64,000 bases of DNA from the NCBI RefSeq assembly GCF_035917275.1, contig NZ_CP108508.1:3534001-3598000 (forward strand), read 5' to 3'. Below are positions 1-64,000 of the stretch, piece by piece. The notes beneath the pieces were generated by a model that was not told where the DNA came from, did no database searches, and saw only the letters and a list, made by a program, of their open reading frames with translations. The stretch's first letter is position 1, and the number at the start of each line of letters is the position of its first letter. Made by a program: the position numbers and the translations under genes. Origin of the DNA: Streptomyces sp. NBC_01237 (lineage in GTDB: Bacteria > Actinomycetota > Actinomycetes > Streptomycetales > Streptomycetaceae).

Positions 1-1003
1 CGTCCCGGTCCTTCGCGAGCCAGCCGGACAGCTCCCCGTAGCGCAGGGTCCCGCGCTCCTCGAACAGGCCGAGCAGACGCTCCAGGGTGCCGCTGCGCCG
101 CAGGAAGAACAGCCGGTCCTTCACCGCGTCGAACGTGACGGCGGTGTCGTCGTCGCCCGCCGTGACCCAGCGGCGCACATAGCGCACCCGGTCGTCGTCA
201 CGGCCCCAGCCGGAGGCGAGGGCGACCGGCAGATCGGCCCGGCGCACCGGGTCGGCGATCACGGCGTCGGCGAGCCGTCCGAGGGCGACGACATTGAGCC
301 GCACCCGGCCGTGCCAGTCCGCGCCGACCCGGACCCGCAGCCCGCCGTCACCGCCCAGCGAGCCGAGGGCGACGCCGGTGAACGTGGAGAACGGGCTGGT
401 CTTGCAGACCGTCCGGTAGAGGTAGGAGAGGAGCGAACGCTCGATCTTGCGCTGCTTCTTGTCGGGCGGGCCGTCCGCCGTACGGTGGACGAAGGCGTCG
501 GTCTGGGCGTCCAGGGTGGGCGAGGCCAGCAGCAGCGCCTTGCGCAGCCGGTCCTCCCCCGCCAGCCGGCGCAGCTCGGTGCGGCTGCGGCCCGTCTCGG
601 CGGCGAGCAGGGCGGCGCCCGCGTTCCGGCGCTCGTCGAGCCCGCGCCGGGCCTCCAGCCAGGCGGCCAGCGTGTCACCGGCGGCCGGGTCGAGGGAGCG
701 GACCAGGGCGAGTGCGCGGTCGGCCGCCTCGGCCTGCGGCAGCCGGTTGTTGAAGACGTCCCGGCGCAGCTTCAGCAGCGTCCGGCGCAGCGGCTCGTCG
801 TCGCTGCCGCCGATCAGCTCGTGCAGCTGATCGCCGACCGTCCCCGCGGCGAGGCCCAGCCGCTCGGTCCCGTCGAGGATGTCGTCGGCCCAGCGGCGGC
901 TTTCGGGGCAGCGCAGGCCCCGCACGCTCTCGACCGGAAGCCCGGCGACGCGCAGCATGAACGCGGGCCGGATCACGGCGGGGTTCGTGGAATCGTGAGG
1001 CAT
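1..1003 (-). CDS. LanB-type lantibiotic/thiopeptide dehydratase, N-terminal part (partial)
   Basis: The first 334 codons are present; the 3' part lies beyond base 1. The protein resembles the glutamylation domain of LanB-type dehydratases, which use Glu-tRNA to glutamylate Ser/Thr of a RiPP precursor before elimination to dehydroamino acids. The best landmark is a YRTVCKTSPFSTFTGVALG segment near residue 200, close to the conserved basic KTSP..TFTG signature of this domain. The start is the ATG at 1003. It lies 16 bp after the stop of the dehydrogenase gene, so it is probably the distal gene of one operon with the ThiF, YcaO and dehydrogenase genes. Whether the elimination domain is fused or separate cannot be told here. 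A full LanB is about 900-1000 residues; split LanBs as in goadsporin or thiopeptide clusters are also possible. Confidence 0.82.
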   Translation of the reverse strand, partial: MPHDSTNPAVIRPAFMLRVAGLPVESVRGLRCPESRRWADDILDGTERLGLAAGTVGDQLHELIGGSDDEPLRRTLLKLRRDVFNNRLPQAEAADRALALVRSLDPAAGDTLAAWLEARRGLDERRNAGAALLAAETGRSRTELRRLAGEDRLRKALLLASPTLDAQTDAFVHRTADGPPDKKQRKIERSLLSYLYRTVCKTSPFSTFTGVALGSLGGDGGLRVRVGADWHGRVRLNVVALGRLADAVIADPVRRADLPVALASGWGRDDDRVRYVRRWVTAGDDDTAVTFDAVKDRLFFLRRSGTLERLLGLFEERGTLRYGELSGWLAKDRD

Positions 1004-1019
1004 CGTCCGTACCCCCGGC

Positions 1020-2618
1020 TCAGGCGATCTCGTAGCGGAAGTCGGCGGGGGCGGGCCGTTCATGGCCGATCATCATGATCAGCAGCGGCGCTTCGCCCGT
1101 CGCCGCCAGGCCCAGTTCCTCGATGTAGGAGATGTTGTCGAAGCCGAGCGCCACACCGCAGCCGAGGTCCACGGCGGACGCGGCGGTGTACACGCTCTGC
1201 GCGACGGCGCCGATGGTGGCGTTGACCAGGCGGTATCCCCGGTCGCCGACCGCGTCCAGGACGGCGGTCGTACGGACCGTGGGCACCAGGACGGCGCCCG
1301 CCTGCTCCAGGTTGTAGTTGGAGAGGAAGTAGTTCTTCTGGAGGAACTCCCCCGGCCGGCCCTCCTTGACCAGCCGCAGACTGTGCGCCTCGGGGTCGTA
1401 GGCGTAACTGCCGGGCTCCAGTCCCTCGACATGGCTGACGAACGCGTACAGCTTCGCCAGCCGGGTGCCGCCCGTGTCCCCGCCGATCCGGGACCCGGTG
1501 ACGGCCGCCGCGAGACAGGTCGCCAACTGAGCCGCACTCACCGGGCGTTGTGCGTCGAAGCGGCCGAAGCTGCTGCGGCGGCGGCGCAGGGCGGTGCGTA
1601 CGTCGGTGTCCAGCGGCAGCGCGGGGGCCAGGGCCACTTCGGGGAGCGCCGGGTCGGCGGGAGGCGCGGCGGCGGGGGCCAGCGCGCCGGGGGCGGGCCG
1701 GGCGGTGGCACGGGCGGAGGTGGCCGCCTGCATCCGCTCCAGCGCGTCGAAGCCGAGGACGGTACGGGAGCGCTCGACGTCCTTGCGCCGCACCGGGTAG
1801 AGGGGACCGGAAGACGCGCCGGAAGCTGCCGCAACGCCCGAGGTACCCGCCGCACCCGTCCACTTCAGCGGGACGACGGCGAAGATGCCCTCCTCCTTCG
1901 TGCTCACCCCGAGCAGCGCGGCGAGGCGTTCCTCGTCGAACCAGAGCGCGGGCTCGACACCGAGGCCCCGCGCACCGGCCCACATCCGCCAGGTCTGCAC
2001 ACAGGCGCCGACGTCCATGGAGACGGCGTGGAAGGAGAAGTTGTTGTACTTGAAGGAGTTCTGCCAGTACTTGACGCCGAGTACCAGGTACTGGTCGGTG
2101 GCGGGACCCGGTGCCCCGTCCCCCAGCGCGGCGCGCACCTCACCGGACACATCGCCGGTGAGCAGCCGCTGCATCGTGTGGTGCCGGGTGGAGTAGTAGT
2201 GCGCTCCGGGCGGTACGGGGCCGCCGGGACCCGAGACCCAGTAGACGCTCACGGGGTACAGGCCGCCGCCGGACGCGGAGCCGCGGGACCAGTTGGCGAG
2301 CGGGTAGTGGGGCAGGGCGCTCAGGTCGGTGTTGGCCTGGACACCGAGGCGGCGGCCGGTGAGCCCGTAGGAGTCGCGGAGCATCCCGGAGAGTGCCGGC
2401 AGGTCGAACTCCCCTTCCAGGAGCCCCTCCTGGGCCAGTCCGCGGTCCAGCGTCGCGTGGGCCGGGTAGTCCGTGCCGGGCAGCGGCAGGCTGTCGGTAC
2501 CCGGGTAGAACTTGGCCTTGCGCGGTCCGTCCGACCAGTTCGGTACGAAATCGGCGGGGTCCATCGGGACCCGGCCGCGCTGCATGATCGCGGCCGCGTA
2601 TTCATGGGCGTACCCCAT
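1020..2618 (-). CDS. SagB/McbC-type azoline dehydrogenase (nitroreductase-like)
   Basis: This 532-aa protein is of the FMN-dependent thiazole/oxazole-forming dehydrogenase family, which oxidises azolines made by the YcaO protein to azoles. A SASGGGLYP motif at residues 114-122 is the nitroreductase-fold signature of SagB proteins. A second nitroreductase-like half begins near residue 345 (RRRSSFGRF) and ends with the GFDNISY..EELGL segment, so it looks like a two-lobed family member. The reading frame stays open upstream into the YcaO gene, but the ATG at 2618 has a strong AAGGAG at 2625-2630 with a 6-nt spacer, which fixes the start. It is 14 bp after the YcaO stop and 16 bp before the LanB start. 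The reaction is inferred from family and context. Confidence 0.88.
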   Translation of the reverse strand: MGYAHEYAAAIMQRGRVPMDPADFVPNWSDGPRKAKFYPGTDSLPLPGTDYPAHATLDRGLAQEGLLEGEFDLPALSGMLRDSYGLTGRRLGVQANTDLSALPHYPLANWSRGSASGGGLYPVSVYWVSGPGGPVPPGAHYYSTRHHTMQRLLTGDVSGEVRAALGDGAPGPATDQYLVLGVKYWQNSFKYNNFSFHAVSMDVGACVQTWRMWAGARGLGVEPALWFDEERLAALLGVSTKEEGIFAVVPLKWTGAAGTSGVAAASGASSGPLYPVRRKDVERSRTVLGFDALERMQAATSARATARPAPGALAPAAAPPADPALPEVALAPALPLDTDVRTALRRRRSSFGRFDAQRPVSAAQLATCLAAAVTGSRIGGDTGGTRLAKLYAFVSHVEGLEPGSYAYDPEAHSLRLVKEGRPGEFLQKNYFLSNYNLEQAGAVLVPTVRTTAVLDAVGDRGYRLVNATIGAVAQSVYTAASAVDLGCGVALGFDNISYIEELGLAATGEAPLLIMMIGHERPAPADFRYEIA

Positions 2619-2632
2619 GGCGAGCTCCTTGG

Positions 2633-4744
2633 TCACGGGAAGGGGTGGGGTGCGGGGTTGAGGTCGGCGTCGGTGAGGTCGCCCTCGCGCAGTCCCGCCT
2701 CGCGCAGCGCGGTGCGCAGCCGGGGCATGCCGAGTGCCCGCTGTCTGCTCCAGCCGAAGTCGATGGGCAGCAGCCCCGGCACGATGACGGAGACGGTGGT
2801 CAGGCCCAGGGCGCGCTGTTCCGGCATGGTCTGGTCGACGACGATCACATCGAACCCCGCCCCGGTGACGGCCTCCACACACCGGTCCAGGTCCTCCCGC
2901 AGGTCGTCGGAGACGGGGATCGCCGGGTGCCGCCCGGCGCCCCCGCTCCGGTCGCCGTGCGGGTCGCCGACCGTGTCCCCGCCCCCTCCCCCGTCGCCGT
3001 ACAGCTCGGTGAAGGACCGCTTGGGCGGACGCGGCGCGCCCGGTTCGCCCAGCAGGAAGTGGGCGTGGTCGCCCATCTCCGGGATGCCGTAGGCCAGCGG
3101 GTGGTCGTGCAGCGCCTCGACCTTGTCGAAGTCGTACGCCATGGCGCGCAGCCGTGTCTCGTCGCGTTCGGTACGTCCCTGGAGGTTCACCGCGTCGGTC
3201 GCGATCTCGCAGAGCGCACCGGCCAGGGCGGCTTCCGGATCGAGCCCGGCCCCCGCGCCGAAGCACATGCGGCCCCGACCGCCGTCCGGGCGCACGGCGA
3301 CTCCCGTGACCACAGGAACGGGAAAGGAGATCCGGGTGTCGAAGAAGCGGGCCTCGTAGCCGTACATCTCCAGCCGGTCCACCATCTGCCGGGTGGCCGG
3401 GCGGCGGCTGGTGCGCGGGTCGATCTCGGGCAGGGCGGCCCGCCCGTACCAGGCCAGCAGGAACGCGTCGCGCTCCACGACCTCCATCAGCCCGAAGTAG
3501 ACGGCCTCCTCCGGACAGCCGCCGGACGCGCAGCCGTTGGAGCTCTCCTGCACGAAGCGGTTCTCCAGACCGGGTGCGTGGTAGTACGTGAGCACTTCCG
3601 GGACCAGGACCGTGCGGTGGTCGCGCAGGGAGTAGCCGCGCACCCAGGGGATCTCGCGGTCCGGGGTGAACGGGGTGACCCGGGGATTGGCCCGGTGGAA
3701 GGCGTCCGAGTACAGCCCGCAGACCCGTGGGTCGAGCGCGTGCTCACCGCGCCCGCGCAGGGCGAGCAGGGAGGCCCGCACCTGGGCGCGCTTGGCCCGC
3801 GAGCGCATGCCCGCGTACCGCTCAAGCCCTTCGAGGACCCCGATGCGCACGCTCTCGGCGAAGGTGTCGGCGTGGCCGCCCCAGAACGTCTCGCGGAGGT
3901 ACTCGCCCGAGCGCATCGAGAACCGGCCGATGGTGGCGGAGGTGGACGTGGAGGAGACGTCCTGGACGACGGAGGGGCCCAGCGAGCCGCAGACCGGGTT
4001 GGCGTACGGCTCGACGGGCAGCTCGTAGTCGGCGATGTCCCGGACCCGGAAACTGCCGGGCTTCCGCTTGGGGGCGGGCCGCAGGGTGAGTGCGGCGGCC
4101 TCGGCGGTGTCCGGCTCCGGCCGGCCGCAGACCGGGCACTCCGGATCGGGGACGAGCGGATAGCCGCGGACCGCCAGGGTCTGGAGGTCGACGAGATGGA
4201 CGTAGGGGAAGGCGCCGGTCCGGGGTCCGCTGCCGCTCAGCCGGGCGGCGATGACACCCGCGAGGGCCTCGGCCCCGAACGGGGTGACATAGGGGGACTC
4301 CCCGGCCGCCCGGGTGCCGGAGCCGAGCTCCAGCGCCTCGCGCAGGGCGACGGAGCGGACCCCCTGCCAGCGCCGGTCCAGGCAGCGCGCACAGGGCTGT
4401 TGGACCGTTGCGCCGCCGCCCTCCGCCCCCTCCGTGGCCGGGGGTGCGGCGGGAAAGGGGCCGACGACGGCGTGCTGCCCGTAGTAGCGGACGGGAACGG
4501 CGCGGACGGGCACCGCGCGCCCGGTGTCCGCCGGTGCGCCGGCCGTCGGCGGTTCGTCCGTCGGCGCGAGGTCCGCGAAGGCGTCGCGCACGCCCAGGGG
4601 CGCCACGTCCAGCGGCGGCGGCTCGGCGGTGTGCCGGGCCAGCCGTTCCGCGAGGAGTCCCGCGAGGCGCCGGGTGGAATCGGCGAGTACGGCGCCGGGC
4701 GCACGCGCGTCCGTGGCGGCCGCGTCGGCGGTCTCAACGGGCAT
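2633..4744 (-). CDS. YcaO cyclodehydratase for azol(in)e RiPP
   Basis: This 703-aa protein has an N-terminal third with two Cys pairs (CARC 118-121, CPVC 203-206), probably zinc-binding and related to the ThiF/C-protein docking region. A YcaO ATP-dependent cyclodehydratase domain follows from about residue 255. YcaO hallmarks seen are an acidic E..ERYAG helix, SSNGCASG, a VERDAF helix, and a C-terminus ending in the proline motif PAPHPFP that family members use for catalysis and partner contact. It would activate amide carbonyls of Cys/Ser/Thr in the precursor with ATP to form azolines. The ATG at 4744 overlaps the end of the ThiF-like gene by 11 nt, indicating translational coupling. A Gly-rich insert (GDGGGGG) near residue 600 is low-complexity. 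Confidence 0.9.
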   Translation of the reverse strand: MPVETADAAATDARAPGAVLADSTRRLAGLLAERLARHTAEPPPLDVAPLGVRDAFADLAPTDEPPTAGAPADTGRAVPVRAVPVRYYGQHAVVGPFPAAPPATEGAEGGGATVQQPCARCLDRRWQGVRSVALREALELGSGTRAAGESPYVTPFGAEALAGVIAARLSGSGPRTGAFPYVHLVDLQTLAVRGYPLVPDPECPVCGRPEPDTAEAAALTLRPAPKRKPGSFRVRDIADYELPVEPYANPVCGSLGPSVVQDVSSTSTSATIGRFSMRSGEYLRETFWGGHADTFAESVRIGVLEGLERYAGMRSRAKRAQVRASLLALRGRGEHALDPRVCGLYSDAFHRANPRVTPFTPDREIPWVRGYSLRDHRTVLVPEVLTYYHAPGLENRFVQESSNGCASGGCPEEAVYFGLMEVVERDAFLLAWYGRAALPEIDPRTSRRPATRQMVDRLEMYGYEARFFDTRISFPVPVVTGVAVRPDGGRGRMCFGAGAGLDPEAALAGALCEIATDAVNLQGRTERDETRLRAMAYDFDKVEALHDHPLAYGIPEMGDHAHFLLGEPGAPRPPKRSFTELYGDGGGGGDTVGDPHGDRSGGAGRHPAIPVSDDLREDLDRCVEAVTGAGFDVIVVDQTMPEQRALGLTTVSVIVPGLLPIDFGWSRQRALGMPRLRTALREAGLREGDLTDADLNPAPHPFP

Positions 4745-7052
4745 CGGGGCCGACCTCGCCGTCCACGGTGAGGAGCACCCGGGCGGTGCTGATGCCGCCC
4801 GCCGGGAGGTCCGCCGGGGTCGTCGGTATGTACAGGGCGTCGCGCCCGGCCTCCCGCAGCCGGTCGAGCACCGCGTCGAACGTGGTCGCCGCCGCGTCCG
4901 CCGTGACGGATTCCCCGGTCACCGCGACCGTCCCGGCGGCGAAGTCACCGAGCAGCGGATCACCCAGGTCCACCTCCGCACCCGGGTCCTCGGCGGCCAG
5001 CTGCACCTGACCGAGCAGATCCCGCAGGGCGGAGCAGGCCGCCGCACGCCGCGACAGACCGGAGCCGACCGCCCACCGCCCGCCCGTGGCGCCGGTGTTC
5101 GCCTCGCGGGCCAGCACCACCTGGGCCGAGGTGCGGGCCCCCTCACCGAGGTCGAGGAGCTCCACCGCGACATCCAGGTTGGCCGCGGACTTCAGCAGGA
5201 ACACCAGCTCCGGGTCGGCGCCGTCGACGGCCACGGGGCTCACCCGGGTGGTGCCCCGGACCGCCCGCAGCAGCGCGTCGTGGGCGAGCGCCGACATCAG
5301 GCCGCGCCCCGCCGCCTCCCGTGCGCTGCCTCCCGCGCCCGAGCCGGCCGAGGTCGCCAGGTGCGGCCGGTCCCGGTTGTGGGCCCCGAAGGTGCGCACG
5401 GCGGCGGCGGGCACCCGGACCGGCTCCTTGCGGATCAGGGACGTGGCGGTGACCCAGGACCGCGGGCGGGCCCCGGTGCCGCCCCCGGTGGTCAGCGCGT
5501 CCGGGGCGAGCACGGGAACCGCCGAGTCGACCCCGGCGACCGCGGCCCCGGTGTCCTCGGCGGCCACCGGCACCACGTGCTCGACGTACACCTCCGCCGC
5601 CGCGTACAGCGCCCGCATCCGCGCGCCCGCCAGATGGTGCACGTCGAACGCGGCGATCCGGCGCCGCACCCCGGCCCCGAGCGCCACCTCGACCCGGCTG
5701 ATCTTCAGCGGGGTCTGGGTCAGCCCCTCGTCGTCGTACCGGCCGAAGATCCCGGTGAACGGGCGTACCAGGGCGGTGCTGATCCGGTTCAGGTCCTCGA
5801 CCAGCGCCTCCGCGTCGCGGGCGGTCTCCACGGTCGGGGTGACGGGGAGCGCCAGGTCCTCCGGCAGCGCGGCGGCGGGTTCACGGGCGTCGAGGGCGGC
5901 GCAGCGGCGGCACCGGGGGTGGGGCTGGACCGGTTCGGCCATCACATCGAGCGACTCCAGGTCCTGGACGAGGACCTGACCGGCCGTCTCCGCGGGCAGG
6001 GCGCCGGTGGCGATGCGGAAGATCTCGTACCCGAGGAGGTTGCCGACCATCGCGGCGACCGGGCCGGACAGCGTGTCCGCCGAGGAGGTGACGGCGCCCG
6101 CGGCCTCGCCCCAGAGTTCGGCGGCGGGCCCGGGGGCCACGTTGCCGCCGAGCCGCAGGACGGCACAGGACCAGCAGCCGGTGGAGGTGGCGGTGGCGAG
6201 CGGTCCGACGACGAGGCGGCGGCCGAACGACCAGGCGGGGATCAGGGTCCGGCCCTCGGGCACCCCGGCGGCGAGCAGCCGTTGGGTACGCGCCCCGGCC
6301 CCGGCGCCGGTCACCACGACGACGTCGTAACCGCCGAGCGCCGCCCAGCCGGCGTCCGTGCCCGGCGCCGTGATCCCGGTGCCCGCTCCCGAGGCGTTGA
6401 TCCCGGCGTCCGCGCCCGAGCCGATGCGCTCGACGTACGCGCCCGCCTCGGCCGCCTCGGCGGTGACGTCGTCGAAGTCCGTTGCCGTACCGATCCGGAC
6501 GCACCCGTTGCGCACCAGGCTGAGCGCGCACCAGCGGGCGACCTCGTCGTCGCCGAGGACCGCGACCCGGGTGGCACGGAAGCGGGCGAAGCGCTCCGGG
6601 GCGCCGTCGGCGTAGTGGTCGACATAGGCGATCTGGGCGGCGAACCGCTCGGCGACCGCGTCCGGCAGGGGCTCCGCCGTGCTGTCCGCCACCGGTATGT
6701 CGCGGGCGAACCCCCGTGCGTACAGGGTCTTGACGAGTTCGGCGGCCATCGCCCGCTGGGCCGGTCCGAAGCCCGCGCAGAGTTCGTCGAGCCGGTGGTG
6801 GCCGGTCAGGTGCGGGACGACGAGGGAGGCGAAGCGGTAGGCGGTGCGGCCGGTCAGATGGAAGCCGCCGTCGGCGTTGTGGAACAGCACGCCGCCGGGG
6901 GTCTCGGTGAACAGCACGTCCTGGCGGATGCGCGGCCGGGTCCCGGCCAGGGAGTCGAACGCCCCGGTCGTGGCGGCCGCGCGACCGGCCGCCCCTGCGG
7001 CCGCGGCGGTTTCGGCGGCGTTGTCGGCTACGGCTTCGGCACTCTCGGCCAT
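4734..7052 (-). CDS. Ocin-ThiF-like leader-peptide-binding protein (TOMM partner protein)
   Basis: This 772-aa protein fits the ocin-ThiF-like family that binds the precursor leader peptide through an N-terminal RiPP recognition element and presents it to the YcaO protein. Residues about 40-115 look like the winged-helix RRE, ending in a VKTLYARGF helix. A degenerate E1/ThiF-like core follows (RVAVLGDDE near 162) with CWSC at 293-296 and CRRC at 381-384 as likely zinc ligands. The C-terminal half is large and poorly conserved. It starts 4 nt after the SARP stop with an AGAAGG-type site inside the SARP end, so regulator and biosynthetic genes are probably co-translated. The N-terminal 30 residues are Ala-rich. 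Family assignment rests on domain order and context. Confidence 0.83.
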   Translation of the reverse strand: MAESAEAVADNAAETAAAAGAAGRAAATTGAFDSLAGTRPRIRQDVLFTETPGGVLFHNADGGFHLTGRTAYRFASLVVPHLTGHHRLDELCAGFGPAQRAMAAELVKTLYARGFARDIPVADSTAEPLPDAVAERFAAQIAYVDHYADGAPERFARFRATRVAVLGDDEVARWCALSLVRNGCVRIGTATDFDDVTAEAAEAGAYVERIGSGADAGINASGAGTGITAPGTDAGWAALGGYDVVVVTGAGAGARTQRLLAAGVPEGRTLIPAWSFGRRLVVGPLATATSTGCWSCAVLRLGGNVAPGPAAELWGEAAGAVTSSADTLSGPVAAMVGNLLGYEIFRIATGALPAETAGQVLVQDLESLDVMAEPVQPHPRCRRCAALDAREPAAALPEDLALPVTPTVETARDAEALVEDLNRISTALVRPFTGIFGRYDDEGLTQTPLKISRVEVALGAGVRRRIAAFDVHHLAGARMRALYAAAEVYVEHVVPVAAEDTGAAVAGVDSAVPVLAPDALTTGGGTGARPRSWVTATSLIRKEPVRVPAAAVRTFGAHNRDRPHLATSAGSGAGGSAREAAGRGLMSALAHDALLRAVRGTTRVSPVAVDGADPELVFLLKSAANLDVAVELLDLGEGARTSAQVVLAREANTGATGGRWAVGSGLSRRAAACSALRDLLGQVQLAAEDPGAEVDLGDPLLGDFAAGTVAVTGESVTADAAATTFDAVLDRLREAGRDALYIPTTPADLPAGGISTARVLLTVDGEVGPDAR

Positions 7053-7056
7053 GGGT

Positions 7057-8856
7057 TCACACCTTCTCTGTGCGGCGGATGCGGATCCGGGCGGTTCTTC
7101 GTATGTGCGCGCGGAGCAGTGCGTGGATGCGGTACGGGCCCGGCGGGCCGTCCTCCAGCAGTCCGGCGTCGGCCAGCTGCTCCAGTACGGCCTCGGTCTC
7201 CGGCGCCGTCCCGCTCCCCGGTGCGACGTCCTCGGCCCCGAAGGTGTCGAGCGGACCCGCCCCGACCCGGAGGAACGCCTCGGACAGCCGGGGATCGAGC
7301 CGGCCCAGCGCCCGGTCGAACAGGCCGGTGACGGACAGGCCGGGGGAATCGGTCAGGGTGAGCCGGGCGAGCGGGTCCTCGCCCAGCCAGTCGACGGCGT
7401 GGCCGAGCCCCAGCCCCGGCCGGGTCAGCAGCCGGGCCGTCAGGATGCGCAGGGCCACGGGGAAGTGCCCGCACAGCGCGGCCAGCCGGTGGGCGGCCTG
7501 CGGCTCCGCCTCGACGCGTTCGGCACCGAGTGCGGCCAGCAGCAGGGCGTACGACTCCGCCTCCGTGAAGGCGGAGAGCCGGTGCACCCAGCCGCCGTGG
7601 GTGGCGATGAGCCCGGCCAGACCCATCCGGCTGGTGACGACGACGGCGATGTCGGGGCCGTCCGCCGGGAGCAGCAGCGGGCGCACCTGATCGGCGTCCA
7701 CCACATCGTCGAGGACGAGCAGGGCGCGTTCGCCCGCGCGCCCGGAGCGCAGGGCCGCCGACACCTCGGCCGCGACCTCGGCGACGCGGCGCGGTTCGCC
7801 GTCCGGCCGGGTCATCGGCACGAGCAGCCGGCCGGCCGGAAAGGCGTCCCGCACGAGGTGGGCGACCCGGTGGGCGAGGGCCGACTTGCCGATGCCGGGT
7901 GCGCCCGACACCAGGACCGTGAGCGGCTGCCGGTCCTTCGCGCCGGGCTCGGCACCGGCGGTGAGCCGGGCGACCATCGCGGCCGTCTCGGCCTCGCGCC
8001 CGGTGAAGTTGGGCACGGTGGGCACCGGGCCGACGCCCGGGACGGGGACGGTCTCCCCTTCGATGACCCGGACGGCGGGAGCGGGCGGCAGCGGGGGCGC
8101 GGGCTCCCCGGTGCCCAGGTCCTCGCCGCGCAGGATCGCCATTTCCAGCTGCTGGAGGGCGGGCGACGGGTTCACTCCCAGTTCGTCCAGGAGGAAGCCC
8201 TTGACCCTGCGGTACTCGGCCAGGGCCTGGGACTGCCGCCCGGTCCGGTAGAGCGCCTCGATCAGCTGCTCGTGGAAGCGCTCGTGCCCCGGATATACGC
8301 GCGTAGCGGTCCACAGTTCGACCAGCGCCTCCCCGCAGCGCCCCAGGCCCAGCAGCAGATCGCAGACCCGCTCCACACTCCGCAGCCGCTCCTCCGCGAG
8401 CCGGGGCACCTCGTCCCGGTGCAGGACGTCGGAGCGCACGTTGGCGAGGAGGGAGCCCTGCCAGAGCGACAGCGCGTCCTTGAGCGTGTAGAGCTCGGCC
8501 TCCGGGTCGCCGGAGAGGGCCACGGACCGGCGGATCTGGTCGCGGAAACCGAGGAGGTCCAGGGAGTGCGGTGCGGCGGTGATCCGGTAGCCGCCGGGCA
8601 CCGCCTCGATCGAGGTCTCGGTGACCCCGTGCTTGGTGAACAGCCGGCGCAGCCGCAGGACACAGGTCTGGAGCGCCGCCTTGGCGGTGGCGGGCTGCTC
8701 CTCGCCCCAGACGGCCCGTTGCAGGTACTCGGCGGACACCACGGAGTTGGCGTGCAGCAGGAGGGCGGCGAGCAGGATCGTGGGCTTCGAGGGCTGGAGT
8801 ACGACGGTGTCGGGGCCGTCCGCGAGGGCCAGCGGCCCGAGGATCTGGAAGCGCAT
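7057..8856 (-). CDS. SARP-family activator with NB-ARC ATPase domain
   Basis: This 599-aa protein has an N-terminal OmpR-like winged helix (about residues 1-95), a bacterial transcriptional activation domain (about 95-245), a Pro-rich linker and an NB-ARC NTPase (NFTGRE at 283; Walker A GAPGIGKSA at 318-326; Walker B LLVLDDV near 382), then a C-terminal helical region. This is the AfsR/SARP plan without the long TPR tail. Family members bind direct repeats near the -35 of biosynthetic promoters. It sits first in the run toward the ThiF, YcaO, dehydrogenase and LanB genes and is the likely pathway activator. The ATG at 8856 is preferred over the adjacent GTG at 8859 because GGGAGG sits 5 nt upstream of the ATG. 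I saw no TTA codon, so no direct bldA control is expected in this gene. Confidence 0.9.
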   Translation of the reverse strand: MRFQILGPLALADGPDTVVLQPSKPTILLAALLLHANSVVSAEYLQRAVWGEEQPATAKAALQTCVLRLRRLFTKHGVTETSIEAVPGGYRITAAPHSLDLLGFRDQIRRSVALSGDPEAELYTLKDALSLWQGSLLANVRSDVLHRDEVPRLAEERLRSVERVCDLLLGLGRCGEALVELWTATRVYPGHERFHEQLIEALYRTGRQSQALAEYRRVKGFLLDELGVNPSPALQQLEMAILRGEDLGTGEPAPPLPPAPAVRVIEGETVPVPGVGPVPTVPNFTGREAETAAMVARLTAGAEPGAKDRQPLTVLVSGAPGIGKSALAHRVAHLVRDAFPAGRLLVPMTRPDGEPRRVAEVAAEVSAALRSGRAGERALLVLDDVVDADQVRPLLLPADGPDIAVVVTSRMGLAGLIATHGGWVHRLSAFTEAESYALLLAALGAERVEAEPQAAHRLAALCGHFPVALRILTARLLTRPGLGLGHAVDWLGEDPLARLTLTDSPGLSVTGLFDRALGRLDPRLSEAFLRVGAGPLDTFGAEDVAPGSGTAPETEAVLEQLADAGLLEDGPPGPYRIHALLRAHIRRTARIRIRRTEKV

Positions 8857-8871
8857 CACGGCCTCCCGCCC

Positions 8872-9120
8872 CTAGTCCCAGCCGTTGACCAGCTTGCACA
8901 CCCGAACAGGCCCGGAGGGAAGGGGCAGTCGCCCGAGGAACTCCTCCACCTGCGTACAGAGCGTCCGGGCGGTGTGTTCGGGGAGGTGTTCCGGGGCGGT
9001 CGCCGATGCGGGGGCCGCCGACGCGGCACCGGCGGAGAGGGCGAGCGAGACGAGCGCGAGAGTGGTGACGGCGACGGCGCTGCGCACCGGACCGCGCGGC
9101 TGCTGCGAAAGCGAAGACAT
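8872..9120 (-). CDS. small secreted protein with a cysteine pair
   Basis: This 82-aa product has a clear Sec signal peptide: basic N-terminus, hydrophobic VAVTTLALVSLALS, and an Ala-rich AGAASAAPA cleavage zone around residue 36. The mature part is about 45 residues with two cysteines (TARTLCTQ and VRVCKLV) that could form one disulfide, and ends in NGWD. It lies 15 bp upstream of the SARP gene on the same strand. I do not recognise the family. The signal peptide makes it an unlikely azole-RiPP precursor, since those are modified in the cytoplasm through a non-Sec leader. It may be an extracytoplasmic accessory protein of the cluster or an unrelated gene at its edge. The start ATG at 9120 follows an AAGGGGAAA site. 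Confidence 0.65.
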   Translation of the reverse strand: MSSLSQQPRGPVRSAVAVTTLALVSLALSAGAASAAPASATAPEHLPEHTARTLCTQVEEFLGRLPLPSGPVRVCKLVNGWD

Positions 9121-9241
9121 GGTCACGTTTCCCCTTCGGCGGTGGCGTCCTGCCGGGGGGTCCCGGCACGGATGAATATGCCAGCGGGGAGCGGAACGGG
9201 GCCTGGGCGGCGGTGACAGCTTGCTGCACGGGGCGCGGCAG

Positions 9242-9357
9242 CTTCGTGCAGGGGCGGCTGTGTGCGGCACGGCTTCGCGCGGGGCGGCTTCGTACAGGGT
9301 CAACCTCGTACAGGACGGCGGCCTCGTACAGGACGGCGGCCTCGCGCAGGACGGATG
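9242..9357. repeat. degenerate short tandem repeats upstream of the RiPP operon
   Basis: Three consecutive 18-bp units (9304-9321, 9322-9339, 9340-9357) share a core CTCGTACAGGACGG, the third with two changes. Looser copies of a CTTCGTRCAGGG core occur at about 9242-9300. The stretch is between the small secreted-protein gene (start 9120) and the terminator at 9390. It could be read as a repeated LVQDGG or YRTAAS peptide, but no ORF with a sound start uses it, so I treat it as non-coding. Confidence 0.6.
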
Positions 9358-9389
9358 CGGGCCGGGCGCGATGGCGTACGGACGCGAAC

Positions 9390-9423
9390 GGCCCCGGGGC
9401 GTTTGGAGGAACGCCCCGGGGCC
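9390..9423 (-). terminator. strong hairpin terminator after the ABC transporter operon
   Basis: A perfect 14-bp inverted repeat (GGCCCCGGGGCGTT and its complement) surrounds a 6-nt loop. It lies 75 bp beyond the stop of the minus-strand permease gene at 9498 and separates that operon from the RiPP genes. Confidence 0.8.
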
Positions 9424-9497
9424 AACACGGTCATTCTACGGTGACGGTCACCTTCGGCCGTCCTTCCGGAGCGACCGCCGCCATCAGCTCTCAGCCA

Positions 9498-12080
9498 TCA
9501 TCCGTCCGTGGCAATGGCGTTCAGGACGTTCATCCGGCCCGCCCTGAAGGCCGGGACGAGTGCGGCGAAGAGTCCGACGAACGCCGAGCCGACGAAGACG
9601 GTGAGGATGGTCGGCCACGGGATCTCCAGGACTCCCAGGCCCTCCAGCGCCAGCAGCTTCTGGGCGGAGGTGCCCCAGCCCATGCCCAGGCCGAGCCCGA
9701 GCAGGGCACCGAAGAGGGCGATGACCACGGACTCCAGGCGGATCATCCGGCGCAGCTGGCGGCGGGAGAGACCGATCGCCCGCATCAGGCCGATCTCCCG
9801 GGTCCGTTCGACCACGGACAGGGCGAGGGTGTTCACCACGCCGAGCACCGCCACGATGATCGCCAGGGCCAGCAGGCCGTACACGATGTTCAGCAGCTGG
9901 CCGATCTGGTCCTTCAGCTCCTGCTTGAAGTCGGTCTGGTTCTGCACCTTGTACTGCGGGTACGCGGCGAGCGAGGACTTGAGGGAGGTGTACGCCTCCT
10001 TCTCCTTGCCGTCCTGCGCCTTGGCGAACATGATCACGTTCTTGGGCATCCGGTCGGCGGGGACGTACCGTTCGGCGGTCGTGATGCTGGTGTACATCAC
10101 GCCCGTGTCGACGCTCGTGTCGTCCGAGGTGATCGCGGCGACCTTCAGCTTCGCCGTGCGGCCCGCCTTGAACGCGACCGTGATCTCGTCGCCGACCTCG
10201 ACACCGTGGCGCTCGGCGTAGCCGTCGCCGACCGACATGGCGTTCTTGCCGTAGGCGGCTGCCAGGTCGCCGGAGACCGTCTCGCGGCGCAGATCGTCCT
10301 TGTACGTCGGATCGGCGGCGACGATTCCCTCGTCCTCCGTGACGCCGTCGGGTGCGGTGATCTTCGCGCTGATGCTCTTGTATTCGGTGATGTGCTCGAT
10401 GCCGGCGGCCGATTCCAGCGCCTTCGCTGCCTGGGGCACGATCAGCTGGCCGGTGGACGACTGGACGATGAAGTCCGCGCCGACCGACTTGTCGAGCTCG
10501 TCGGTGGCCGAGGCCACCATGGAGGAGCCGACGACCGAGAGGCAGGCCACCAGGGCCAGGCCGATCATCAGGGCCGCGCCGGTCGCTCCCGTACGCCGGG
10601 GGTTGCGCAGCGCGTTGCGCTCCGCCAGCCGCCCGACCGGGCCGAACAGCCGGAGCACGGCCACGCTGAGCACCCGCACCACCAGGCCGGCCAGCAGCGG
10701 GCCGATCACGATGAAGCCGATCAGGGTGAGGACCACGCCGAGGCCGAGGAGGAGCGATCCGTCGCTCGCCTTGTCGGCCTGCGTCGTCGCCCACAGGGCC
10801 GCTCCGCCGGAGCCGGTGAGGACCAGACCGATACCGGCCCTGATCCAGCCCGACTTCGCGTCGGCCGGGGTTCCGGCGTCGCGCAGTGCGGCCATCGGGG
10901 AGACCTTGCCCGCCCGGCGGGCCGGGATGTACGCGGCGAGGACGGTGACGACGATGCCCAGCACGAGCCCGATCGCCGGGGTCGTCCAGGCCAGGGTGAG
11001 GTCGTCGGTGGACAGCTCCATGCCGATGGAGCTCATCACCTTCATCAGTCCGACGGCGAGGCCGACTCCGGCGCCGACGCCGAGGACCGATCCGACGATG
11101 CCGAGGAGGACCGCCTCCACCAGCACGGACCGGTTGACCTGCTTGCGGCTGGAGCCGATGGCCCGCATCAGGCCGATCTCACGGGTGCGCTGGGCGACCA
11201 GCATGGAGAAGGTGTTGACGATCAGGAAGATGCCGACCAGGAGCGCGATTCCGGCGAAGCCGAGCATCGCGTACTTCATGACGTCGAGGAAGGACCCCAT
11301 GGAGTCCTTGTTGGCGTCGGCGGCCTCCTGCTGGGTCTGGAGCTTGTACGCGGCCGGGTCGCCGAGCGCCGAGGCGACGTTCTTCTTCAACTGCGTGTCG
11401 CTGACGCCGGGTTCGGCCGTGATGGAGATGTGGGTGAAGGCACCGGGAGTGCCGAGCAGCTTGGTCTGGGCGGTCGCGGTGTCGAGGTAGACGATCGCGG
11501 CACCCGGGTTGGTCACCTTGAACGAGGCGATACCGCTGATCCGTGCCGTGAGGTCGCCGGTCACGGCGATCGTGCGCAGTTCGTCGCCGAGCTTGAGGTG
11601 GTGCTTCTCGGCGGTGTCGGCGTCGACCATCACCTCGGTGGGGCCGCGCGGGGCGTGGCCGGAGGTGATCTCCATGGAACGGAGGTCGTTCTGCGTCCAG
11701 TTGCCCGCGAGGGTCGGGGCGCCGCTCTCCGTTCCCATGTTCTTGTTGTGGCTGTCGACGACGGTGACCGACGCACTGGTGACGGCGCCCTCCGCCTTCT
11801 CCACCCCGTCGGCCTTCGCGGCCAGCTGGACGACGGAGGCGGGCAGCGACTCGGGCTTCCCGTTCTCCGGCATGTCGTCGCCGCCCTTCGACGACTTCGG
11901 GCTGACGGTGACATCGGCCGAGGTCGCCGCGAAGAGCTTGTCGAAGGTGGTGTTCATCGTGTCGGTGAAGACGAGCGTGCCGCACACGAACGCCACCGAC
12001 AGCATGACCGCGACGGCGGACAGGGCCATCCGTCCCTTGTGCGCGAGGAAGTTGCGCATCGAGGTCTTCCAGACAGTCAT
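9498..12080 (-). CDS. FtsX-like ABC transporter permease (two FtsX domains)
   Basis: This 860-aa membrane protein has an N-terminal membrane segment, a MacB-like extracytoplasmic domain (about residues 45-240), a run of FtsX-domain helices (about 265-430), further helices, a second extracytoplasmic domain and a second FtsX domain to the C-terminus. The duplicated motif RTREIGLMRAIG occurs near residues 294 and 763, typical of tandem FtsX permeases of the LolCDE/MacB superfamily. Such transporters act mechanically on lipoproteins, peptides or envelope hydrolases; the substrate here is unknown. Its start overlaps the ATPase gene stop by 4 nt (ATGA), so the two form one unit. Adjacent to a RiPP cluster it could serve in export or self-protection, but the pair also belongs to the conserved Streptomyces core, so I favour a house-keeping role. 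Confidence 0.88.
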   Translation of the reverse strand: MTVWKTSMRNFLAHKGRMALSAVAVMLSVAFVCGTLVFTDTMNTTFDKLFAATSADVTVSPKSSKGGDDMPENGKPESLPASVVQLAAKADGVEKAEGAVTSASVTVVDSHNKNMGTESGAPTLAGNWTQNDLRSMEITSGHAPRGPTEVMVDADTAEKHHLKLGDELRTIAVTGDLTARISGIASFKVTNPGAAIVYLDTATAQTKLLGTPGAFTHISITAEPGVSDTQLKKNVASALGDPAAYKLQTQQEAADANKDSMGSFLDVMKYAMLGFAGIALLVGIFLIVNTFSMLVAQRTREIGLMRAIGSSRKQVNRSVLVEAVLLGIVGSVLGVGAGVGLAVGLMKVMSSIGMELSTDDLTLAWTTPAIGLVLGIVVTVLAAYIPARRAGKVSPMAALRDAGTPADAKSGWIRAGIGLVLTGSGGAALWATTQADKASDGSLLLGLGVVLTLIGFIVIGPLLAGLVVRVLSVAVLRLFGPVGRLAERNALRNPRRTGATGAALMIGLALVACLSVVGSSMVASATDELDKSVGADFIVQSSTGQLIVPQAAKALESAAGIEHITEYKSISAKITAPDGVTEDEGIVAADPTYKDDLRRETVSGDLAAAYGKNAMSVGDGYAERHGVEVGDEITVAFKAGRTAKLKVAAITSDDTSVDTGVMYTSITTAERYVPADRMPKNVIMFAKAQDGKEKEAYTSLKSSLAAYPQYKVQNQTDFKQELKDQIGQLLNIVYGLLALAIIVAVLGVVNTLALSVVERTREIGLMRAIGLSRRQLRRMIRLESVVIALFGALLGLGLGMGWGTSAQKLLALEGLGVLEIPWPTILTVFVGSAFVGLFAALVPAFRAGRMNVLNAIATDG

Positions 12081-12865
12081 GACGTCCGCCCGCGTGCGTC
12101 GAAGTGCTTCATCCGGTCCAGGACCTGGTCCGCCGTCGGGTTGTACATCTCGTCGACGATGGAGCCGTCGGCGAGGTAGAGGACCCGGTCCGCATAGGAG
12201 GCGGCCACCGGGTCGTGGGTGACCATGACGATGGTCTGGCCCAGATCGTCGACCGACCGGCGCAGGAAGGACAGCACCTCGGCACCGGCCCGCGAGTCCA
12301 GGTTCCCGGTGGGCTCGTCACCGAAGATGATCTCCGGCTGCGAGGCCAGGGCGCGGGCCACCGCGACGCGCTGCTGCTGACCGCCGGACAGCTCGGTCGG
12401 CCGGTGCTTCAGCCGCTCGGAGAGACCGACGGTCTCCACGACCTGCCGGAGCCACCCGGCGTCGGGCCGGCGGCCCGCGATGTCCATCGGCAGCGTGATG
12501 TTCTCGATCGCGTTGAGCGTCGGGAGCAGGTTGAACGCCTGGAAGATGAAGCCGATCCGGTCCCGTCTGAGCTGGGTGAGCTTCTTGTCCTTGAGCTTCG
12601 TGATCTCGGTCTCGTCGAGGAAGATCTCGCCGGAGGTCACGGTGTCGAGTCCGGCCAGGCAGTGCATCAGGGTCGACTTGCCGGAGCCGGACGGGCCCAT
12701 GATCGCCGTGAACTGCCCGCGAGCGATGTCCACATCGACGTGGTCGAGCGCGACGACCCGGGTCTCCCCCGACCCGTACGCCTTGACGACCTGCCTCGCT
12801 CGCGCAGCGACGGCCGTACGCCCTCCAGTGCCCCCGTGCCTGGGAATGGTTACAGCCGTTGTCAC
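12077..12865 (-). CDS. ABC transporter ATP-binding protein (MacB/LolD type)
   Basis: This 262-aa ATPase has Walker A GPSGSGKST, Q-loop FQAFNLLP, signature LSGGQQQRVA, Walker B IIFGDEPTGNLD and switch His in VTHD, the pattern of LolD/MacB ATPases. It pairs with the downstream FtsX permease (4-nt overlap). The GTG start at 12865 has AGGAGA 6 nt upstream. It is divergent from the MFS gene. Confidence 0.92.
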   Translation of the reverse strand: MTTAVTIPRHGGTGGRTAVAARARQVVKAYGSGETRVVALDHVDVDIARGQFTAIMGPSGSGKSTLMHCLAGLDTVTSGEIFLDETEITKLKDKKLTQLRRDRIGFIFQAFNLLPTLNAIENITLPMDIAGRRPDAGWLRQVVETVGLSERLKHRPTELSGGQQQRVAVARALASQPEIIFGDEPTGNLDSRAGAEVLSFLRRSVDDLGQTIVMVTHDPVAASYADRVLYLADGSIVDEMYNPTADQVLDRMKHFDARGRTS

Positions 12866-13255
12866 GGTAAGTCTCCTATGTCGGTCAATGACTGGACGCG
12901 TTTGTGTACGTTCCGAGTCTTGGGTGAGGAGGGGGTCCGGCGCGCTGGTGCTCAGCGCAGTCTTTCGGTGGGGTTATCCCCACCCCGCCCCCGTTGCCGG
13001 CCGCATTCGCGACGTAGGAAAAGGCTAAGGAACGGCCACCGGCCGCCACGTCCTCCGCCGGGAGGAACGCTCCCTGGACAGAACTGAGGACCAACCCCTA
13101 GGGGTCTCCACCCCTCGGCGGAGACCGGCGTAAGGGGTCGCGAACCGGCCGTGCGCGGACCGGGCCGGCCGGGTCCCTCCCTACGTGGCCCTCCCGCCGG
13201 GCGGCGCGCGGTGAGACAGTGGCCCAGGAAATACATGCATAGGGAAGGAAAATCT
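12866..13255. other. divergent intergenic region between ABC ATPase and MFS genes
   Basis: About 390 bp separate the two divergent starts. On the minus strand a TTGACC hexamer occurs at about 12882-12887, followed closely by AGGAGA and the ATPase GTG; this is too close to the start to be judged a promoter with confidence. No convincing ORF, tRNA or strong hairpin was seen. Regulatory sites for both genes presumably lie here. Confidence 0.4.
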
Positions 13256-15031
13256 GTGGGCGGCGCGGACGGCGACATCGAAGCGATACCCGGGCCGGCC
13301 GCGGCGACCTCCGCAGCCGGAGCCGCGCCACCCGGAACCGCGCCCGCCGGAGCCGCGCCACCCGGAGCCGCGCACCCCAGCCCGCCCGCGAACGTCACGA
13401 AGCCCACGGAAGCAACTGCCGTATCCACAGCCCCGGAAGCCACCGCCGCAACCCCGGCCCCGGAACCCGCAGCGGTCACCCCAGCCGCACCCGCCACCGC
13501 CACCACAGAGACCGGCCCCTCCCCCACCACCCCGCGCGGCCGTCGCCCCGTGGTGGCCGCTCTGATGCTCGGCATGGCGCTGTCCGCCATCGACGGCACC
13601 ATCGTCTCCACCGCCGTCCCCCAGATCGTCGGCGATCTCGGCGGGTTCGCCGTCTTCTCGTGGCTCTTCTCCGGCTATCTGCTGGCCATGACCGTCACCC
13701 TGCCCGTGTACGGGAAGCTCTCCGACACCTTCGGCCGCAAGCCCGTCCTGGTCGCCGGGATCATCCTGTTCCTGGTCGGCTCGGTGCTCTGCGCCGCCGC
13801 GTGGAACATGGCCGCGCTGATCGCCTTCCGGGTCGTGCAGGGTCTCGGCGGCGGTGCGCTCCAGGGCACGGTGCAGACGATCGCCGCCGACCTCTACCCG
13901 CTCAAGGAACGCCCCAAGATCCAGGCCAAGCTGTCCACCGTCTGGGCCACTTCGGCCGTCGCGGGACCGGCGATCGGCGGGCTGCTGGCCGCGTACGCCG
14001 ACTGGCGGTGGATCTTCCTGATCAATCTGCCGGTCGGCGCGATCGCCCTCTGGCTGGTCGTCCGCCACCTCCACGAACCGTCCCGTCCGCGCCCCGCCGT
14101 CCGCCCCCGGATCGACTGGGCCGGCGCGCTGGCGGTCTTCGCGACGGGCGTCCTCCTGCTCACCGCGCTGGTCCAAGGCGGCGTCGCCTGGCCCTGGCTC
14201 TCCGCCCCCTCGCTGGGCCTTTTCGGGGCCAGTGCCGTACTCGCCGCGCTGACCGTCGCCATCGAACGCAGGGCAGCCGATCCGATCATCCCGGGCTGGG
14301 TCTGGCGGCGGCGCACCATCGCCTCGGTCAATCTCGCCCTGGGCGCGATGGGGCTGCTGATGGTCGCGCCGACCGTCTTCCTCCCGACGTACGCCCAGTC
14401 CGTCCTGGGCCTCGGCCCGATCGCGGCCGGTTTCGTGCTCTCCGTGATGACGCTGAGCTGGCCGGTCTCGGCGGCGCTGTCCAACCGGGTCTACAACCGC
14501 ATCGGCTTCCGGCTCACCGCGATCATCGGCATGAGCGCCGCCCTGCTGATCCTGCTGGCCTTCCCGCTGCTGCCCTACCCCGGTGCGGCCTGGCAGCCCG
14601 CCCTGATCATGCTGCTGCTCGGCGCGGCGCTCGGGCTGTTCCAACTGCCGCTGATCGTGGGCGTCCAGTCGACCGTCGGCTGGTCGGAGCGCGGTACGAC
14701 CACGGCGTCCGTCCTCTTCTGCCGCCAGGTCGGCCAGAGCGTCGGCGCCGCGCTGTTCGGTGCCGTCGCCAACGGGGTGCTGGCCTCCCGGCTGACCGAC
14801 GCCCCCGTCCCCGGGCTGCCGGGCGACCTGGACGCGATCTCGCACGCCCTGGACGACCCGGGTTCGCTCTCCGCCGCCGCGACGGACCATCTGCGCCGGG
14901 CGGTCGACGCCGCGGTCGACCATGTCTACCTCGGCGCCGCCGTGGCCGCCGGGCTCGCGCTGCTGGTGCTCGTCGTCCTCGCCCCGCGCCGCTTCCCGAT
15001 CCTCGAAGAGGGGACGGAAAGCGTCCGTTAG
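13256..15031 (+). CDS. MFS drug efflux transporter, DHA2/EmrB-QacA type (14 TM)
   Basis: This 591-aa transporter opens with an unusual hydrophilic tail of about 90 residues rich in Ala, Pro and Thr. Fourteen predicted membrane helices follow, with MFS motif A GKLSDTFGRKPV after TM2, the DGTIVSTAVPQI segment of TM1 and the WRWIFLINLPVG segment of DHA2 proteins. The family exports cationic drugs, dyes or antibiotics by proton antiport. The GTG at 13256 with AAGGA 7 nt upstream is chosen over ATG at 13235 and upstream codons. No TetR or MarR gene is adjacent. Confidence 0.85.
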   Translation: MGGADGDIEAIPGPAAATSAAGAAPPGTAPAGAAPPGAAHPSPPANVTKPTEATAVSTAPEATAATPAPEPAAVTPAAPATATTETGPSPTTPRGRRPVVAALMLGMALSAIDGTIVSTAVPQIVGDLGGFAVFSWLFSGYLLAMTVTLPVYGKLSDTFGRKPVLVAGIILFLVGSVLCAAAWNMAALIAFRVVQGLGGGALQGTVQTIAADLYPLKERPKIQAKLSTVWATSAVAGPAIGGLLAAYADWRWIFLINLPVGAIALWLVVRHLHEPSRPRPAVRPRIDWAGALAVFATGVLLLTALVQGGVAWPWLSAPSLGLFGASAVLAALTVAIERRAADPIIPGWVWRRRTIASVNLALGAMGLLMVAPTVFLPTYAQSVLGLGPIAAGFVLSVMTLSWPVSAALSNRVYNRIGFRLTAIIGMSAALLILLAFPLLPYPGAAWQPALIMLLLGAALGLFQLPLIVGVQSTVGWSERGTTTASVLFCRQVGQSVGAALFGAVANGVLASRLTDAPVPGLPGDLDAISHALDDPGSLSAAATDHLRRAVDAAVDHVYLGAAVAAGLALLVLVVLAPRRFPILEEGTESVR

Positions 15032-15203
15032 GCGTCCAGGAATAGGACAACTCCGGTACCGCGGAGGGTATTTCCGTGTTACCCCTCCCCACCCGCCGTA
15101 CCCATAAGTAATCTACGCGCATCGACCGGGCGCACCAGCGCCTCCGCTTCTGCCTTGCACACCCCCAGGTCCCCCAGCCATGCAAGGAAGGGAGCAGTAC
15201 CCG

Positions 15204-15695
15204 ATGCCGAACAACGACCCGCACCCTCCCCCCTACCAACCCGACTACCTTCTCGCCTGGCAGAGTTCGCCTCCGCAGGCCGCTCCGGCGCCGTATCCGC
15301 CGCTGGTCCCGCCCCGGTGGTCCGCCCCGTGCGAGGACGATTCCGCTCCCGCCCACGACCACCACGGCGATCTGCTCCGGCTGCGCGGCGCGTACCGCGT
15401 CCTGCGCCGGGCCGCCACTTTCACCGCGCTCGGCTATTTCACGTTGTTCCTGCTGCTTTCCGCCTACGCCCCCGATCTGATGGCCCGCCCCGTCGGCGGT
15501 GGCGGTCTCAACGTCGGCCTGCTGCTGGGTCTGTGCCAGCTCCCGGTCGCCGTACTCGCCATCACCGTGTACGAGCGGACAGCCGAGCGGACGGTGGACC
15601 CGCTCGCGGCCGACCTGCGCGACGGCGGCCGTACCTCTGCCCATCCGCGCCCCCACCGGCGCCCCCGTAGACACGACGACCGGGCGGGACGATGA
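15204..15695 (+). CDS. DUF485 membrane protein
   Basis: This 163-aa protein has a Pro-rich N-terminal third and two membrane helices (about residues 75-95 and 103-123), the DUF485 layout seen in E. coli YjcH. In that family the gene precedes an acetate/solute symporter, as here: its stop overlaps the symporter ATG (ATGA). The ATG at 15204 with GGGAG upstream is chosen over 15180. The role is probably assembly or regulation of the symporter, inferred from context. Confidence 0.78.
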   Translation: MPNNDPHPPPYQPDYLLAWQSSPPQAAPAPYPPLVPPRWSAPCEDDSAPAHDHHGDLLRLRGAYRVLRRAATFTALGYFTLFLLLSAYAPDLMARPVGGGGLNVGLLLGLCQLPVAVLAITVYERTAERTVDPLAADLRDGGRTSAHPRPHRRPRRHDDRAGR

Positions 15696-17314
15696 CCGGA
15701 TTCGAAGACTCCGCGCAGACCATGTCCCTGGTGGCGTTCATCGCCGTGGCCACGGTCGCCCTGCTGCTCTGCGTGATGACCGTGCCGGACCGCGACGACC
15801 TCGACGCCTTCTACACGGGCTACCGCACGCTCTCCCCGCTGCGCAACGGCCTCGCCATCGCCGGCGACTACCTCTCGGCGGCCACCGTCCTCGGTGCCAC
15901 CGGGCTCACCGCCCTCACCGGCCACGACGGACTCGTGGTCGCCCTGAGCACCGTCCTGTCCCTTCTCCTGCTGATGTTCCTGCTGGCCGAACCCCTGCGC
16001 AACGCGGGCCGGTTCACCATCGGCGACATGCTCACCCGCCGGGCCCCCGGCCGCGCCGTCCGCATCACGGCCTGCGCGGTCACGCTCGCCGCACTCGTGC
16101 CCCTGATGGTCGTCCAGCTCGCGGGCAGCGGCAATCTGCTCGCCTTCATGCTGGGCTTCGACAGCTCCGGATTCCGCACCGGATCCATCGTCGCGCTCGG
16201 CGTCATGATGATCGGCTACGCGGCGATCGGCGGCATGAAGGGCACCACCCTGATCCAGATCGTCAAGACGGTGGTGCTCCTCGGCGCCGCACTGCTCGTC
16301 TCCGTACTCGTGATGAACCGTTACGACTGGAGCCTGGGCGCCCTGCTCTCGGCCGCCCAGGCGGGCAGCGGAGCCGGGGCGGCCTACCTCCGCTCGGGGC
16401 TGCAGTTCCACGGCAGCGACCTGGACATGATCAGCTCCGAACTGACCCTGGTCCTCGGTGTCGCGTGTCTGCCGCACATCACCATGCGGATGACGAGCGT
16501 CGGCAGCGCCCGTGCGGTCCGCCGCTCGCTGTCCTGGGCGGTCTGCATCGTCGCCGCGATCTGTCTGCTGCTCACCCTCAGTGGCTTCGGCGCGGCGGCC
16601 CTCGTCGGCTACGAGGGCATCACCGCGGCCGGGGCGCAGGGCAACAGCGCGATCCTCCAGGTCAGCGGCGCGGTCGCGGGCGGCGGGGCGGCAGGGGCGC
16701 TGGTCGTCACGACCATGACGACGGCGATCTTCCTGACGCTGCTCGCCTCGGTCGCCGGAATGATCCTGGCCTGCGCGAACTCCCTCGCCCACGATCTGTT
16801 CGCCCATGGACTGCGCGAGCCGGGCAAGCCACCGCTGAAGCAGCGCACCGAGATGAGTACGGCACAGGCCGCCGCGGTCGGCATCGGCCTGCTCACCATC
16901 GCCCTCGCCGTCCTCGCCAGACACTGGAACCTCCAGTCCCTGGTGACGCTGTCCTTCTGCGTCGGCGCCTCCGCCCTGGCCCCGGCACTGATCTACAGCA
17001 TGTTCTGGCGTCGCTTCACCCGGGTCGGCCTGCTCTGCACGCTCATCGGCGGCACGGTCAGCGTGCTGATCCTCTTCACGGGCACCAACCTGGTCTCCGG
17101 CTCGCCCGACGCGGTCTTCCCGGACGTCGCCTTCAACTGGTTCCCGTTCACCACGACCGGCCTCGTCTCGGTCCCGGCCGGATTCCTGGCGGGCTGGCTC
17201 GGTACCAGGTTCAGCCGCCGGGGAGTCGACGAGGAGCGCCGGCAGTACGAGGCCGTGGAGCCGCTGATCCTCGCGGGCGCCCCACCGGAGGGCGCGCTGA
17301 CAGCGGACCGGTGA
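15692..17314 (+). CDS. sodium/solute symporter (SSS, ActP-like)
   Basis: This 540-aa polytopic protein has about 13 membrane helices and SSS features: DLDAFYTGYR after TM1, a GDYLSAATVLGATGL segment typical of ActP/acetate permeases, and IGGMKGTTLIQIVK in the middle. The family takes up acetate, pyruvate or other monocarboxylates with sodium. It is coupled to the DUF485 gene by a 4-nt overlap. The substrate cannot be deduced from sequence alone. Confidence 0.87.
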   Translation: MTGFEDSAQTMSLVAFIAVATVALLLCVMTVPDRDDLDAFYTGYRTLSPLRNGLAIAGDYLSAATVLGATGLTALTGHDGLVVALSTVLSLLLLMFLLAEPLRNAGRFTIGDMLTRRAPGRAVRITACAVTLAALVPLMVVQLAGSGNLLAFMLGFDSSGFRTGSIVALGVMMIGYAAIGGMKGTTLIQIVKTVVLLGAALLVSVLVMNRYDWSLGALLSAAQAGSGAGAAYLRSGLQFHGSDLDMISSELTLVLGVACLPHITMRMTSVGSARAVRRSLSWAVCIVAAICLLLTLSGFGAAALVGYEGITAAGAQGNSAILQVSGAVAGGGAAGALVVTTMTTAIFLTLLASVAGMILACANSLAHDLFAHGLREPGKPPLKQRTEMSTAQAAAVGIGLLTIALAVLARHWNLQSLVTLSFCVGASALAPALIYSMFWRRFTRVGLLCTLIGGTVSVLILFTGTNLVSGSPDAVFPDVAFNWFPFTTTGLVSVPAGFLAGWLGTRFSRRGVDEERRQYEAVEPLILAGAPPEGALTADR

Positions 17315-17352
17315 GACGGCCCACCACCGCCTCCACCGACCCGCCACCTCCT

Positions 17353-17390
17353 CATCCGCCGTACGGGCCCCGCCTCCCGTACGGCGGATG
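17353..17390. terminator. bidirectional hairpin terminator
   Basis: A perfect 15-bp inverted repeat (CATCCGCCGTACGGG and complement) with an 8-nt loop lies between the convergent symporter gene (stop 17314) and the RsbW-like pseudogene (stop 17434). Confidence 0.82.
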
Positions 17391-17433
17391 TCTCGCGTAC
17401 GGCGGATTCCTCGCGGTCCCACCGGAGGCGCGC

Positions 17434-17977
17434 TCACAGGGGGCCGGTGAGCGGACCGGCCGCCGCCTCCGCCCATACGGTCTTCCCGAGCGGGTGACGG
17501 GGCACCGAGCCCCACCGGACGGCGAGGAAGTCGACCAGGAACAGTCCACGGCCCGATTCCTCCTCCGGCGCGGGAGCCACGGGGTCGCCGGGGGGGCCCG
17601 ACCGGGCACGCGTCCGAGACCTCGATACGGAACAGGCGCGCCCGCACGTCGAGGGCAAGGCGCAGATGGAAGTGGCGGCCGGGCACCCGGCCGTGGGAGG
17701 CGGCGTTGGCGGCGAGTTCCCCGACGAGGAGGGCGACGGTGCACGACGCGTCCGACACCGGCGAGAACCCCCACTCCCCCACGGCCCGCACGGCCGCCAG
17801 CCGGGCCAGCCGGGCCCCACGGGGCGACGAGGTGAACTGCCGGGACAACACGTGCTGTTCGGGCCCGGGGGCTCCCACGTCCGCGCCGGGCGGAAGCCCG
17901 GCATGTTCCGTTCCCCGCTCCGGCCCCTCGCCCCGTGCGGTCACTGTCTTCTGCATGATGCGGCCCATCCCGGTCAC
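17434..17977 (-). pseudogene. RsbW-like ATP-binding/anti-sigma kinase, frameshifted
   Basis: The first frame (start near 17977) encodes the N-terminal two thirds of a HATPase_c_2 protein: PGPEQHVLSRQF, the GELAANAASHG N-box, and FRIEVSDACP. The last part (EEESGRGLFLVDFLAVRWG, GKTVWAE) continues only in another frame, ending at 17434. The switch falls at a run of seven G on the plus strand (about 17590-17596); removing one base restores a single ORF of about 180 codons. Such proteins bind ATP and control sigma factors or act as histidine-kinase-like switches. It is next to the Xre gene, a frequent arrangement in Streptomyces. Either the frameshift is real or it is a homopolymer read error; the conserved protein on both sides argues for an error or a very recent mutation. 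Confidence 0.75.
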
Positions 17978-18059
17978 TCGATCCTCCGCACGTCCCGCTG
18001 TGTGCGGGTTCCGTGACTTTCCGTACTCAAGGGTCGGCCGATGGACCTAGGCTCGAAAG

Positions 18060-19049
18060 GTGACGAAGCCTTACCTTCCAGGCCGTAAGAACGGAAGTGA
18101 CGCCTTGGCCAAACCCATTGACCCCCAGTCCTCCATGGCCGCGCTCTTCGGTGCGCAGGTGCGCAGACTCCGCATCGCGGCCGGGCTGACGCAGGCCGAA
18201 CTGGGCGAGATGACCCATGTGGTCAGCACCCGCATCACCCAGATCGAGCGCTCGTCCGGGGCGAGACCGACACTGGAGCTGGCGCGGGCGCTGGACGCCG
18301 CGCTGGTGGCGGACGGCCTGCTGATCGACCTGTGGCCCTATGTGCACCGCGAGGCGTTCCCGGATTGGTCGCGGGCGTTCATGGCGCACTCGGCGCGTGC
18401 GGTTTCGATCAAGCAGTACGCCGCACATGTGGTGCCGGGTCTGCTACAGACCCGGGCGTACGCGCGAGCGCTGCTGAGCGTAGGCCGCTCATTGAGGGAC
18501 GAGGAGCACCTGGAGGAACGGCTCGGGGCGCGGATGGAGCGTCAGGAGCGCCTCGCCGCACCCGGCCGCCCCGACCTGTGGGTCGTGCTCGACGAGTCGG
18601 TTCTCCGGCGCCCCGTCGGTGGACAGGCCGTCATGCGGACCCAGTTGGCCCGGCTGCTGGAGCTGGCCGAAGAACCGCACATCACCGTGCAGGTGCTGCC
18701 GTTCGACCAGGGCGAGCACGATGCGATGGGCGGCTCCCTCACGGTTCTCGTGCTGCCGGACGGCACCGAAGCCGCGTACACGGAGGGCGCCCACTACGGT
18801 CAGCTGATCGAGGAACCGGAAGAGGTCGGGCGCTTCACGGTCACCTACGATCGGCTGCGGGCAGTGGCCCTGCCCCCGCTCATGTCGCTCGACATGATCC
18901 GATCCGTGAGGGAGGCCAACGACCGTGGAGCGAGCGTCCCGTCTCGATCTGACCGGCGCCGACTGGCGCAAGAGCAGCTACAGCAACCAGGAGGGCGGCG
19001 ACTGCGTGGAGGTGGCGTGCGCGTATCCCGGCGTCGTCCCCGTCCGTGA
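18060..19049 (+). CDS. Xre-family regulator with DUF5753 (Scr1/WhiJ-like)
   Basis: A Cro/C1-type helix-turn-helix (RLRIAAGLTQAELGEM..STRITQIERS, about residues 35-70) is followed by a DUF5753 domain with its AHVVPGLLQTRAYARALL signature and the EEPHITVQVLPF segment. Family members pair with DUF397 proteins and are described as antitoxin-like developmental regulators (Scr1/Scr2, WhiJ). The GTG at 18060 has no well-spaced site; a TTG at 18105 has GGAAG 7 nt upstream and gives the more typical AKPIDP start, so it may be the real one. The C-terminus is odd: the frame stays open 125 nt into the DUF397 gene and adds about 40 basic residues, where relatives usually stop earlier. Confidence 0.85.
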   Translation: MTKPYLPGRKNGSDALAKPIDPQSSMAALFGAQVRRLRIAAGLTQAELGEMTHVVSTRITQIERSSGARPTLELARALDAALVADGLLIDLWPYVHREAFPDWSRAFMAHSARAVSIKQYAAHVVPGLLQTRAYARALLSVGRSLRDEEHLEERLGARMERQERLAAPGRPDLWVVLDESVLRRPVGGQAVMRTQLARLLELAEEPHITVQVLPFDQGEHDAMGGSLTVLVLPDGTEAAYTEGAHYGQLIEEPEEVGRFTVTYDRLRAVALPPLMSLDMIRSVREANDRGASVPSRSDRRRLAQEQLQQPGGRRLRGGGVRVSRRRPRP

Positions 19050-19152
19050 CAGCAAAGCCCCCGACCGACCGGCACTGACCTTCACGCTTGCGCCCTGGAC
19101 CGCGTTCATAGGCAGCGTGAAGGCAGAACACCGCATCGACCCCGGCCGATAG
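18925..19152 (+). CDS. DUF397 protein, copy 1
   Basis: This 75-aa protein has the DUF397 pattern W-KSSYS, CVEVA, VPVRDSK and a final W-AF. Its GTG start has GGGAGG 9 nt upstream and lies inside the Xre gene in another frame. DUF397 proteins are the usual partners of Xre/DUF5753 regulators (Scr2 type) and may act as toxin-like or co-regulatory peptides. It differs from the second copy by one residue (GGD here, GGN in copy 2). Confidence 0.85.
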   Translation: MERASRLDLTGADWRKSSYSNQEGGDCVEVACAYPGVVPVRDSKAPDRPALTFTLAPWTAFIGSVKAEHRIDPGR

Positions 19153-19177
19153 CACCCCCACCCCGGCCGCGAGTCCC

Positions 19178-19215
19178 GGCCCACCGGGCCCCCGCACACC
19201 CGTACCCGGTGGGCC
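19178..19215 (+). terminator. hairpin after DUF397 copy 1
   Basis: An 11-bp perfect stem (GGCCCACCGGG and complement) encloses a 16-nt loop, 26 bp after the stop. Confidence 0.65.
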
Positions 19216-19265
19216 ACGGACCTCCCCAAGCGCGTAATTCCGATCCGTGATGGAGGCCAACGACC

Positions 19266-19493
19266 GTGGAGCGAGCGTCCCGCCTCGATCTGACCGGCGC
19301 CGACTGGCGCAAGAGCAGCTACAGCAACCAGGAGGGCGGCAACTGCGTGGAGGTGGCGTGCGCGTACCCCGGCGTCGTCCCCGTCCGTGACAGCAAAGCC
19401 CCCGACCGACCGGCACTGACCTTCACGCTTGCGCCCTGGACCGCGTTCATAGGCAGCGTGAAAGCGGAACACCGCATCGACCCCGGCCGATAG
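19266..19493 (+). CDS. DUF397 protein, copy 2
   Basis: This 75-aa product is identical to copy 1 except for Asn in place of Asp in the GG-CVEVA motif. Its GTG start keeps the GGAGG site 9 nt upstream. It arose from the 341-bp tandem duplication and is preceded by a fragment of the Xre 3' end. Both copies are intact, so dosage of the DUF397 partner may be raised relative to the single Xre gene. Confidence 0.82.
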   Translation: MERASRLDLTGADWRKSSYSNQEGGNCVEVACAYPGVVPVRDSKAPDRPALTFTLAPWTAFIGSVKAEHRIDPGR

Positions 19494-19520
19494 CACCCCC
19501 ACCCCGGCCGCGAGTCCCGA

Positions 19521-19554
19521 CCCACCGGGCCCCCGCACACCCGCACCCGGTGGG
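19521..19554 (+). terminator. hairpin after DUF397 copy 2
   Basis: This is the duplicated counterpart of the 19178 hairpin, with a 9-bp stem (CCCACCGGG and complement); one base change shortens the outer stem. Confidence 0.6.
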
Positions 19555-19614
19555 CCACGGACCTCCCCAAAGAACCGGTGAAAAGAACTACCCCCCTCCC
19601 TCCCCTCCCAACTC

Positions 19615-19632
19615 GTCACCCACAAGGGTGAC
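19615..19632. promoter_or_regulatory. inverted repeat ahead of winged-helix gene
   Basis: A perfect palindrome GTCACCC-acaa-GGGTGAC lies 126 bp upstream of the ATG at 19758, in otherwise AT-richer DNA. It could be an operator, possibly autoregulatory; no binder is known to me. Confidence 0.4.
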
Positions 19633-19757
19633 TTGTTTGCCTGGACAGGGAAAGGCCGGTTACGTTCAGCGAAACAACCTCACACACCAAGACGGCCCCC
19701 GCCGGGACGGCAATCCCGAACGAGGGCCTGACCAATCAGGAAGTCGAGACCTTCCCC

Positions 19758-20852
19758 ATGGCTGATTCGCAGTCTAACGCGCGCCTTCGTTCCGGATCCG
19801 GAACTCGGACTTCCGGCGTGATCCACGTACGTACGCGCCTCACGGCCCACTTCACCGTGATGGCCAACTCCCTTGCACAACGCCCCGGAAGCGCCGTCAC
19901 CGTCGGTGTCGCCGCGTACATCCTCTCCTTGCCGGACGGCGATCTGGTGAGCATCGAAGCGCTGTGCGCGCACTTCACCGAGGGCGAGATCCTGATCTCC
20001 CGCGCACTGCGGGAGCTGGAGGACGCCGGATATCTGGAACGGCGCCGTGTGCGCGGGTCCGGCGGCCTGATCGGCACCCGTACGTACTTCCACGACGTGC
20101 CCGAGCGAGGGGATGACCGGGCCGCCCCGCCGCGTCCGCGAAAGCCTGCGGTGCCGGAGCCCGAGCCGGTGCCGGTGCCGGTGCCGGAGACGAAACCGGT
20201 GCCGGACGACGTGGCCTTGCGAGATGCGCCGGAGGTGCGGGATGCGGCGCCGGAAGCTCCGGGAGTCCCGGATGCTCCGGAAGCGGATGCAGCTGCCGGG
20301 ACCGACCCGGGCAGAGGCGCGGCTCCCGCTCCGGACGGACCAGTTGCTCCCCCTCCCCCGCTCGCGCTTCCTGATGCCGACCCGCACGCCGTCGCCATCC
20401 TGGCCTCACTGCGCATCGTCGATGCCCGGCTGGGTCTGTCCCGGCGCGAGGTGGCCGCCCTCGCCCCCGCCGTCGCCGACTGGCTCGCCCGGGGCATCGG
20501 CGCCGAGCAGATCACCGAGGCGCTCACCGTCGGGCTGCCCTCCCCGCTCCGGGCCCGCCCGGCCCGCATCCTGGCCTACCGGCTCGGCGAGACCCCCGTC
20601 GCCCTGCCCGCCGCAGCCGCCGTACCCCTCACCGGCGCCCCGCCGGACCTCCTGCCCTGGCAGACCTGCGACGGCGGGTGCGAGCGCGCCTTCCGGGCCG
20701 CCCGTCCCGGCAACTGCCTCGACTGCGACACCCCGGCCACGAGCGACGTGCCCGCCGTCGGCGACTCCATCAAGAGCGTGCGCGCCGCGCTGACCGACAG
20801 AGCCGACCGGGCGCACCGACGCGGCAGAGGCCGCAGGTCCAGCGCCGCCTGA
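19758..20852 (+). CDS. winged-helix protein with C-terminal cysteine cluster
   Basis: This 364-aa protein has an N-terminal helix-turn-helix of winged type (about residues 25-105: VTVGVAAYILSLPDGD.. SRALRELEDAGYLERRR). A long Pro/Glu/Val-rich linker (about 115-200) and a helical middle domain (LGLSRREVAALAPAVADWLARG) follow. The C-terminal segment CDGGC...CLDCD is a likely zinc knuckle. Such helix-turn-helix proteins are widespread in Streptomyces but I know of no assigned role. It stands alone between terminator-like hairpins and converges on the coiled-coil gene, 13 bp away. Confidence 0.75.
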   Translation: MADSQSNARLRSGSGTRTSGVIHVRTRLTAHFTVMANSLAQRPGSAVTVGVAAYILSLPDGDLVSIEALCAHFTEGEILISRALRELEDAGYLERRRVRGSGGLIGTRTYFHDVPERGDDRAAPPRPRKPAVPEPEPVPVPVPETKPVPDDVALRDAPEVRDAAPEAPGVPDAPEADAAAGTDPGRGAAPAPDGPVAPPPPLALPDADPHAVAILASLRIVDARLGLSRREVAALAPAVADWLARGIGAEQITEALTVGLPSPLRARPARILAYRLGETPVALPAAAAVPLTGAPPDLLPWQTCDGGCERAFRAARPGNCLDCDTPATSDVPAVGDSIKSVRAALTDRADRAHRRGRGRRSSAA

Positions 20853-20865
20853 GCGCGCTCGGCCC

Positions 20866-21780
20866 TCAGTCCTCCGTCGCCCGGTCGTCGTCCGCCGACG
20901 GAGCGACGCGCCCGGTGAGCGCCGCGAGCGAGTTGCGTACGTGCGTCATGTGCGCCTGCACCTCCTCGCGGCCCTCGTCGTGCTCGCGCAGCACACGCTC
21001 CGTCTCCCGGACCACGCGCTCCTCGCGCACCCCGGCCTCCGCGAGCAGCTCGGCCGCCCTCGCCTCCGCGTCCTCCTGGCCGTGCCGGGCGGCCTCCTCG
21101 GTCTCCGCGAGCGCCCGCTTGGCGTCGGCGAGCAGCGCCTCGGCCTGGGCGGTCAGCTCCGCGTGCCGGGCTGCCAACGCGGCTTCCTCCGCTGTCAGTT
21201 CGGCCTCCGACACCTTTGTGCGCTCGGTGTGTTCCTGCTTCTGGTGGGCCAGCACGCTCGCCGTGCGGCGCCGCGTCTCGCGCATCGCCGTCGCGGCCGT
21301 CTCCGCGATCTCGGCGGCCTCCTGGCGGGCGCGGGAGACGGTGTCCTCGGCGGTGTTCCGCGCGGCATCGAGCACCTGCTCCGCGTACGCCTCGGCCGCG
21401 GCCCGTACCGTCCCGGAGTGCTCGCGGGCCGCGTCCCCGGCCGCCCGGCCCGCCGCCTGGGCCGCGTCCCGCCACTCCTGGCCCTCCGCCTGCGCGGCGT
21501 CGCGCATCGTCTCGGCCTCGCTCTCGGCGAGCGCCAGGATCTGCTGGGCCCGCTCACCCAGCTCCGCGTAGGTCTGCGGGGCGAGCGTGGCCACGGCCTC
21601 GCCCAGCCGGGCCGACTCGGCGGCCAGCTCCTGGGCCAGGTCCGACAGCCGGGAGATCTCGGCCAGTGCCGCGTCCCGCTCCGCCGACAGGGCTGCCACG
21701 GTGCCGTCCACCTGCTCAGGGCGGTAGCCACGTCCCCGTACGCCGACGAAGCCGTACGCGGAATCCGGTGCAGCACTCAT
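20866..21780 (-). CDS. long coiled-coil protein (cellulose-binding/DivIVA-like)
   Basis: This 304-aa protein begins with YGFVGVRGRGYRPEQVD, resembling the DivIVA-type N-terminal motif, and is otherwise almost entirely charged Ala/Glu/Arg heptads (about residues 30-285), predicted as one long coiled coil. Streptomyces relatives are annotated as cellulose-binding proteins and belong with the FilP/Scy class of cytoskeletal coiled-coil proteins that shape the hyphal tip. ATG at 21780 is preferred over the 21810 start, giving the conserved N-terminus. The exact role is unknown. Confidence 0.78.
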   Translation of the reverse strand: MSAAPDSAYGFVGVRGRGYRPEQVDGTVAALSAERDAALAEISRLSDLAQELAAESARLGEAVATLAPQTYAELGERAQQILALAESEAETMRDAAQAEGQEWRDAAQAAGRAAGDAAREHSGTVRAAAEAYAEQVLDAARNTAEDTVSRARQEAAEIAETAATAMRETRRRTASVLAHQKQEHTERTKVSEAELTAEEAALAARHAELTAQAEALLADAKRALAETEEAARHGQEDAEARAAELLAEAGVREERVVRETERVLREHDEGREEVQAHMTHVRNSLAALTGRVAPSADDDRATED

Positions 21781-21909
21781 CCTTGAAGCCTCTCTCCGAC
21801 TCTCCGACACCCATCAATACGTCAAGGATGCGGCAATTGGTGAAAGAAGTCGGAATCGATCAACGCCATTCGGCGCGGAAGCGACCGGCATCACAGCGCG
21901 GAAACGCGT

Positions 21910-21944
21910 GAGGCGCCCGTCCCCCTCAGGGGTCCGGGCGCCTC
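21910..21944 (-). terminator. hairpin terminator after SUKH-4 gene
   Basis: A 10-bp stem (GAGGCGCCCG and complement) with a 15-nt loop lies 31 bp downstream of the minus-strand stop at 21975. Confidence 0.7.
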
Positions 21945-21974
21945 ATGGCCGTCATCGAAGAAGGCCCGTACGGG

Positions 21975-24572
21975 TCAGAGCAGCCCGTCCCACATCTGCT
22001 CCAGCAGCACGGACCACCAGCTCTCCGGCGACGCGAGCGCCGCCGGGTCGAGCGCCACCAGCTGCGCCTGGAAGTCGACGGTCCAGCGGCCCGCCTGCTC
22101 CGGGTTGAGCCCGAAGCGCAGCCGCCACATCCGGCCGAGCAGCGCCATCGAGCGCACGAACTCCGGCAGCCCGGTGTTCACGAACTGCGGCGCCGTCGGC
22201 CTGCCGTCCGGTCCGGCCTCCACCGGCACGGCCACGATGTTCGCCGTGCCGTACTGCACACAGATCGCCCGGCCGAAGTCGGTCCCCATCACGAGGTACG
22301 AGCCCGCGTCGGACGCCGGCTGCACCTGGCGCTGCGTGGCCAGCTCGGCCAGGGTGGGCACCACCGGCTGACCCGGCTGCGCCCAGAAGAACGGCCCGAA
22401 ATCGGCGGGCAGCCCCGCCCACACCAGGGTCCGCGCCACGATCTCGGGCACTCCCTGGCGGGACACGGCCCGCTGGTCGAAGCGGAGCACGCCCTGCGGG
22501 CCGAAGGCCATCACCAGCTCCTCCGCGACCCCCTCCGGCGGAATCGCCGGGGCGGGCGGCAGCTGCGGCAGCGGAGCCCGTACCGGTGCCGGGCGGGCCG
22601 GACCGTCGGCGACCTGGTGCAGCTCGCCCTGGTGGGTCAGCAGATGCTGCATGCCCTGCTGGCGGCTCGCGTGATCGGTGCCGTACGGGGCGACGCTGGT
22701 GATCCGCACCTGCGGCCAGGTCTCCCGGATCATCCGCGCGCAGTATCCGCCCGGCAGCTCACAGGACTCCAGCTCGGTGTGCAGCTCGATCACCTGCTGC
22801 GGCGGCACGTTCATCGCGCGCAGCTCGTGCAGCATCTGCCACTCCGGGTGCGGGGTGCCGGGCGCCGAGCGGCGGATCAGCTGCTGCTCGCTCCCGTCCG
22901 GGGCCCGGAACCGCAGGACGGCCTGGTAGCCGGGCCCGACGGTCGGCTGGCCGGTGGGCTGCTGCGGATAGCCGTACGACGGAGGCGGAGGCGGCGGTGC
23001 GTGGGGATTCGGCGGTACGGGGCCGGGGGCACCGCCCAGCGGCATCCCGGGCGGGCCGGGCGGGCCGGGCGGCTGGGGTGCCTGGGGGCCGACCGGACCG
23101 GGGCTCGCCAGCATCGTCGCGGCATGGTGCACCCCGCCGCCGCCGGGAGGAGCGGGGGGCGTGGGCGGACCCGGAGGACCGGGAGGCTGCGGCGCACCCG
23201 GTGCACCCGGTGCACCCGGAGGACCGGGCGGGCCGGGAGGCTGCGGCGCACCGGCACCGGGCACGCCGGGCGGGCCCGGAGGCTGCGGAGCGGCCGGGCC
23301 GCCGGGGCTGCTCGGGTCCGCGAACATCGTCGCCGCATGGTGCATCCCGCCACCGGGCGGTGGTGTGGCACCCGGCGGACCGGGTGGCGCGGGAGGGCCG
23401 GGGGGCGTGGGCGCACCCGGAGGACCGGGCGGGCCGGGCGGCTGCGGCGCTCCGGGCGGGCCCTGCTGGGCGACGAGCTGAGTCGGCAGATAGCCGCCCG
23501 CCGGGGCACCGGGCGCACCCGGACCCGAGGGCGGCGGCGTCGCTCCGGGGCGCATGCCGGGAGTTCCCGGGGCGCCGGGCGGCGGCGGAGTGCCCGCACC
23601 GCCCCCACGGGTGCCGCGCGGCTGCACCACGGCCTTGCTGGTGGCCGCGTCCGCGATGTCGGCGGGGCCGGGACCGGGGCCCTGCTGCGGGTTCAGTGCG
23701 GGAGCGACGCTCGTACGCGGCAGATGGCTGCCGCCGGACATCAGCGCCGTGGGCGCGTCGGCGGGCACGACCGGCGGCGGGGCCCCCTCGTCGTCGGCCC
23801 CGGAGAGCGGCGGCGCGAACACCGTCGCGGGCAGCGGAACGGCGCCCTCGTCGGACCCGCCGTTGGTGTCGGTACCGGCCCAGGGGGTGGACCCCACGGG
23901 CACGGCGGCGGACGACGCGGACGCGGGAACACCGTCGGATGCCGTCGGCTCGTAGTCGCCGGGAGCGCCCTGGCCGGCGGCGGCCGGCCAGTCGTCCGCC
24001 GAGTCCCCGGACGGAGCCCCGACGGGAGCGGCGGGGGCAGCGGGAGAGGGCGCGGAGGAAGGAGAGGAGGGGGAAGGAGAAGAGGGAACGGACGGGGCGG
24101 CGGATGCCACGGGTGTCCCCGGAACCGGCGTCGCCCCCGCACCCGCACTCGCGTCCGCGTCCGGACGCGCGCCGCTGTCCCTGTCCGCGCGCCGGTCCGG
24201 GATCCCCAGCTTGTCCGCGGCCTCCTGGAGCCACTCCGGCGGGGTCAGCAGGAACGACGTCTGGTTCAGGTCGATGCGCTGCGGCGGCGCCGGAGCGGGC
24301 GGCGCGTCGGACGGGGCACCGTACTCCTCCTCGTACCGCCGGATCACCTCGCCCACCGGCAGTCCGGGCCACAGTGTGGCCTCACCGCTGTCGCGGGCGA
24401 TCACCAGCCGCTGGCAGCCGCCGTCCGAGACGGGGCCCTCCGCGCGGTCCTCGGCCCACACCACGAAGCCCAGCTCGAACTCACGGACCCGCACCTCCCG
24501 GTGCTGGTACACGGCCACATCGCCGTTGACCCACTCGTCCGCCCGCTCCTGTGCCTGAGCGAAGGTCACCAT
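21975..24572 (-). CDS. Imm35-like + deaminase-like + SUKH-4 multidomain protein
   Basis: This 865-aa cytoplasmic protein has four parts. Residues 1-90 resemble YrhB/Imm35 immunity proteins. Residues about 125-560 are a disordered Pro/Gly/Ala linker with collagen-like GPPGPP runs. Residues about 555-640 look like a nucleic-acid deaminase domain of the XOO_2897 class, with HPE at 575-577 and Cys 604 and 611 in ESCELPGGYC as candidate zinc ligands. Residues about 680-865 match SUKH-4. Immunity-type and toxin-type folds thus occur in one chain with no export signal. The ATG at 24572 has GGAGGGG upstream; the SUKH-1 stop lies 5 nt before it. A GTG at 24581 overlapping the SUKH-1 stop is an alternative start. 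Confidence 0.75.
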   Translation of the reverse strand: MVTFAQAQERADEWVNGDVAVYQHREVRVREFELGFVVWAEDRAEGPVSDGGCQRLVIARDSGEATLWPGLPVGEVIRRYEEEYGAPSDAPPAPAPPQRIDLNQTSFLLTPPEWLQEAADKLGIPDRRADRDSGARPDADASAGAGATPVPGTPVASAAPSVPSSPSPSSPSSAPSPAAPAAPVGAPSGDSADDWPAAAGQGAPGDYEPTASDGVPASASSAAVPVGSTPWAGTDTNGGSDEGAVPLPATVFAPPLSGADDEGAPPPVVPADAPTALMSGGSHLPRTSVAPALNPQQGPGPGPADIADAATSKAVVQPRGTRGGGAGTPPPPGAPGTPGMRPGATPPPSGPGAPGAPAGGYLPTQLVAQQGPPGAPQPPGPPGPPGAPTPPGPPAPPGPPGATPPPGGGMHHAATMFADPSSPGGPAAPQPPGPPGVPGAGAPQPPGPPGPPGAPGAPGAPQPPGPPGPPTPPAPPGGGGVHHAATMLASPGPVGPQAPQPPGPPGPPGMPLGGAPGPVPPNPHAPPPPPPSYGYPQQPTGQPTVGPGYQAVLRFRAPDGSEQQLIRRSAPGTPHPEWQMLHELRAMNVPPQQVIELHTELESCELPGGYCARMIRETWPQVRITSVAPYGTDHASRQQGMQHLLTHQGELHQVADGPARPAPVRAPLPQLPPAPAIPPEGVAEELVMAFGPQGVLRFDQRAVSRQGVPEIVARTLVWAGLPADFGPFFWAQPGQPVVPTLAELATQRQVQPASDAGSYLVMGTDFGRAICVQYGTANIVAVPVEAGPDGRPTAPQFVNTGLPEFVRSMALLGRMWRLRFGLNPEQAGRWTVDFQAQLVALDPAALASPESWWSVLLEQMWDGLL

Positions 24573-24577
24573 CGCGC

Positions 24578-25555
24578 TCACCCCTCCACCGGGACGGCCT
24601 GCGCGAAGCCACCGTCCACCATCAGGTTCGCCACGGTCTCCAGCTCCGGCGGATTGCCCGCCAGCCGCTGGAGGAAGACGTCGAAGTCCGTACCGCAGGG
24701 CAGCAGCAGCCGTTCGGCACGCTCCTGCACGCTCCAGCCGTCCTGGTCCCTGGCGTCGTCGTACGGACAGAACCACACCGAACCGATGCCGTCGCCCCGT
24801 ACCTTCACGGCGAGGATGCCGCCCTGGACGAAGCCGACGCCCAGGTAGTCCTTGGTGAAGTGGTCCCGCAGGCACTTGTTGATGTACAGCAGGTCGTTCA
24901 CCGCGGCCTCTTCCCGCACGGTGAAGAACGGCTGGTCCACCAGCAGACCGAGTTCCGCGTCCAGCGCCGCGCCCACGGGGGCCGAGCCGCCCGCCGCCTT
25001 GAGGAAGGAGCGGTACGCGCCCGGCAGCCGGTAGCCGAGGTCCTCCTCCACGCCCTGGATCTGCTGCTCGCTCACCGCGACGGCACCCTTCGGCAGCCGG
25101 AAGTGCGCGGGCCGGGTCTCCTGCAACGGGCGGGTGCCGCGCCGGTTCTGGTCGACCGGAGTCGTGCTCAGGCCGGCGTGGTGGCGCAGCAGCGCCTTCA
25201 CCTCGACCGGGACGAGCTCCATCCGCCGGCCGCCCGCCACGTGGTGCCAGGTCCAGCCGTGCGGCGTCGCCACCGCCGGGATCGTGTCCCACAGCTCGTG
25301 GCCGCTCGCCGCCAGCGCGGCGTTCGCCGACACATAGTCGGTGAGCCGCAGTTCGTCGATGCCGAACCCCTGCGGGGGATCGGCGATCTCGGCGGCGGCA
25401 CGCGCGTACGGCGAGAGTTCCGGATGGCCGTTGCCGTCCACGCGCACACCTCTGGGGTGGCGGGACGCCCGGACCGGGTCCGGGAAGTGCACGACCTGCC
25501 CGGCGTAGGCCGCGTTCGGTGGCGCGGCTTGCTGCCCGAGCCGACCTGTCGTCAT
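24578..25555 (-). CDS. WHH nuclease-like + SUKH-1 (SMI1/KNR4) protein
   Basis: The 325-aa protein has an N-terminal region resembling WHH-type HNH/EndoVII toxins: DYVSANAALAASGHE, then GWTWHH (WHH 103-105), RMELVPVEV and RHHAG. The usual His after LVP.. is Lys120, which may impair catalysis. The C-terminal part (about 165-310) is a SUKH-1/SMI1-KNR4 domain: QIQGVEEDLGYRLPGAYRSFLKAAGG, then DYLGVGFVQGG and DVFLQRL. SUKH domains are immunity folds against nuclease and deaminase toxins. Fusion of both folds suggests a self-inhibited or inactive toxin remnant used as a binding scaffold. ATG at 25555 is chosen over 25639. It is upstream of, and coupled to, the SUKH-4 gene. Confidence 0.75.
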   Translation of the reverse strand: MTTGRLGQQAAPPNAAYAGQVVHFPDPVRASRHPRGVRVDGNGHPELSPYARAAAEIADPPQGFGIDELRLTDYVSANAALAASGHELWDTIPAVATPHGWTWHHVAGGRRMELVPVEVKALLRHHAGLSTTPVDQNRRGTRPLQETRPAHFRLPKGAVAVSEQQIQGVEEDLGYRLPGAYRSFLKAAGGSAPVGAALDAELGLLVDQPFFTVREEAAVNDLLYINKCLRDHFTKDYLGVGFVQGGILAVKVRGDGIGSVWFCPYDDARDQDGWSVQERAERLLLPCGTDFDVFLQRLAGNPPELETVANLMVDGGFAQAVPVEG

Positions 25556-25802
25556 GGCGGTTGCCCCCTGCTGCGTCTGGTGTTCCGCACAGCCTATGCG
25601 GTGGGGCAGCAGGGGGAACCGCCCCTCCGGCACCGTCACGAACCGTCACATCGGCGTGACGGAAGAGCGAGGAAAGAGCGACGATCTCGCACCCTTTGCG
25701 CGACACGCACACACGTTAAACCCACCCAGCTTCCCCACCACCCGGCACATTTGGCAGGCTGTCCCCGCAACTCGGGGGATTGCAGGGAGGGACGTCAGCA
25801 CG

Positions 25803-26324
25803 ATGCATACGGCACAAACGACCACATCCGGGGACCCGCGACTCAGCTGGAGCAGTACCGAGACCAGCCGCACCCCCCGCCTGCACCACCGCCGCGACGG
25901 CATCCTGCCCGCCGTGGCCGCAGCGCTGTCCGTACGCGGAGAGACGCTCACCTGCACCGCGGGCAAGGGGGACCAGCCACCCGCGCTGCACCCACTTGTC
26001 CAGGACTTCCTCGACACCCTCACCAGCGGCCAGCGCGAACGCTTCACCGGCCGCTGCCCCGAGGCCATACTCCTGTCCCGGCAGCTCACCGCTGCCGAGG
26101 GCAGCCGCTCCAAGCGGGCCCAGCGCAAGCCGCTGACCAACGGCGAGGCCCGCCGCGCGCTGAAGCACTCACGGATCACCGCCCGCCGCATCCGCGAGGA
26201 CGGCGATCCGCTGCACGGCAGCTACGCGCCGCCCTGCCGCTCCTGCACGGTGATGCTCGCCCACTTCGGCGTACGTCCCGTCGACCTCACCGCCGGGGCG
26301 GCGACCACCGCCGAGAAGGGCTGA
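25803..26324 (+). CDS. YwqJ-type deaminase
   Basis: This 173-aa protein carries the deaminase-fold zinc motifs in YwqJ form: CPE in GRCPEAILLSRQL (near residue 83) and PPCRSC (near residue 143). The Cys/Glu and Cys-x-x-Cys would hold zinc and activate water. YwqJ deaminases are known as C-terminal toxin domains of polymorphic toxins; here the domain stands alone with no trafficking module. The gene diverges from the WHH/SUKH-1 gene across 247 bp and precedes a SUKH-3 gene by 10 bp, the usual toxin-immunity order. The ATG at 25803 follows GGGAGGG with a slightly long spacer. Confidence 0.78.
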   Translation: MHTAQTTTSGDPRLSWSSTETSRTPRLHHRRDGILPAVAAALSVRGETLTCTAGKGDQPPALHPLVQDFLDTLTSGQRERFTGRCPEAILLSRQLTAAEGSRSKRAQRKPLTNGEARRALKHSRITARRIREDGDPLHGSYAPPCRSCTVMLAHFGVRPVDLTAGAATTAEKG

Positions 26325-26334
26325 CCGCGCGCAG

Positions 26335-26832
26335 ATGCAAGGCCAGAATCAGCACACCTCCACCCGCTTCCCCGTCGCCGTCGACGCCGCCCTGCGCGAC
26401 GCCGGCTGGGTGCCGGGGCGCTGGGACATCCGGCAGGCAGAGGAATGGGCGGACGCACTGCGTTCCCACGCCTCACCGGCCGGACATCAGCACGCCGTCT
26501 TCCCGGCGGCCGTCGAGGTCTGGGCGGAGTTCGGGGGGCTGCACATCACCGCGTCCGCGCCCGGCCGCCAGATCGCCCCGGCCTCGGTGCGCATGGACCC
26601 GCTGAGCGGGCTCCATCTGGCCCGGACGCTGGGCGACCTCGGGCGGGCCCTGGAGACGGAGGTGAGCCCGCTCGGCGAGGAGGGGGAGGGCCAGGCCGTG
26701 CTCGCGATCGACAGCGAGGGCCGGGTCTACAGCATCGACCACACGGGCGACTGGTACCTCGGTGCGGACATCGACCAGGCCCTGGCCACCCTGGTGACCG
26801 GCGCCCAACCGTCCCGCCTGACCTCGGGCTGA
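26335..26832 (+). CDS. SUKH-3 family immunity protein
   Basis: This 165-aa protein fits SUKH-3: DAALRDAGWVPGR near the N-terminus, a central FPAAVEVWAEFGGLHI segment, a VLAIDSEGRVYSIDHTGDWYLG strand pair and a short C-terminal helix. It follows the YwqJ deaminase gene by 10 bp, so it is the natural candidate to bind and block that deaminase. Cytoplasmic; no membrane segment. Confidence 0.83.
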   Translation: MQGQNQHTSTRFPVAVDAALRDAGWVPGRWDIRQAEEWADALRSHASPAGHQHAVFPAAVEVWAEFGGLHITASAPGRQIAPASVRMDPLSGLHLARTLGDLGRALETEVSPLGEEGEGQAVLAIDSEGRVYSIDHTGDWYLGADIDQALATLVTGAQPSRLTSG

Positions 26833-26838
26833 CAGCGG

Positions 26839-27010
26839 GCCGGCCCCCGGCCGACGCCGGGCCGACCTCGGACCGACCACCGACGGACACCGGGATGGCC
26901 TCGGACCGACCGCCGGCTGACACCGGGCTGACCTCGGACCGACCGCCGGACCGGCCTCGTGCCGACTGCCGGGCCGGGCTGCCGGGCCGGGCTGATCGCT
27001 CCCCGGCCGG
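26839..27010. repeat. degenerate tandem repeat after SUKH-3 gene
   Basis: About five imperfect copies of a 30-38-bp unit built on GGCTGACACCGGGCTGACC and CTCGGACCGACCGCCGG fill the space between the convergent SUKH-3 and kinase genes. No gene is supported. Direct and inverted elements could fold, so it may also end transcription. Confidence 0.55.
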
Positions 27011-27079
27011 TCCGGCGTGAGCCGGTCCGGCGTGCGGGCCGACGCCGGTGTCCCCCGGCCCCGGGCCGTGCGCGGTGCC

Positions 27080-28393
27080 TCAGCCCCGGTCCGGCAGTAC
27101 CGCCGACACCCGGAAGCCCCCCGCGTCCGTCGGGCCGGAGACGAACACACCCCCGAGCCCCAGCACCCGCTCCCGCATCCCGACCAGCCCGTTGCCCCCG
27201 CTCGGCAGGCCCGCGTCCGCCGCGGCGCTGTCCGAGGGGCCGTTCTCGACCTGCATCGCGACCTCCTCGCCACGGTGCGCGAGCCGTACCCAGGTCTTCG
27301 CCCCCGCCGCGTGCTTGTGCACGTTCGTCAGGGCTTCCTGCACCACCCGGTACGCGGTCTGCTCGACCTCGGGCGCGTACGGGCGCAGCTCGCCGTCGAC
27401 CGACAGCTCGACGGTCATCCCCGCCTCGCGGGACTGCGCGACGAGCACCTCCAGCTGGTGCAGGCGCGGCCCGTCCTCGCTCGCGGCGGCGGCCGCGGCG
27501 GCAGCCGCCCGGCCCACCTCGGCGAGCGGTACCCGGCCGGCCGCCGCGGGGGCGGCCAGCGCGTCCCCGCTGCGCAGGACACCGAGCATCTCGCGGAGCT
27601 CGGTCAGCGCCTGGCGCCCCATGTCGCCGACCAGCGCGGCGTTGCGCACGGCCTTCGCGGGGTCCTTCGGGGCGACCGCCTGGAGGGCCGCCGCGTGGAC
27701 GACCATCAGGCTGACCCGGTGGGCGACCACGTCGTGCATCTCCCGGGCGATCCGGGTCCGCTCCTCGGTCCGCGCCCACTCGGCGCGCTCCTCGGCCCGG
27801 TCGGCGAGGAGCGACAGCTCCCGCTCCAGGGAGTCCGCCCGTTCGCGCAGGCTCTCCATGAGCCGGCGCCTGGCCCCTATGTAGAGGCCGAACAGCAGCG
27901 CGGGCGCCGTCAGCCCCAGCGACATGAAGCCGGACACCAGCGGTACGTACCAGTCGCCGGGCCCGAAGTCGGCCTGCTCGGTGACGCTCTGGCGCAGCCG
28001 TACATAGGTGACGATGAACGTGCCGAACAGCGACATGCCCGTCAGTACGACGGTGATCCTGCGCGGCACCTCGGACGCGGCCAGCGTGTAGAGGCCCACG
28101 AGGCCCATCAGGAAGCCCATCTCGGCCGGTGTCGTCGCGATCGACACCAGCACCACGGCGATCGGCCAGCGCCGCCGGACCACCAGAACCGCACCGGCGA
28201 TCAGCCCGAACAGCACCCCGATCGGTACCGGCAGCCCGGTGTCCCGGGCGAACTCCACCCCCTCCAGCGCACACTCCAGCGCCGATACCAGCGCCAGCCC
28301 CACGTCCAGGGCGACACTGCGTCGCCGTTCCCACCACCAGTAGCCGCGGGTGGTCGATCCCGCCGCTTCCCGGTCTGCCCCCGTTGCGGTCAT
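27080..28393 (-). CDS. orphan sensor histidine kinase (HisKA_3, NarX/DesK class)
   Basis: This 437-aa kinase has an N-terminal membrane part with about five or six helices (residues 28-175), a coiled-coil segment (RLMESLRERADSLERELSLL), a HisKA_3 dimerisation box EERTRIAREMHDVVAHRV with the phosphoacceptor His, and a HATPase domain (N-box VQEALTNVHKHAAG, G-box GNGLVGMRERV). The signal is unknown; no periplasmic domain is visible, so it may sense the membrane. No response regulator gene is adjacent; two orphan NarL regulators lie at 40.3 and 45.3 kb, but pairing cannot be claimed. A 10-Ala run lies between the two catalytic domains. Confidence 0.88.
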   Translation of the reverse strand: MTATGADREAAGSTTRGYWWWERRRSVALDVGLALVSALECALEGVEFARDTGLPVPIGVLFGLIAGAVLVVRRRWPIAVVLVSIATTPAEMGFLMGLVGLYTLAASEVPRRITVVLTGMSLFGTFIVTYVRLRQSVTEQADFGPGDWYVPLVSGFMSLGLTAPALLFGLYIGARRRLMESLRERADSLERELSLLADRAEERAEWARTEERTRIAREMHDVVAHRVSLMVVHAAALQAVAPKDPAKAVRNAALVGDMGRQALTELREMLGVLRSGDALAAPAAAGRVPLAEVGRAAAAAAAAASEDGPRLHQLEVLVAQSREAGMTVELSVDGELRPYAPEVEQTAYRVVQEALTNVHKHAAGAKTWVRLAHRGEEVAMQVENGPSDSAAADAGLPSGGNGLVGMRERVLGLGGVFVSGPTDAGGFRVSAVLPDRG

Positions 28394-28621
28394 GCCGTCC
28401 AGCCTACGGGCGCGCGCACCTCATTTTGGGGTGACCGGGGCACCACAGCGCCGAGTGCGAGCAAGAACACCGGCGACGGCCCCGGTGGCCGGGTTGTCAC
28501 CCTTGTCGCCTTCGTGACCAAGAGCGACGAGAGCTGTCGTCGCGTAGAAGGCACTTGGTACGGCATAGTGTTGGGTGCCGATCCGGCGGGCCGACATATT
28601 GTCCGGTTTAGCCGGAATCGA

Positions 28622-28694
28622 TCCCCCATGGTGTAATCAGGCAGCACTGCGGTTTTTGGTACCGTCTGTTCAGGTTCAAATCCTGATGGGGGAG
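28622..28694 (+). tRNA. tRNA-Gln (anticodon TTG)
   Basis: A cloverleaf can be drawn: acceptor TCCCCCA/TGGGGGA, anticodon stem GCGGT/ACCGT with loop TTTTGGT (anticodon TTG), T arm TCAGG-TTCAAAT-CCTGA, discriminator G. CCA is not encoded. It precedes glmU, as in other Streptomyces. Confidence 0.93.
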
Positions 28695-28705
28695 CACACG
28701 CTGAC

Positions 28706-28732
28706 GGGCCCCGACCTCACCGGTCGGGGCCC
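28706..28732 (+). terminator. terminator after tRNA-Gln
   Basis: An 11-bp perfect stem (GGGCCCCGACC and complement) with a 5-nt loop starts 12 bp after the tRNA and precedes the glmU start. Confidence 0.82.
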
Positions 28733-28803
28733 GCGCTCGTTTCCCGCGGAAACACCCCCGGTATCCTGCGGATGTCCACCACCCGAAGCCGAAGGGCACA
28801 TCC

Positions 28804-30252
28804 GTGAGCGCCAACAGCCCGGCAGCCGTCGTCGTCCTCGCAGCGGGTGAAGGCACCCGCATGAAGTCGAAGACCCCCAAGGTCCTGCACGAGATCTCCG
28901 GGCGCTCGCTCGTCGGACATGTCGTCGCCGCCTCCCGCGAACTGGACCCCCAGCACCTCGTCGTGGTCGTCGGCCACGCCGGTGAACAGGTCACCGCGCA
29001 CCTCTCCGCCGGTGACACCCCCGTACGGACCGCCTTCCAGGCCGAGCAGAACGGCACCGGCCACGCCGTGCGCATGGGGCTCCAGGAGCTCGGCGGAGTC
29101 GTCGAGGGCACCGTGATCGTCGTCTGCGGCGACACCCCGCTGCTCACCGGCGCGACGCTCACCGCGCTCGCCGCCACCCACGCCGCCGACGCCAACGCCG
29201 TCACCGTGCTGACCGCCGAGGTCCCGGACTCCACCGGCTACGGCCGCATCGTCCGCGACCCGGCCGACGGCGCGGTCACCGCGATCGTCGAGCACAAGGA
29301 CGCCACCGAGGCGCAGCGCACGATCGCGGAGATCAACTCCGGGGTGTTCGCCTTCGACGGCCGACTGCTCACGGACGCGCTCGGCAAGGTCCGTACGGAC
29401 AACAGCCAGGGCGAGGAGTACCTCACCGACGTCCTGTCCATCCTGCGCGAGTCCGGGCACCGCGTCGGCGCCTGCGTCACCGCTGACCACCGCGAGATCC
29501 TCGGCATCAACAACCGGCTGCAGCTCGCCCAGGCCCGCGCCCTGCTCAACGAGCGGCTGCTGGAGCGGGCGATGCTGGCGGGCGTGACGGTCATCGATCC
29601 GGCGTCGACGCTGATCGACGCCACGGTCACCTTCGAGCCGGACGCGATCGTGCACCCCGGCACCCAGCTGCTGGGGGCGACCCACCTGGCCGAGGACGCC
29701 GAAGTCGGCCCGAACACCCGGCTGAAGGACACCGTCGTCCACGCGGGCGCGCGCGTGGACAACACGGTCGCGGACTCGGCCGAGGTCGGGCCCGGGGCGT
29801 CGGTGGGCCCGTACGCGTATCTGCGGCCCGGTACACGGCTCGGCGCGAAGTCCAAGGCCGGTACGTACGTGGAGCTGAAGAACGCCACGATCGGCGAGGG
29901 CACGAAGGTCCCGCACCTGAGCTACGTGGGCGACGCGACGATCGGTGACCACACCAACATCGGCGCGGCCAGCGTGTTCGTGAACTACGACGGGGTGGCG
30001 AAGCACCACACGACGATCGGCTCCCACTGCCGGACCGGGTCGGACAATATGTTTGTGGCGCCTGTCACGGTGGGGGACGGTGCCTACACCGCCGCCGGGT
30101 CGGTCATCACCAAGGACGTGCCCGCCGGTTCGCTGGCCGTCGCGCGGGGCCAGCAGCGGAATATCGAGGGTTGGGTGGCCCGGAAGCGTCCGGGCAGCGC
30201 CGCCGCGCAGGCGGCCCAGGCCGCGTCCGGGGAGACCGACGGCGAAAGCTGA
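28804..30252 (+). CDS. glmU: bifunctional GlmU acetyltransferase/uridyltransferase
   Basis: This 482-aa enzyme makes UDP-GlcNAc from GlcN-1-P in two steps for peptidoglycan and glycan synthesis. The N-terminal uridyltransferase has LAAGEGTRMKS (nucleotide loop) and the GDTPLL motif. After about residue 255 a left-handed beta-helix of hexapeptide repeats (LGATHL.EDAEVGPNT) forms the acetyltransferase, with the HLSYVGDA and NYDG motifs. The C-terminus has an Ala-rich tail. The GTG start at 28804 follows GAAGGGC. prs follows 119 bp downstream. Confidence 0.97.
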   Translation: MSANSPAAVVVLAAGEGTRMKSKTPKVLHEISGRSLVGHVVAASRELDPQHLVVVVGHAGEQVTAHLSAGDTPVRTAFQAEQNGTGHAVRMGLQELGGVVEGTVIVVCGDTPLLTGATLTALAATHAADANAVTVLTAEVPDSTGYGRIVRDPADGAVTAIVEHKDATEAQRTIAEINSGVFAFDGRLLTDALGKVRTDNSQGEEYLTDVLSILRESGHRVGACVTADHREILGINNRLQLAQARALLNERLLERAMLAGVTVIDPASTLIDATVTFEPDAIVHPGTQLLGATHLAEDAEVGPNTRLKDTVVHAGARVDNTVADSAEVGPGASVGPYAYLRPGTRLGAKSKAGTYVELKNATIGEGTKVPHLSYVGDATIGDHTNIGAASVFVNYDGVAKHHTTIGSHCRTGSDNMFVAPVTVGDGAYTAAGSVITKDVPAGSLAVARGQQRNIEGWVARKRPGSAAAQAAQAASGETDGES

Positions 30253-30371
30253 CCGGAAACAGGTGCGCCCGACACGGCGTACCGTGATAGATGCTCACCC
30301 ATTTCGGCTGGCTCGTTGCACATCGGGACCTATGCGTGCAGCGCCAGATACACGTCTGAGGAGACTGTGCT

Positions 30372-31349
30372 GTGACCGGGATCAAGACGACCGGCGAGAA
30401 GAAACTGATGCTCTTCTCCGGCCGCGCCCACCCCGAGCTGGCCGAGGAGGTCGCACACCAGCTGGGTGTCGGTCTCGTGCCGACGAAGGCCTTCGATTTC
30501 GCCAACGGTGAGATCTACGTGCGTTTCCAGGAGTCCGCCCGCGGCGCCGACTGCTTCCTGATCCAGAGCCACACGGCTCCGATCAATAAGTGGATCATGG
30601 AGCAGCTGATCATGCTGGACGCGCTGAAGCGCGCTTCGGCCCGTTCCATCACCGTGATCGTGCCGTTCTACGGCTACGCCCGTCAGGACAAGAAGCACCG
30701 CGGCCGCGAGCCGATCTCGGCCCGTCTGATCGCGGACCTGATGAAGACGGCGGGTGCCGACCGCATCCTCACCGTCGATCTGCACACCGACCAGATCCAG
30801 GGCTTCTTCGACGGCCCGGTGGACCACCTGTTCGCGCTGCCGATCCTGGCCGACTACGTCGGTGCGAAGGTCGACCGCTCGAAGCTGACGATCGTCTCCC
30901 CGGACGCCGGCCGCGTGCGCGTCGCCGACCGCTGGTGCGACCGCCTGGACGCCCCGCTGGCGATCGTCCACAAGCGCCGCGACAAGGACGTTCCCAACCA
31001 GGTCAGCGTCCACGAGGTCGTCGGCAACGTCGAGGGCCGGGTCTGTGTCCTGGTCGACGACATGATCGACACCGGTGGCACGATCTGCGCCGCCGCCGAC
31101 GCCCTGTTCGCCCACGGAGCCGAGGACGTCATAGTGACGGCGACCCACGGCGTGCTGTCCGGCCCGGCCGCCGACCGCCTGAAGAACTCCAAGGTCAGCG
31201 AGTTCGTGTTCACGGACACGCTGCCGACGCCGGGCGAGCTGGAACTCGACAAGATCACGGTGCTCTCGATCGCGCCGACGATCGCGCGCGCGGTGCGCGA
31301 GGTCTTCGAGGACGGTTCGGTGACGAGCCTCTTCGAGGAGCAGGAGTAA
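30372..31349 (+). CDS. prs: ribose-phosphate pyrophosphokinase
   Basis: This 325-aa PRPP synthetase has the ATP loop FANGEIYVRFQES, the KKHRGREPISARL segment, the VTVDLHTDQ-like ILTVDLHTDQIQGFF box and the PRPP-binding motif VLVDDMIDTGGT. It makes PRPP for nucleotide, His and Trp synthesis. GTG at 30372 with GAGGAG 10 nt upstream. The glmU-prs pair is conserved in high-GC Gram-positives. Confidence 0.97.
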   Translation: MTGIKTTGEKKLMLFSGRAHPELAEEVAHQLGVGLVPTKAFDFANGEIYVRFQESARGADCFLIQSHTAPINKWIMEQLIMLDALKRASARSITVIVPFYGYARQDKKHRGREPISARLIADLMKTAGADRILTVDLHTDQIQGFFDGPVDHLFALPILADYVGAKVDRSKLTIVSPDAGRVRVADRWCDRLDAPLAIVHKRRDKDVPNQVSVHEVVGNVEGRVCVLVDDMIDTGGTICAAADALFAHGAEDVIVTATHGVLSGPAADRLKNSKVSEFVFTDTLPTPGELELDKITVLSIAPTIARAVREVFEDGSVTSLFEEQE

Positions 31350-31390
31350 TCCCTGCTCAGGCCGTGCCCGTAAGGGCGCGGTAGATCCAC

Positions 31391-31464
31391 TTTGGGGTGC
31401 GGCCTCCCCGCCGGGTAGACTCAGCGAGTTGCTCGGCGAGGGAGGCCGTACCTTTCGGTACGGC
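31391..31464 (+). promoter_or_regulatory. putative rplY promoter and leader hairpins
   Basis: TTGGGG (31392-31397) and TAGACT (31416-31421) with an 18-bp spacer resemble a housekeeping promoter. Downstream, CCGTACC-TTTC-GGTACGG (31447-31464) forms a tight hairpin in the roughly 120-nt leader. A longer 9-bp pairing (31400-31408 with 31440-31448) would form only in read-through transcripts from prs. Confidence 0.4.
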
Positions 31465-31549
31465 GGTCCGTTATCGACGCGCTCTTCGTAGCAGGCCTGT
31501 CGTGGGCCGGGTGACCATTCGAGTTTCGTCACTTACGAGGAGTGCAACC

Positions 31550-32134
31550 ATGGCTGAGATCAAGCTCGCCGCTCAGGTCCGTACCGAGTTCGGCAAGGGC
31601 GCCGCCCGCCGCACCCGTCGTGCCAACCTGGTTCCCGCCGTCATCTACGGCCACGGCGCCGAGTCGGTCCACATCAACCTGCCGGCCCACGAGCTTCAGC
31701 TCGCGCTCCGCACCGCCAACGTCCTGATCGGTCTGGAGATCGACGGCAAGGACGCCCTGGTCATCCCGAAGGCCGTGCAGCGCAACGCCCTCAAGGGCAA
31801 CATCGAGCACGTCGACCTGCTGACCGTCAAGCGCGGCGAGAAGGTCAACGTCGAGATCGCCGTGCACGTCGAGGGCGAGCTGGCCCCGGGCGGCAACCTG
31901 CTGGAGTACGTGCAGAACACCCTGCTCGTCGAGGCCGAGGCCACCCACATCCCCGAGTCCGTCACGGTCTCCATCGCGGGTCTGGACGCCGGTGACTCGA
32001 TCCTGGCCAAGGACATCCCGCTGCCCGCCGGCTCCGTGCTGGCCGGCGACGAGGACGCCGTCGTGCTCCAGATCGTCGCCGCGCAGGCCGAGGAGCCGAC
32101 CGCCGACGCCGAGGCCGCGGCCACCGAGGCCTGA
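31550..32134 (+). CDS. rplY: 50S ribosomal protein L25/general stress protein Ctc
   Basis: This 194-aa protein has the L25 5S-rRNA-binding domain (about residues 1-90: [24 protein letters not shown]) and the C-terminal CTC/TL5 beta domain (about 95-180), then an acidic Ala-rich tail. It binds 5S rRNA in the large subunit. The ATG at 31550 with GAGGAG upstream is clear; the longer frame from 31397 overlaps the leader and is rejected. pth follows, a common pairing. Confidence 0.96.
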
Positions 32135-32283
32135 GCCTCGCCGCGTGCTGCTCCACCTGCTTGACTGACGGGGCGGCGGAACCCTTCCGGGTCTCCGCCG
32201 CCCCGTCCGCCTGTACCGGCCTTCCGCACCCACGCACCCACCCTTCCGTACCCGCCCTTCCGCACCCGAGGAGAACCCGCGCG

Positions 32284-32877
32284 ATGTCCGACGCCACCGA
32301 CCCCTGGCTCATCGTGGGCCTGGGCAATCCCGGTCCGGAGTACGCGGCGAACCGGCACAACGTCGGCTTCCTGGTCGCCGACCTGCTGGCGGAGCGGATC
32401 GGCGGGAAGTTCAAGCGGGCCCAGAAGGCGCAGGCCCAGGTCGTGGAGGGCCGGATCGGTCCGCCGGGACCGGAGAACCGCCGGGTGATCCTGGCGAAGC
32501 CGATGTCGTACATGAATCTGTCCGGTGGGCCGGTGACGGCGCTGCGCGACTTCTACAAGGTGCCCACGGACCACATCGTGGCCGTCCACGACGAGCTGGA
32601 CATCGACTACGGCGCGCTGCGGCTGAAGCTCGGCGGCGGCGACAACGGGCACAACGGGCTGAAGTCGATGACCAAGTCGATGGGCCCGGACTACCACCGG
32701 GTGCGGTTCGGGATCGGCCGGCCGCCGGGCCGGATGCAGGTGGCGGACTTCGTGCTGAAGGACTTCTCGTCCACGGAGCGCAAGGAGCTGGCGTTCCTGG
32801 TGGACCGGGCGGCGGACTCGGTGGAGTGCCTGCTGGCGGAGGGGCTGGAGCGGGCGCAGAGCGCGTACAACTCCTGA
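32284..32877 (+). CDS. pth: peptidyl-tRNA hydrolase
   Basis: This 197-aa enzyme releases tRNA from stalled peptidyl-tRNA. It shows [18 protein letters not shown] with catalytic His, [13 protein letters not shown], the HDELDIDYG motif and [16 protein letters not shown] precedes the ATG at 32284. It lies 149 bp after rplY. Confidence 0.97.
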
Positions 32878-32985
32878 CATTCCCGCTGTTTCCCCGCCGG
32901 TCCCTCACCGATTCCCCGGTGGTTGTACGGCGATTTTCGGCCACAGGTTGACCCGGGGTACGGGTCTGGCCAAGGATCTGCCCCC

Positions 32986-33456
32986 ATGAAGCGGAGCTCT
33001 TCCCACCGCACGTTGCTCATCGGCCGGGTGGCCGCCATGGGTCTCGTTGCCCTGTTGTTGCTGGTCGCGGGCGCGTGGTCGTCCTGGAACACCGCGCATC
33101 ACGTCGTCCTGAGCAAGGGCCGCGAGCACGGCACGATGACGGTCACCGGGTGCGGTGAGGAGGTGTGCACGGGTCCCTACGAACCGGACGCGAAGTCACC
33201 GGACCGTACGCGGCTGACCGTGGAGAAGTCCGTCGCGGCGAAGAAGGGGGACCGGTTCCCCGTGGTCGTGAAGCCCGGTACCGATGACGTCGTGCGCGCC
33301 GGTACCCCGGGATTCCTGCACGCCTGGATGCCGCTGGGCGGTTCGCTGCTGCTGGCCGCCCTGATCGTCGGCGGCGGGATGCGGCTGACCCGGACCGCGT
33401 GGGGTTTCGGGCTGGCGGGCACGGCCCTGCTGGTCGCGACGTTCGTCGCGCTCTGA
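32986..33456 (+). CDS. small membrane protein of unknown function
   Basis: This 156-aa protein has a membrane helix at about residues 10-32, a soluble domain of about 75 residues with two cysteines (TGCGEEVC) probably facing outside, then two C-terminal helices (about 112-132 and 137-155). I do not recognise the family. ATG at 32986 follows AAGGA. It lies in the pth-ppc gap and ends 33 bp from the convergent ppc stop. Confidence 0.7.
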   Translation: MKRSSSHRTLLIGRVAAMGLVALLLLVAGAWSSWNTAHHVVLSKGREHGTMTVTGCGEEVCTGPYEPDAKSPDRTRLTVEKSVAAKKGDRFPVVVKPGTDDVVRAGTPGFLHAWMPLGGSLLLAALIVGGGMRLTRTAWGFGLAGTALLVATFVAL

Positions 33457-33489
33457 CAGGACCGCACCCGCCGACGTCCGCCGGCCGGA

Positions 33490-36219
<2,730 letters not shown>

Positions 36220-36249
36220 AGTGTGCGGCTCCTTGCAGTGGTTGAGCAC

Positions 36250-36556
36250 GGGATCCGGGGCCCTTCGGCGCCAGCGGTGCTGTCGCCACGCCCCGACGAG
36301 CGGGTGCGGACCGCGCTGTCCGACCCTCCCAGGATAGGTGTCGTCGCAGGCGGCGTCTCCGCTGCCCCGAGGGGTGCGGGCGATGCCGTCGGCACCGGTC
36401 CCCTACCCGGTGTGCGTACGGGGTACCGCACGGGACGGGCTGGACCGGCCTCTCGTGTTGTGGGCCCGGTCACTGCCATACTTACCAAGCCGTAGGTTAC
36501 GGAAGCGTAGCCAGGGCCGTCCGTCGTATATCTCCTCACCCCACAGAGGATTCCCC
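36250..36556. other. divergent ppc/desaturase intergenic region
   Basis: About 300 bp hold both promoters. The only clear element is the palindrome at 36495-36512, described separately. No ORF is supported. Confidence 0.45.
36495..36512. promoter_or_regulatory. putative TetR operator before desaturase-tetR operon
   Basis: GGTTACG-gaag-CGTAGCC is an 18-bp near-perfect palindrome (one mismatch), 44 bp upstream of the desaturase ATG. TetR-type regulators of fatty-acid desaturases bind sites of this kind. The adjacent tetR gene is the obvious candidate binder; this is inference. Confidence 0.5.
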
Positions 36557-37540
36557 ATGCCGACCAGCCCCGATGTGATCGACGATCCCCAGCCGGCCGC
36601 GGAGGGCCGCGCACTGCCTCCCGCCACGCTCGGCGGCGACAAGAAGCGGTCGGTCGAGCAGATCGCCCTGCTGCTGTTCATCGTGGTGCCGTTCCTGGCC
36701 CTGGTCGCGGCGGTGCCGCTGGCCTGGGGGCGCGGTGTCAGCTGGCTCGATCTGGGTCTGCTGGTGGCCATGTACTACCTCGGCTGCCACGGGATCACGA
36801 TCGGCTTCCACCGCTACTTCACGCACGGCGCCTTCAAGGCGAAGCGTCCGCTGCGCCTCGCGATCGCCGTCGCCGGGTCGATGGCCGTGGAGGGTCCGCT
36901 GGTGCGCTGGGTGGCCGATCACCGCAAGCATCACCGGTTCTCCGACGCGGAGGGCGACCCGCACTCGCCGTGGCGCTTCGGCGAGAGCCTGCCGGCCCTG
37001 ATGAAGGGCCTGTGGTGGGCGCACATCGGCTGGATGTTCGACGAGGAGCGGACGTCGCAGGAGAAGTACGCCCCGGACCTGGTCAGGGACCCGGCCCTGG
37101 TCGCGATCTCCCGGCACTTCCTCACCTTCACCATCGTCTCGCTGGCGATCCCGCCGCTGGTCGGCGGTCTGGTGACGATGTCCTGGTGGGGCGCGGCGAC
37201 CGCGTTCTTCTGGGGGTCTCTGGTACGGGTGGCGCTGCTGCATCACGTCACCTGGTCGATCAACTCGATCTGCCACGCGGTCGGCAAGCGCCCCTTCAAG
37301 TCCCGTGACAGGTCCGGGAACGTGTGGTGGCTGGCGGTCCTGTCCTGCGGCGAGTCCTGGCACAACCTGCACCACGCGGACCCGACGAGCGCCCGGCACG
37401 GAGTGATGCGGGGCCAGGTCGATTCCAGTGCCCGGCTGATCCGTTGGTTCGAGCAGCTGGGCTGGGCGTACGACGTGCGGTGGCCGGACGCGGCCCGTAT
37501 CGCCTCCCGGCGCAAGCGCGTTCCGGCCGACGCGGCATGA
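36557..37540 (+). CDS. acyl-CoA/fatty-acid delta-9-type desaturase
   Basis: This 327-aa integral membrane di-iron desaturase has the three histidine boxes HRYFTH, HRKHHRF and HNLHH and four membrane helices. It introduces a double bond in acyl chains, probably for membrane fluidity. ATG at 36557 has AGAGGA upstream; longer starts add a non-homologous N-terminus. It overlaps the tetR start by 4 nt (ATGA), so one transcript is expected. Confidence 0.93.
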   Translation: MPTSPDVIDDPQPAAEGRALPPATLGGDKKRSVEQIALLLFIVVPFLALVAAVPLAWGRGVSWLDLGLLVAMYYLGCHGITIGFHRYFTHGAFKAKRPLRLAIAVAGSMAVEGPLVRWVADHRKHHRFSDAEGDPHSPWRFGESLPALMKGLWWAHIGWMFDEERTSQEKYAPDLVRDPALVAISRHFLTFTIVSLAIPPLVGGLVTMSWWGAATAFFWGSLVRVALLHHVTWSINSICHAVGKRPFKSRDRSGNVWWLAVLSCGESWHNLHHADPTSARHGVMRGQVDSSARLIRWFEQLGWAYDVRWPDAARIASRRKRVPADAA

Positions 37541-38223
37541 TTGACGACGTGGCGACCGACGGAAGCACCAGCGGCGAGAAGAGCAGACCCTCCCCCACGC
37601 GCCGGACCCGACGGGTCCGGATGACCGGCAAGGAGCGGCGCGAACAGCTGCTGGACATCGGACGCACCCTGTTCGCCGACAAGGGTTTCGAAGGCACCTC
37701 GGTGGAGGAGATCGCGGCCCGCGCCGGGGTCTCCAAGCCCGTCGTCTACGAGCACTTCGGCGGCAAGGAGGGGCTGTACGCCGTCGTGGTCGACCGTGAG
37801 ATGCGCCAGCTGCTGGACATGGTGACGGGCGCCCTCACGGCGGGTCACCCGCGCGAGCTGCTGGAGCAGGCCGCGTTCGCGCTGCTCGACTACATCGAGA
37901 CGTACACCGATGGCTTCCGCATCCTGGTCCGCGATTCGCCCGTCGCCCAGTCGACGGGCACGTTCGCGTCCCTGATCAGTGATATCGCCACCCAGGTCGA
38001 GGACATCCTGGGCCTGGAGTTCAAGGCCCGCGGCTTCGAGCCGAAGCTGGCCCCGCTGTACGCGCAGGCGCTGGTGGGCATGGTCGCGCTGACCGGCCAG
38101 TGGTGGCTGGACGTGCGCAAGCCGAAGAAGGCGGAGGTCGCCGCCCATCTGGTGAACCTGGCCTGGCACGGCCTGGAGAACCTGGAGTCGAAACCCCGCC
38201 TGATAGGCCACCGGAAGAACTGA
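37537..38223 (+). CDS. TetR-family regulator of the desaturase operon
   Basis: This 228-aa regulator has a basic N-terminal tail and a TetR helix-turn-helix at about residues 30-75 (REQLLDIGRTLFADKGFEGTSVEEIAARAGVSKPVVYEHFGGKEGLY). The C-terminal ligand domain is all-helical. Translational coupling with the desaturase indicates control of lipid unsaturation, perhaps with acyl-CoA as ligand. The likely target is the palindrome at 36495. Confidence 0.88.
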   Translation: MIDDVATDGSTSGEKSRPSPTRRTRRVRMTGKERREQLLDIGRTLFADKGFEGTSVEEIAARAGVSKPVVYEHFGGKEGLYAVVVDREMRQLLDMVTGALTAGHPRELLEQAAFALLDYIETYTDGFRILVRDSPVAQSTGTFASLISDIATQVEDILGLEFKARGFEPKLAPLYAQALVGMVALTGQWWLDVRKPKKAEVAAHLVNLAWHGLENLESKPRLIGHRKN

Positions 38224-38313
38224 GCCGACGCGTCACTCGTTGCGGTGACGACCTGGGATAACCCACCCCTACTGTGGTCAACAGGGCCAAGAATCCCGTC
38301 CATGGGAGGAATC

Positions 38314-38907
38314 ATGACCGCCGAGCACAGTTCCCGCCGGCCGGTGCCGCCCCAGGGCGGCTACACCGTGGACGATCTGTTCACGCTGCCCGATCTCCCG
38401 CCGCACACGGAATTGCTCGACGGGAGCCTGGCCTTTGTGAGTCCACAGCGGATTTTTCACAGCCGCATGATCGACCTGCTGATGTACGGCCTGCGGGCCG
38501 GCGCTCCCCGTGAGGTGAAAGCCGTCCGGGAGATGACCGTTGTCCTCGACCGTCGCAACGGCCCCGAGCCCGACATCTCCATCATTCGCGCCGAGGCCGA
38601 AACCGGGAGCCTGGAGCAGACCTCCTACAACGCCGCCGACGTCCTCCTGGCCGTCGAAGTGGTCTTCCCCGACTCCGAGGCGCGCGACCGTGAGGCGAAG
38701 CCGCAGAAGTACGCCGCAGCAGGCATCCCGAATTTCTGGCTGGTCGAGATGGCCGGGACCGACCGGCACCCGGTCGTGCGGGTCTACGAGCTGGACCCGG
38801 TGACGAAGGCGTATGCGCCGACCGGGATCCACCACGACCGCCTCAAGACCGGCGTCCCGTTCCCCATCGACATCGAGATCACGCCGGACGCGCTGAATCG
38901 GCTCTGA
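38314..38907 (+). CDS. Uma2-family (DUF820) putative endonuclease
   Basis: This 197-aa protein has the Uma2/DUF820 PD-(D/E)xK-like core: ELLDGSLAFVSP, EPDISIIRAE, VEVVFPDSEARDREAKPQKYAAAGIPNFWLVE. These proteins are very abundant in actinomycetes and their role is unknown despite the nuclease-like fold. ATG at 38314 has GGGAGGA just upstream. It is a single gene between tetR and the convergent tam. Confidence 0.85.
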   Translation: MTAEHSSRRPVPPQGGYTVDDLFTLPDLPPHTELLDGSLAFVSPQRIFHSRMIDLLMYGLRAGAPREVKAVREMTVVLDRRNGPEPDISIIRAEAETGSLEQTSYNAADVLLAVEVVFPDSEARDREAKPQKYAAAGIPNFWLVEMAGTDRHPVVRVYELDPVTKAYAPTGIHHDRLKTGVPFPIDIEITPDALNRL

Positions 38908-38932
38908 CACCCGCGCATCGGCCCTCCGCGAG

Positions 38933-39775
38933 TCACCGGCCTCCCTTCCGTGCCACCGCGAAGACGCGGCGGAACGGGAACACCGTGCCGTGCGGGCCCG
39001 GCGGGTACGCGGTGCGGAGCAGGTCGCGGTATTCGGCGAGGAACGCGTCGTGGGCTTCCCTGTCGTCGGCGAGGGCGGTCAGGACCGGACGCAGGGCGGT
39101 GCCCTTGACCCAGTCCAGGACCGGGTCGTCGCCGGGCAGGACCTGGAGGTAGGTGGTCTCCCAGACGTCCGCCTCGCAGCCCAGGTCCTGGAGCCGGGCG
39201 AGGTAGTCGGCGGGCGGGAGGACCGCGGCCGTGCGGTCGCCCACGCCGTGCAGCCGGGGGCGCCAGCGGTCGGATTCGCGGAGGGCGGCGAGCAGGGTGT
39301 GGCTGGGGGCGGTGAAGTTGCCGGGGACCTGGAAGGCGAACGTGCCGCCGGGGGCGAGGGCGTCCAGCCAGACCGGGAAGCGGTCGGCGTGGCCGGGGAG
39401 CCACTGGAGCAGGGCGTTGGAGACGATCAGGCCGTATGTCTCCGTGGGGGTCCAGGTCGCGGCGTCGGCCCGGGTGAAGCCGAGCAGGGGGCCGGCGTGG
39501 GCGGCGGCCCGTTCCAGCATCTGCGGGGAGTTGTCGTAGCCCGTGATGCGGGCCTGCGGCCAGCGGTCGGCGAGGAGCGCGGTGACGTTGCCCGCGCCGC
39601 AGCCGAGGTCGGCGATACGGGGCGCGGGGTGGCCGGGCAGGTCGCCGACGCGGGCCAGGAGGTCGCGGAACGGGCGGGTGCGGTGGTCCGCGTGACGCAG
39701 GTACTGCCGCGGATCCCAGGTGGGCGAAGGTGTGGGGGCGGGGCCGGGGAGGGGCTCCGGGAGGGGTTCGGTCAT
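38933..39775 (-). CDS. tam: trans-aconitate 2-methyltransferase
   Basis: This 280-aa SAM methyltransferase has motif I IADLGCGAGNVT and the WDPRQYLRHADHRTRPFRDLLARV start typical of Tam. It methylates trans-aconitate, a spontaneous isomer that inhibits aconitase. It diverges from a MarR gene in the arrangement of S. coelicolor tam/tamR. ATG at 39775 follows GAGGGG. Confidence 0.92.
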   Translation of the reverse strand: MTEPLPEPLPGPAPTPSPTWDPRQYLRHADHRTRPFRDLLARVGDLPGHPAPRIADLGCGAGNVTALLADRWPQARITGYDNSPQMLERAAAHAGPLLGFTRADAATWTPTETYGLIVSNALLQWLPGHADRFPVWLDALAPGGTFAFQVPGNFTAPSHTLLAALRESDRWRPRLHGVGDRTAAVLPPADYLARLQDLGCEADVWETTYLQVLPGDDPVLDWVKGTALRPVLTALADDREAHDAFLAEYRDLLRTAYPPGPHGTVFPFRRVFAVARKGGR

Positions 39776-39799
39776 GGGAACAGGATCGGCACGCAAGTA

Positions 39800-39827
39800 T
39801 CTTGATGTCAAGACACTTGAATTCAAG
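39800..39827. promoter_or_regulatory. double palindrome, TamR operator
   Basis: Two adjacent palindromes lie between tam and tamR: TCTTGA-TG-TCAAGA (39800-39813) and the perfect CTTGAATTCAAG (39816-39827). Both share TTGA-N2-TCAA. TamR of S. coelicolor is known to bind the tam-tamR gap, so these are the likely sites. Confidence 0.78.
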
Positions 39828-39863
39828 AGACTTCATGTCGACAGACCCTCTACACTGATCGAC

Positions 39864-40361
39864 ATGGAGGACGAGGTCGACCGGCTGGTCGCTGCATGGC
39901 GCCGAGAGCGCCCCGACCTCGACGTGGAACCGCTCGAGGTCCTCAGCCGCGTCTCCCGCCTGGCCCGCCACCTCGACCGGGCCCGCCGGATCGCGTTCTC
40001 CGAGCACCACCTGGAGCCGTGGGAGTTCGACGTCCTCACGTCGCTGCGCCGCGCGGGCGACCCGTATCAGCTCTCCCCCGGCCAGCTGCTGACCCAGACC
40101 CTGGTCACCTCGGGCACGATGACCAACCGCATCGACCGGCTGACCAAGAAGAACCTGGTCGAGCGGCTGCCCGACCCGAGCGACCGCCGCGGCGTGCTCG
40201 TCCGGCTGACCGCCGAGGGCCGTGACAAGGCCGACCAGTCGCTGGCCGGACTGCTCGCCCAGGAACGCGCCATCCTCGGCGAGCTCTCTCGCCACCAGCG
40301 GGGCGAACTGGCCGGACTGCTACGCCAGTTGACCGCCCCGTTCGACAACATCCCGGGCTAG
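39864..40361 (+). CDS. tamR: MarR-family regulator TamR
   Basis: This 165-aa MarR protein has the wing motif LVERLPDPSDRRGVLVRLTAEG and recognition helix region GTMTNRIDRLTKKNL. In S. coelicolor TamR responds to citrate, aconitate and isocitrate and links oxidative damage of aconitase to derepression of tam and aconitase. The ATG is at 39864. Its 3' end overlaps the convergent NarL-type gene by 42 nt. Confidence 0.9.
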   Translation: MEDEVDRLVAAWRRERPDLDVEPLEVLSRVSRLARHLDRARRIAFSEHHLEPWEFDVLTSLRRAGDPYQLSPGQLLTQTLVTSGTMTNRIDRLTKKNLVERLPDPSDRRGVLVRLTAEGRDKADQSLAGLLAQERAILGELSRHQRGELAGLLRQLTAPFDNIPG

Positions 40362-41135
40362 GGCGACAGGCCCACCGGTCAGTTCGGCGACGTTCCCGGA
40401 CAGCTCGGCGGGGCCCACCCCGGCCCGTCTGGCCAGCGCCACGGCGGCCAGCGTCGAGTGCACGCCCAGCTTCCCCAGCACGTTCTGCATATGGGTACGC
40501 ACCGTGTGCGGGGACAGGAACAGCCGCTCGGCGACCGCCTTGCGGCCCAGCCCCGCCACCATGCAGCGCAGCACCTCCCGCTCGCGCGGGGTCAGCGACT
40601 CCACCAGCCGTTCGCTCTCGGTACGGTGCTTGCGCGCCGCGGTCAGCTCCCGCAGGACACCGGTCAGCAGGGCGGGCGGCAGATGCGTCTCGTCGCGCAG
40701 CACGCCCCGTATCACCGCGAGCAGCCGCTGCAACGAGCAGTCCTTGGCCACCCAGCCCGAGGCCCCGGCCTGGAGCGCCCGCGCCGCCCGGCGGGGGTCG
40801 TCCCGCTCGGCGAGCACCACCGTACGGACCGACGGCCGGCCCGCACGGACCCCGGCGACCAGCGAGATGCCGTCGACCGGACCGTTCTCCCCGTGCTGCG
40901 GTACGGGGACGGGACGGGCTCCGTCCGTGGCCAGGATGCCCAGCTCGGCATCGATCAGCATCACGTCGTAGCAGTGCCCCTCGGCCGCCGCGCGGTCCAG
41001 GCAGCGCAGCGCGGCCGGACCGCTGCCGGCCGCCGCCACATCGACGTCCGGTTCGGCCGCGAGCGCGGCGGCGAGCGATTCGGCGAAGATACGGTGATCG
41101 TCGACCACGAGAACCCGGATTCGCGCCACAGACAT
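40320..41135 (-). CDS. orphan NarL/LuxR-type response regulator
   Basis: This 271-aa protein has an N-terminal receiver (VDDH acidic pair, phospho-Asp in VMLID, Lys in WVAKD) and a C-terminal LuxR helix-turn-helix (LTPREREVLRCMVAGLGRKAVAERLFLSPHTVRTHMQNVLGKLGV). An insert of about 25 residues follows the phospho-Asp (ATDGARPVPVPQHGENG). No kinase gene is adjacent. The ATG is at 41135. Confidence 0.88.
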   Translation of the reverse strand: MSVARIRVLVVDDHRIFAESLAAALAAEPDVDVAAAGSGPAALRCLDRAAAEGHCYDVMLIDAELGILATDGARPVPVPQHGENGPVDGISLVAGVRAGRPSVRTVVLAERDDPRRAARALQAGASGWVAKDCSLQRLLAVIRGVLRDETHLPPALLTGVLRELTAARKHRTESERLVESLTPREREVLRCMVAGLGRKAVAERLFLSPHTVRTHMQNVLGKLGVHSTLAAVALARRAGVGPAELSGNVAELTGGPVALARDVVERGGQLA

Positions 41136-41374
41136 CCCTTTCGGCCGGGACGGGCCGGTACGGGTACGACACCCGGATCATCGAGGTGGTGGTCCACAGC
41201 CCCACGGCCGCCGCCGTGTGCCGACTGCCACCCCACCCGGGCGTCGTACCCGACTGTCTCGCCCCCTGAATCGACACCGGCCCCCACCGGTGCTGAGCAT
41301 CAGCGTACGGGCGGGGGCCGACGGGGGAAGGTAATTCGCGGAACTGGTTGCCTACGGTGTTTAGGGTGTGCTGC

Positions 41375-41851
41375 ATGTTCCGTCTTGAGACAGAAGTAGA
41401 CAGAGAACGTCGCATTCTGCTGAGCGGGCGTCTGCGGGACGACAACAGAGCCGACTCACCGGAACTGCGCGCACTGCTCTCCACCTCCGCCGAGCACGAA
41501 GTCCCCCTGGAGGTATGGGTACTGGACGAGCGGGGCGGGATCGTCGGCGGTCTGACCGGGCGGACCTGGGCGTACTGGCTCCATGTGGAGATGCTCTGGG
41601 TCGAGGCCACTCACCGCGGCATCGGCCTCGGTTCACGGCTGCTCGCCGAGGCCGAACGGGTGGCCCGCACGGAACGGGCCTGCACCGCCTCCCGGCTGGA
41701 GACCTGGGACTTCCAGGCCCCCGGCTTCTACCGGAGACACGGGTACGAGGAGGCCGGGCGGGTCGACAACTACCCGCCCGGCGTCACCGAGTTCATCCTG
41801 ACGAAGCGACTCGCACGAGCCGCCGGGCGCCCGCCGACGGCACCGCGGTGA
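41375..41851 (+). CDS. GNAT-family N-acetyltransferase
   Basis: This 158-aa protein has the acetyl-CoA loop of the GNAT fold (motif A: RGIGLGSRLLAEAE) and the C-terminal DFQAPGFYRRHGYEEAGR. The substrate is unknown. ATG at 41375 is chosen over 41348. Its last 59 nt overlap the convergent galK 3' end, so one of the two C-termini may be mis-extended; both stops are the first in frame. Confidence 0.82.
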   Translation: MFRLETEVDRERRILLSGRLRDDNRADSPELRALLSTSAEHEVPLEVWVLDERGGIVGGLTGRTWAYWLHVEMLWVEATHRGIGLGSRLLAEAERVARTERACTASRLETWDFQAPGFYRRHGYEEAGRVDNYPPGVTEFILTKRLARAAGRPPTAPR

Positions 41852-43037
41852 AGACACCGGGAGCGGCGTAACCGGCCGAAGCGAACTCCTCCCGAACGGA
41901 GTTGGTCACCGTGTCGGCCCGCTCCCGGTCCACCAGCACGATCGCCGAGCCGCCGAAGCCGCCGCCGGTCATCCTGGCGCCGAGCGCCCCGGCCGCGTTC
42001 GCCGCCGAGACCACCAGGTCCAGTTCCGGGCAGGAGACCCGCAGGTCGTCCCGGAGCGAGTCGTGGCCCGCGTCGAGGACCGGGCCGACGGCGGGTACGT
42101 CGCCCGCGTCGAGCAGGGCGATGACCTGCTCGACACGCCGGTTGTCGCCGACCACATGGCGTACGCAGCGCACGACGGACTCGTCCGCCCCGGCCGCGGC
42201 CAGGGTGTCGAGCGCGGCGCCGAGACCGTCGTACGGGAGATCGCGCAGGGTGCGTATGCCGAGGAGCCGAGCACCCTCCTCGCAGGCCGCGCGGCGCTCG
42301 GCGTAGGCGCCGTCGCCGAGCGCGTGCTTGACCCGGGTGTCGACGACCAGCAGGGTCAGCCCCTGGGCTGCCAGGTCGAAGGGGACCTGACGCCGGCCGA
42401 GGTCGCGGGTGTCCAGATACAGGGCGTGGCCCTCGGTGCAGCAGGCGGAGGCCATCTGGTCCATGACCCCGCAGGGCACACCGACGAACGCGTTCTCGGC
42501 GCGCTGGCCGAGCACCGCGAGCTCGGAGGCGGTCAGGCCGAGCTCGAACAGGTCGTTCAGGGCGAACGCGGTGACCACTTCCAGGGCGGCGGACGAGGAG
42601 AGCCCGGCGCCGGTGGGGACGGTGGAGGTCAGCTGGATGTCCGCGCCGGTGATCCGGTGGCCCGCCTCGCGCAGCGCCCAGACCACGCCTGCCGGGTAGG
42701 CGGCCCAGCCGTGGCCCGCGTGCGGGGCCAGCTCGTCGACGCGGAGCTGGACGACGCCGCCGGGGACGTCGGTGGAGTGCAGCCGCAGCTCGCCGTCGGT
42801 CCGCCGCGCGACGGCCGCGCGCGCGGTGTGCGGGAGCGCGAGCGGCATCACGAAGCCGTCGTTGAAGTCGGTGTACTCACCGATCAGATTCACCCGCCCG
42901 GGTGCCGCCCAGACCCCTTCGGGCGCGGTCCCGTACAGCTCGGTGAAGCCGGCGATCAGCTCGGCGTTGTCGGCCTCGGCGGCGGTCACGGCTTCGGCGG
43001 CGGCCTGCGCGGCGGCCTCGGTGGTGGCTTCCGTCAT
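41793..43037 (-). CDS. galK: galactokinase
   Basis: This 414-aa GHMP kinase phosphorylates galactose at C1. Motifs: [22 protein letters not shown] loop [14 protein letters not shown] and C-terminal MTGGGFGG. The N-terminus carries about 25 extra Ala/Glu-rich residues compared with E. coli GalK. It is the last gene of the galTEK operon and overlaps galE by 4 nt. Confidence 0.96.
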
Positions 43038-44014
43038 GGGGTGGTGGGCTCCTCTCGGCGGGCGAACGCCCAGGCGTCGGCGATGATTCCGGCCAGGCCG
43101 GCGCGGGACGGCTGCCAGCCGAGGCGCTCCCTGGCGGCGGAGGCGGAGGCGACGAGCACGGCCGGGTCACCGGCGCGGCGCGGGGCCGCGGTCTCGGGGA
43201 CGGGGTGGCCGGTGACCTGCCGGACGGTCTCGATGACCTCGCGCACCGAGAATCCGTTGCCGTTGCCGAGGTTGCAGATCAGGTGCTCGCCGGTGGTGGC
43301 CGCGCCGAGCGCCAGGAGATGGGCCTCGGCGAGGTCGGCGACATGGATGTAGTCACGGACGCAGGTGCCGTCCGGGGTCGGGTAGTCGTCGCCGTAGACG
43401 GAGATCGACTCGCGCTGCCCCAGGGCGACCTGGAGCACCAGCGGGATCAGATGCGACTCGGGGGCGTGGCGTTCCCCGCAACTGCCGTACGCGCCCGCCA
43501 CGTTGAAGTAGCGGAGCGAGACGGCGGCCAGGCCGTGCGCGGCCGCCTCGCCGCTGATCATGTGGTCGACGGCGAGCTTGGAGGCACCGTACGGGCTGGT
43601 GGGCGCGGTCGGGTCGGACTCCGTGATCGGGCTGGAGACCGGCTCGCCGTAGGTGGCCGCGGTGGAGGAGAAGACGAGGGTCCGCACTCCGGCGTCGCGC
43701 ATCGCGGCGAGCAGGGCGAGGGTGCCGCCGACGTTGTTGACCCAGTACTTCTCCGGGTCGACGACGGACTCGCCGACCTGGGAGTACGCGGCGAAGTGCA
43801 GCACCCCGTCGTAGTCGGGGTTCAGCCACTTGGCCGCGTCCTGGATGCGGCCCTCGATGAATTCGGCCCCGTCCGGGACCCCCTCCCGGAACCCGGTGGA
43901 CAGGTCGTCGAGGACGGTCACCGCGTGCCCGGCCTCCAGGAGGTGCGCGGCGACCACGCTGCCGACATATCCCGCGCCACCGGTCACCAGGTACTTCTTC
44001 TGGGGGTTGCTCAC
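43034..44014 (-). CDS. galE: UDP-glucose 4-epimerase
   Basis: This 326-aa SDR enzyme interconverts UDP-Gal and UDP-Glc. NAD loop [10 protein letters not shown] at the N-terminus, catalytic [11 protein letters not shown] (Tyr-x-x-x-Lys) near residue 150, and a C-terminal substrate domain. It is coupled to galT and galK by 4-nt overlaps on both sides. Confidence 0.96.
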
Positions 44015-45054
44015 TCGCTCGCTACCTCTCGCAGTCGCTGGGCCGCGGCTTCCGGCGGCACGTCGTTGATGAACACACTCATGCCGGACTCGGAACCCGC
44101 GAGGAACTTCAGCTTGCCGGAGGTACGTCGAATGGTGAAAAGCTCCAGATGGAGCCCGAAGTCCTCCCGGCCGTCGACCCCGAACGGCGCCTGGTGCCAG
44201 GCGGAGATGTACGGGGTCGGCGGTTCGCCGGGGCCGAAGATCCGGTCGAATCGCCTCAAGAGTTCCAGGTAGATCTGTGGGAACTCTGTGCGGGCTGCCG
44301 CGTCCAGCTCGCGGAGGTCGGGGACACGGCGGCGCGGGTGGAGGTGGACCTCGTACGGCCAGTGCGCGGCGTACGGCACGAAGGCGACCCAGTGCTCACC
44401 GCTGAGCACGATGCGCGAGCCGTCCGCCTCCTCACGGGCCACGACGTCATCGAAGAGGTTGCGGCCGGTCTCCTCGCGGTGCCGGTGCGCGGAGCTCAGC
44501 ATCAGCTGGGTGCGGGGGGTGACGAAGGGGTAGCCGTAGATCTGGCCGTGCGGGTGGCCGAGGGTCACCCCGATCTCGGCGCCGCGGTTCTCGAAGCAGA
44601 AGACCTGGGTGACCTGGTCCAGCTCGGCGAGGGCGGCGGTGCGGTCGGTCCAGGCCGCGAGGACCAGGGCGGCCTGCTCCTCGGTGAGGTCGGCGAAGGA
44701 CAGCCGGTGGTCGGAGGTGAAGCAGACGACCTCGCAGCGGCCGGAGTCACCGGCGAGGGAGGGGAAACGGTTCTCGAAGACGGCGACGTCGTAGTGGTCG
44801 TCGGGGATCTCGCTGAGCCGTCCGTCCCGCGAGGGGCACAGCGGGCACTCGTCCGCGGGCGGGTGGTACGTACGCCCCTGGCGGTGCGAGGCGATGGCCA
44901 CCGAGTCGCCGAGGAGCGGGTCGCGGCGGATACGGGACGAGGTCGCGACCGGGTCGAGGGGGCGGCGGTCGACGGCGTCGCGGACGGTGTCGTCCGCGGC
45001 GTCGTAATAGATCAGCTCACGGCCGTCGGCGAGGGTCGTAACCGTTTTCTTCAC
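44011..45054 (-). CDS. galT: galactose-1-phosphate uridylyltransferase
   Basis: This 347-aa enzyme transfers UMP to Gal-1-P. It has the zinc pair CPLC, the catalytic [11 protein letters not shown] (His-x-His) and a second HIT half. GTG at 45054 with GGAGG 6 nt upstream is preferred over 45081, which would begin inside the operator region. It is the first gene of galTEK, as in S. lividans. Confidence 0.95.
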
Positions 45055-45067
45055 CAGGTTCCTCCAA

Positions 45068-45092
45068 ACATAACCACACATAATTAATCACA
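45068..45092 (-). promoter_or_regulatory. putative gal operon operator (TGTGAT-like hexamers)
   Basis: Just upstream of galT on the coding strand are TGTGAT (45087-45092) and TGTGTG (45075-45080) spaced by one turn, then TTATGT (45068-45073), in a locally AT-rich stretch. Direct TGTGAT hexamers are described for the galactose-inducible galP1 promoter of S. lividans (recalled, not checked). Confidence 0.45.
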
Positions 45093-45307
45093 AGCAAACA
45101 TGCCCGTCAATGATGTGGCGTCCGGACGGCGACCGGGAGCAGGGCGGCCAGGAGTCGGGAGCGAGGTAGCCAGGAAGAAGGCGGCGGCAAGGTGGCGGCA
45201 GGACGGCAGGGTACGGGAGAGCCTGGCGAGGAGGTGGGCCGGGCGCGCGACCGGACTCGATCACAAACCAACAGGGAGCCCCAAGGATCGCCCCGGCCGG
45301 GGCGGAT

Positions 45308-46006
45308 TCAGCCGAGGGTGCCCGGCCCCCGCGGCGCGCCCTCGGCCGCCCGGTCCAGCAGCCCCGTACGGGCAGCGAGGGCCGCGGCCTCCAGCCGCGA
45401 GCCCACACCGAGCTTCATCAGCACCCGCTGCACATGCGTACGCGCGGTGCTCGACGCGATCCCCATCCCGACGGCGATCAGCCGGGTGTCCTCGCCCTCC
45501 GCGACCCGGACCAGCACCTCGGCCTCCCGCGGCGTGAGCATCTGCAGCAGCCGGCGGCCCTCGTCGTCCGGCTGGACCGCCGGATTGAGCAGCTCGGCGA
45601 AGGCGGACCTGAGCAGCTGCGGCGCGATGGCGCTCTCTCCCGCACGGGCCTTGACCATGGCCCGTTCCACGCCCTCGATCCGCTCGTCGTGCCGCACATA
45701 GCCGACGGCCCCGGCGGCGAAGGCGGCCGCGATCCCGCGTGGACTCGGCACCGGCCCCAGCACCACCACCGCCACCTGCGGGCGCTCCCGCCCGATCCGC
45801 GCGATCGGGTCGAAGGCGCCCGGCTCGGCGGGGGACGCCGTGCCGAAGAGACAGACCTCCGGGACTCTGCTGACCACCAGTTCCGCCGCACCGGACGTCG
45901 GCGCGGCCGCCGCGAGCACCCGGTGCCCGCGCAGTTTCAGCGCCGAGGCGAGTGCCTCGGCGAGCAGTCGGTGGTCATCGACCACCATGAGCCGCACGCC
46001 GCCCAT
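45308..46006 (-). CDS. orphan LuxR-type regulator with degenerate receiver
   Basis: This 232-aa protein has the receiver fold start VDDHRLLAEAL, but where the phospho-Asp should lie the sequence reads VCLFGTASP; the switch Thr/Ser position reads VVVLGPV and the usual Lys reads VRHDE. The LuxR helix-turn-helix is intact (LTPREAEVLVRVAEGED...IASSTARTHVQRVLMKLGV). It probably acts without phosphorylation or binds a small molecule. ATG at 46006 chosen over TTG at 46021. No kinase adjacent. Confidence 0.85.
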   Translation of the reverse strand: MGGVRLMVVDDHRLLAEALASALKLRGHRVLAAAAPTSGAAELVVSRVPEVCLFGTASPAEPGAFDPIARIGRERPQVAVVVLGPVPSPRGIAAAFAAGAVGYVRHDERIEGVERAMVKARAGESAIAPQLLRSAFAELLNPAVQPDDEGRRLLQMLTPREAEVLVRVAEGEDTRLIAVGMGIASSTARTHVQRVLMKLGVGSRLEAAALAARTGLLDRAAEGAPRGPGTLG

Positions 46007-46171
46007 CGAACACGCCCCCAAGTCCCCCTGTGTGCCCCGGCCCGTCCGCCCCGGCCCGTCCGCCCCGGCAAGCTACCCGCTTGTTCGAGGTTGCGCACCT
46101 TACCCGCCGCACACCCCCCAGAATGCCGAATTCTGCTTTGTTCAGGGCCACTTGAGAGGCGGAAAACGATC

Positions 46172-46204
46172 GGCCCTGCCGGTCGGTGATCGGCCGGCAG
46201 GGCC
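46172..46204 (-). terminator. hairpin after PQQ-propeller gene 1
   Basis: An 11-bp perfect stem (GGCCCTGCCGG and complement) with an 11-nt loop, 68 bp beyond the stop at 46273. Confidence 0.75.
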
Positions 46205-46272
46205 TTGGCGCACGCCCGTACGCACGGGTCGGCGGATGAGCGGTCAGCTGCTGAGCGAACAGCCGAGGGTGA

Positions 46273-48198
46273 TCAACCGGTGGAGAAACTGACCACCAGG
46301 TACTGCTTGTCGTCCAGCGAGCTCTCGCGCGGCTCGCTGATCATCACCTCGGACATGTACAGCCGCCCCTGGGAGTACATGATCTCGGCGTAGTCCCCGG
46401 AGAAGCTGGTCTCCGCGTCGCGGACCGCCTCCTCGCCCGGGTTCTCCATCAGCAGCGTCTGCTTGAAGGTGGAGCCGTTGATGGAGACGATCTGGCCGCC
46501 CTTGTCGTACGGGGGCTGCTTGTACGCGATGACGTTGGTGCCGTCCATCCGCAGCGGGGTCAGCGTGTAGCGGTCGCCCGCGTCCGCCTTGCCGCCGACG
46601 ATCTTTCCGGTGGTCAGGTCGAAGGCGACGATCTCGTTGGTGTCGCCGTAGTCGCCGCCGCCCTCGTGTTCCTCGGTCGGCAGGTAGAGCCGGTTGTTGC
46701 CGACCGCCAGGTGCTGGCACTGCTCGACCTCGGTGGAGCCGCAGCGCGCCGCGTACTTGTCCCCGTCGGCCGAGATCCGCACGATCAGCTTGCCGGTGGC
46801 CGCGTCGATCGAGAAGAAGTCCGAGATGCTGCTGCCGTCACCGGCGGTGTCGCCGACATCGGCCGCGACGACCAGCGGCTTGGTGGAGACGATGCTCGCG
46901 TACTCGACGCCGGAGGGCATCTTGAACGAGGAGATCGGCGCGCCGGTGGCCGGGTTCAGGGCCTGGATGGTGAGCTGCGGCTGGTCGTACGTGCCGCACA
47001 TGCGGACCACGGCGAGGGCCTCGCCGCCGCCGTATCCCTTGTCGTAGCAGCCGTCGGTGCTGACCTTCGGCTTCCACAGCTCGGCGCCCGTGGTGAGGTT
47101 GAAGGCCGCGCCGCCGCTGGTGCCGCCCGCGGCGACCGTGGTGCCGCTGAGCGTGACCTCGTCGAACCTGATCGGCTCGTCGCCGTTGCTGGCGGCGGTG
47201 ACCGACTTGCTCCACAGCAGCTTGCCGGTGGCCAGGTCGAGCGCGCCGACCTGGTTGCACGGCTGGTACTTCTTCGCCTTGGTCGGCTTGCCCGCCTCGA
47301 ACGTGATCGCCGTCTTGAAGTCCTTGCTCATGTGCCGGGAGGCGGCGCAGAGCTGACCGGGCAGCGGGATGGACCAGAGCTTGGTGCCCTTGGCCGGGTC
47401 GTAGCCGACGATCTCGTTCACGCCGGTCTTCACGTACGCCTTGTCGGTGAGCCAGGAGCCCGCGACCGCGGTGACGTCCGTGACCTTCGGCTGCGGAAGC
47501 TGGAATCCGACCTTGGACTTGGTGTTGGCGGGCGCCTTCTCGTCGCCGCCGGCGAGCCCGTCGCCCTCGGCGCCCTTGTCCTCGCCGCCGGTGGTGCCGG
47601 TGGAGGCCGCCTCGGTGCCGCCGTCCTTGTCGTCATCGCCGCCGGAGGCGTAGATGATGCCGCCGCCGATGATCAGCACCACGGCGACGGCCGCGGCGAC
47701 GATGATCTGCATCTGGGTGGTGAACTTCTTGCCGCCGTTCCCGCCCGGCTCCGGGACCAGGTACTGCGGCTGCATCGGCTGGGTCGGGTAGCCGTACCCC
47801 TGCTGCGGAGGCATGCCGGGCTGCCCGGACGACGGTCCCTGCGGATAGCCGTAGCCGCCCTGCGGTCCGTTGGGGTAGCCGTACCCGTTGGGCTGCGGCG
47901 CGGGCGGGGGGACATAGCCGCCCGCGGCCGGGGCGGTGGGGTAGCCGTAGCCACCGGCGGGCGGGGCGGCCGGATAGCCGTAGCCGTCGGCGGGCGGGGT
48001 GGGCGGGCTCCCGTAGCCCCCGGCGGGCGGGGTCGGCGGGCTCCCGTAACCGCCGGCGGGCGCGGTCGGCGGCTGCTGCTTGCCGAAGGCGTCCGACGGC
48101 GGTGGGGTCGGGTCGCCGAACCCACCGGGCGGCGGGTCCTGGGGGGCGCCGAATCCGCCGGAGGACGGCTCGTTCGGCGGCTGGGGCGGCTGCGTCAT
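46273..48198 (-). CDS. membrane-anchored PQQ-like beta-propeller protein, paralogue 1
   Basis: This 641-aa protein has a cytoplasmic Pro/Gly/Tyr-rich tail with repeats of PPAGGYG[SY]P (about residues 45-95), one membrane helix (about 165-185) and an extracytoplasmic PQQ-like propeller (about 230-640) with repeated DLATGKLLW, NLTTGAELW, DAATGKLIV and DLTTGKIVG blades. Such proteins bind or scaffold envelope partners; no redox quinone role is implied. ATG at 48198. It is a paralogue of the next gene upstream, 85 bp away. Confidence 0.85.
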   Translation of the reverse strand: MTQPPQPPNEPSSGGFGAPQDPPPGGFGDPTPPPSDAFGKQQPPTAPAGGYGSPPTPPAGGYGSPPTPPADGYGYPAAPPAGGYGYPTAPAAGGYVPPPAPQPNGYGYPNGPQGGYGYPQGPSSGQPGMPPQQGYGYPTQPMQPQYLVPEPGGNGGKKFTTQMQIIVAAAVAVVLIIGGGIIYASGGDDDKDGGTEAASTGTTGGEDKGAEGDGLAGGDEKAPANTKSKVGFQLPQPKVTDVTAVAGSWLTDKAYVKTGVNEIVGYDPAKGTKLWSIPLPGQLCAASRHMSKDFKTAITFEAGKPTKAKKYQPCNQVGALDLATGKLLWSKSVTAASNGDEPIRFDEVTLSGTTVAAGGTSGGAAFNLTTGAELWKPKVSTDGCYDKGYGGGEALAVVRMCGTYDQPQLTIQALNPATGAPISSFKMPSGVEYASIVSTKPLVVAADVGDTAGDGSSISDFFSIDAATGKLIVRISADGDKYAARCGSTEVEQCQHLAVGNNRLYLPTEEHEGGGDYGDTNEIVAFDLTTGKIVGGKADAGDRYTLTPLRMDGTNVIAYKQPPYDKGGQIVSINGSTFKQTLLMENPGEEAVRDAETSFSGDYAEIMYSQGRLYMSEVMISEPRESSLDDKQYLVVSFSTG

Positions 48199-48283
48199 GG
48201 CGTACGTACCTCAGGAGAAGGGGGTGTGTGGGGTCGGGGCCGGTGGCTTTCGGCCGTGTTCCGTGGGGTGCCGTCGTGAACCG

Positions 48284-50197
48284 TCACTTGCCGAACACCA
48301 TCATCGTCTTCTGCTCCTTCTCCTTCTCGTCGTTGTTCGCGCTGATGCGCCCGCTCATGACGAAGGAACGGCCGCCCGCGTAGGCGATCTTGGAGGTGAA
48401 GAAGCTGCTTTCGAGGCGGGTCGTCCCGTCCGGGTGCTGAAGCACGACGCTGGGGGTGCCCCCGGCCGGCGGGAGCGTCGCGATCGCCCCGCCCTTGTCG
48501 TACTTCGCCTCCATGTAGAGCAGCACGTTGCCGCCCTCCATGCGCAGCGGCTGAAGCACCCGCTCCGCCGGGGCGTCCGCCTTCCACTTGGTCTTGCCGG
48601 TGTTCAGGTCGAAGGCGACGACCTTGTTGGTCCGGCCGGTGCCGCTGGAGTCGGCCTCGGTCGCGATGTAGAAGGTGTTGGCGTCGGCGGCGACACCGCT
48701 GCACCCTTCGAGCTTCTCGCCGAAGATGCTGAAGTCGTGGCCGCAGTCGGTGGAGAGCTTGTCACCCTTGTCGCTGACCAGCTGGGAACGGAGCGTGCCG
48801 TTCTCCTTGAGCGCGATGATGGACCACTGCTTCTTCTTCTTGTGGGTGAGCGAGACGATCAGCGGGCTCACCGAGTAGACCTTCTTCACCTCCCAGCCAC
48901 GCGGCGGCTGGTACGTCCACTTGGCCTTGCCGGTGGTGGGGTCGAGCTCCTGGACCTGGTGCTGCGGGTTGTCCAGGTCGTCGGTGCGGCAGCTGGTCGC
49001 GGCGATCAGCTTGGGGCCGCCCGCGAACGCGAAGGGCTGGCAGTTGCCCGACGGCTTGCCGAACAGTTCCTTGCCGTCGCTGACGCGGAACGCGTTGGAG
49101 TTGCTGGTGCGCCCGACGGTGACGGTGTCGCCGCTGATCGCGAGACCGATGTCGGACATCAGGTCCCAGGTGCCGTTCTTCGTGATCGACTTCTTCCAGC
49201 CGGCCTTGCCGGTGTTGAGGTCGATCATCTGGAGGTCGGAGCAGTCGGCCCTGTCCGAGGTGCCGTTCTTCACGCCGAGGACGATCTTGCCGTCGGCGGT
49301 CGGCTGATGGGGCGTCGCGCACACGTCGGCGGGAAGCGGGAGGGCCCACTTCTGCTTGCCGTCGGCCACGGAGTAGGCGGCGATGCCGCGGTACATGGCC
49401 TTGACGACGGTGTCCCCGACGATCCAGGGGCCGTACACGTCCGCGCCGTTGCGCGGCAGGTCGACATCGTTCGTCTGGAGCCAGAGCACCTTCGCCTCGC
49501 CCGGCTTGCGCCCGGCGTTGAGGTCGTCGTCCACCGCGCGGCCGTCACCGTCGCCGTTGCCCTCGTCGACCGTGGGCGAACCGCTGGGCGCCGTGGAGCC
49601 GGTGTTGGCGACGGGCTTCTTGTCGTCGTCGCCCCCGCCCACGGCGAACCAGACACCGGCGCCGACGACCAGGACGACGGCGAGCGCCGCGGCCCCGAGG
49701 ACGGCGGGCTTGCCCTTGAGGAGGCCGCCACCGCCGGATCCGGCCGGGCCGCCGGGCACGGGAGCGCCGGGGTACTGCTGCTGCGGATAGCCGTAACCGG
49801 CCTGGGTCTGCTGACCGTACGGCCCCGGCTGCTGGGCGTACGGGCCCGCGGCCTGCTGGCCGTACGGGCCCGGCTGCTGGGCGTACGGGCCCGGGGCCTG
49901 CTGACCGTACGGTCCGGGCTGCTGGGCGTACGGTCCCGGGGCCTGCGCGGGCGCCTGTCCGGGCGCCTGGGGATAGCCGTAGCCTCCGGGGTCCTGGCCC
50001 GGAGCCTGCGGATAGCCGTAGCCGGGCTGTCCGGGGGGCGGCGTCTGCGGGGGGCCGGCCGGGGGCTGCGCGGGCGGCGGCGTCTGCGGTGCCTGGGGCG
50101 GCTGGGCCTGGTGCGGCGGCTGAGGAGCTCCCTGCGGCGGCCCCTGCGGAGCCCCGAAGCCTCCCTGCGGCGGTTGCTGGCTGGGCGGCTGGGTCAT
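48284..50197 (-). CDS. membrane-anchored PQQ-like beta-propeller protein, paralogue 2
   Basis: This 637-aa protein has the same plan: a Gln/Pro/Gly-rich tail with GPYAQQPGPYGQQ repeats, one membrane helix (about 178-200) and a propeller with DLNTGKAGW, DPTTGKAKW and DLNTGKTKW blades. Cysteines in SGNCQPF and SCRTDD may form a disulfide outside the cell. ATG at 50197 with GGGGGA 7 nt upstream is preferred over GTG at 50203. Probably co-transcribed with paralogue 1. Confidence 0.85.
   Translation of the reverse strand: MTQPPSQQPPQGGFGAPQGPPQGAPQPPHQAQPPQAPQTPPPAQPPAGPPQTPPPGQPGYGYPQAPGQDPGGYGYPQAPGQAPAQAPGPYAQQPGPYGQQAPGPYAQQPGPYGQQAAGPYAQQPGPYGQQTQAGYGYPQQQYPGAPVPGGPAGSGGGGLLKGKPAVLGAAALAVVLVVGAGVWFAVGGGDDDKKPVANTGSTAPSGSPTVDEGNGDGDGRAVDDDLNAGRKPGEAKVLWLQTNDVDLPRNGADVYGPWIVGDTVVKAMYRGIAAYSVADGKQKWALPLPADVCATPHQPTADGKIVLGVKNGTSDRADCSDLQMIDLNTGKAGWKKSITKNGTWDLMSDIGLAISGDTVTVGRTSNSNAFRVSDGKELFGKPSGNCQPFAFAGGPKLIAATSCRTDDLDNPQHQVQELDPTTGKAKWTYQPPRGWEVKKVYSVSPLIVSLTHKKKKQWSIIALKENGTLRSQLVSDKGDKLSTDCGHDFSIFGEKLEGCSGVAADANTFYIATEADSSGTGRTNKVVAFDLNTGKTKWKADAPAERVLQPLRMEGGNVLLYMEAKYDKGGAIATLPPAGGTPSVVLQHPDGTTRLESSFFTSKIAYAGGRSFVMSGRISANNDEKEKEQKTMMVFGK
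49808..49942 (-). repeat. three 45-bp tandem repeats coding GPYAQQPGPYGQQ-type units
   Basis: Units at 49808, 49853 and 49898 each begin CTGCTG on the plus strand and encode 15 residues in the cytoplasmic tail of PQQ paralogue 2. The frame is preserved, so copy number can vary without loss of function. Confidence 0.85.
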
Positions 50198-50454
50198 CAG
50201 CACGTCCCCCTTCGTGCGGTCCGGTGCCCGTTCCGGTCTCCCCCGCGATTCCGCTGGGCTGAAATCCCCTCGGAAAGGAGCGAATCGGGCATGGCTCCCG
50301 CAGTGTTACGACAGTCGAGCGGGGCTTCTTTGTACCACCCCCAACACGGCGGACACCGGGTCGGCCCATCCCCTGTTCCCAAGGGAGAACCGCCTTGTGA
50401 TGCCCTCGTTATGCCCCGGCCGGACCTGATCGTCAGTCACCGAGGGCGACCATG

Positions 50455-50692
50455 GCCGGCATGGCCCGGCGCCCGGGCGGTTGTCGAGGTTCTTGCCCCG
50501 GGTACGCGGTTCCCCGGCGCAGCTCGGCCCGTAGGCGTCGCTGCCGCCGACGAGTTGGGAGCGGTAGGTGCCATCGGCGTTGAACACGGCGACGGGCCAC
50601 CGGTCCTCGGTCCGGCAGCTGGTGGCGGCGAGCGGCGGGGCGCCGCTGACGAAGCCGAACGGCCGGCAGTTGCCGGGCAGTTCGCCCGTCAA
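50455..50692 (-). pseudogene. remnant of a third PQQ-propeller gene
   Basis: The minus strand encodes PGNCRPFGFVSGAPPLAATSCRTED, matching GNCQPFAFAGGPKLIAATSCRTDD of paralogue 2. It then jumps directly to FNADGTYRSQLV, matching KENGTLRSQLV about 65 residues later in the intact protein. The N-terminal tail, membrane helix and remaining blades are missing and there is no sound start. It lies 258 bp upstream of paralogue 2 on the same strand, so it is the debris of a tandem array. Confidence 0.65.
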
Positions 50693-50781
50693 CCCCGGGC
50701 GGGGCTTCTTTCCGCCACCCGCCCCGCCCGCACCGTCCGTACCGCCAGCCCCGCCTTCACCGCCCCGTCACACCGTGGCCG

Positions 50782-52599
50782 TCAGGCGTCCTCGGCCAGC
50801 TCCAGCCAGCGCATCTCCAGCACATCGCGCTCGGTGACCAGCTCGCGCAGCTCGGCGTCGAGCTTGGCGACCTTCTCGAAGTCGGTGGCGTTGTCGGCGA
50901 TCTGCGCGTGCAGGGTGGTTTCCCGCGTCGACATCTTGTCGAGCTGCCGCTCGACCTTCTGGAGCTCCTTCTTCGCCGCCCGTGCCTCCTGCGGCGACAC
51001 GGCCGGGACCGGCGCGGAGGTCCGGCCGGGCGCTGCCGGGGCGGCGGACGGCGTGGCCGTCTCCTCCATCCGCTGCCTGCGCTCCAGGTACTCGTCGATC
51101 CCGCGCGGCAGCATCCGCAGTGCGCGGTCGCCGAGCAGCGCCATCACCCGGTCCGTGGTCCGCTCGATGAAGAAGCGGTCGTGGGAGATCACGATCATCG
51201 ACCCGGGCCAGCCGTCGAGGAGGTCCTCCAGCTGGGTCAGGGTCTCGATGTCCAGGTCGTTGGTCGGCTCGTCGAGGAAGAGGACGTTGGGCTCGTCCAT
51301 CAGCAGCCGCAGGATCTGCAGCCTGCGCCGCTCACCGCCGGACAGGTCGCCGACCGGGGTCCACTGCTTCTCCTTCGAGAAGCCGAACTGCTCGCAGAGC
51401 TGGCCCGCGGTCATCTCGCGGCCCTTGCCCAGGTCGACCCGGTCGCGCACCTGCTGGACGGCTTCCAGCACCCGCAGGTTCGGGGGCAGCTCACCGACCT
51501 CCTGGGAGAGGTACGCCAGCCGGACGGTCTTGCCGACGATGATCTTTCCGGCGGCCGGCTGTTCCTCGCCCTGCGTACGGCATGCCTCCTCCAGCGCCCG
51601 CAGCAGCGAGGTCTTGCCCGCGCCGTTGACCCCGACCAGGCCGATCCGGTCGCCCGGACCGAGCTGCCAGGTGAGGTGGGTGAGCAGCGTCTTGGGCCCG
51701 GCCTGGACGGTCACGTCCTCCAGGTCGAAGACGGTCTTGCCGAGGCGGGCGTTGGCGAACTTCATCAGCTCGCTGGTGTCGCGCGGCGGCGGCACATCGG
51801 CGATCAGCTCGTTGGCGGCCTCGATGCGGTAGCGCGGCTTCGACGTACGGGCGGGGGCGCCGCGGCGCAGCCAGGCCAGCTCCTTGCGCATCAGGTTCTG
51901 GCGCTTGGACTCCTCGGTCGCGGCGATCCGCTCCCGTTCGGCGCGGGCGAAGACGTAGTCGCTGTAGCCGCCCTCGTACTCGTGGACCGCGCCGCGCTGG
52001 ACGTCCCACATGCTGGTGCAGACCTGGTCGAGGAACCACCGGTCGTGCGTGACGCAGACGAGTGCCGAGCGGCGGGCCCGCAGATGGCCGGCCAGCCAGG
52101 AGATGCCCTCGACGTCGAGGTGGTTGGTGGGCTCGTCCAGGACGATCAGGTCCGGTTCGCCGATGAGCAGCTTGGCCAGCGCGATACGGCGGCGCTCACC
52201 GCCGGAGAGCGGGGCGATGACGGTGTCCAGGCCGTGCTCGAAGCCGGGCAGGGCGAGCCCGCCGAACAGCCCGGTGAGCACATCACGGATCTTGGCACTG
52301 CCCGCCCACTCGTGGTCGGCGAGATCGCCGATGACCTCGTGGCGGATGGTGGCCGACGGGTCGAGGGAGTCGTGCTGGGTGAGGACCCCGAGGCGCAGCC
52401 CGCCGTTGTGCGTGACCCGGCCGCTGTCCGCCTCCTCCAGCTTGGCGAGCATCCGGATGAGGGTCGTCTTGCCGTCGCCGTTGCGGCCGACGACACCGAT
52501 CCGGTCGCCCTCGGACACCCCGAGGGATACGCCGTCGAGCAGGGCACGGGTGCCGTACACCTTGCTGACCTGCTCGACATTGACCAGATTGACGGCCAT
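50782..52599 (-). CDS. ABC-F family ATPase (Uup/EttA-like)
   Basis: This 605-aa soluble protein has two ABC domains: Walker A GRNGDGKTT and GVNGAGKTS, signatures LSGGERRRIAL and LSGGERRRLQI, Walker B LIVLDEPTNHLD and VLFLDEPTNDLD. A short linker and a C-terminal coiled coil (about residues 520-605) resemble Uup. ABC-F proteins act on ribosomes or DNA branch structures and some protect ribosomes from antibiotics. ATG at 52599 with AGGAG upstream; the longer frame is spurious. Confidence 0.93.
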   Translation of the reverse strand: MAVNLVNVEQVSKVYGTRALLDGVSLGVSEGDRIGVVGRNGDGKTTLIRMLAKLEEADSGRVTHNGGLRLGVLTQHDSLDPSATIRHEVIGDLADHEWAGSAKIRDVLTGLFGGLALPGFEHGLDTVIAPLSGGERRRIALAKLLIGEPDLIVLDEPTNHLDVEGISWLAGHLRARRSALVCVTHDRWFLDQVCTSMWDVQRGAVHEYEGGYSDYVFARAERERIAATEESKRQNLMRKELAWLRRGAPARTSKPRYRIEAANELIADVPPPRDTSELMKFANARLGKTVFDLEDVTVQAGPKTLLTHLTWQLGPGDRIGLVGVNGAGKTSLLRALEEACRTQGEEQPAAGKIIVGKTVRLAYLSQEVGELPPNLRVLEAVQQVRDRVDLGKGREMTAGQLCEQFGFSKEKQWTPVGDLSGGERRRLQILRLLMDEPNVLFLDEPTNDLDIETLTQLEDLLDGWPGSMIVISHDRFFIERTTDRVMALLGDRALRMLPRGIDEYLERRQRMEETATPSAAPAAPGRTSAPVPAVSPQEARAAKKELQKVERQLDKMSTRETTLHAQIADNATDFEKVAKLDAELRELVTERDVLEMRWLELAEDA

Positions 52600-52697
52600 T
52601 TCACTCCTGCCCAGGGGGACTGTTCGACTCCCCCAGGGTACGGCGCGGCGGGGCACCGACGCCCCGGCCCCGGCTCCGTCCGGGACCGGCACCGCGT

Positions 52698-54020
52698 TCA
52701 GCGCCCCGCGCGTTCCACCAGGAGCCAGCCGCCGAGCGCCATCGCGACAGCGGCCGGGGCGCTGACCCGTACCGCGATGAGCAGCGCGGTGTGTCCTTCC
52801 AGGAGCCCGCCGAAGCCCACCATGGACAGGCCGAGCACACCGAGCAGGCAGAGCGTCGCCCCGAGCGCCGAGACGGGGCCGGAGCCCTTGCCCGGCACGG
52901 CGGAGACGGGTCGTTCGAAGGTACGGAAGACGGCGACCAGTCCCGCGGTGACGACGACGGCCGCCGCGAGCCGGAGCGGGACCTGGGCCCACCAGGCGCC
53001 GGTGGCCGGTTCGGGCAGCGGGACGCCGAGGGCGAGCATCGCCCCGTACACCCCGAGCATCGCGGTGAGGTGCCAGAGGAACGCGGTCATCGCCATCCCG
53101 TTGGCGGCGACGACGGTGCGCCAGACCCGGGGCCGGGCGACGAGGCGGGCGCCCGGTCCGCGCAGCACCTCGACCGCGCCGACGAGCCAGAGGCCGTGGC
53201 AGAGCAGGGCGAGGGTCGGCGGGGCCATGTTGCTGACCTTCTCGCCGGGCATGCCGACCATGGACAGCGGATACGGGCCCAGGGCCACCAGTGCGGCGGC
53301 GGTGACCAGTCCGGCCCCGGCGAGCAGGGCGGGGCGGCGGATGCGTCCGTCGGCGCGCAGGAACCCGAGCTGGTGGACCGCGAGCCAGACGAAGGCGAAG
53401 TTCAGGAACGAGACGTACGGGACCGAGGCGGCGAACCGCAGGATGTCGACGGCGACCGCGGCACCGGCGAGCGCGGCGAAGGCGCCCCAGCCGTAGCGCT
53501 CGTGCAGCTTCAGCAGCGGCGGGGTGAACGCCACCATGGCGAGATAGATCCCGATGAACCAGAGCGGCTGGGTCACCAGCCGCAGCGTGACCCCGGTGAG
53601 CCCGCCGCCCCCGCCCAGCAGCTGGACGATCAGCGCGGCCGCTCCCCAGACCAGGATGAAGACCACGGTGGGCCGCAGCAGCCGCTGGAGCCTGGCCCGC
53701 AGGAAGGCGGAGTAGACGGAGTCCGTGGAGCCCTCGGGACGCCTGCGGAGCAGGGAGCGGTAGGACAGGGCGTGCGAGAAACCGCCGACGAAGAAGAACA
53801 CCGGCATGATCTGGAGCACCCAGGTCAGCAGCTGGAGGCCGGGGACGACCGCGAGCAGGTTGCCGACGCCGTCGGTCGTGACGGCGGCCATCAGCCAGTG
53901 GCCGAGGACGACGGTGCCGAGCGAGGCGACGCGCAGCAGGTCGATGTAGCGGTCCCGGGTGGCGGGCGTCGCCCCGGCCAGTTCACGAACACTCGATCCC
54001 GCACGAACACTTGATCCCAT
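52698..54020 (-). CDS. acyltransferase-3 family membrane protein
   Basis: This 440-aa protein has about ten to eleven membrane helices and the Acyl_transf_3 start RYIDLLRVASLGTVVLGHW with FVGGFSHALSY. The family moves acyl groups to extracytoplasmic sugars or lipids. The start is uncertain: ATG at 54020 (used here) or TTG at 54071; neither has a good ribosome site. Lies between ispE and the ABC-F gene on the same strand. Confidence 0.82.
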   Translation of the reverse strand: MGSSVRAGSSVRELAGATPATRDRYIDLLRVASLGTVVLGHWLMAAVTTDGVGNLLAVVPGLQLLTWVLQIMPVFFFVGGFSHALSYRSLLRRRPEGSTDSVYSAFLRARLQRLLRPTVVFILVWGAAALIVQLLGGGGGLTGVTLRLVTQPLWFIGIYLAMVAFTPPLLKLHERYGWGAFAALAGAAVAVDILRFAASVPYVSFLNFAFVWLAVHQLGFLRADGRIRRPALLAGAGLVTAAALVALGPYPLSMVGMPGEKVSNMAPPTLALLCHGLWLVGAVEVLRGPGARLVARPRVWRTVVAANGMAMTAFLWHLTAMLGVYGAMLALGVPLPEPATGAWWAQVPLRLAAAVVVTAGLVAVFRTFERPVSAVPGKGSGPVSALGATLCLLGVLGLSMVGFGGLLEGHTALLIAVRVSAPAAVAMALGGWLLVERAGR

Positions 54021-54092
54021 ACGGGTACGGTCGCGCCGATCGCCCGGGGGCGGGAGCGCGACCGTACTCAATTCGCGTCTGAGTACCGGGGG

Positions 54093-55013
54093 TCAGACGA
54101 CGGTCGCACCGGGGGCGGGCGACACCGCGATCCGCGCGTTCCGGCAGGTCCCGGAGCCGAGCAGGGCATCGGCCACCTTGCGGGCCGATGCCTCGTCCGC
54201 CACCAGGAACGCGGTGGTCGGCCCGGAGCCGGAGACCAGCGCGGCCAGGGCGCCCGCCCCGGTGCCGGCCGCGAGGGTGTCGGCCAGCGAGGGCCGCAGG
54301 GAGAGCGCGGCGGGCTGGAGGTCGTTGCTCAGGGTCGCCGCGAGTGCGCCGGAGTCGCCGGAGCGCAGGGCGTCCAGGAGCGCTTCGGACGCGGTGGGCG
54401 CGGGGATGTCCCTACCGGCGGTGAGCCGGTCGAACTCGCCGTACACCGCCGGGGTGGAGAGCCCTCCGTCGGCGACCGCGAAGACCCAGTGGAAGGTGCC
54501 GCCGACCTCGACGGGGGTGAGCTGTTCACCGCGTCCGACGCCGAGCGCCGCCCCGCCGACCAGGCTGAAGGGGACGTCGCTGCCCAGCTCGGCGCAGATG
54601 GCGAGCAGTTCCTCGCGGGTGGCGCCGGTGCCCCACAGGGCGTCGCAGGCCAGCAGGGCGGCGGCCCCGTCGGCGCTGCCCCCCGCCATGCCGCCCGCGA
54701 CCGGGATGTCCTTGGTGATGTGGAGGTGCACACCGGGGGCGATGCCGTGGCGTGCGGCCAGCGCGAGCGCGGCGCGGGCGGCGAGGTTGCCGGTGTCCAG
54801 CGGGACCTGGGCGGCGTCCGGGCCGGAGCAGGTGATCGTCAGCTCGTCGGCCGGGGTGGCGGTGACCTCGTCGTACAGACCGACGGCGAGGAAGACGTTG
54901 GCCAGGTCGTGGAAACCGTCGGGGCGCGCGGCGCCGACGGCGAGCTGCGCGTTGACCTTGGCGGGGACGCGGACGGTGACGCTCCCGGCCGTCGGACGGG
55001 CCGTCCCGCTCAC
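54093..55013 (-). CDS. ispE: 4-diphosphocytidyl-2-C-methyl-D-erythritol kinase
   Basis: This 306-aa GHMP kinase of the MEP isoprenoid pathway phosphorylates [19 protein letters not shown] start, ATP loop [17 protein letters not shown], and C-terminal SGSGPTTAF. The GTG at 55013 overlaps the rsmA stop by 3 nt, so the two are coupled. Confidence 0.95.
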
Positions 55014-55903
55014 TCGCTGCTCCCGGGGACGTCGGCGGCCACGGCGGGCTTGTTCTCGGCGATGGCGGCGAACTCCTCGACCGTCAGCGCCTCGCCGCGG
55101 GCCTGCGGGGAGATCCCCGCGGCGACCAGCGCGGCCTCGGCGGCGGGCGCGGAACCGGCCCATCCGGACAGCGCGGCGCGCAGCGTCTTGCGGCGCTGGG
55201 CGAAGGCCGCGTCGACGACGGCGAAGACCTCTTTCCGGCTCGCCGTGGTGCGGAGGGGTTCGGTGCGCCGGACCAGGGAGACGAGCCCCGAGTCGACGTT
55301 CGGCGCGGGCCAGAAGACCGTCCGGCCGATGGACCCGGCGCGCTTGACGTCCGCGTACCAGTTGGCCTTCACCGACGGCACGCCGTAGACCTTGTTGCCG
55401 GGCCGCGCGGCCAGCCGGTCGGCCACCTCGGCCTGGACCATGACCAGGGTCCGCTCGATGCTGGGGAAGCGTTCCAGCATGGTGAGCAGGACCGGTACCG
55501 CCACGTTGTACGGCAGGTTCGCCACCAGGGCCGTCGGCTGCGGGCCGGGCAGCTCGGTCACGAGCATCGCGTCGGAGTGGACCAGGGCGAACCGGTCGGC
55601 ACGCTCCGGCATCCGGGCGGCGACCGTGGCCGGCAGGGCGGCGGCGAGGGTGTCGTCGATCTCCACGGCGACGACCCGGTCGGCCGCCTCCAGCAGGGCC
55701 AGGGTCAGCGAGCCGAGCCCCGGGCCGACCTCGACGACCACGTCGTCCGGGCGGACCTCCGCGGTGCGCACGATCCTGCGGACCGTGTTGGCGTCGATGA
55801 CGAAGTTCTGACCGCGCTGCTTGGTGGGGCGTACGCCCAGCTTGGCGGCCAGGTCGCGGATGTCTGCGGGGCCCAGGAGGGCGTCGGGCTCTGTGCTGCT
55901 CAC
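55010..55903 (-). CDS. rsmA: 16S rRNA dimethyladenosine transferase RsmA (KsgA)
   Basis: This 297-aa SAM methyltransferase dimethylates A1518 and A1519 of 16S rRNA. Motifs: [22 protein letters not shown] and the catalytic [14 protein letters not shown] start at 55903. It is upstream of and coupled to ispE; loss of this enzyme gives kasugamycin resistance in many bacteria. Confidence 0.96.
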
Positions 55904-55922
55904 CCGGTAAGCCTACGGCCGC

Positions 55923-56020
55923 GGCGCGGGGGCAGGCCCCTTCGGCCCTCGGTGCGCGCCCCCCGCTGATGGAGCGGGAGGCGCGGGGGCAGGCCCCTTC
56001 GGCCCTCGGTGCGCGCCCCC
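55923..56020. repeat. 41-bp direct repeat in the tatD-rsmA gap
   Basis: Two exact 41-bp copies at 55923-55963 and 55980-56020 are separated by 16 bp. Each has G-rich and C-rich ends that can pair into a hairpin. They fill most of the 142-bp space where other actinobacteria keep rpfB. Confidence 0.88.
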
Positions 56021-56045
56021 GGGGAGGAGCGCGCTCCGGTGGGCC

Positions 56046-56912
56046 TCAGTAGTCGAAGGCCCGCGCGGTGTTGTCGTAGACCGCCGCGGCGAGCGTGTCC
56101 TCGTCGAGGCCCTTCACGGCCGCCATGGCCCGCAGGGTGACGGGGATGAGGTACGGCGCGTTGGGGCGCCCCCGGTACGGGGCGGGTGTGAGGAAGGGGG
56201 CGTCGGTCTCGACCAGGACCAGCTCGGTCGGGGCGACGGCCAGCGCGTCGCGCAGCGGCTGGGCGTTCTTGAAGGTGACGTTGCCCGCGAAGGACATGAA
56301 GTACCCGGCGTCCGCGCAGATCCGGGCCATGTCGGCGTCGCCGGAGTAGCAGTGGAACACGGTCCGCTCGGGTGCTCCCGCGTCGGCGAGCACGCGCAGC
56401 ACATCCGCGTGCGCGTCGCGGTCGTGGATGACGAGGGCCTTGCCGTGCCGTTTGGCGATCTCGATGTGGGCCCGGAAGGACTCCTCCTGGGCGGCCATGC
56501 CCTCGGGGCCCGTACGGAAGTGGTCGAGGCCGGTCTCGCCGACGCCGCGTACGTGGTCGAGTGCGGCCAGCGCGTCGATCTCCGCGAGTGCCTCGTCGAG
56601 CGCCGCCTTCCCGCCCGGCGCCCTGACCCCCTGCCGCGACCCGCCGTCGGGGTCGCCGTGCACGATGCGCGGCGCCTCGTTCGGGTGCAGGGCGACCGAG
56701 GCGTGCACGGCCGGGTGGGCCGCCGCGGTCTCGGCGGCCCAGCGCGAGCCCGCGACGTCGCAGCCCACCTGGACGACGGTGGTGACGTTGACCGCCGCGG
56801 CCCTGGCCAGGCCCTCCTCGACGGTTCCGTCCTGCATGTCCAGGTGGGTGTGCGAATCGGCGACCGGAACCCGCAGGGGTTCGGGCAGCGGCGGGGCTTC
56901 CGTACGGCTCAT
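56046..56912 (-). CDS. tatD: TatD-family metal-dependent DNase
   Basis: This 288-aa TIM-barrel hydrolase shows DSHTHLDMQ (metal site), GETGLDHFRT, VIHDRDAH, FHCYSGD and ETDAPFLTP. The family cleaves DNA in repair and apoptosis-like decay. ATG at 56912 with a second ATG at 56918. The internal segment HGDPDGGSRQGVRAPGGKAA is an insertion relative to E. coli TatD. Confidence 0.94.
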   Translation of the reverse strand: MSRTEAPPLPEPLRVPVADSHTHLDMQDGTVEEGLARAAAVNVTTVVQVGCDVAGSRWAAETAAAHPAVHASVALHPNEAPRIVHGDPDGGSRQGVRAPGGKAALDEALAEIDALAALDHVRGVGETGLDHFRTGPEGMAAQEESFRAHIEIAKRHGKALVIHDRDAHADVLRVLADAGAPERTVFHCYSGDADMARICADAGYFMSFAGNVTFKNAQPLRDALAVAPTELVLVETDAPFLTPAPYRGRPNAPYLIPVTLRAMAAVKGLDEDTLAAAVYDNTARAFDY

Positions 56913-57008
56913 GCCCACGATCGTACGAGGACGTGCGCGGCGCGCTCACCGGCGACATGGGGCCCGGACCGCCGACGGCCGCGGCGCCGGACCGCCCAGC
57001 ACGTGGAC

Positions 57009-57041
57009 CGGCCCGCCGGCCACGGGGTGGCCGGCGGGCCG
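57009..57041 (-). terminator. hairpin terminator, first of two after zinc-ribbon gene
   Basis: A perfect 15-bp stem (CGGCCCGCCGGCCAC and complement) with a GGG loop, between the zinc-ribbon gene stop at 57094 and tatD. It is the distal member of a pair. Confidence 0.78.
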
Positions 57042-57049
57042 ACTGCGCG

Positions 57050-57079
57050 CACCCCGCCCGCCCGCGGGCGGGCGGGGTG
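57050..57079 (-). terminator. hairpin terminator, second of two, perfect 30-bp palindrome
   Basis: CACCCCGCCCGCCCG is followed directly by its complement with no spacer, 15 bp beyond the stop at 57094. Together with the 57009 hairpin it should insulate tatD from the upstream gene. Confidence 0.78.
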
Positions 57080-57093
57080 ACCGGCCGGTACGT

Positions 57094-57489
57094 CTACCGG
57101 CGGTGGAAGGGATGCAGCAGGTCGGACAGATGCCAGTGGTGCGACGCCGCCGGAGCCGCGGCGACCGCGGCGACCTCGTCGCCCTCGGCGGGCGCCGCGG
57201 ACCTGGAGGTCTTGGGGGTCTTCGGGATCTGCTGGCGCTGGAGCAGCTGCTGCACGCTGGAGACCCGGCCGGACCGCATGATCCGGACCACATGGCCGCC
57301 GCAGTTCGTGCAGGTGGGAGTGGACAGCGGTGAGGGCACCCGCTCCCCGTCCGCCTTGTAGACCACGAAGGCATTGCCGGAGCCGTCGACGTGGTGCTCT
57401 ATCTCGTAGGCCTGTTCCCAGCCGAATCCGCACCGCATGCAGGCGAAGGCGTACGCCTCATGCACGGTGGTTGCTGCGATCTCGCTCAT
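57094..57489 (-). CDS. small zinc-ribbon protein
   Basis: This 131-aa protein has two Cys pairs, CMRC (about residue 18) and CTNC (about residue 62), that would form one zinc ribbon, followed by a basic SSVQQLLQRQQIPKTPKT segment and an Ala/Glu tail ending in a His-rich SHHWHLSDLLHPFHRR. No enzymatic motif; a nucleic-acid or protein adaptor is likely. ATG at 57489 with GAGGAG upstream. It is divergent from the peptide cassette across 415 bp. Confidence 0.8.
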   Translation of the reverse strand: MSEIAATTVHEAYAFACMRCGFGWEQAYEIEHHVDGSGNAFVVYKADGERVPSPLSTPTCTNCGGHVVRIMRSGRVSSVQQLLQRQQIPKTPKTSRSAAPAEGDEVAAVAAAPAASHHWHLSDLLHPFHRR

Positions 57490-57904
57490 ACCTGCTCCTC
57501 TTGTCCGCCGGACAAGCACTCCGGGGATTGCCCGTCACCCTCCAGTGGACACCTCCGTATGGGCGGACGCACCAGCTCAGGGCCAGCATTGATGCGTTCT
57601 TGGCCTCCTTGGGCCGCCCTTTGCCCCCGCATGGCGCCGGACAGGGTCGCCCGTGACCGGCCGCGCACCGAGCGCCCTTGCGCGCCGCCCGCACCGGGCT
57701 GAATGCGCCCCGCGCACTACCCCCCGGCCGAGTGAGCGGAATATGCGTTTCCCCAGGCCATTGACTTACGCGAGCGATAAGAATTCACATTCAATTGAAT
57801 GAGTAATTTTCCCGGTCGGCCTATCCGATTTGCGGCTTTACATTTCGTGCATTTCACTCGGACCGTACGCAGAACCCCACTTCCCACAGGACGGGGAACA
57901 ACCC
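57490..57904. other. divergent AT-rich intergenic region before peptide cassette
   Basis: These 415 bp include a strikingly AT-rich stretch (about 57755-57860), unusual in this genome. A promoter and palindrome inside it are listed separately. An open frame from a TTG at 57830 into the peptide gene is judged non-coding. Confidence 0.6.
57761..57801 (+). promoter_or_regulatory. promoter and 14-bp palindromic operator of peptide cassette
   Basis: TTGACT (57761-57766) and TCACAT (57785-57790), spaced 18 bp, make a plausible housekeeping promoter. The perfect palindrome CATTCAATTGAATG (57788-57801) overlaps the -10 and start site, as a repressor site would. The peptide ATG is about 100 nt downstream. 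Confidence 0.55.
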
Positions 57905-58081
57905 ATGTTCACCACCGAATCCACTGCCACCGACATCGAGATCGACCTCGACGCGGCGCTCAACCCGGGCGAGGCCGAAGGCTTCTACCGGGACTCGCGC
58001 GAGTGCGCGTACCTCGCCCTCCTCGGAGGCGGCTCGCTCCTGCTGCTCGCGCCTCCGACCCCCCGCCCGAAGAAGGGCTAG
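57905..58081 (+). CDS. 58-aa acidic/hydrophobic peptide, candidate precursor
   Basis: The peptide has an acidic first half (nine Asp/Glu in residues 1-33, with EIDLDAALNPGEAEGFYRD), a single Cys at 34, a hydrophobic centre with a triple glycine (LALLGGGSLLLLAPP, residues 37-51) and a basic end TPRPKKG. The layout is that of a leader-core precursor, or of a short membrane-active peptide; it has no Sec signal. It starts a tight plus-strand cassette with unknown proteins and a serine hydrolase. The ATG at 57905 follows GGGGAAC. I know no family for it. Confidence 0.6.
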   Translation: MFTTESTATDIEIDLDAALNPGEAEGFYRDSRECAYLALLGGGSLLLLAPPTPRPKKG

Positions 58082-58091
58082 TCGGTAGCAC

Positions 58092-58811
58092 ATGGACCAG
58101 TCACATGCTTCGTCCCCCCTTGCGGGTGCCGTGCATGACCTGGCAACAGAGGTGGTCCTCGCTCTTCGGAGCGGGGACCACCTCGCCATGGTTTGCGGCG
58201 CCGCCGGAATCGACGAGGGAAACCGGACAGGAATTGCCGCGGTACGCGTCATCGGAGCCGATCTGCTGCTGCCCAGTGTTCTGCACGGGCACAATCCGCA
58301 TCCCGGAGACATTGCCGTACTCCACCGTGCCGTGCGGGAATTCCCGCCCCGGCCCGACTCCTCCGACGCCACGGCCTGGAGCCACTGGGGCATGATGTCC
58401 GCCCTGCACCGGACGGCACCGGCCACCACCGCCACCGGACAGCCGCCGGCCGCCGGGCACAGCACCGGCGAACCCGATGCGGCCTGGCTCGAAGCGGCCC
58501 CCTGGCAGGCCTTCACCCATCAGCTCTCCGTACTGGCCCCGCTCGCCGTCCCCGCCGCTTCGTCGGCCGTGCACCGGGCCGCCGCCCACCGGGTCGTCGA
58601 CCTGTCCCGGGGGTTCGTGCGCGCGGTGCGGCGGCGCAACTGGCTCCAGGCGGCGGGAGCCGGCCGCTGGCTGGCCTCGCTGGACGGCCGGCCCGACAGC
58701 CTGGGCCTGGAGCGCGGGCTCGACTTCGTGGAGCTCATGGGCGGCCCGGACCCCCGGGTCATCCTGCATGTGCGGGCGGCCCGGCTCATGGCCGAGGGGC
58801 GGGCGCGGTGA
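58092..58811 (+). CDS. unknown 239-aa protein of the peptide cassette
   Basis: Not recognised. The first half looks alpha/beta (VVLALRSGDHLAMVCGAAGIDEG, AAVRVIGADLLLPSVLHG). A Pro/Ala/Thr linker follows near residues 115-135, then a helical basic half (HRVVDLSRGFVRAVRRRNWLQAAGAGRWLASL). No signal peptide or membrane helix. It begins 10 bp after the peptide stop, and its own stop overlaps the next start (GTGA), so it is co-translated with its neighbours. A leader-binding or scaffold role is possible but unsupported by motif. Confidence 0.65.
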   Translation: MDQSHASSPLAGAVHDLATEVVLALRSGDHLAMVCGAAGIDEGNRTGIAAVRVIGADLLLPSVLHGHNPHPGDIAVLHRAVREFPPRPDSSDATAWSHWGMMSALHRTAPATTATGQPPAAGHSTGEPDAAWLEAAPWQAFTHQLSVLAPLAVPAASSAVHRAAAHRVVDLSRGFVRAVRRRNWLQAAGAGRWLASLDGRPDSLGLERGLDFVELMGGPDPRVILHVRAARLMAEGRAR

Positions 58812-59842
58812 CGGCATCGGCGCCCGCCGGCCTCGGCGCACAGCCCGGCGGCACGGCGGGCGCGGCGCTGTCCGTACTGCCGGGCGTACTGCGCCGCGCG
58901 CTCGGCTGGGCCGACGCCCACCGCTCGGGCTTCGTACTCCCCCAGGACGTACTGGAGCCGCACACCAAGGTCAACGACACCCTCAAACCCCTGGGCGAGC
59001 TGGCCCAGCTCTGCACCACGATCCGCCGCAGCACCGACCCGGACACCCCGGAACACGGGACGGCCGGGGAACTCATCGCCTTCGCGTGGGAGCAGGTGCA
59101 CGACGGCGGCCTGCTGCTGGAGCTGCTGCGCGGCGAACCCTTCGCCGCGTACCCGTACGAGATCTACGCCGCCTTCGCCGGACACGGGCTGCGCCACGAG
59201 GGTTTCGAGCGCCTGGCCGGGACGCTCTCCTCGACCCGGGGCTGGGCCCACACCGAGCAGCACGCCAACCGGGAGCTCGGGCTGATCAACTCGGAGCGGC
59301 GGGTCGGCGCCGCCCCGCACACCGACCCGGGCCCGGTCCTCGCGCGCACCTGGCTGGGCGGGCTGTCCGAGCCATGGATGTTCGAGGGACCCTCCGGCTA
59401 CGCGCTGACCCACACCGTCTTCCACATCACGGACTGGTGCTGTGTCCCCGAGCGGATGCCCCCCGACATCGACGCCTATCTGCGGGCCTGGCTGCCCCCC
59501 TGGGTCGACGGCTGCCTGGAGAGCATGCAGTGGGACCTGACCGGCGAGCTGCTCGCGGTCGCCGCCGCCCTGCCGGGCCAGCCGCCCTCGGCGCTGCTGG
59601 ACGCGGCCTGGCCCGCACTGGCCGCCGCACAGGCGCCGAGCGGCGCCGTACCGGAGACGGGTCCGCCGGTCTCTCCGGAGGATGCCCCGCCGGGTGGTGC
59701 GGGCACCGGTCCGGACCCGTACCCCTTCCTCGCCTGCTACCACTCCACCCTGGTGACCGCGTTCGCCGCAGCCCTGTCCCTGAAGCGGCTCACCGCGCAC
59801 CGGCCGGACGCCGCGACGGCGGAGACCGGGGCCGCCGCATGA
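58808..59842 (+). CDS. unknown protein A, paralogue of 59883-60806
   Basis: This 344-aa helical protein shares an ordered set of motifs with the gene at 59883: LKPLGELAQL (near 55), EPWMFEGPSGY followed by LTHTVFHITDW (about 200-220), a W-P-WVDG...WDLTGELL block and YHSTLVTAFAAAL near the end. Conserved His, Asp and Trp in THTVFH-TDW suggest a metal or cofactor site in an alpha/alpha fold, possibly the uncharacterised actinobacterial DUF6895 family (from memory, unverified). GTG at 58808 overlaps the previous stop. Confidence 0.7.
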   Translation: MTASAPAGLGAQPGGTAGAALSVLPGVLRRALGWADAHRSGFVLPQDVLEPHTKVNDTLKPLGELAQLCTTIRRSTDPDTPEHGTAGELIAFAWEQVHDGGLLLELLRGEPFAAYPYEIYAAFAGHGLRHEGFERLAGTLSSTRGWAHTEQHANRELGLINSERRVGAAPHTDPGPVLARTWLGGLSEPWMFEGPSGYALTHTVFHITDWCCVPERMPPDIDAYLRAWLPPWVDGCLESMQWDLTGELLAVAAALPGQPPSALLDAAWPALAAAQAPSGAVPETGPPVSPEDAPPGGAGTGPDPYPFLACYHSTLVTAFAAALSLKRLTAHRPDAATAETGAAA

Positions 59843-59882
59843 GCCGCATGAGCCGCACCAGCCGCACGAAGGGAGCTGCCGC

Positions 59883-60806
59883 ATGAGCGGCATCCAGCAG
59901 ATCCATGACGTGGGCGCGCGGGCCCTGGGGTGGCTGTACGACCACCGGGCGGGCTTCCGGCTGGACGACGACCCGCCACCCGAGGTGGGTGTCCTGGACC
60001 GGTTCAAGCCGCTCGGCGAGCTGGCCATGATCAGCAAGGTCATCTTCCGGGAGGGGGTCGCCGGTTCCCGGCAGGCCGACCTGGCGCGCAAACTCCTCGA
60101 CCACGCCTGGCACGAACTGCTGGGCTCGGGAGCACGGCTGGTCGACGGCCAGCGGCGCGAACCGCTCTGCCCCATTCCGATGGAGGTCTACGTACCGTTC
60201 CGGGAGCTGGGGTTCCGGGAGCCGTCCCTGGAGGCCGCCGTCCGGTTGAACCACCGGCTGACGAGCTGGGGCGCGCTGGAGGTCGTCCCGGTGCGCCGGC
60301 TCGGACTCAGCGCCGTGGAGCGCCGTTTCGGAGTGGAGCCGAGCATGCCGGTCGACGAGGCGTACCGGCGCACCTGGCTGTCCCGGCGGCCCGAGCCCTG
60401 GACCGTCGAGGGCAACATCGGTTACGACATCACCCACACGGTCTTCCATCTGACCGACTGGGGCGCGAACCCGGCCGGGCTGCCCGCCGAGGTGGCGGAC
60501 TACCTCGCCCTCTGGCTGCCGGTGTGGCTGGACGACTGGCTCGACCTGGGCCGCTGGGACCTGCTGGGCGAACTGCTCGTCGTCGACGCCTGCCTGCCGC
60601 GGCCGACCCTGGACCCGGCCGCCTGGCAGGCGTTCGCCGGGGCACAGCAGCCGGACGGGGCGATGCCGGCGATCGGCGCCATGCCGGAGGGGGACGAGGA
60701 GTCGGTCTTCGACCTCGTCTACCACCCGACGCTGGTGGCCGCGTTCGCCTCGGCGCTGGCCCTGTCCCGCGCCCTGTCCGACCTCGCCGCCCCGGCCCCC
60801 GCGTGA
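59883..60806 (+). CDS. unknown protein B, paralogue of 58808-59842
   Basis: This 307-aa protein has FKPLGELAMI, EPWTVEGNIGY then ITHTVFHLTDW, WLPVWLDDWLDLGRWDLLGELL and YHPTLVAAFASAL in the same order as protein A, so the two arose by duplication and may form a heteromer. Overall identity looks low outside these motifs. ATG at 59883 has AGGGAG 9 nt upstream, after a 40-bp gap made of ATGAGCCGC-like repeats. Its stop overlaps the hydrolase GTG. Confidence 0.7.
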   Translation: MSGIQQIHDVGARALGWLYDHRAGFRLDDDPPPEVGVLDRFKPLGELAMISKVIFREGVAGSRQADLARKLLDHAWHELLGSGARLVDGQRREPLCPIPMEVYVPFRELGFREPSLEAAVRLNHRLTSWGALEVVPVRRLGLSAVERRFGVEPSMPVDEAYRRTWLSRRPEPWTVEGNIGYDITHTVFHLTDWGANPAGLPAEVADYLALWLPVWLDDWLDLGRWDLLGELLVVDACLPRPTLDPAAWQAFAGAQQPDGAMPAIGAMPEGDEESVFDLVYHPTLVAAFASALALSRALSDLAAPAPA

Positions 60807-61870
60807 CGGCGCGGCAGGACGTCCGCCGGGTCCCCACCGGGCGTCCGTCCCGGGACGGCGACGGGGGGACCCGGCTGCTGGCCGACGCCGCCCGGACCAT
60901 CGACTCGCCCGGCCTCGTGATCGCGCTCAGCCACCGGGGCCACCGCACCCTCCAGTACGGCGCCGTGCCGCCCGGCGGCGTACCGCGCGACCGGCTCCAC
61001 TACGAGCTCGGTTCCGCGTCCAAGCCCTTCACCGGGCTGCTGCTCGCCGCACTCGTCGCGGCGGGCCGGGTGCGGTACGAGGACTCGGCGGCCGGACTGC
61101 TGGCACCGGGCCACCCGGTGCATCCCGCCGTGCGCGCCATCACCCTGCGCCATCTGATCACCCACACCTCGGGCCTCCCCGGGGCGCCGGCCGGCTTCTA
61201 CCCGCAGGCGCTGCCCCGGTGGTCCACCGCGCCGTACAGCGGCTACCCGGCCGACCGGGTCGTCCGGGCGTTCCTCCGCGCCCGCCCCCGGCACCGGCCG
61301 GGCACCCGCTGGCACTACTCGAACTTCGCGGTCTCCGTACTCGGGCACACCCTGGCCGCCGCCACCGGCATGCCCTGGGAGGCGCTGCTCCAGCAGGAGG
61401 TGCTGGGCCCGCTCGGGCTGGACGGCACCCGGCCACGCCCGGGGCCGCCGGGCAGCGACGCGGTGGGGCACCGGCGCGACGGCGGTCCGGTGCCCGCGCT
61501 GGACACCGGCGGGTTCACCGCCGCCGGAGCGGTGCGGGCGACCCCGCTGGACCTGCTCACGTTCCTGGAGGCGCACCTTCCGGGTGCCGTGGCGCCCACG
61601 CGTCCGCTGGCCGCCGCCTTCGCGGAGGTACGGCGTCCGCTGCTGCGGCGCGGTCTGCGGCACGCCCACACGCACACGCTGACCTGGTTCCGCCATCCGT
61701 CACCGCGCGGACCGGTGTACTTCCACGCCGGAGCCACACTCGGGCAGCAGGCGTTCCTGGGCTTCCGCCCGGACACCGGCACCGCCGTGGCCGCCGTGAC
61801 CACCCGGCGGGTGCACAGGACCGACCCGTTCATCGCGACGATCCACGGCCTGCTGACGGAACGCCTCTGA
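60803..61870 (+). CDS. serine hydrolase, class C beta-lactamase/DD-peptidase fold
   Basis: This 355-aa enzyme has the SxxK nucleophile in GSASKPFTG (near residue 72), the Tyr-x-Asn element YSNF (near 175) and HAGATLGQQAF in place of the KTG box. The ITLRHLITHTSGLP segment is typical of the family. No signal peptide, so it acts in the cytoplasm, unlike true beta-lactamases. In this cassette it could cleave, transfer or esterify the peptide; that is inference. GTG at 60803 overlaps the previous stop by 4 nt. Confidence 0.85.
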   Translation: MTARQDVRRVPTGRPSRDGDGGTRLLADAARTIDSPGLVIALSHRGHRTLQYGAVPPGGVPRDRLHYELGSASKPFTGLLLAALVAAGRVRYEDSAAGLLAPGHPVHPAVRAITLRHLITHTSGLPGAPAGFYPQALPRWSTAPYSGYPADRVVRAFLRARPRHRPGTRWHYSNFAVSVLGHTLAAATGMPWEALLQQEVLGPLGLDGTRPRPGPPGSDAVGHRRDGGPVPALDTGGFTAAGAVRATPLDLLTFLEAHLPGAVAPTRPLAAAFAEVRRPLLRRGLRHAHTHTLTWFRHPSPRGPVYFHAGATLGQQAFLGFRPDTGTAVAAVTTRRVHRTDPFIATIHGLLTERL

Positions 61871-61879
61871 GGCGTGCGC

Positions 61880-62015
61880 GGTCCGGACCGGCCGGGGCCT
61901 CGCGGATGCGGACCGGCAGGTGGCCTCGCGGGTCCGGACCGGCAGGTGACCTCTCCGTACCGGACCGGTCAGGACCCTCCCCGTACCGGACCGGCCCGTA
62001 CGTCCCGAGCCTGAC
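61880..62015. repeat. degenerate repeats between hydrolase and rsmI
   Basis: Several copies of a GGTCCGGACCGGCAGG / GTACCGGACCGG unit fill the 152-bp gap between the convergent genes. No gene is supported; the palindromic TCCGGACCGG elements may end transcription from both sides. Confidence 0.55.
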
Positions 62016-62022
62016 CGGCCCG

Positions 62023-62892
62023 TCAGGGCTTGGGGGGCCGCGCGGCGTTCTTGGCCGCGACGACCGCGTCGAACACCTCCCGCTTGGGCAGTCCGGCCGC
62101 CGCCGCGACCGCCGCGATGGCCTCCTTGCGCCGCTCCCCCGCCTCCTCGCGCACCTGCACCCGGCGCACGAGCTCCTCGGCGTCCAGGTCCTCGTTGCCG
62201 GAGTCCGTGGCGCCCTCGACCACGACGGTGATCTCACCGCGCACCCCGTCCGCCGCCCAGACGGCGAGTTCGCCCAGCGGGCCCCGCTTCACTTCCTCGT
62301 ACGTCTTGGTCAGCTCCCGGCACACGGCGGCCCGCCGGTCCGCGCCGAACACCTCGGCCATCGCGGCCAGCGTGTCGTCCAGCCGGTGCGGGGCCTCGAA
62401 GAAGACCATCGTGCGGCGCTCGTCGGCGACCTCACGGAGCTTGCCGAGCCGTTCGCCCGCCTTGCGGGGCAGGAAACCCTCGAAGCAGAACCGGTCCACG
62501 GGCAGCCCGGACAGGGCCAGAGCCGTCAGCACCGCCGACGGGCCCGGCACGGCGGTGACCCGGATGTCCTTCTCGACGGCGGCGGCGACGAGCCGGTAGC
62601 CGGGGTCGGAGACGGACGGCATCCCGGCGTCCGTGACCAGCAGGACCCGCGCCCCGCCGGTCAGCGCCTCGACCAGTTCGGGCGTGCGCGCCGACTCGTT
62701 GCCCTCGAAGTAGGAGACGACACGCCCCGTGGTGTGGATGCCGAGCGCCTGGGTGAGGCGGCGCAGCCGCCGGGTGTCCTCGGCGGCGACGACATCGGCC
62801 CTCTCCAGCTCGGCGGCGAGCCGTGGCGGGGCGTCCGCCACGTCGCCGATGGGGGTCCCTGCGAGTACCAGCGTTCCAGTCGTTCCAGTCAC
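62023..62892 (-). CDS. rsmI: 16S rRNA 2'-O-ribose C1402 methyltransferase RsmI
   Basis: This 289-aa protein has the tetrapyrrole-methylase fold: LVLAGTPIGDVADAPPRL, VAAEDTRRLRRL, GMPSVSDPGYRLV, VPGPSAVLTALALSGLP and FFEAPHR. It methylates C1402 of 16S rRNA with RsmH. GTG at 62892 has GGGAGG 9 nt upstream, whereas an ATG at 62901 abuts it, so the GTG is preferred. It diverges from pmt. Confidence 0.95.
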   Translation of the reverse strand: MTGTTGTLVLAGTPIGDVADAPPRLAAELERADVVAAEDTRRLRRLTQALGIHTTGRVVSYFEGNESARTPELVEALTGGARVLLVTDAGMPSVSDPGYRLVAAAVEKDIRVTAVPGPSAVLTALALSGLPVDRFCFEGFLPRKAGERLGKLREVADERRTMVFFEAPHRLDDTLAAMAEVFGADRRAAVCRELTKTYEEVKRGPLGELAVWAADGVRGEITVVVEGATDSGNEDLDAEELVRRVQVREEAGERRKEAIAAVAAAAGLPKREVFDAVVAAKNAARPPKP

Positions 62893-62954
62893 AACAGTCA
62901 TCCTCCCAGCCCCGGCGGCACACCTCGCACAGATGCGTTCCCTACGATGGCGCG

Positions 62955-64000
62955 GTGACGAGTACCGCACCCGAAGCCCAGCAGGGCCACGACGCCGGGG
63001 ATCCGCACGGCGAACAGCCGCATTCCTGGCAGCGGCGGCTGCGCCGCTTCGGCCATACGCCCCGGCCGGAGACCGGGCTGCGCGAGCGGCTGGTGCCGCC
63101 GTACACCCGCCCGGGACCCCGGCTGTGGGCGGTGCTCGGGGTGCCCGCACCGCTCGCGGACCGGATCGTGCGCTGGTCAGCCTGGGGCGGTCCGCTGCTG
63201 GTGACCCTGGTCGCCGGGCTGCTGCGGTTCTGGAACCTGGGCAAGCCGGACGCGGTGATATTCGATGAGACGTACTACGCCAAGGACGCCTGGGCGCTGA
63301 TCAACCAGGGGTACGAGGGGGCCTGGCCCAAGGACGTCGACAAGCTGATCCTGCAGAATCCGTCCGGGGTGCAGATCCCCGTCGAGCCCGGCTATGTCGT
63401 GCATCCGCCGGTCGGCAAATGGATCATCGGGATCGGCGAGCAGCTCTTCGGCTTCACACCGTTCGGCTGGCGCTTCATGGTCGCGCTGCTGGGCACGGTG
63501 TCCGTCCTGCTGCTGTGCCGGATCGGCCGGCGGCTGTTCCGCTCGACGTTCCTGGGCTGTCTGGCGGGCCTGCTCCTCGCGGTGGACGGCCTGCACTTCG
63601 TGATGAGCCGCGCCGCGCTCCTCGACCTGATCCTGATGTTCTTCGTGCTGGCGGCCTTCGGCTGCCTGGTGATCGACCGCGACTGGGCCCGCCGGAAACT
63701 GGCCGCCGCGCTGCCGGTAGACGAGGAGGAGGGTCTGCTGCGCCCGGACTACCGGATCGCCGAGGACCTGCGGCTGGGATGGCGGCCGTGGCGGATCGGC
63801 GCGGGCGTGATGCTGGGCCTGGCGTTCGCCACGAAGTGGAACGGCCTCTACATCCTGGCCGCGTTCGGCGTGATGGCGGTGCTGTGGGACGTGGCCGCAC
63901 GGCGCACGGCGGGCGCGGTGCGTCCGTACCGGGCGGTGGCGCGACGGGATCTGCTGCCCGCGTTCGTCTCCACGGTGCCGGTCGCGATCGGCACGTACGT
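62955..64000 (+). CDS. pmt: protein O-mannosyltransferase Pmt (partial)
   Basis: The first 348 codons are present. A cytoplasmic N-terminus of about 75 residues precedes membrane helices, and FDETYYAKDAW near residue 103 holds the Asp-Glu pair essential in GT39 enzymes. A second landmark is HPPVGKWIIGIGEQLFG. Pmt moves mannose from polyprenol phosphate to secreted proteins; in S. coelicolor it is needed for phage phiC31 infection. GTG at 62955; the C-terminal half lies beyond the window. Confidence 0.93.
   Translation, partial: MTSTAPEAQQGHDAGDPHGEQPHSWQRRLRRFGHTPRPETGLRERLVPPYTRPGPRLWAVLGVPAPLADRIVRWSAWGGPLLVTLVAGLLRFWNLGKPDAVIFDETYYAKDAWALINQGYEGAWPKDVDKLILQNPSGVQIPVEPGYVVHPPVGKWIIGIGEQLFGFTPFGWRFMVALLGTVSVLLLCRIGRRLFRSTFLGCLAGLLLAVDGLHFVMSRAALLDLILMFFVLAAFGCLVIDRDWARRKLAAALPVDEEEGLLRPDYRIAEDLRLGWRPWRIGAGVMLGLAFATKWNGLYILAAFGVMAVLWDVAARRTAGAVRPYRAVARRDLLPAFVSTVPVAIGTY

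What the first reader, a model, noticed from the sequence alone, without database searches (positions are those of the whole stretch)
57761..61870. Uncharacterised peptide/His-motif protein/serine hydrolase cassette
A 58-aa peptide, a 239-aa unknown protein, two paralogous unknown proteins and a cytoplasmic beta-lactamase-fold hydrolase are coupled by overlaps or short gaps and sit inside an otherwise conserved tatD-rsmI region. No known RiPP enzyme is present, yet the peptide looks like a leader-core precursor. This could be a new peptide modification or signalling system in which the hydrolase acts as a protease or acyltransferase.
Basis: partly seen in the sequence, partly recalled or inferred. 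Interest (0 to 1): 0.82.

Follow-up and report, generated by a model that had tools for sequence, protein, structure and literature searches.

The report
Conserved Streptomyces peptide-maturation gene cassette
Many Streptomyces carry this five-gene cassette, in which a small, strongly conserved peptide is encoded next to two likely peptide-flipping enzymes and a serine hydrolase that probably cuts or closes it, which points to an uncharacterised family of modified peptides.

Summary
The five genes are real: peptide A (58 aa), predicted helical protein B (239 aa), two DUF6895 paralogues (C1, C2) and a serine hydrolase of the S12/beta-lactamase fold (D), tightly packed on one strand.

At 94 cassette loci B lies beside DUF6895 in all 94, D is found in 93 (one contig ends), and an intact peptide gene sits directly upstream of B in 92; the other two hold a frameshifted copy and a truncated remnant. 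A type I peptide profile hits 60 of 199 Streptomyces genomes, and all 61 copies lie 750-1169 bp upstream of a DUF6895 match.

"No known RiPP enzyme" no longer holds: a 2026 paper, seen only as a title in a reference list, reports a DUF6895 epimerase acting on a lasso peptide. The five proteins include no lasso, lanthipeptide, YcaO or radical-SAM enzyme.

Best reading, inferred: A is a leader-core-follower precursor, B recognises it, C1/C2 epimerise core residue(s), and D, from a family with several D-residue-specific members, cleaves or cyclises there. Co-inheritance, selection on A, its anatomy and conserved catalytic residues are shown. Chemistry, product and function are not. My searches of open papers found no description of this cassette.

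The parts
57785..57810 (.). AT-rich stretch upstream of A with the perfect palindrome ATTCAATTGAAT (57789-57800); possible promoter or operator region
   Evidence: The palindrome occurs once in the window. TTCAATT[GA]AA lies 110-137 bp upstream of A in 19 of 65 type I peptide rows; many other loci show a TTGAA element at about -105 by eye.
57888..57896 (+). probable ribosome-binding site of peptide A (AGGACGGGG)
   Evidence: Conserved in the aligned upstream regions of 13 loci; many other type I loci read GGAGATGGT or similar just before the ATG.
57905..58081 (+). Peptide A, 58 aa, candidate precursor: variable N-terminus (1-13), acidic conserved leader (14-35), variable hydrophobic/Gly stretch (36-45/48), near-invariant basic Pro-rich tail SPPTPRPKK[G] (49-58; A49 here)
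   Evidence: 65 type I peptides from 64 loci aligned: E23, P50, P53, R54, P55, K56 65/65; G26, R29, D30, R32, C34 64/65; mean column entropy 2.33 / 0.88 / 1.64 / 0.24 bits for residues 1-13 / 14-35 / 36-45 / 46-57; pooled pN/pS 0.32 among 11 of them.
58092..58811 (+). Protein B, 239 aa, predicted mostly helical, no known family; proposed peptide-binding or scaffold protein
   Evidence: Profile search finds B at exactly the 94 cassette loci (95 ORFs) and at none of the 11 non-cassette DUF6895 loci; R52, D57, W138, R177, R181, R192, W193 93/93, R173 90/93. Model is poor (mean pLDDT 58.5).
58808..59842 (+). C1, DUF6895 protein, 344 aa, candidate peptide epimerase 1
   Evidence: PF21836 E 7.8e-91; retains the family's conserved His positions.
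59883..60806 (+). C2, DUF6895 protein, 307 aa, candidate peptide epimerase 2; predicted (alpha/alpha) barrel with conserved E46, H185, D226, E230, H281
60803..61870 (+). D, S12-type serine hydrolase (beta-lactamase/DD-peptidase fold family), 355 aa, no signal peptide seen; motifs S71xxK74, Y172SN, H308xG; proposed cleaving or cyclising enzyme
   Evidence: PF00144 E 2.3e-46; S71 and K74 90/92, Y172 and S173 92/92, N174 87/92, H308 86/92 aligned domains; found at 93 of 94 cassette loci, the other (L082) ends at a contig edge.
57094..57489 (-). Flanking gene, small protein (131 aa) with weak zinc-ribbon matches, divergent from the cassette; not considered part of it
   Evidence: Only sub-threshold zinc-ribbon matches; a homologue was called in 10 of 63 type I loci.

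Best explanation
The cassette makes a modified peptide (RiPP-like). Peptide A is the precursor: an acidic leader (about residues 14-35), a short hydrophobic/Gly core (about 36-48) and a near-invariant basic tail (SPPTPRPKK) that acts as a follower or recognition tag. B, a predicted helical protein with conserved Arg and Trp residues, binds the acidic leader and presents the peptide. The two DUF6895 enzymes invert one or more core residues from L to D, using a conserved His/acid set inside an (alpha/alpha) barrel. D, a probably cytoplasmic S12-type serine hydrolase, forms an acyl-enzyme at a D-residue near the core/tail boundary (Leu in most copies) and releases the tail by hydrolysis or head-to-tail ring closure. 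Shown: co-inheritance, gene order, selection on the peptide, its anatomy, conserved catalytic residues. Inferred: which chemistry DUF6895 performs here, that A is its substrate, B's role, D's cleavage site and outcome, and the function of the product.
For: Intact peptide gene at 92 of 94 cassette loci; the other two carry a 3'-frameshifted copy (L044) and a truncated remnant (L089). 60 of 199 genomes have the type I peptide, all among the 92 with DUF6895; all 61 copies (one of them the frameshifted L044 copy) are 750-1169 bp upstream of a DUF6895 match. Tandem peptide genes in L061 and two related peptides with consecutive locus tags in one strain (P0025/P0032). pN/pS 0.32. Net charge of residues 14-33 is -3 to -5, of 49-58 +1 to +4. 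DUF6895 has a published lasso-peptide epimerase (title only). H185 171/171, H281 99%. Barrel fold similar to sugar 2-epimerases. D is related by sequence to an alkaline D-peptidase, a DD-carboxypeptidase, ClbP and SurE (6ksu). PBP-type cyclases join a C-terminal D-residue, natively D-Leu for SurE (PMC11735501, passages); ClbP is specific for D-Asn (PMC9889268, passages). Leu at positions 46, 47, 48 in 59, 63 and 55 of 65 peptides.
Against: No product or activity is known. The DUF6895 epimerase report was seen only as a title, that lasso case was not located here, and the cassette DUF6895 proteins form their own clade away from the other DUF6895 groups sampled, so activity may differ. Fold matches are tied with hydrolases and terpene cyclases, and no Foldseek hit is below 0.001. 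Class C beta-lactamases score as well for D as the peptidases do, and not all S12 enzymes need a D-residue. No dedicated exporter or leader peptidase is conserved beside the cassette. The tail, not the putative core, is the most conserved part, so the tail might be the product. D lacks the second domain of PBP-type thioesterases. B's role is a guess; its model is poor.
Confidence: 0.45

Rival explanations
1. A RiPP-type cassette in which DUF6895 does a different reaction from epimerisation (for example cyclisation, dehydration or hydrolysis within the same barrel), with D as an ordinary maturation protease.
For: The barrel fold is shared equally with hydrolases and class II terpene cyclases. 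Distant DUF6895 proteins sit with radical SAM enzymes, a P450, or a methyltransferase and TauD dioxygenase, so the family is used in varied contexts. Two copies in one cassette could mean two different reactions.
Against: The only characterised member named in the papers found is called an epimerase. The His/acid set is shared by cassette and non-cassette members.
Confidence: 0.22
2. A is not a precursor but a small regulatory or structural partner (or an unmodified signal peptide), and B-C-D act on another substrate.
For: The C-terminal tail is almost invariant (mean entropy 0.24 bits), which is unusual for diversifying natural-product cores and fits a binding partner or a conserved signal. 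No transporter is conserved.
Against: Peptides of type I, II and IIb differ greatly in sequence while keeping a hydrophobic stretch that ends in or near LLS. The hydrophobic middle varies between two conserved ends. Tandem peptide copies occur. Conserved cores also occur in RiPP-derived cofactors (recalled: PQQ, mycofactocin).
Confidence: 0.2
3. D is an unrelated beta-lactamase-like resistance or cell-wall enzyme that only happens to lie in the operon.
For: PF00144 and clear similarity to class C beta-lactamases.
Against: D is present at 93 of 94 cassette loci, the exception being a contig end; it overlaps C2 by 4 bp here, has no visible signal peptide, and scores far below the curated cut-off of each of the 25 NCBIfam models shown of 47 hit.
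Confidence: 0.08
4. The cassette is a defence or toxin-antitoxin system.
For: Compact, patchily distributed, found in different genomic sites.
Against: No PADLOC match for any of the five proteins. Two enzyme families plus a co-inherited peptide fit peptide processing better (inference).
Confidence: 0.05

Closest known systems
DUF6895 lasso-peptide epimerase (Shi et al., ACS Catal. 2026, 16:1757; only the title seen, in the reference list of PMC13352647)
   Same: C1 and C2 belong to the same Pfam family, PF21836; both cases concern a ribosomal peptide.
   Different: No lasso-peptide genes among the five proteins; two DUF6895 copies (type I) or one (type II); cassette proteins form a separate clade from the non-cassette DUF6895 proteins sampled.
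MslH, the C-terminal Trp epimerase of lasso peptide MS-271 (PMC10406935, title and start of abstract in a search listing)
   Same: Would work alike: acid/base inversion of a residue in a ribosomal precursor.
   Different: A different protein family (recalled: metallophosphatase-like); here the proposed modified residue lies before a follower-like tail and a hydrolase that may sense D-residues is present.
S12-type D-residue-recognising enzymes: DD-carboxypeptidase (1cef, recalled as R61), alkaline D-peptidase (4y7p), S12 peptidase 3wwx (D-stereospecificity recalled), ClbP, and PBP-type thioesterase SurE
   Same: D has PF00144 and the SxxK, YSN and HxG motifs and is related to all of these by sequence.
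   Different: D shows no signal peptide or membrane anchor (unlike ClbP) and lacks the second, lipocalin-like domain of SurE-type enzymes.
RiPPs with leader-core-follower precursors (bottromycin, cyanobactins; recalled)
   Same: Peptide A shows a variable hydrophobic centre between two conserved ends.
   Different: No YcaO, subtilisin-like macrocyclase, LanM, LanB/C or radical SAM match among the five proteins.

Membership tests
RiPP biosynthetic cassette (general) | a short precursor gene that accompanies the modifying enzymes | tested here: met
   Intact peptide gene directly upstream of B at 92 of 94 cassette loci; 61 of 61 type I peptide hits near a DUF6895 match.
RiPP biosynthetic cassette (general) | the precursor is post-translationally modified and processed | not testable with these tools
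   Needs mass spectrometry or chiral analysis.
RiPP biosynthetic cassette (general) | RRE or other leader-binding element | tested here: inconclusive
   No RRE-type Pfam hit in any of the five proteins. B is a candidate binder but its model is poor. Some RiPP classes lack an RRE (recalled).
DUF6895 (PF21836) | score above the Pfam cut-off over the whole domain | tested here: met
   C1 304.9 bits and C2 293.5 bits against a cut-off of 23.8, covering profile 2-289.
DUF6895 peptide epimerase | catalytic residues of the characterised enzyme | not testable with these tools
   The paper is not held. Family-wide conserved E46, H185, D226, E230, H281 are present.
Lasso peptide cluster | B1/RRE, B2 transglutaminase-like protease, C asparagine-synthetase-like cyclase | tested here: not met
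   None among the five cassette proteins (Pfam). In a comparison of called genes at 84 cassette loci, no family other than A-D is at more than 27 loci.
Lanthipeptide, YcaO or radical-SAM RiPP cluster | LanB/LanC/LanM-type, YcaO or radical SAM enzyme | tested here: not met
   Pfam and NCBIfam scans of the five proteins.
S12 serine peptidases / PF00144 | PF00144 domain with SxxK, YxN and [KH]xG motifs | tested here: met
   E 2.3e-46; all three motifs in the window protein; S71 and K74 90/92, Y172 92/92, H308 86/92 in aligned relatives.
PBP-type thioesterase (SurE-like) | two domains, PBP fold plus C-terminal lipocalin-like domain | tested here: not met
   D is 355 aa with PF00144 over residues 33-337, leaving no room for a second domain; the 6ksu chain is 471 aa; two-domain definition from PMC11735501 passages.
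Class C beta-lactamase | score above a curated NCBIfam cut-off | tested here: not met
   bla_class_C 62.3 bits against a cut-off of 415; none of the 25 models shown (of 47 hit) is reached; best is AmpH, 75.4 against 266.
(alpha/alpha)6 sugar 2-epimerase (AGE/CE) fold | same fold, clearly above unrelated folds | tested here: inconclusive

The most novel reading that the evidence does not exclude
A new class of ribosomal peptides in which epimerisation licenses cleavage: DUF6895 enzymes place a D-residue (for example at Leu47/48) at the end of a hydrophobic core, and a beta-lactamase-fold enzyme that accepts only a D-residue at the acyl position then cuts off a conserved follower and closes the core into a ring. 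Penicillin-binding-protein chemistry would thus be recruited from cell-wall and non-ribosomal pathways to ribosomal peptides. The near-invariant tail and the presence of type I alone in 60 of 199 sampled Streptomyces genomes would fit a conserved signal or cofactor rather than an antibiotic.
Probability: 0.25. Interest if true: 0.87.

Novelty: new variant of a known kind. Interest (0 to 1): 0.7.

Why it matters
The cassette is common (type I peptide in 60 of 199 sampled Streptomyces genomes; DUF6895 in 92 of 199) and well enough defined to mine by gene order, and I found no description of it in the open papers searched. If the peptide is epimerised and then cut or cyclised by a D-residue-specific S12 enzyme, it would link two enzyme families that I did not find described together on ribosomal peptides, give DUF6895 a general role, and offer a short, portable route to D-residue-containing or cyclic peptides. 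A tail this strongly conserved also raises the question of what the peptide does for Streptomyces biology.

Tried and rejected
Lasso, lanthipeptide, YcaO and radical-SAM RiPP classes: rejected, no such enzyme among the five proteins. Defence system: no PADLOC match. Degenerate DUF6895 origin of B: profile comparisons gave probabilities near zero. Fold of B: model too poor to search. Solved relatives of B or C2 by sequence: only chance-level hits. bldA control: no TTA codon in A-D. Lasso genes around distant DUF6895 proteins: Pfam scans of 20 chosen proteins (five of them DUF6895 proteins themselves) from L098, L121 and L126-L130 found none; the neighbours of L081, L092, L093 and L100 were not scanned, so the published lasso case was not located but is not excluded there. 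Papers: searches for DUF6895 (one paper, a reference-list entry), PF21836 (none), the tail PPTPRPKK (none) and four broader lasso/RiPP/epimerase/hydrolase searches (listings only) showed no description of the cassette; subscription journals are mostly not held, and the key DUF6895 paper was not available. Rows dropped: L131 was left out of the DUF6895 alignment because its match was too short (130 residues), and L132 and L133 gave no DUF6895 domain in that search.
Full report
WHAT IS THERE. The window carries, on the + strand, peptide A (57905-58081, 58 aa), protein B (58092-58811, 239 aa), C1 (58808-59842, 344 aa), C2 (59883-60806, 307 aa) and D (60803-61870, 355 aa). Spacing is 10 bp, 4-bp overlap, 40 bp, 4-bp overlap. 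Codon third positions are 84-94% G+C and there are no TTA codons. C1 and C2 are DUF6895 (PF21836), D is PF00144, A and B match no family. Left of the cassette, on the other strand, are an RrnaAD methyltransferase gene (rsmA-like), tatD and a small gene with weak zinc-ribbon matches; right is a tetrapyrrole-methylase-family gene, as expected for rsmI.

DISTRIBUTION. PF21836 occurs in 92 of 199 sampled genomes of the genus, 32 of 394 of the class and 7 of 396 of the phylum; each count includes the window's own genome, and the phylum count includes a hit under the cut-off. I fetched 80 loci from 78 of the 92 genomes; 13 others were not fetched (G004, G019, G027, G041, G050, G069, G093, G102, G111, G112, G162, G182, G197) and G000 is the window itself. 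I added 19 loci mainly from the class search, 5 close loci with names and 3 loci of the plasmid collection. A few loci are near-duplicates (L016 is very close to the window; L017 and L045 share contig length and hits), so counts are of loci, not independent events.

CO-INHERITANCE. With the window there are 94 cassette loci: 65 of type I (A-B-C1-C2-D) and 29 of type II (peptide-B-C-D, one DUF6895). Type I: 64 of 65 have an intact A directly before B; L061 has two copies in tandem; in L044 the peptide frame is shifted at its 3' end. Type II: 28 of 29 have a different but similarly built peptide before B (for example MLTQEIALTATPAQTTTLGALMAEPEAAVSDAPLYTPEAAGFLLALLLLSPKEPKEPRGK); L089 has only a truncated remnant. 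A sub-group (type IIb: L078, L099, L120, L122, L123) has a longer acidic tail. Five type II loci (L120, L122-L125) come from genomes outside the window's family (labels). The B profile finds 95 ORFs at exactly the 94 cassette loci and none at the 11 non-cassette DUF6895 loci; D is found at 93 of 94, L082 ending at a contig edge after C1. Independently, a profile of type I peptides searched over whole genomes hits 60 of 199, every one among the 92 with DUF6895; all 61 copies lie 750-1169 bp upstream of a DUF6895 match on the same strand.

THE PEPTIDE. Among 65 type I peptides from 64 loci, E23, P50, P53, R54, P55 and K56 are invariant and G26, R29, D30, R32 and C34 are in 64 of 65. Mean column entropy is 2.33 bits for residues 1-13, 0.88 for 14-35, 1.64 for 36-45 and 0.24 for 46-57; net charge is -3 to -5 in 14-33 and +1 to +4 in 49-58. 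Pooled pN/pS among 11 relatives is 0.32, and a purine-rich ribosome-binding-like stretch precedes the start in the listed loci. A variable hydrophobic centre between two conserved ends looks like leader-core-follower, although the conserved tail could instead be part of the product. The Cys is replaced by Ser in one copy (L031) and absent from the type II example above, so thiol chemistry is unlikely to be essential. Tandem copies (L061; P0025/P0032, consecutive locus tags) also fit a precursor.

PHYLOGENY. In a tree of 79 DUF6895 domains (subsampled from 171), all cassette proteins (C1, C2, type II) form one group with 100/100 support; C2 and type II are each one group, C1 needs one or two changes, and the 13 non-cassette domains lie outside (long branches make the outside placements unsure). 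The non-cassette members sit beside radical SAM and glycosyltransferase genes (L098), a P450 (L126), or a metalloprotease, methyltransferase and TauD (L128). Four of the 11 loci (L081, L093, L127, L128) also show a small ORF of about 70-90 aa directly upstream, which suggests that DUF6895 may more generally act on ribosomal peptides.

WHAT IS NOT SHOWN. No chemistry, product, export route or function. In the comparison of called genes no transporter or extra enzyme is conserved beside the cassette; the most frequent neighbour is a secreted alpha-lytic-like protease, convergent with D, 13-194 bp after it in 26 of 63 type I loci.

VERDICT. It is filed as a new variant of a known kind (RiPP superfamily, with a family that has one reported epimerase) rather than categorically new, with a bolder reading left open.

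Noticed in passing
L001 9873-11243 and 25 other type I loci, just downstream of D: A secreted alpha-lytic-like protease gene lies convergent with D, 13-194 bp after it, in 26 of 63 type I loci, although the genes beyond it differ (alkaline phosphatase D in some, a Fur-type regulator and KatG-like protein in others). It may be functionally linked or just neighbouring (names from the S. fungicidicus annotation; Fur/KatG recognised by eye).
   Followed up: partly
window 57789-57800: Perfect palindrome ATTCAATTGAAT upstream of A; TTCAATT[GA]AA found in 19 of 65 type I peptide rows at -110 to -137, with a TTGAA-containing element at about -105 in many others by eye.
   Followed up: partly
L081, L093, L127, L128: Distant, non-cassette DUF6895 genes are preceded by small ORFs (about 70-90 aa) of a different type, e.g. 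MSCPP..VDARKALDFLRTSGLVDL; possible other DUF6895 substrates.
   Followed up: partly
L098 and L100: Two DUF6895 domains per locus; radical SAM genes flank them at L098, and L100 looks alike by eye. In one copy of each pair the conserved H281 is Gln.
   Followed up: no
L003 (Kitasatospora fiedleri plasmid 2), L001, L002: A type II cassette lies on a 112-kb plasmid, and type I cassettes lie on a 927-kb and a 1.16-Mb replicon listed as plasmids, so the cassette can be carried on extrachromosomal elements.
   Followed up: no
L061 3625-4214: Two tandem type I peptide genes with identical tails and slightly different centres precede one B-C1-C2-D set.
   Followed up: partly
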